Assembly (NCBI GenBank): GCA_946611445.1
Contig: CAMODP010000056.1
Span: 1-10,618 of the forward strand
DNA from: an uncultured Eubacterium sp.
Lineage (GTDB): Bacteria > Bacillota > Clostridia > Lachnospirales > Lachnospiraceae
Direction: 5' to 3'
Length of the DNA stretch: 10,618 bases
Made by a program: the position numbers and the translations under genes. Under the pieces are notes generated by a model that was not told the DNA's origin, searched no databases, and saw only the letters and a list, made by a program, of their open reading frames with translations. Position 1 is the first letter of the stretch; each line of letters starts with the position of its first letter. Below, piece by piece: positions 1-10,618 of this stretch.

Positions 1-55
1 ATCACTACCCACGGGATTTTAAGTCCCGGGCGTCTGCCAGTTCCGCCACGCCGGC
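1..55 (-). tRNA. tRNA-Leu (anticodon TAA), 5' part only
   Basis: Read on the minus strand, the sequence starts with an acceptor strand GCCGGCG (55-49), T8, and a D arm containing GGCAGACGC, as usual for class II tRNA-Leu. A 5-bp anticodon stem CGGGA/TCCCG follows with loop CTTAAAA (17-23). This puts the anticodon TAA at 19-21, so it reads UUA and probably UUG leucine codons. The start of the long variable arm is visible (GTGGGTAGTGAT) before the window ends. The T arm and acceptor 3' strand lie to the left of the window, so acceptor pairing cannot be checked. Confidence is high because the fold, the loop and the D-arm sequence all agree. Confidence 0.92.
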
Positions 56-62
56 GTATGGG

Positions 63-86
63 TGTGCGGGACAGCCGTCCCGCACA
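63..86 (-). other. 10-bp hairpin in the tRNA 5' leader
   Basis: TGTGCGGGAC (63-72) and GTCCCGCACA (77-86) form a perfect 10-bp inverted repeat with a 4-nt loop. There is no U-tract on either strand, so it is not a normal intrinsic terminator. It begins at the predicted start of the tRNA transcript and ends 7 nt before the mature tRNA. It could protect the 5' end, affect RNase P processing, or act as a weak terminator of the deacylase transcript; these roles are inference. Confidence 0.6.
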
Positions 87-92
87 CAGCAG

Positions 93-121
93 ATTATACT
101 GTATTTCAGAAGGTAATGCAA
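93..121 (-). promoter_or_regulatory. Sigma-A promoter for tRNA-Leu
   Basis: On the minus strand a -35 TTGCAT (116-121) and a -10 TATAAT (93-98) are separated by exactly 17 bp. Transcription should start near position 86, about 30 nt before the mature tRNA 5' end. The promoter lies wholly between the deacylase stop codon and the tRNA, so the tRNA can be expressed independently of the genes upstream of it. Confidence 0.7.
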
Positions 122-132
122 GGCGTTTCCGC

Positions 133-1098
133 TCAGCGCGTGCTGCCGTACATGAAGGTATCATCGCCGGCGGAGATGCCCAGTGTGTTGTTGGCGATCT
201 TGACCCGTCCGTCAAATTCGGCAAATATCTCCTCCAGAAGATTGCCGAAGAAATCCCGGATTTCTCCCAGCTTCTGCCCTTTCTTTATCTCATCCCCGGT
301 CTTTACAAACCTGTAAAACAGGCCGGTGTGCCCGGCTTCTCCCCAGTGGTGCCTGGGGTAGAAAATCTGCGCAGCTGTGTTATCGACGGGTTCGCCTTCC
401 AGAATGCCGATATAGCGGCAGATGCTTATGATATCTGCCTTGTCGCGGTCGATCTCATGCCGCTTCACCCGGCCGGCACCGCCCCGCTCAAAGAGGAGTC
501 CCGGCACATTGCAGTCAATGGCTGATGCATTGTACAGCTCCGTTCTGCCGCGGGAATTGATTCTGTGCGTAAATGAGGTATGCCGGGCGATCTCTGTACA
601 GTACTCCACCACCTTCGGATCCGGTGAATTGCATACGGCAATGAATTCCTCCAGATCCTCCACGATATCTCCGCTGTGTATGTCCAGATGCAGGTCACAC
701 TGCGGAACGATTTCCGTAAAGAAAAAGGCTGAGACGCGTTCCGCCGTCGTTCCGTTTCTGTTTCCGGGTGAGATATGGTTGAAGTTTTTGCTCTCCTCAT
801 CTGCCGGGCACACATAGGCGCGGCGCCCGAAGAAGCCGGGCGCATTGACGGCGTGCACAAATATAACCGCCCCGCTGACCGCGCACGGATCCAGCTCCCG
901 GGCCAGCTCGACAGTCGCCTGTATCCCGGGATATTCACAGCCGTGCACGCCGGCAGACACCAGAAAAATCTTTCCGTCTTCCACGCCGTTGATGATGGTC
1001 AGCGGCAGCTCATAGGAAGTGCCCGGTACCGTAATCAGGCCGGCTGCTTTCATGCCGCTGCCTGCACACAGATCTGCAATCCGGATGTCTCTCTTCAT
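133..1098 (-). CDS. AstE/AspA-family zinc deacylase (M14-like)
   Basis: A 321-residue protein of the succinylglutamate desuccinylase/aspartoacylase family, whose members remove acyl groups from amino acids or related amines with a single zinc. Visible motifs are AGVHGCEYPG, with zinc ligands H52 and E55; VNAPGFFGRR (84-93); LDIHSGD, with third ligand H141; and LLFERGG, with E204 as the likely general base. A small beta-rich C-terminal domain runs from about 245 to 321. No signal peptide is seen, so it should be cytoplasmic. The ATG at 1098-1096 overlaps the stop of the GH13 gene as ATGA and is preceded by AGGAGAG, so the longer open frame reaching back into the GH13 gene is not the real start. 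Members usually have LNRxFPG; here it reads FNHISPG (106-112), replacing the arginine. The substrate is unknown and coupling to a glycosidase gives no clear hint. Confidence 0.82.
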   Translation of the reverse strand: MKRDIRIADLCAGSGMKAAGLITVPGTSYELPLTIINGVEDGKIFLVSAGVHGCEYPGIQATVELARELDPCAVSGAVIFVHAVNAPGFFGRRAYVCPADEESKNFNHISPGNRNGTTAERVSAFFFTEIVPQCDLHLDIHSGDIVEDLEEFIAVCNSPDPKVVEYCTEIARHTSFTHRINSRGRTELYNASAIDCNVPGLLFERGGAGRVKRHEIDRDKADIISICRYIGILEGEPVDNTAAQIFYPRHHWGEAGHTGLFYRFVKTGDEIKKGQKLGEIRDFFGNLLEEIFAEFDGRVKIANNTLGISAGDDTFMYGSTR

Positions 1099-3239
1099 AA
1101 CGGTGTTCTCTCCTCTTCTGTTTTTTTCGGCATCTTTTCTTCCCTGTGGTGCAGGATCACGGCGCTCTGCGGCTCCATGTGTATCTGCAGCACGCCGGTA
1201 TGGGCGGCAATCTTTTCCACGTTGGTCGAGTACCCGTCCCGGCCGCAGGCAAAGATGCGGTCCAGTACCGTACTGCCGTCTATGCGCGAGAGTCCTGCCG
1301 GCCAGATATCCGCCTGCAGGTCGCATGCCTCCGTCCTGTTGTTCAGCGCCACAATGAGCTGTTCTTCCCTGTTGAAGCGGCCATATACCAGCAGATTCCA
1401 TTCGTGGTGGAGTAAAAGCGTGGACCCGGTGCGCAGCGCTTCATGATTTCGGTGAAGCCATGTAATTGTCCTGTAGAAAGCGACCAGATCCTTGTCTTCG
1501 TATCCCCAGGGATAGGTCCTGCGGCTGTCCGGGTCTGTAAAACCGCATACCCCGGCTTCATCTCCGTAATAGATCGTCGGAGCGCCGGGCCATGTCATCT
1601 GCAGTACGACAGCTTCCTGCAGCACGGCTTTGCTGACGTCTTCTGAGGCTGCCGCTGAGCCCAGATCCTGTACTCTTCCGGCCCGCCGGTTTGTCCGGGT
1701 CAGGAACCGGGAGTGGTCGTGATTGTCCAGCTCATTCATGGCCGTCAGCAGGGAAGGCATGGAAAAGGCACTCATCTGCCGGGCCATGATCTCGGCAAAA
1801 TAGCCGTCATTCCCGTACAGGTCATCCCGGCTGTAGTCGCTGTGCTTCTCCATTCCGGTCAGGAACCAGGATACCGGTTCCATAAAGGCGTCATAATTCA
1901 TGACGGTATCCCATTCATCTCCCTGCAGCCACGCCCGCGGATCCCCGTAATGCTCCGCCAGAATCAGGGCGTCCGGCCTGACTTCCTTGACAGCCTGCCG
2001 GAATTTCTTCCAGAAGGAGTGATTGAAGTCTTCCGAATATCCGACATCCGCCGCGACATCCAGTCTCCATCCGTCTGCATTATACGGCGGGGAAACCCAT
2101 TTTCTGGCAATCCGCAGAATTTCTTCCTGCAGTCTGCCGCTGTCCTCATAATTCAGCTTTGGCAGGGTCGCATGGCCCCACCAGCCGTCATATTTTTTGT
2201 TGTACGGCCACTGTCCGTCCTCCAGAAAGCGGAAAAACGTGTGATACGGACTGTCTTCGGCGATAAACGCGCCCTTCTCGTATCCCGGCCGGTTCTCGTA
2301 GATCCGCTCCCTGTCCATCCACTTGTTGAAAGAACCGCAGTGATTGAAAACGCCGTCCAGGATAACCTTCATACCCCGCTCATGGGCCTGACGGATCAGC
2401 TCCGCCAGAAGCGCGTTGCCGGCTTCCAGATTTTCGGAATCGGTGACGCGGCGGATATATTTTGCCGCATGCGTGTTATCATTGTCGTCCGGCGGGAGCA
2501 GGCCTTCATCTTCTGCAATGATTTTTCCAAAATGCGGGTCTACATAGTCATAGTCCTGCGTATCATACTTGTGATTGGAAGGAGAGACAAAGATCGGATT
2601 CAGATAGAGCACCTGCACGCCCAGATCACACAGGTAGTCCAGTCTGTCAAGAACGCCCTGCAGGTCGCCGCCGTAGAAGTTCCGGACATCCATGGCCTCC
2701 GGCATGCGGTGCCACTCGTCTACAGCATGAACATGGCTGTCTATATAGCTGTATTCATCTGTCTCTACGTTGTTGGAGGGATCCCCGTCACAGAAGCGGT
2801 CGACGAAGATCTGGTACATCACGGCCCCTTTTGCCCAGTCCGGCGTGGAAAATCCGGGCAGTATGCAGAACGGGTGATCCCCGGACCGCGCAGGGGAGGC
2901 GCCCAGTCTGTCATAATAACAGCTCAGGCTTCCCAGCCGCACTTCGAAACTGTACGTATATTTCGTTTTTCCGACCAGGACCCTGACGCTGTAGTAATCA
3001 AAATCATCACTTGTTTCTTCGAGCTGCAGTGGGATTCTGATGCCGTTGTGATACAGATAGACCGCGTCCGCGTTGTTTCTGGCTGTCCGGAAACGAATGG
3101 TCACCAGGTCGCCGGGGCTGGGCTCCATCGGCGACCGGAACATCTCTGTCTCGTCACTGTAGAGCGCTTTTTTCTTCAGCAGCGGTCTCATCTGTATGGA
3201 ATAGTGAAGCATGTCCGGGCTGTGTCTGTCATCTGCCAT
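1095..3239 (-). CDS. GH13 neopullulanase/cyclomaltodextrinase-like alpha-glucan hydrolase
   Basis: A 714-residue alpha-amylase-family enzyme. Residues 1-130 look like the N-terminal beta-sandwich (CBM34-like) of neopullulanases. The catalytic TIM barrel follows (about 138-600) and a C-terminal beta domain ends the protein. The GH13 regions are clear: DGVFNH (295-300), GWRLDVA with nucleophile D394, LILAEH with acid/base E429, and NHDHS with transition-state residues H507 and D508. The fifth region reads LPKLN (359-363), close to the MPKLN signature of the neopullulanase/cyclomaltodextrinase/maltogenic amylase subfamily. With no signal peptide, it probably degrades imported maltodextrins or cyclodextrins, or stored glycogen. 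Start: ATG at 3239 with AAGGAG (3251-3256) 11 nt upstream. The last 4 bp overlap the deacylase start. The exact product specificity cannot be read from sequence. Confidence 0.9.
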   Translation of the reverse strand: MADDRHSPDMLHYSIQMRPLLKKKALYSDETEMFRSPMEPSPGDLVTIRFRTARNNADAVYLYHNGIRIPLQLEETSDDFDYYSVRVLVGKTKYTYSFEVRLGSLSCYYDRLGASPARSGDHPFCILPGFSTPDWAKGAVMYQIFVDRFCDGDPSNNVETDEYSYIDSHVHAVDEWHRMPEAMDVRNFYGGDLQGVLDRLDYLCDLGVQVLYLNPIFVSPSNHKYDTQDYDYVDPHFGKIIAEDEGLLPPDDNDNTHAAKYIRRVTDSENLEAGNALLAELIRQAHERGMKVILDGVFNHCGSFNKWMDRERIYENRPGYEKGAFIAEDSPYHTFFRFLEDGQWPYNKKYDGWWGHATLPKLNYEDSGRLQEEILRIARKWVSPPYNADGWRLDVAADVGYSEDFNHSFWKKFRQAVKEVRPDALILAEHYGDPRAWLQGDEWDTVMNYDAFMEPVSWFLTGMEKHSDYSRDDLYGNDGYFAEIMARQMSAFSMPSLLTAMNELDNHDHSRFLTRTNRRAGRVQDLGSAAASEDVSKAVLQEAVVLQMTWPGAPTIYYGDEAGVCGFTDPDSRRTYPWGYEDKDLVAFYRTITWLHRNHEALRTGSTLLLHHEWNLLVYGRFNREEQLIVALNNRTEACDLQADIWPAGLSRIDGSTVLDRIFACGRDGYSTNVEKIAAHTGVLQIHMEPQSAVILHHREEKMPKKTEEERTPL

Positions 3240-3265
3240 TAGATGTCCGTCTCCTTATACTGTGA

Positions 3266-3300
3266 ATAAAAAGAGAAAGACAGTCTCATACGAGGCTGTC
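3266..3300 (-). terminator. Intrinsic terminator or attenuator upstream of the GH13 gene
   Basis: Minus-strand GACAGCCTC (3300-3292), loop GTAT, GAGACTGTC (3287-3279) makes a 9-bp stem with one G-U pair. It is followed by the U-rich TTTCTCTTTTTAT (3278-3266). The U-tract ends only 9 nt before the ribosome binding site of the GH13 gene. It may simply end ftsH transcripts, about 140 nt after that stop. However, any GH13 transcript starting in the 3300-3438 gap must also cross it, which would make it a leader attenuator. Confidence 0.7.
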
Positions 3301-3411
3301 CTTTTCGAGAAGGTATTCTCTTGATGGGTGTAGCAAAACTATATGGTGTATTGGGGGTTTACGCTTGTATAGTATCACACTCATCTTCAAAATCCTGCAC
3401 AAATCTGAGCA

Positions 3412-3425
3412 TGTAAACGTTTCCG
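3412..3425. promoter_or_regulatory. cre/LacI-family operator-like site
   Basis: TGTAAACGTTTCCG contains the palindromic core AAACGTTT (3415-3422). It matches the catabolite response element pattern WTGNAANCGNWNNCW at all but the last position when the preceding A is included. It lies in the gap between ftsH and the GH13 gene, where control by CcpA or a maltose-type LacI-family repressor would be expected for a glucan-degrading gene. I found no convincing promoter in this gap: TTTACA inside this site with GATTTT (3389-3394) has the right spacing but a poor -10. Confidence 0.45.
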
Positions 3426-3438
3426 TTTTGTACAGTTT

Positions 3439-5265
3439 TCACTGTTCCGGGCGCATTCTCGCTTCCGCCTCAAAGATCGCTTCGAACTCCGCCCTGTTGA
3501 GTTTTTCTTTTTCCACAAGCTGCCGGGCACATTCCTCCAGCACATACCTGTGTTTTTCAATCAGCTCCATCGCCCTGCTGTGGCATTTTTCAATGATAGT
3601 CCGCACCTCTTCGTCAATATCCGCCGCGATCCGCTCGCTGTACGACTTCGTGTGTCCCCAGTCCCGGCCGATAAAGACCTCTTCCGAGTCTTCGCCGTAG
3701 TTGACCAGACCCAGCTTTTCCGACATGCCGAAACGGGTAACCATGGCCTTGGCTATAGCCGTAGCCTGCTTAATGTCCTGTGACGCGCCGGTCGTGATGT
3801 CGTCAAATACCAGTTCCTCCGCCACCCGGCCTCCCAGGTCCACGGTGATCTGCTGCAGCATCTTGCCGCGTGTATTAAACATCTCGTCATTGCCCGGCTG
3901 CGGCATGGTGTATCCCGCTGCCCCGACGCCTGTCGGTATGACGGATATCGTATATACGGGATCCATATCCGGCAGGACATGGAAGAGGATCGCGTGTCCG
4001 GCTTCGTGGTAGGCGGTGATCTTCTTCTCACGGTCAGAGATCACGCGGCTCTTTTTCTCCGTGCCTATGCCTACCCGGATGAAGGCTTCCCGAATGTCAG
4101 CCTGCTGTATATATTTCCTTCCGGCCTTTGCGGCGCGGATGGCCGCTTCGTTCAGCAGATTCTCGAGATCCGCGCCGGTAAAGCCTGCCGTTGTCTGCGC
4201 GATCTGCCGGAGGTCCACATCATCTGACAGCGGCTTGTTGCGCGCGTGTACGTGCAGGATTTCTTCCCTGCCCCGCACGTCCGGCGGACTCACGACGACC
4301 TTGCGGTCAAACCGGCCCGGCCGCAGCAGGGCGGGGTCCAGGATATCCACGCGGTTTGTGGCCGCCATGACGATGATGCCCTCATTGACGCCGAAGCCGT
4401 CCATCTCAACCAGCAGCTGGTTCAGTGTCTGCTCCCGTTCGTCATGGCCTCCGCCCATGCCGGTGCCCCGCCGTCTGCCGACAGCATCGATTTCATCAAT
4501 AAAAATGATGCAGGGCGCGTTTTTCTTGGCATCCGCGAAGAGGTCTCTGACACGGGAGGCTCCTACACCGACGAACATCTCTACAAAATCCGAACCGGAA
4601 ATGGAGAAAAACGGCACCCCGGCCTCTCCTGCCACCGCTTTCGCGAGAAGTGTCTTACCTGTGCCGGGTCTTCCCTCGAGCAATACGCCTTTGGGGATTC
4701 TGGCACCCACCTGCGTGTACTTTGACGGATCCCGCAGAAAGTCCACGACCTCTACCAGATCCTCTTTTTCCTCCTGCATGCCGGCCACATCGCTGAAGCG
4801 CGTCTGGCTGTCTGTTGTCATCCTGGCCCGGCTGCGGCCGAAATCCATCATCCGGGCATTGCTGCCGCCGCCCGCGGAACGGTTCATAAAGGTCAGAAAC
4901 AGCGCCAGCATGGCAACGCCGATGAGCACGGGAAGGATCACCGTCACCAGCATGCCCTGATGGGATACATTCTGGACGGTGTACTCAATACCGTGTTTTT
5001 CCAGCTGCTTTTGGGCTTCCGTCACATCACTGACGTATACCTTCCCGGATGATCCGTCCTGCAGCGTATAGCTGACCGTTCCGGTCGGCACCTCCTCATT
5101 CTGCAGAACCGTCGCCTCTGTGACCTTACCGTCCTCCAGAAGTTTCTCATAGGAAGAGGCTGACACCAGGCCTTCCGGTTTCAGCACTCCGGGCAATACA
5201 TAAAACAGGAGAATGACTGCCCCCATAAGCAGCAGATAGACTCCCCAGCTTCTTCTGTTTTCCAA
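3439..5265 (-). CDS. ftsH: ATP-dependent zinc metalloprotease FtsH
   Basis: A 608-residue membrane AAA+ protease that degrades misfolded membrane and some soluble proteins. Features in order: transmembrane segment 9-28; extracytoplasmic domain; second transmembrane segment about 105-126; Walker A GRPGTGKT (198-205); pore loop FVG (231-233); Walker B IIFIDE (253-258); second region of homology with arginine fingers R315 and R318; zinc motif HEAGH (420-424) with likely third ligand D497; and a helical C-terminus. The Walker A loop has arginine (R199) where FtsH proteins usually have proline (GPPGTGKT). The start is TTG at 5265 with AGGTG 7 nt upstream. A TGA stop lies two codons before it and the next ATG is inside the first membrane helix, so TTG is the only reasonable start. 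It is the last gene of the hup operon, 32 bp after hpt. Confidence 0.97.
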
Positions 5266-5291
5266 GATTCAACACCTGCGGCTTCCGCCGC
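5263..5291 (-). promoter_or_regulatory. ftsH translation start region: GNRA hairpin, AGGTG and TTG
   Basis: On the minus strand GCGGC-GGAA-GCCGC (5291-5278) forms a 5-bp hairpin with a GNRA-type tetraloop. It ends at the base before the only Shine-Dalgarno-like sequence, AGGTG (5277-5273), followed after 7 nt by the TTG start codon. A rare start codon, a modest Shine-Dalgarno and an abutting hairpin together suggest that ftsH translation is held below that of its operon partners. This is an inference from the layout. Confidence 0.45.
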
Positions 5292-5297
5292 TTCCTT

Positions 5298-5843
5298 TCA
5301 TTCTTCCTGTCCGCTGCTTCCGGGCTCCACCACGCCTATGTACGGGAGATTCCGGTAGCGCTGGTCATAATCCAGCCCGTATCCGACGACAAACTCGTTG
5401 GGAATGACAAAGCCGGTATAGTCTACCGTTACATTGCTGACCTCCCTGCGCTCCGGCTTGTCCAGCAGCGTGCAGAGGCGGATCTGGGCCGGCCGGCGCT
5501 GCTGCAGGACGGGGATCAGATAGCTCAGTGTGCGGCCGGAATCTATGATATCCTCAACAATCAGCACATGCTTATCTTCAATGGACTCATCCAGATCCTT
5601 GATGATCTTCACAATGCCGCTGCTTTTTGTGCCGCCTCCGTAACTGGACACCTGCATAAAATCCATGCTGACCGGCACGCTGATCCGCTTTGCCAGCTCA
5701 CACATGAAGAACACGCCGCCCTTCAGGATGCAGATCATATGGACTTCCCTGCCGGCATAGTCCCTGCTGATCTGCTCTCCGAGTTCGCGGATCCGCGCGT
5801 CTATCTTTTCTTCTTCTACCAGCACTCTGATCGTATCACTCAT
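5298..5843 (-). CDS. hpt: Hypoxanthine phosphoribosyltransferase
   Basis: A 181-residue purine salvage enzyme that converts hypoxanthine and often guanine, with PRPP, to IMP and GMP in the cytoplasm. The PRPP-binding motif is VLIVEDIIDSGRTL (93-106), with acidic residues E97, D98 and D101. The flexible loop follows MQVSSYGGGT (63-72), and the C-terminal purine-site segment FVVGYGLDYDQRYRNLPYIG is at 151-170. Length and motifs are typical of bacterial HPRT. The ATG at 5843 overlaps the tilS stop as ATGA and has AGGAGA 6 nt upstream, so the longer in-frame reading into tilS is not real. The order tilS-hpt-ftsH is conserved widely in Bacillota and the overlap implies translational coupling. Confidence 0.96.
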   Translation of the reverse strand: MSDTIRVLVEEEKIDARIRELGEQISRDYAGREVHMICILKGGVFFMCELAKRISVPVSMDFMQVSSYGGGTKSSGIVKIIKDLDESIEDKHVLIVEDIIDSGRTLSYLIPVLQQRRPAQIRLCTLLDKPERREVSNVTVDYTGFVIPNEFVVGYGLDYDQRYRNLPYIGVVEPGSSGQEE

Positions 5844-7453
5844 CTGTCTTCTCCTGTCTTCAGTCTGTGCGCTGCCGTAATCTCCAGAACTCTTTCCGTG
5901 CCCGGGCCGACCTTTGCCCTCTCGCTGATGCGGTGCCCTACAGCCCAGAACACCTCCGGGCCGGAAGCCAGCAGGGGGATCGTGTCTCTCTGCCGCCGCG
6001 GGATTCTGCTGTCGATCAGATAGTCTTTCAGTTTTTTCCTGCCTCCGTCTGCCCGTACGGTCAGCCAGTCTCCCGGCTGTCTGTACCGCAGCACCAGGCA
6101 TTCGTTTATTTTATCATAATCCAGCCATTTCGTATACTCTTTTTGCGGGACCGGCGCGGGACACAGCTCTGCCGGAATCACTCTGACCCGGAAAGTCCAT
6201 TCACCCAGCCGGAGCACAGCGCCTTCTTCTTTTCCGGAAAGCTCTGCCGCAGCAGGAAGGAAGATCGTCTGTCCCCCTTTCTCCGATGCTGCGAAGGAGG
6301 CCTCCGCCCTCTTCTCTCTGCCTGCGGTGCCCAGATTCCGTCCCAGCCGTATTCCGTCATACTCTCTTACGGCACGCAGTCCGCGCGGAAGAGCCATCTC
6401 CTTCCCTGCAGGCATCGCCTGCAGCTGCCGCAGCTGCCGCAGCTGTTCCCGTCCCATGTCGCGCAGGCCGTCCTCCCACACCGGGGAGAGACAGGCATCC
6501 CGGGCCGGGCCGGCGGCCATACGGATTGCTTCCATCATAATCCTGTTCTGCATAACCGGGGGCTCTTCCCGCAGGGTCTCACGGATAAACACCGCGTTCC
6601 CGTCTGCATCCTGCGCCGCAGACAGGTACTGTCCCGCACGGCGTTTCGCTTCGTCCTGCAGAAAGCGGTCTGTCTCGTCCGCATCTTCCGCCAGATCCGC
6701 AAGATGGCGGACAGTCTCTGTATTAACCTGCCTCTCCAGAGAAGGGATAACCTGATGCCGGATGCTGTTCCGGGCACAGATGTCCTCCCGGTTTGTCGCG
6801 TCTGTCTGCCAGGCAGCGCCGCGTTCCCGCAGCCATTCTTCTATTTCCTCTCGGCCCGCGCACAGCAGCGGCCGGATGAGCGTAATGCCTGCCGTCCCCC
6901 GTGCATCTGTCCCTTCCTGTGCCGGCAGCTGCAGGAGAAGGCCCGTCGTCTCTCCCTGCGGAACCCGGATGACCTGTATCGGACGGATGCCGGCCAGCCC
7001 TGTCAGGGATGTCCCTCTGGCAGCCCGGAACAGAAGCGTCTCTGCCTGGTCATTTCTGTGATGCGCCAGCGCGATCTTTTCGGCGCCGTCCTGTTCTATA
7101 CAGAGCCGCCATGCCTCCAGCCGGAGAAGTCGCCCTGCCTCTTCAACTGAGCAATGCAGCTGTTCTGCCGCCTCATCGGCCCGGCAGTGGAAGACGCGCA
7201 GGGGAATGTCATTCGACCGGCAGACTGCGCGGACAAAGGCTTCGTCCGCGTCACTGGCATCTCCCCGCAGATGGTGATTGACATGTGCCGCGCAGAGCCG
7301 GAATCCCAGCCGCTTTCTCAGTGCCGCAAGCAGCAGAAGGAGGCAGAGCGAATCCGCCCCGCCGGAAAATCCGGCGCAGACAGTCTCCCCTGCAGACAGC
7401 AGCTGATGCCGCCTGATATATTCCTCTGTCCTTCTTTCAAGATCTGCTGCCAT
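5840..7453 (-). CDS. tilS: tRNA(Ile)-lysidine synthase
   Basis: A 537-residue N-type ATP pyrophosphatase that attaches lysine to C34 of tRNA-Ile(CAU) so that it reads AUA; it is essential in most bacteria. The PP-loop reads FSGGADS (29-35). Next come AAHVNHHLRG (55-64), HHRNDQAET (131-139), and the tRNA-contact stretch DATNREDICARNSIRHQVIP (218-237). The C-terminal TilS domain runs from about 455 to 515 (RYRQPGDW to GHRISER). Residue 134 is N where the family commonly has D in HHxDDQAET. I chose the ATG at 7453, with AGAGG 6 nt upstream. An in-frame TTG at 7483 would add 10 residues but lies in the U-rich tail of a hairpin and has no close ribosome binding site. Confidence 0.94.
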   Translation of the reverse strand: MAADLERRTEEYIRRHQLLSAGETVCAGFSGGADSLCLLLLLAALRKRLGFRLCAAHVNHHLRGDASDADEAFVRAVCRSNDIPLRVFHCRADEAAEQLHCSVEEAGRLLRLEAWRLCIEQDGAEKIALAHHRNDQAETLLFRAARGTSLTGLAGIRPIQVIRVPQGETTGLLLQLPAQEGTDARGTAGITLIRPLLCAGREEIEEWLRERGAAWQTDATNREDICARNSIRHQVIPSLERQVNTETVRHLADLAEDADETDRFLQDEAKRRAGQYLSAAQDADGNAVFIRETLREEPPVMQNRIMMEAIRMAAGPARDACLSPVWEDGLRDMGREQLRQLRQLQAMPAGKEMALPRGLRAVREYDGIRLGRNLGTAGREKRAEASFAASEKGGQTIFLPAAAELSGKEEGAVLRLGEWTFRVRVIPAELCPAPVPQKEYTKWLDYDKINECLVLRYRQPGDWLTVRADGGRKKLKDYLIDSRIPRRQRDTIPLLASGPEVFWAVGHRISERAKVGPGTERVLEITAAHRLKTGEDR

Positions 7454-7476
7454 CTCCTGCCTCTTCCGCCGCGCAC

Positions 7477-7517
7477 AGAACAAGAGAAGCCATATCCGGC
7501 AGCCTCCGGATATGGCT
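7477..7517 (-). terminator. Terminator-like hairpin between divIC and tilS
   Basis: AGCCATATCCGG (7488-7499) and CCGGATATGGCT (7506-7517) form a perfect 12-bp stem with a 6-nt loop. On the minus strand it is followed by TCTCTTGTTCT, a mixed U-rich run. It lies 5 nt after the divIC stop and about 24 nt before the tilS ATG. The stem is strong and the U-tract is weak, so partial termination, lowering tilS-hpt-ftsH relative to hup-rqcP-divIC, is more likely than a full stop. No second promoter is visible between it and tilS. Confidence 0.6.
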
Positions 7518-7522
7518 CCTCC

Positions 7523-7804
7523 TTATTTGTCTGATTCCTTGAAGATAATCTCGCCATCTCTGACGAGTCCGAGTTTGTCCTTCGCAACCTGTTCTTTGTA
7601 CTCGTCGCTCTGCATGTTCTGCTGCAGCTGCCCGATGTCCTCTGTCCGCTGCCGCTCAGCCCGTGTCTGTTCGGTCAGGACAGCGATCTGGGATTCACCC
7701 GCTTCCAGCCTGCTGCTGACTCTGCGGCTCATCACCAGAAGAACCGTCATCAGGGTGACTACCACCAGGATTATTCCGATCATTGTACGTCTGTTCTGAT
7801 GCAT
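7523..7804 (-). CDS. divIC: Septum formation initiator, DivIC/FtsB family
   Basis: A 93-residue bitopic membrane protein of the divisome, expected to pair with FtsL and DivIB at the septum. It has a short cytoplasmic N-terminus, one transmembrane helix (about 8-25), a heptad-like coiled coil (about 30-65) and the family's C-terminal pattern EYKEQVAKDKLGLVRDGEII (68-87). Length is normal for the family. The ATG at 7804 lies 14 bp after the rqcP stop. The upstream GGGTGGGATGAC is a poor Shine-Dalgarno, so translation may depend on coupling. A second ATG at codon 8 has no ribosome binding site. The position between rqcP and tilS agrees with the usual gene order. Confidence 0.9.
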   Translation of the reverse strand: MHQNRRTMIGIILVVVTLMTVLLVMSRRVSSRLEAGESQIAVLTEQTRAERQRTEDIGQLQQNMQSDEYKEQVAKDKLGLVRDGEIIFKESDK

Positions 7805-7818
7805 GTCATCCCACCCTG

Positions 7819-8058
7819 TTACAGGTACCTGAACAGGTCCTGTGCATTCTCCTTCCTGACAGTCTCCTGCACGTCCAGGACCTCTACTCTGACAGACCGC
7901 GTGCCGAACTGGATCTCTATCACGTCCCCGGCTTTCACCGGCGCGGATGCTCTGGCCGGCCTGTCGTTCAGCAGTACCCGCCCGGCATCACAGGCCTCAT
8001 TGGCAACCGTACGCCTCTTGATGAGTCTGGATACCTTCAGATACTTGTCAAGCCGCAT
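7819..8058 (-). CDS. rqcP: S4-domain RNA-binding ribosome-rescue factor RqcP (YabO/Hsp15-like)
   Basis: A 79-residue protein made almost entirely of an S4 RNA-binding fold. The typical opening MRLDKYLKVSRLIKRRT is followed by AGRVLLNDRPARASAPVKAG (26-45) and a short beta C-terminus. In B. subtilis, RqcP binds stalled 50S subunits and stabilises the P-site tRNA while RqcH adds alanine tails. The assignment here rests on the small size and the hup/divIC neighbourhood; another Hsp15-like S4 protein is the alternative. The ATG at 8058 is only 3 bp after the hup stop, with no good ribosome binding site in between, so reinitiation after hup is likely. Confidence 0.88.
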   Translation of the reverse strand: MRLDKYLKVSRLIKRRTVANEACDAGRVLLNDRPARASAPVKAGDVIEIQFGTRSVRVEVLDVQETVRKENAQDLFRYL

Positions 8059-8061
8059 ATT

Positions 8062-8334
8062 TTATTTTACCAGGTCCTTCAGAGCCTTGCCGGCTTTGAA
8101 TCTGGGGGTGCGGGAGGCAGCGATCTTGATCTCCTCGCCGGTCTGCGGATTGCGGCCTGTGCGGGCGCTTCTCTCGGAAACTTCGAATGTGCCGAAGCCT
8201 ACCAGCTGAACCTTGTCCCCATCCTTCAGGGCGCCGGATACAACATCAACAAAGGCCTTCACAGCGGCCTCAGAATCCTTTTTGGAAAGTCCGGTTTTAT
8301 CAGCAATGGCTGCTACAAGTTCTGTTTTGTTCAT
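8062..8334 (-). CDS. hup: HU-family nucleoid DNA-binding protein
   Basis: A 90-residue protein matching HU along its whole length. It begins [20 protein letters not shown], and the dimerisation core [20 protein letters not shown] (42-61) leads into the DNA-binding arm [23 protein letters not shown] (61-83). The proline that intercalates into DNA is in RNPQTG. HU bends and compacts DNA as a dimer and is abundant. This fits its position as first gene after a near-consensus promoter, with AGGAGG 10 nt before the ATG at 8334. Family members are also called hupA, hupB or hbs; the sequence does not decide among these names. Confidence 0.97.
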
Positions 8335-8373
8335 GGTTTAACATCCTCCTAAAAGAAATCATAGTATATGCTA

Positions 8374-8402
8374 TTTATACGCTACATCTCTGGGTTTGTC
8401 AA
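8374..8402 (-). promoter_or_regulatory. Near-consensus sigma-A promoter of the hup-ftsH operon
   Basis: On the minus strand TTGACA (8397-8402) and TATAAA (8374-8379) are separated by exactly 17 bp. Transcription would begin near 8367, giving a leader of about 33 nt before the hup ATG. This is the only strong promoter visible for the six-gene minus-strand operon. Confidence 0.85.
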
Positions 8403-8423
8403 GGTCTGGCGCCCATGTTGCGG

Positions 8424-8452
8424 TTGACTAACACAGTGAAATAGAATAGAAT
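8424..8452 (+). promoter_or_regulatory. Sigma-A promoter, divergent from hup, for the rubrerythrin transcript
   Basis: TTGACT (8424-8429) and TAGAAT (8447-8452) have a 17-bp spacer. Transcription would start near 8459, leaving a leader of about 245 nt, most of it the structured element at 8485-8679. Its -35 is 21 bp from the -35 of the hup promoter, back to back. A second candidate -10, TATAAT at 8481-8486, lacks a recognisable -35 at the right distance. Confidence 0.65.
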
Positions 8453-8484
8453 CGGAACCAGCAGCAGTCAGTTGTATTTCTATA

Positions 8485-8679
8485 ATCTGATGATTACAAC
8501 GCCAAAAGTACTGAACCCACGCAAGCTTGCTTGCAGGTGGGTGAAAGTACTTGGGGCGTGCCCCGACATGAGGACGAAGTGGTGCGAAAGCAACACGAAA
8601 GTCCGAATGGCGGGAGGATTGTGGAAGCACGAAGTGCGAAACAATCCGTAATCTACTTTTGGCGTATGAATCATCTGAT
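8485..8679 (+). mobile_element. MITE-like, highly structured repeat element with terminal inverted repeats
   Basis: The outer 19 bp at each end (8492-8510 and 8654-8672) are inverted repeats with 16 of 19 positions paired, including a perfect 12-bp block ACGCCAAAAGTA/TACTTTTGGCGT. A 7-bp direct repeat ATCTGAT flanks them (8485-8491 and 8673-8679), as a target-site duplication would. Inside are four hairpins. Arm 1 is 8507-8551, with a 6-bp and a longer inner stem. Arm 2 is 8553-8564, GGGG-CGTG-CCCC. Arm 3 is 8572-8604, GGAC closing a stem capped by GAAA. Arm 4 is 8616-8647, GGATTGT/ACAATCC around GCAC-GAA-GTGC. No credible gene is inside. This fits a non-autonomous mobile element or a structured RNA in the leader of the next gene, or both. 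ATCTGAT is itself nearly palindromic, so the duplication is suggestive only. Confidence 0.55.
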
Positions 8680-8703
8680 TGGGAAAGGAAAGGTGGATTT
8701 ATT

Positions 8704-9249
8704 ATGAAAAAATGGAGATGTACCGTATGCGGAACCATCGTTGAGGGAGATGCCGCTCCGGCCAAATGCCCTGTCTGCGGCGTTCCGGCAGAAAAGTTCG
8801 TAGAGATGGAAGAGGGCCTGAGCTGGGCCGCAGAGCATGTGGTCGGTGTCGCTTCCGATGTTCCGGAAGATATTAAGGATGATCTGCGTTCCAACTTCCA
8901 GGGCGAGTGCTCTGAGGTCGGCATGTATCTGGCCATGAGCCGCGTCGCTTTCCGCGAGGGATATCCGGAAATCGGCCTGTACTGGGAGAAAGCCGCTTAT
9001 GAAGAGGCTGAGCATGCCGCGAAATTTGCGGAGCTTCTGGGCGAGGTCGTCACGGACAGCACCAAGAAGAATCTGGAGATGCGTGTAGAGGCTGAGAACG
9101 GCGCCACCGCCGGCAAGACCGACCTGGCGAAGAGAGCCAAAGCCCTGAATCTCGACGCGATCCATGACACCGTGCATGAGATGGCAAGAGACGAGGCCAG
9201 ACACGGCAAGGCATTCAAGGGCCTGCTGGATCGTTACTTCGGTAAGTAA
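8704..9249 (+). CDS. Reverse rubrerythrin (rubredoxin domain first), peroxide-reducing
   Basis: A 181-residue non-haem diiron protein. The N-terminal rubredoxin-like domain binds one iron through CTVC and CPVC (C6, C9, C22, C25). A four-helix ferritin-like domain follows with diiron ligands in GECSE (E68, E71), the ExxH motif EEAEH (E101, H104), and DEARH (E164, H167). The rubredoxin-first order is that of 'reverse' rubrerythrins of clostridia, which reduce hydrogen peroxide and help in oxygen survival with NADH-derived electrons; such genes are often annotated as NADH peroxidase. ATG at 8704 has AGGTGG 7 nt upstream. An in-frame upstream extension through the structured element has no ribosome binding site and breaks the family start, so it was not used. 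The substrate role is taken from the family. Confidence 0.92.
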
Positions 9250-9251
9250 TA

Positions 9252-9332
9252 ATGAAGTGGCATAAGCGTTTCGCGATTCTTACAATGGTCGGCTTTATCC
9301 TGTGTATGTACAGCGGATATAAGCACCTGTGA
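9252..9332 (+). CDS. Possible 26-residue single-span membrane peptide
   Basis: This small open frame starts 2 nt after the rubrerythrin stop (TAATAATG) and ends with TGA at 9332, before the terminator. The predicted peptide begins MKWHKR, has a hydrophobic core FAILTMVGFILCMY and ends SGYKHL. That is a basic-hydrophobic-basic layout typical of small membrane proteins. No Shine-Dalgarno sequence is seen, so translation would rely on termination-reinitiation from the rubrerythrin gene. I do not recognise a family. It may be chance, but the close spacing, the membrane-like composition and the shared terminator make it worth listing. Confidence 0.45.
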   Translation: MKWHKRFAILTMVGFILCMYSGYKHL

Positions 9333-9354
9333 ATCGGTCATACAGCATTATACG

Positions 9355-9389
9355 AAGAAGGAGCCGGGGAAACCCTGCTCCTTCTTTTT
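9355..9389 (+). terminator. Intrinsic terminator after the rubrerythrin unit
   Basis: AAGAAGGAGC (9355-9364) and GCTCCTTCTT (9377-9386) form a perfect 10-bp stem. The loop can add a GGG/CCC pairing around AAA. A run of five T (9385-9389) follows on the plus strand. On the minus strand the tail is TTCTTCG, weaker, so it might also slow transcripts arriving from the S41-like gene. Confidence 0.85.
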
Positions 9390-9401
9390 GCGTCTGACTT
9401 T

Positions 9402-9569
9402 CAAGTCCGGCTCTGCCGGACTTGCGCCGGGCTGCGCGTCAGCTCTGCTGACAATTTTCCCCTGCGCAGCCCTGGCATCCGCCGGAGGCATACTCAGAAG
9501 GAGATTGGACTCCTCCTGAGAAGACTTGATTTTCCCCCCACCTACAGAGGAGGGGGCCATCTCCTTCTG
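9402..9569. repeat. Cluster of perfect inverted repeats, no gene
   Basis: This stretch between the terminator and the S41-like gene is dense in hairpins. CAAGTCCGGC/GCCGGACTTG (9402-9411, 9415-9424) is a perfect 10-bp stem on a TCT loop. GGGCTGCGC/GCGCAGCCC (9429-9437, 9464-9472) is 9 bp, extended by GCC/GGC past one bulged base, and encloses GTCAGC-TCT-GCTGAC (9438-9452). CTCAG/CTGAG with AGGAG/CTCCT spans 9493-9520. CAGAAGGAGAT/ATCTCCTTCTG (9495-9505, 9559-9569) is 11 bp and is an alternative to the previous one. CCCCC/GGGGG with CCT/AGG spans 9535-9556. No U-tract follows any of them. An open frame on the minus strand through the region shows no protein-like features. It may be a dispersed repeat, a structured RNA or the 3' end of the S41-like transcript. 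Confidence 0.55.
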
Positions 9570-9585
9570 GGTATATCCGGTCCTG

Positions 9586-10380
9586 TCATGCAGCTTCTTC
9601 TGAAGGCTCTTCTTCTGCCGGCTCTTCCTCTGCCGGCGCCTCTTCTGCCGGCGCCTCTTCTGCCGGTGCCTCTTCTGTCAGTGCCTCTTCTGCCGCCTGT
9701 GCTTCCTGGTCAGCCGCTGCTTTGTTCTTTTCCAATTGTTCAAGCAGTTTCATCAGGAATTCCGTCATTTTTTCTTTCTCTGTCAGGTCATTGTAAGTGA
9801 TCTCCTTCGCGCCCTCCTGGTACTGGTGCACCGCGTCAGCGATCCCATCCGGATCGAACCACGGAACATTCGTGATATCCCAGATTGACGGCATCATGTT
9901 CAGGTCAAGAACGGTAGCTTTTTCATCTGGCACAAAGGAGCCGTCTTCTTCCACGCCCAGCGTGAGCATGCCCGAGTACGCAGCGCAGCGTCCGTATGCG
10001 TCTACAAAAGAGCCCACCACACAGTCTCCACAGTCTCCGCCGCCCGGTCTGGTGCCGATGATCGTTGCCAGGCCTTCCTTCTGCGCGAAATACGGGAGCG
10101 CAGTGCCGCAGGAATAGGAAGAGCCGCTGCACATGATGTAAAAATCATACTGTCCGCCGTAACCGTCCTGGTCATCCGCAACACCGTCCAGATTTGTATC
10201 GACATGGTAGCATTCTTCTTTGTAATTCCCTGCGGTCAGATCCTGCAGCGTGATCCGGACCTCACCGTCCTCTGAGAGGAAACCGAGAACACTCACCAAT
10301 GCGGCCGTGCTCCCTGCGGCAGCGGAAGAGGCAATTATCGCTATAGTCAGGAAAGTTCCTGTCAATCTTCTCAGTTTCAT
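9586..10380 (-). CDS. Secreted S41-like peptidase C-terminal fragment with acidic repeat tail
   Basis: A 264-residue protein. Residues 1-23 look like a signal peptide (MKLRR then a hydrophobic run to SSAAAG). Residues 24-190 resemble the C-terminal part of clostridial S41 (C-terminal processing/tricorn-type) peptidases: YDFYIMCSGSSYSCGTALPYF (78-98), where S90 is the likely equivalent of the nucleophile; IIGTRPGGGDC (107-117); and DEKATVLDLNM (152-162). DTNLDGVADDQD (61-72) fits an EF-hand-type calcium loop. The tail from 231 is acidic EEAPA-type repeats. S41 proteins normally carry several hundred more residues before the segment that starts here at about 24, so the signal peptide seems joined to the domain's last third. 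Yet the ATG at 10380 has a strong GGAGG 6 nt upstream and the frame is intact, so it is probably translated. Activity is doubtful without the missing part. Confidence 0.65.
   Translation of the reverse strand: MKLRRLTGTFLTIAIIASSAAAGSTAALVSVLGFLSEDGEVRITLQDLTAGNYKEECYHVDTNLDGVADDQDGYGGQYDFYIMCSGSSYSCGTALPYFAQKEGLATIIGTRPGGGDCGDCVVGSFVDAYGRCAAYSGMLTLGVEEDGSFVPDEKATVLDLNMMPSIWDITNVPWFDPDGIADAVHQYQEGAKEITYNDLTEKEKMTEFLMKLLEQLEKNKAAADQEAQAAEEALTEEAPAEEAPAEEAPAEEEPAEEEPSEEAA
9589..9690 (-). repeat. 15-bp coding tandem repeat (EEAPA)
   Basis: The last 34 codons of the S41-like gene consist of about seven copies of a 15-bp unit encoding EEAPA, with variants EEALT, EEEPA and EEEPS, ending EEAA. Central copies are nearly identical in DNA (GCCTCTTCTGCCGGC on the plus strand). 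This implies expansion by slippage or unequal recombination. The product is an extended acidic tail, perhaps a spacer outside the membrane. Confidence 0.85.
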
Positions 10381-10470
10381 ATAATACCTCCTTTATGGAG
10401 AAAATAGTGACACAAAGGAATACGGGTTGTCCACAAATCCGGATACAAACAGGCCTGCGCGCAAAAGGTC

Positions 10471-10499
10471 TTGCTGCCGGTCTTCTGCGCGGGTATAAT
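10471..10499 (+). promoter_or_regulatory. Sigma-A promoter for nrdG
   Basis: TTGCTG (10471-10476) and a perfect TATAAT (10494-10499) are separated by 17 bp. Transcription would begin near 10506, leaving a leader of about 58 nt before the nrdG ATG. The leader contains the 14-bp palindrome listed at 10529-10542. Confidence 0.65.
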
Positions 10500-10528
10500 C
10501 GACTATGCAGCCATATGTTGCCGCAGCT

Positions 10529-10542
10529 ATCTGTAAACAGAT
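10529..10542. promoter_or_regulatory. Palindrome in the nrdG leader
   Basis: ATCTGTAAACAGAT is a 14-bp inverted repeat (6 bp around AA), located between the predicted transcription start and the nrdG ribosome binding region. It could be a repressor operator or a small RNA hairpin. It does not match the NrdR box pattern as I know it. Confidence 0.3.
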
Positions 10543-10563
10543 TCTGCTTATCTGGGGACAGTT

Positions 10564-10618
10564 ATGAATTATTCTGAGATAAAATACTTTGATATTGCAA
10601 ACGGGACCGGCGTACGGA
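10564..10618 (+). CDS. nrdG: Anaerobic ribonucleotide reductase activating protein, N-terminus only
   Basis: The 18 codons visible read MNYSEIKYFDIANGTGVR before the window ends. This matches the opening of NrdG, a radical-SAM enzyme that makes the glycyl radical of the class III ribonucleotide reductase NrdD. NrdG proteins start with a similar MNY...DIxNGxGxR just ahead of the CxxxCxxC iron-sulfur motif, which would lie beyond the edge. The ribosome binding site is weak (GGGGAC 4 nt before the ATG). The usual partner nrdD is not upstream on this strand, as the promoter directly precedes this gene. Other radical-SAM activases such as PflA are less likely from the start sequence. Confidence 0.72.
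   Translation, partial: MNYSEIKYFDIANGTGVR

Follow-up and report, generated by a model that had tools for sequence, protein, structure and literature searches.

The region between the HU gene (minus strand) and the rubrerythrin gene in the 10,618-nucleotide stretch of uncultured Eubacterium sp. DNA analyzed here (hereafter, the window) contains what we consider, with a probability of roughly 85%, to be a MITE-like mobile DNA element that carries one Clostridiales-1 RNA as its cargo. The analysis supports the view that the transposon and the structured RNA are one object, which is 183 bp long, or 181 bp with a 7-bp duplication, and which has spread among gut bacterial genomes. This would recast an orphan Rfam family, previously regarded as a probable sRNA, as what a repeated element with inverted ends and duplicated targets carries, so that attention shifts to read-through transcripts and movement, and away from a promoter devoted to the RNA or a gene under its control. 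In Lachnospiraceae genomes, the element would also allow recent insertions into leaders and intergenic regions to be traced.

The element and its surroundings comprise the following features:

8424..8452, plus strand: promoter-like site TTGACT-17-TAGAAT, 5' of the element (10 of 12 consensus positions; a consensus match only)
8485..8491, no strand: left direct repeat ATCTGAT (5-bp form TCTGA at 8486-8490)
8491..8510, plus strand: left end (terminal inverted repeat), TGATTACAACGCCAAAAGTA; its pattern, TGATn5SGYCAAAAG, is present in 10 of 12 genomes and the backward control in none
8491..8654, plus strand: Clostridiales-1 RNA (RF01699), with the closing stem 8491-8497 paired with 8648-8654
8500..8558, plus strand: first hairpin, with the conserved GCUUGC segment (RF01699 structure line; covariation)
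8562..8614, plus strand: second hairpin, with the AUGAG/CGAAU tandem G-A step, a GAA/GAAA internal loop and a GAAA tetraloop (RF01699 structure line)
8616..8647, plus strand: third hairpin, with a GGAA/GAA internal loop (RF01699 structure line; covariation)
8654..8673, plus strand: tail, which is the right end and the left end's inverted copy; equivalent tails occur in other copies
8673..8679, no strand: right direct repeat ATCTGAT (5-bp form TCTGA at 8674-8678)
8704..9249, plus strand: rubrerythrin gene, the neighbor outside the element (PF21349 and PF02915)

Inverted ends, duplicated targets and sibling copies

A preliminary description of this DNA had proposed a small non-autonomous transposon, and this proposal is borne out by inverted ends, duplicated targets, many copies and near-identical siblings. 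Read by eye, 8492-8510 and the reverse-complemented 8654-8672 share 16 of 19 bases, including a perfect 12-base block, just as had been claimed, and the ATCTGAT copies reported to flank the element indeed form a perfect 7-bp direct repeat (8485-8491 and 8673-8679). The first seven bases of the left end also form the 5' side of the stem that closes the RNA.

The window copy has the tailed form, defined as the RNA plus a short 3' end that inverts the 5' end (TGATn5SGYCAAAAG). Inverted terminal repeats bound such discrete copies at both ends, as they do in MITEs. Among 51 tailed copies (a set that includes one false regular-expression call, L113), 34 are bounded by an exact direct repeat of 5 bp or more (23 of 33 in the relatives and 11 of 18 on named contigs), as opposed to 3.15 on average and at most 10 of 51 when right flanks were swapped between copies (5000 trials). 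The repeat is 5 bp long in 30 of the 34 and 6 bp in four. Since 28 of the 30 can also be read as the 7-bp ATNNNAT, cuts of 5 bp at a preferred site are indistinguishable from cuts of 7 bp; L108 and L109 are compatible with a 5-bp repeat only, unless they have mutated. ATNNNAT is the usual target, and target-site duplication of fixed length is a further trait shared with MITEs. The 17 tailed copies without an exact repeat count against the mobile-element reading. Among untailed copies a direct repeat was seen in one of 55, that one being a tandem array, and we therefore confine the mobility reading to the tailed copies.

Direct-repeat and orientation counts exclude copies shorter than 140 nt. 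They draw on two copy sets, in which 91 of 100 hits (87 without duplicates) and 83 of 93 hits, respectively, were kept, while weak, tandem or cut-off hits were omitted.

In genome G015, seven further copies are 97–100% identical to one copy across about 200 bases and no further, and three more are 87–89% identical. Across five genomes, the median identity to the nearest sibling is 0.98 for tailed copies (n = 29) versus 0.80 for untailed copies (n = 25); by this measure the tailed copies are young. Five end-only remnants of 38–57 bp, with little beyond the two ends, were also observed (L119:3501-3552, L131:2565-2621, L132:3501-3557, L140:3001-3038 and L142:3001-3038), and L132 alone has an exact 5-bp repeat. 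Their existence suggests that the interior is dispensable for movement.

Movement presumably relies on a transposase supplied in trans, which would recognize both ends and cut the target with a stagger of 5 to 7 bp. No helper transposase with these ends was found (i) in the flanks of lone end-pattern copies; (ii) between inverted end pairs 0.4–6 kb apart with repeats among the loci collected, which yielded a single pair (L142) enclosing apparent host genes; (iii) among the proteins that recur beside copies; or (iv) at 28 PF01609/PF00665 places in nine genomes. Neither these flanks nor the 28 places contained an autonomous element with the same ends, which is a further mark by which MITEs are recognized; an autonomous relative from transposase families beyond PF01609/PF00665 may exist. 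Five weak end pairs, each carrying one or two mismatches, were rejected as chance occurrences, none of them having matching flanks (L311, L313, L314 and L323). Flank comparisons among loci yielded no clean empty site, and the relatives compared were too diverged. Two differing orthologous alleles in related genomes (L194:7026-7189 / L187:3106-3251, and L161:161-327 / L184 near 2016-2091) are partial losses, in which a full RNA copy is matched by one with an internal or 3' loss.

Structured RNAs are encoded in other mobile elements as well, namely omegaRNA (IS200/IS605-type elements, IscB) and bridge RNA (IS110), and the position of the present RNA at the very end of the mobile unit would fit an RNA that, like these, directs its own movement. 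To our knowledge, however, omegaRNA and bridge RNA elements lack target duplications and come with a protein gene, whereas the present element, while likewise encoding a structured RNA, has target duplications and inverted ends. Furthermore, no recurrent partner gene of this type was found among the ORFs in the flanks compared: the proteins that do recur beside copies form clusters that look like large common families, the largest of which comprises 17 loci and is, by its letters, putatively ABC transporter-like. The 38- and 57-bp remnants are without most of the RNA, and one of the five remnants has an exact repeat. We consider it very unlikely that the RNA guides its own transposition.

The MITE-like reading places the element beside MITEs, RUP, BOX, ERIC and bcr1, which are short and protein-free and have inverted ends, target duplications and many copies. 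The element shares all of these properties; unlike them, it has as its interior a large, strongly covarying RNA family.

The Clostridiales-1 RNA in the interior

While the internal structure had initially not been recognized, it belongs to a described family: the interior matches Rfam RF01699, Clostridiales-1 RNA, over its full length (model positions 1-166 of 166) at 128.2 bits, as compared with a gathering score of 48, and has the same fold and the same conserved loops. The preliminary description placed the purine internal loops and the GAAA tetraloop correctly, and its closing stem with hairpins inside also stands; of the four hairpins that it counted, however, the RF01699 consensus retains three, the fourth, a small one, being confined to the minimum-energy structure computed for this one sequence. 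The segments ATGAG and GAAT, which lie opposite each other and are able to form a tandem G-A step, are invariant across 30 aligned RNA copies.

On either strand, the fold of the 195-nt stretch beats 200 of 200 dinucleotide shuffles (z = -8.3 for the plus strand and -8.2 for the minus strand). The compensatory changes in homologs whose absence had been named among the refuting conditions are strongly evident, and bear out the structured-RNA claim: among 91 distinct aligned copies, 60 of the 61 pairs have changed on both sides, standard pairs account for 86.1% of pair cells as opposed to 62.9% after shuffling, and the covariation score is 0.517 as opposed to 0.167, in an alignment that was fitted to the RF01699 model and is hence biased towards it. 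The covariation signal is lost when the partner is slid by 1 to 3 columns.

The fact that both strands fold well raises the alternative that the fold matters as DNA only, providing hairpins or protein sites for transposition or for nucleoid proteins. This would agree with a left end that serves both the inverted repeat and the closing stem of the RNA, and with the palindromic extension of the stem in untailed copies (a mean of 1.95 bases versus 0.76 with flanks swapped). However, G-U cells exceed A-C cells by about two to one (205 versus 126 over all pairs), and they still do so in the well-paired columns of a set thinned from 93 to 45 sequences (51 versus 22), an excess that is expected under selection on the plus-strand RNA. 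In addition, the copies lean to the sense orientation of their neighbors, as detailed below, and the dispensability suggested by the end-only remnants speaks against a role of the interior in movement. A fold that matters solely as DNA is, in our judgment, distinctly improbable.

Neighboring genes and the source of the transcript

Judged by its sequence, the promoter-like site TTGACT-17-TAGAAT is probably the rubrerythrin promoter, in which case the element would fall in the 5' leader of that gene; the region contains three promoter-like sites, versus a mean of 0.6 in shuffles. A regulator of oxidative-stress expression in this leader had been suggested, and the location of the element between the promoter-like site and the rubrerythrin start codon would suit a riboswitch or leader regulator of rubrerythrin. 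Yet the RNA reaches the gathering score at one of 20 rubrerythrin loci scanned, namely the window's own, and is absent from the other 19 (L053 was scanned without its upstream side, and four further loci with good matches lie outside the scan). The other RNA copies adjoin unrelated genes, so that the constant type of downstream gene by which a riboswitch or cis-regulator is recognized was not seen, and no terminator-like site was found in the rubrerythrin leader. Dedicated control of rubrerythrin is thus extremely improbable.

YchF was considered as a conserved partner site and rejected, as four of 30 YchF loci have a copy, in mixed orientation: two just 3' of the stop codon in sense (G000 and G017) and two opposite. 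We read YchF as a shared landing place rather than as half of a gene pair.

Where the RNA lies between two co-directed genes, according to mechanical gene calls, 46 copies are in sense and 17 in antisense. The ratio is 28 to 9 for untailed copies (p = 0.003) and 18 to 8 for tailed copies alone (p = 0.076), the latter a weak bias. Terminator-like sites occur in sense within 70 bp upstream of 20 of 123 copies (about 16%), as compared with six on the other strand and one at a control place 500 bp away, which argues against read-through at those copies.

Rfam classifies the family as 'Gene; sRNA', and the table of Weinberg et al. 2010 (PMC2864571) enters it as 'y' for RNA, 'n' for cis-reg and 'n' for switch, with the label 'Clostridiales, human gut', i.e., as probably an RNA that is not cis-regulatory. 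Passages in two papers from 2020 (PMC7302867 and PMC7682815) make bare mention of the family, and a search of open-licence PubMed Central (2010–2026) by family name and accession returned no paper on its mobility. These entries, as well as the conserved fold with invariant unpaired bases and the lack of a fixed neighbor gene, would be accounted for by an independent trans-acting small RNA gene that became repeated. On the other hand, the tailed copies share no promoter, their flanks being unique from the RNA's first base, and at least 38 scored copies in one genome would be unusual for such a gene; we regard this explanation as unlikely.

As unique flank starts at the RNA's first base in tailed copies, these carry no upstream promoter, which points to host-driven transcription. 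The element would start at the RNA's own first bases, leaving no room for a promoter of its own, and transcription that enters from host promoters, in most cases in the sense direction, would produce the RNA by read-through. Within the untranslated part of such a host transcript, the RNA may fold on its own into a compact piece that makes the insertion tolerable, and it could perhaps, as a guess, bind a host protein via its repeated G-A helices. Action of the RNA in cis is a tentative proposal, to which we give somewhat less than an even chance. That it serves the element itself, either by making insertions into host transcripts harmless or by controlling movement, is conceivable but doubtful; if so, Clostridiales-1 would be selfish, an RNA disseminated by DNA ends rather than a small RNA of the host.

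Distribution and variant copies

A search of the window's own genome and its relatives, as had been recommended, identified 15 matches in the former, 12 of them above the cut-off, in an incomplete assembly (1.95 Mb, 67% complete). In total, 32 of 61 genomes have a match (26 of them above the cut-off): all 16 of the same genus, 14 of 21 from the rest of the family and two of 24 from the order's other families. Copies scored per genome reach at least 38 in this search, and all counts are lower bounds. In an even sample of the class, with at most nine candidates scored per genome, nine of 291 genomes have a match, seven of these belonging to the same family, and the 14 control genomes across all of these searches gave zero matches.

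In named genomes, a pattern that covers the last hairpin and the closing stem of the RNA detected 83 loci, three of which (L235-L237) are absent from the named-genome RNA scan. They are titled Lachnospiraceae, Butyrivibrio, Lachnoanaerobaculum, Blautia or Lachnospira, the latter four being genera of Lachnospiraceae, or only Eubacterium, Clostridiales or Eubacteriales. The two end patterns had no match in viral contigs, and a search of plasmids for the element had none either. Partial matches (70–78% identity) are present in four unannotated 'Bacteriophage sp.' records from a phage collection from human feces (MT839471, MT837314, MT839381 and MT839615), which may be bacterial contigs.

Untailed copies often form head-to-tail tandem arrays of two or three, and decay is frequent in the later members (L083, L084, L092, L101, L111, L085, L027, L190 and L231). 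A separate subfamily (L009, L011, L092, L111-L114 and L034) is closed by TAAGTCC..GGACTTA and not by TGAT..ATCA. Its palindrome often continues into the flank (TGTA..TACA), and immediately upstream of four of the 13 copies examined lies a terminator-like site in the sense direction.

A 16-bp sequence, AAGTGCCCTGCGGGTA, has four identical occurrences in the window's own genome (C5:15478-15493, C194:3649-3664, C97:1699-1714 and C175:4216-4231; L293-L296) and none in 15 other genomes of the genus searched. Three of the four are clean inserts within RNA copies, two in the first-hairpin loop (L005 and L010) and one, in inverted orientation, in the second hairpin (L012).
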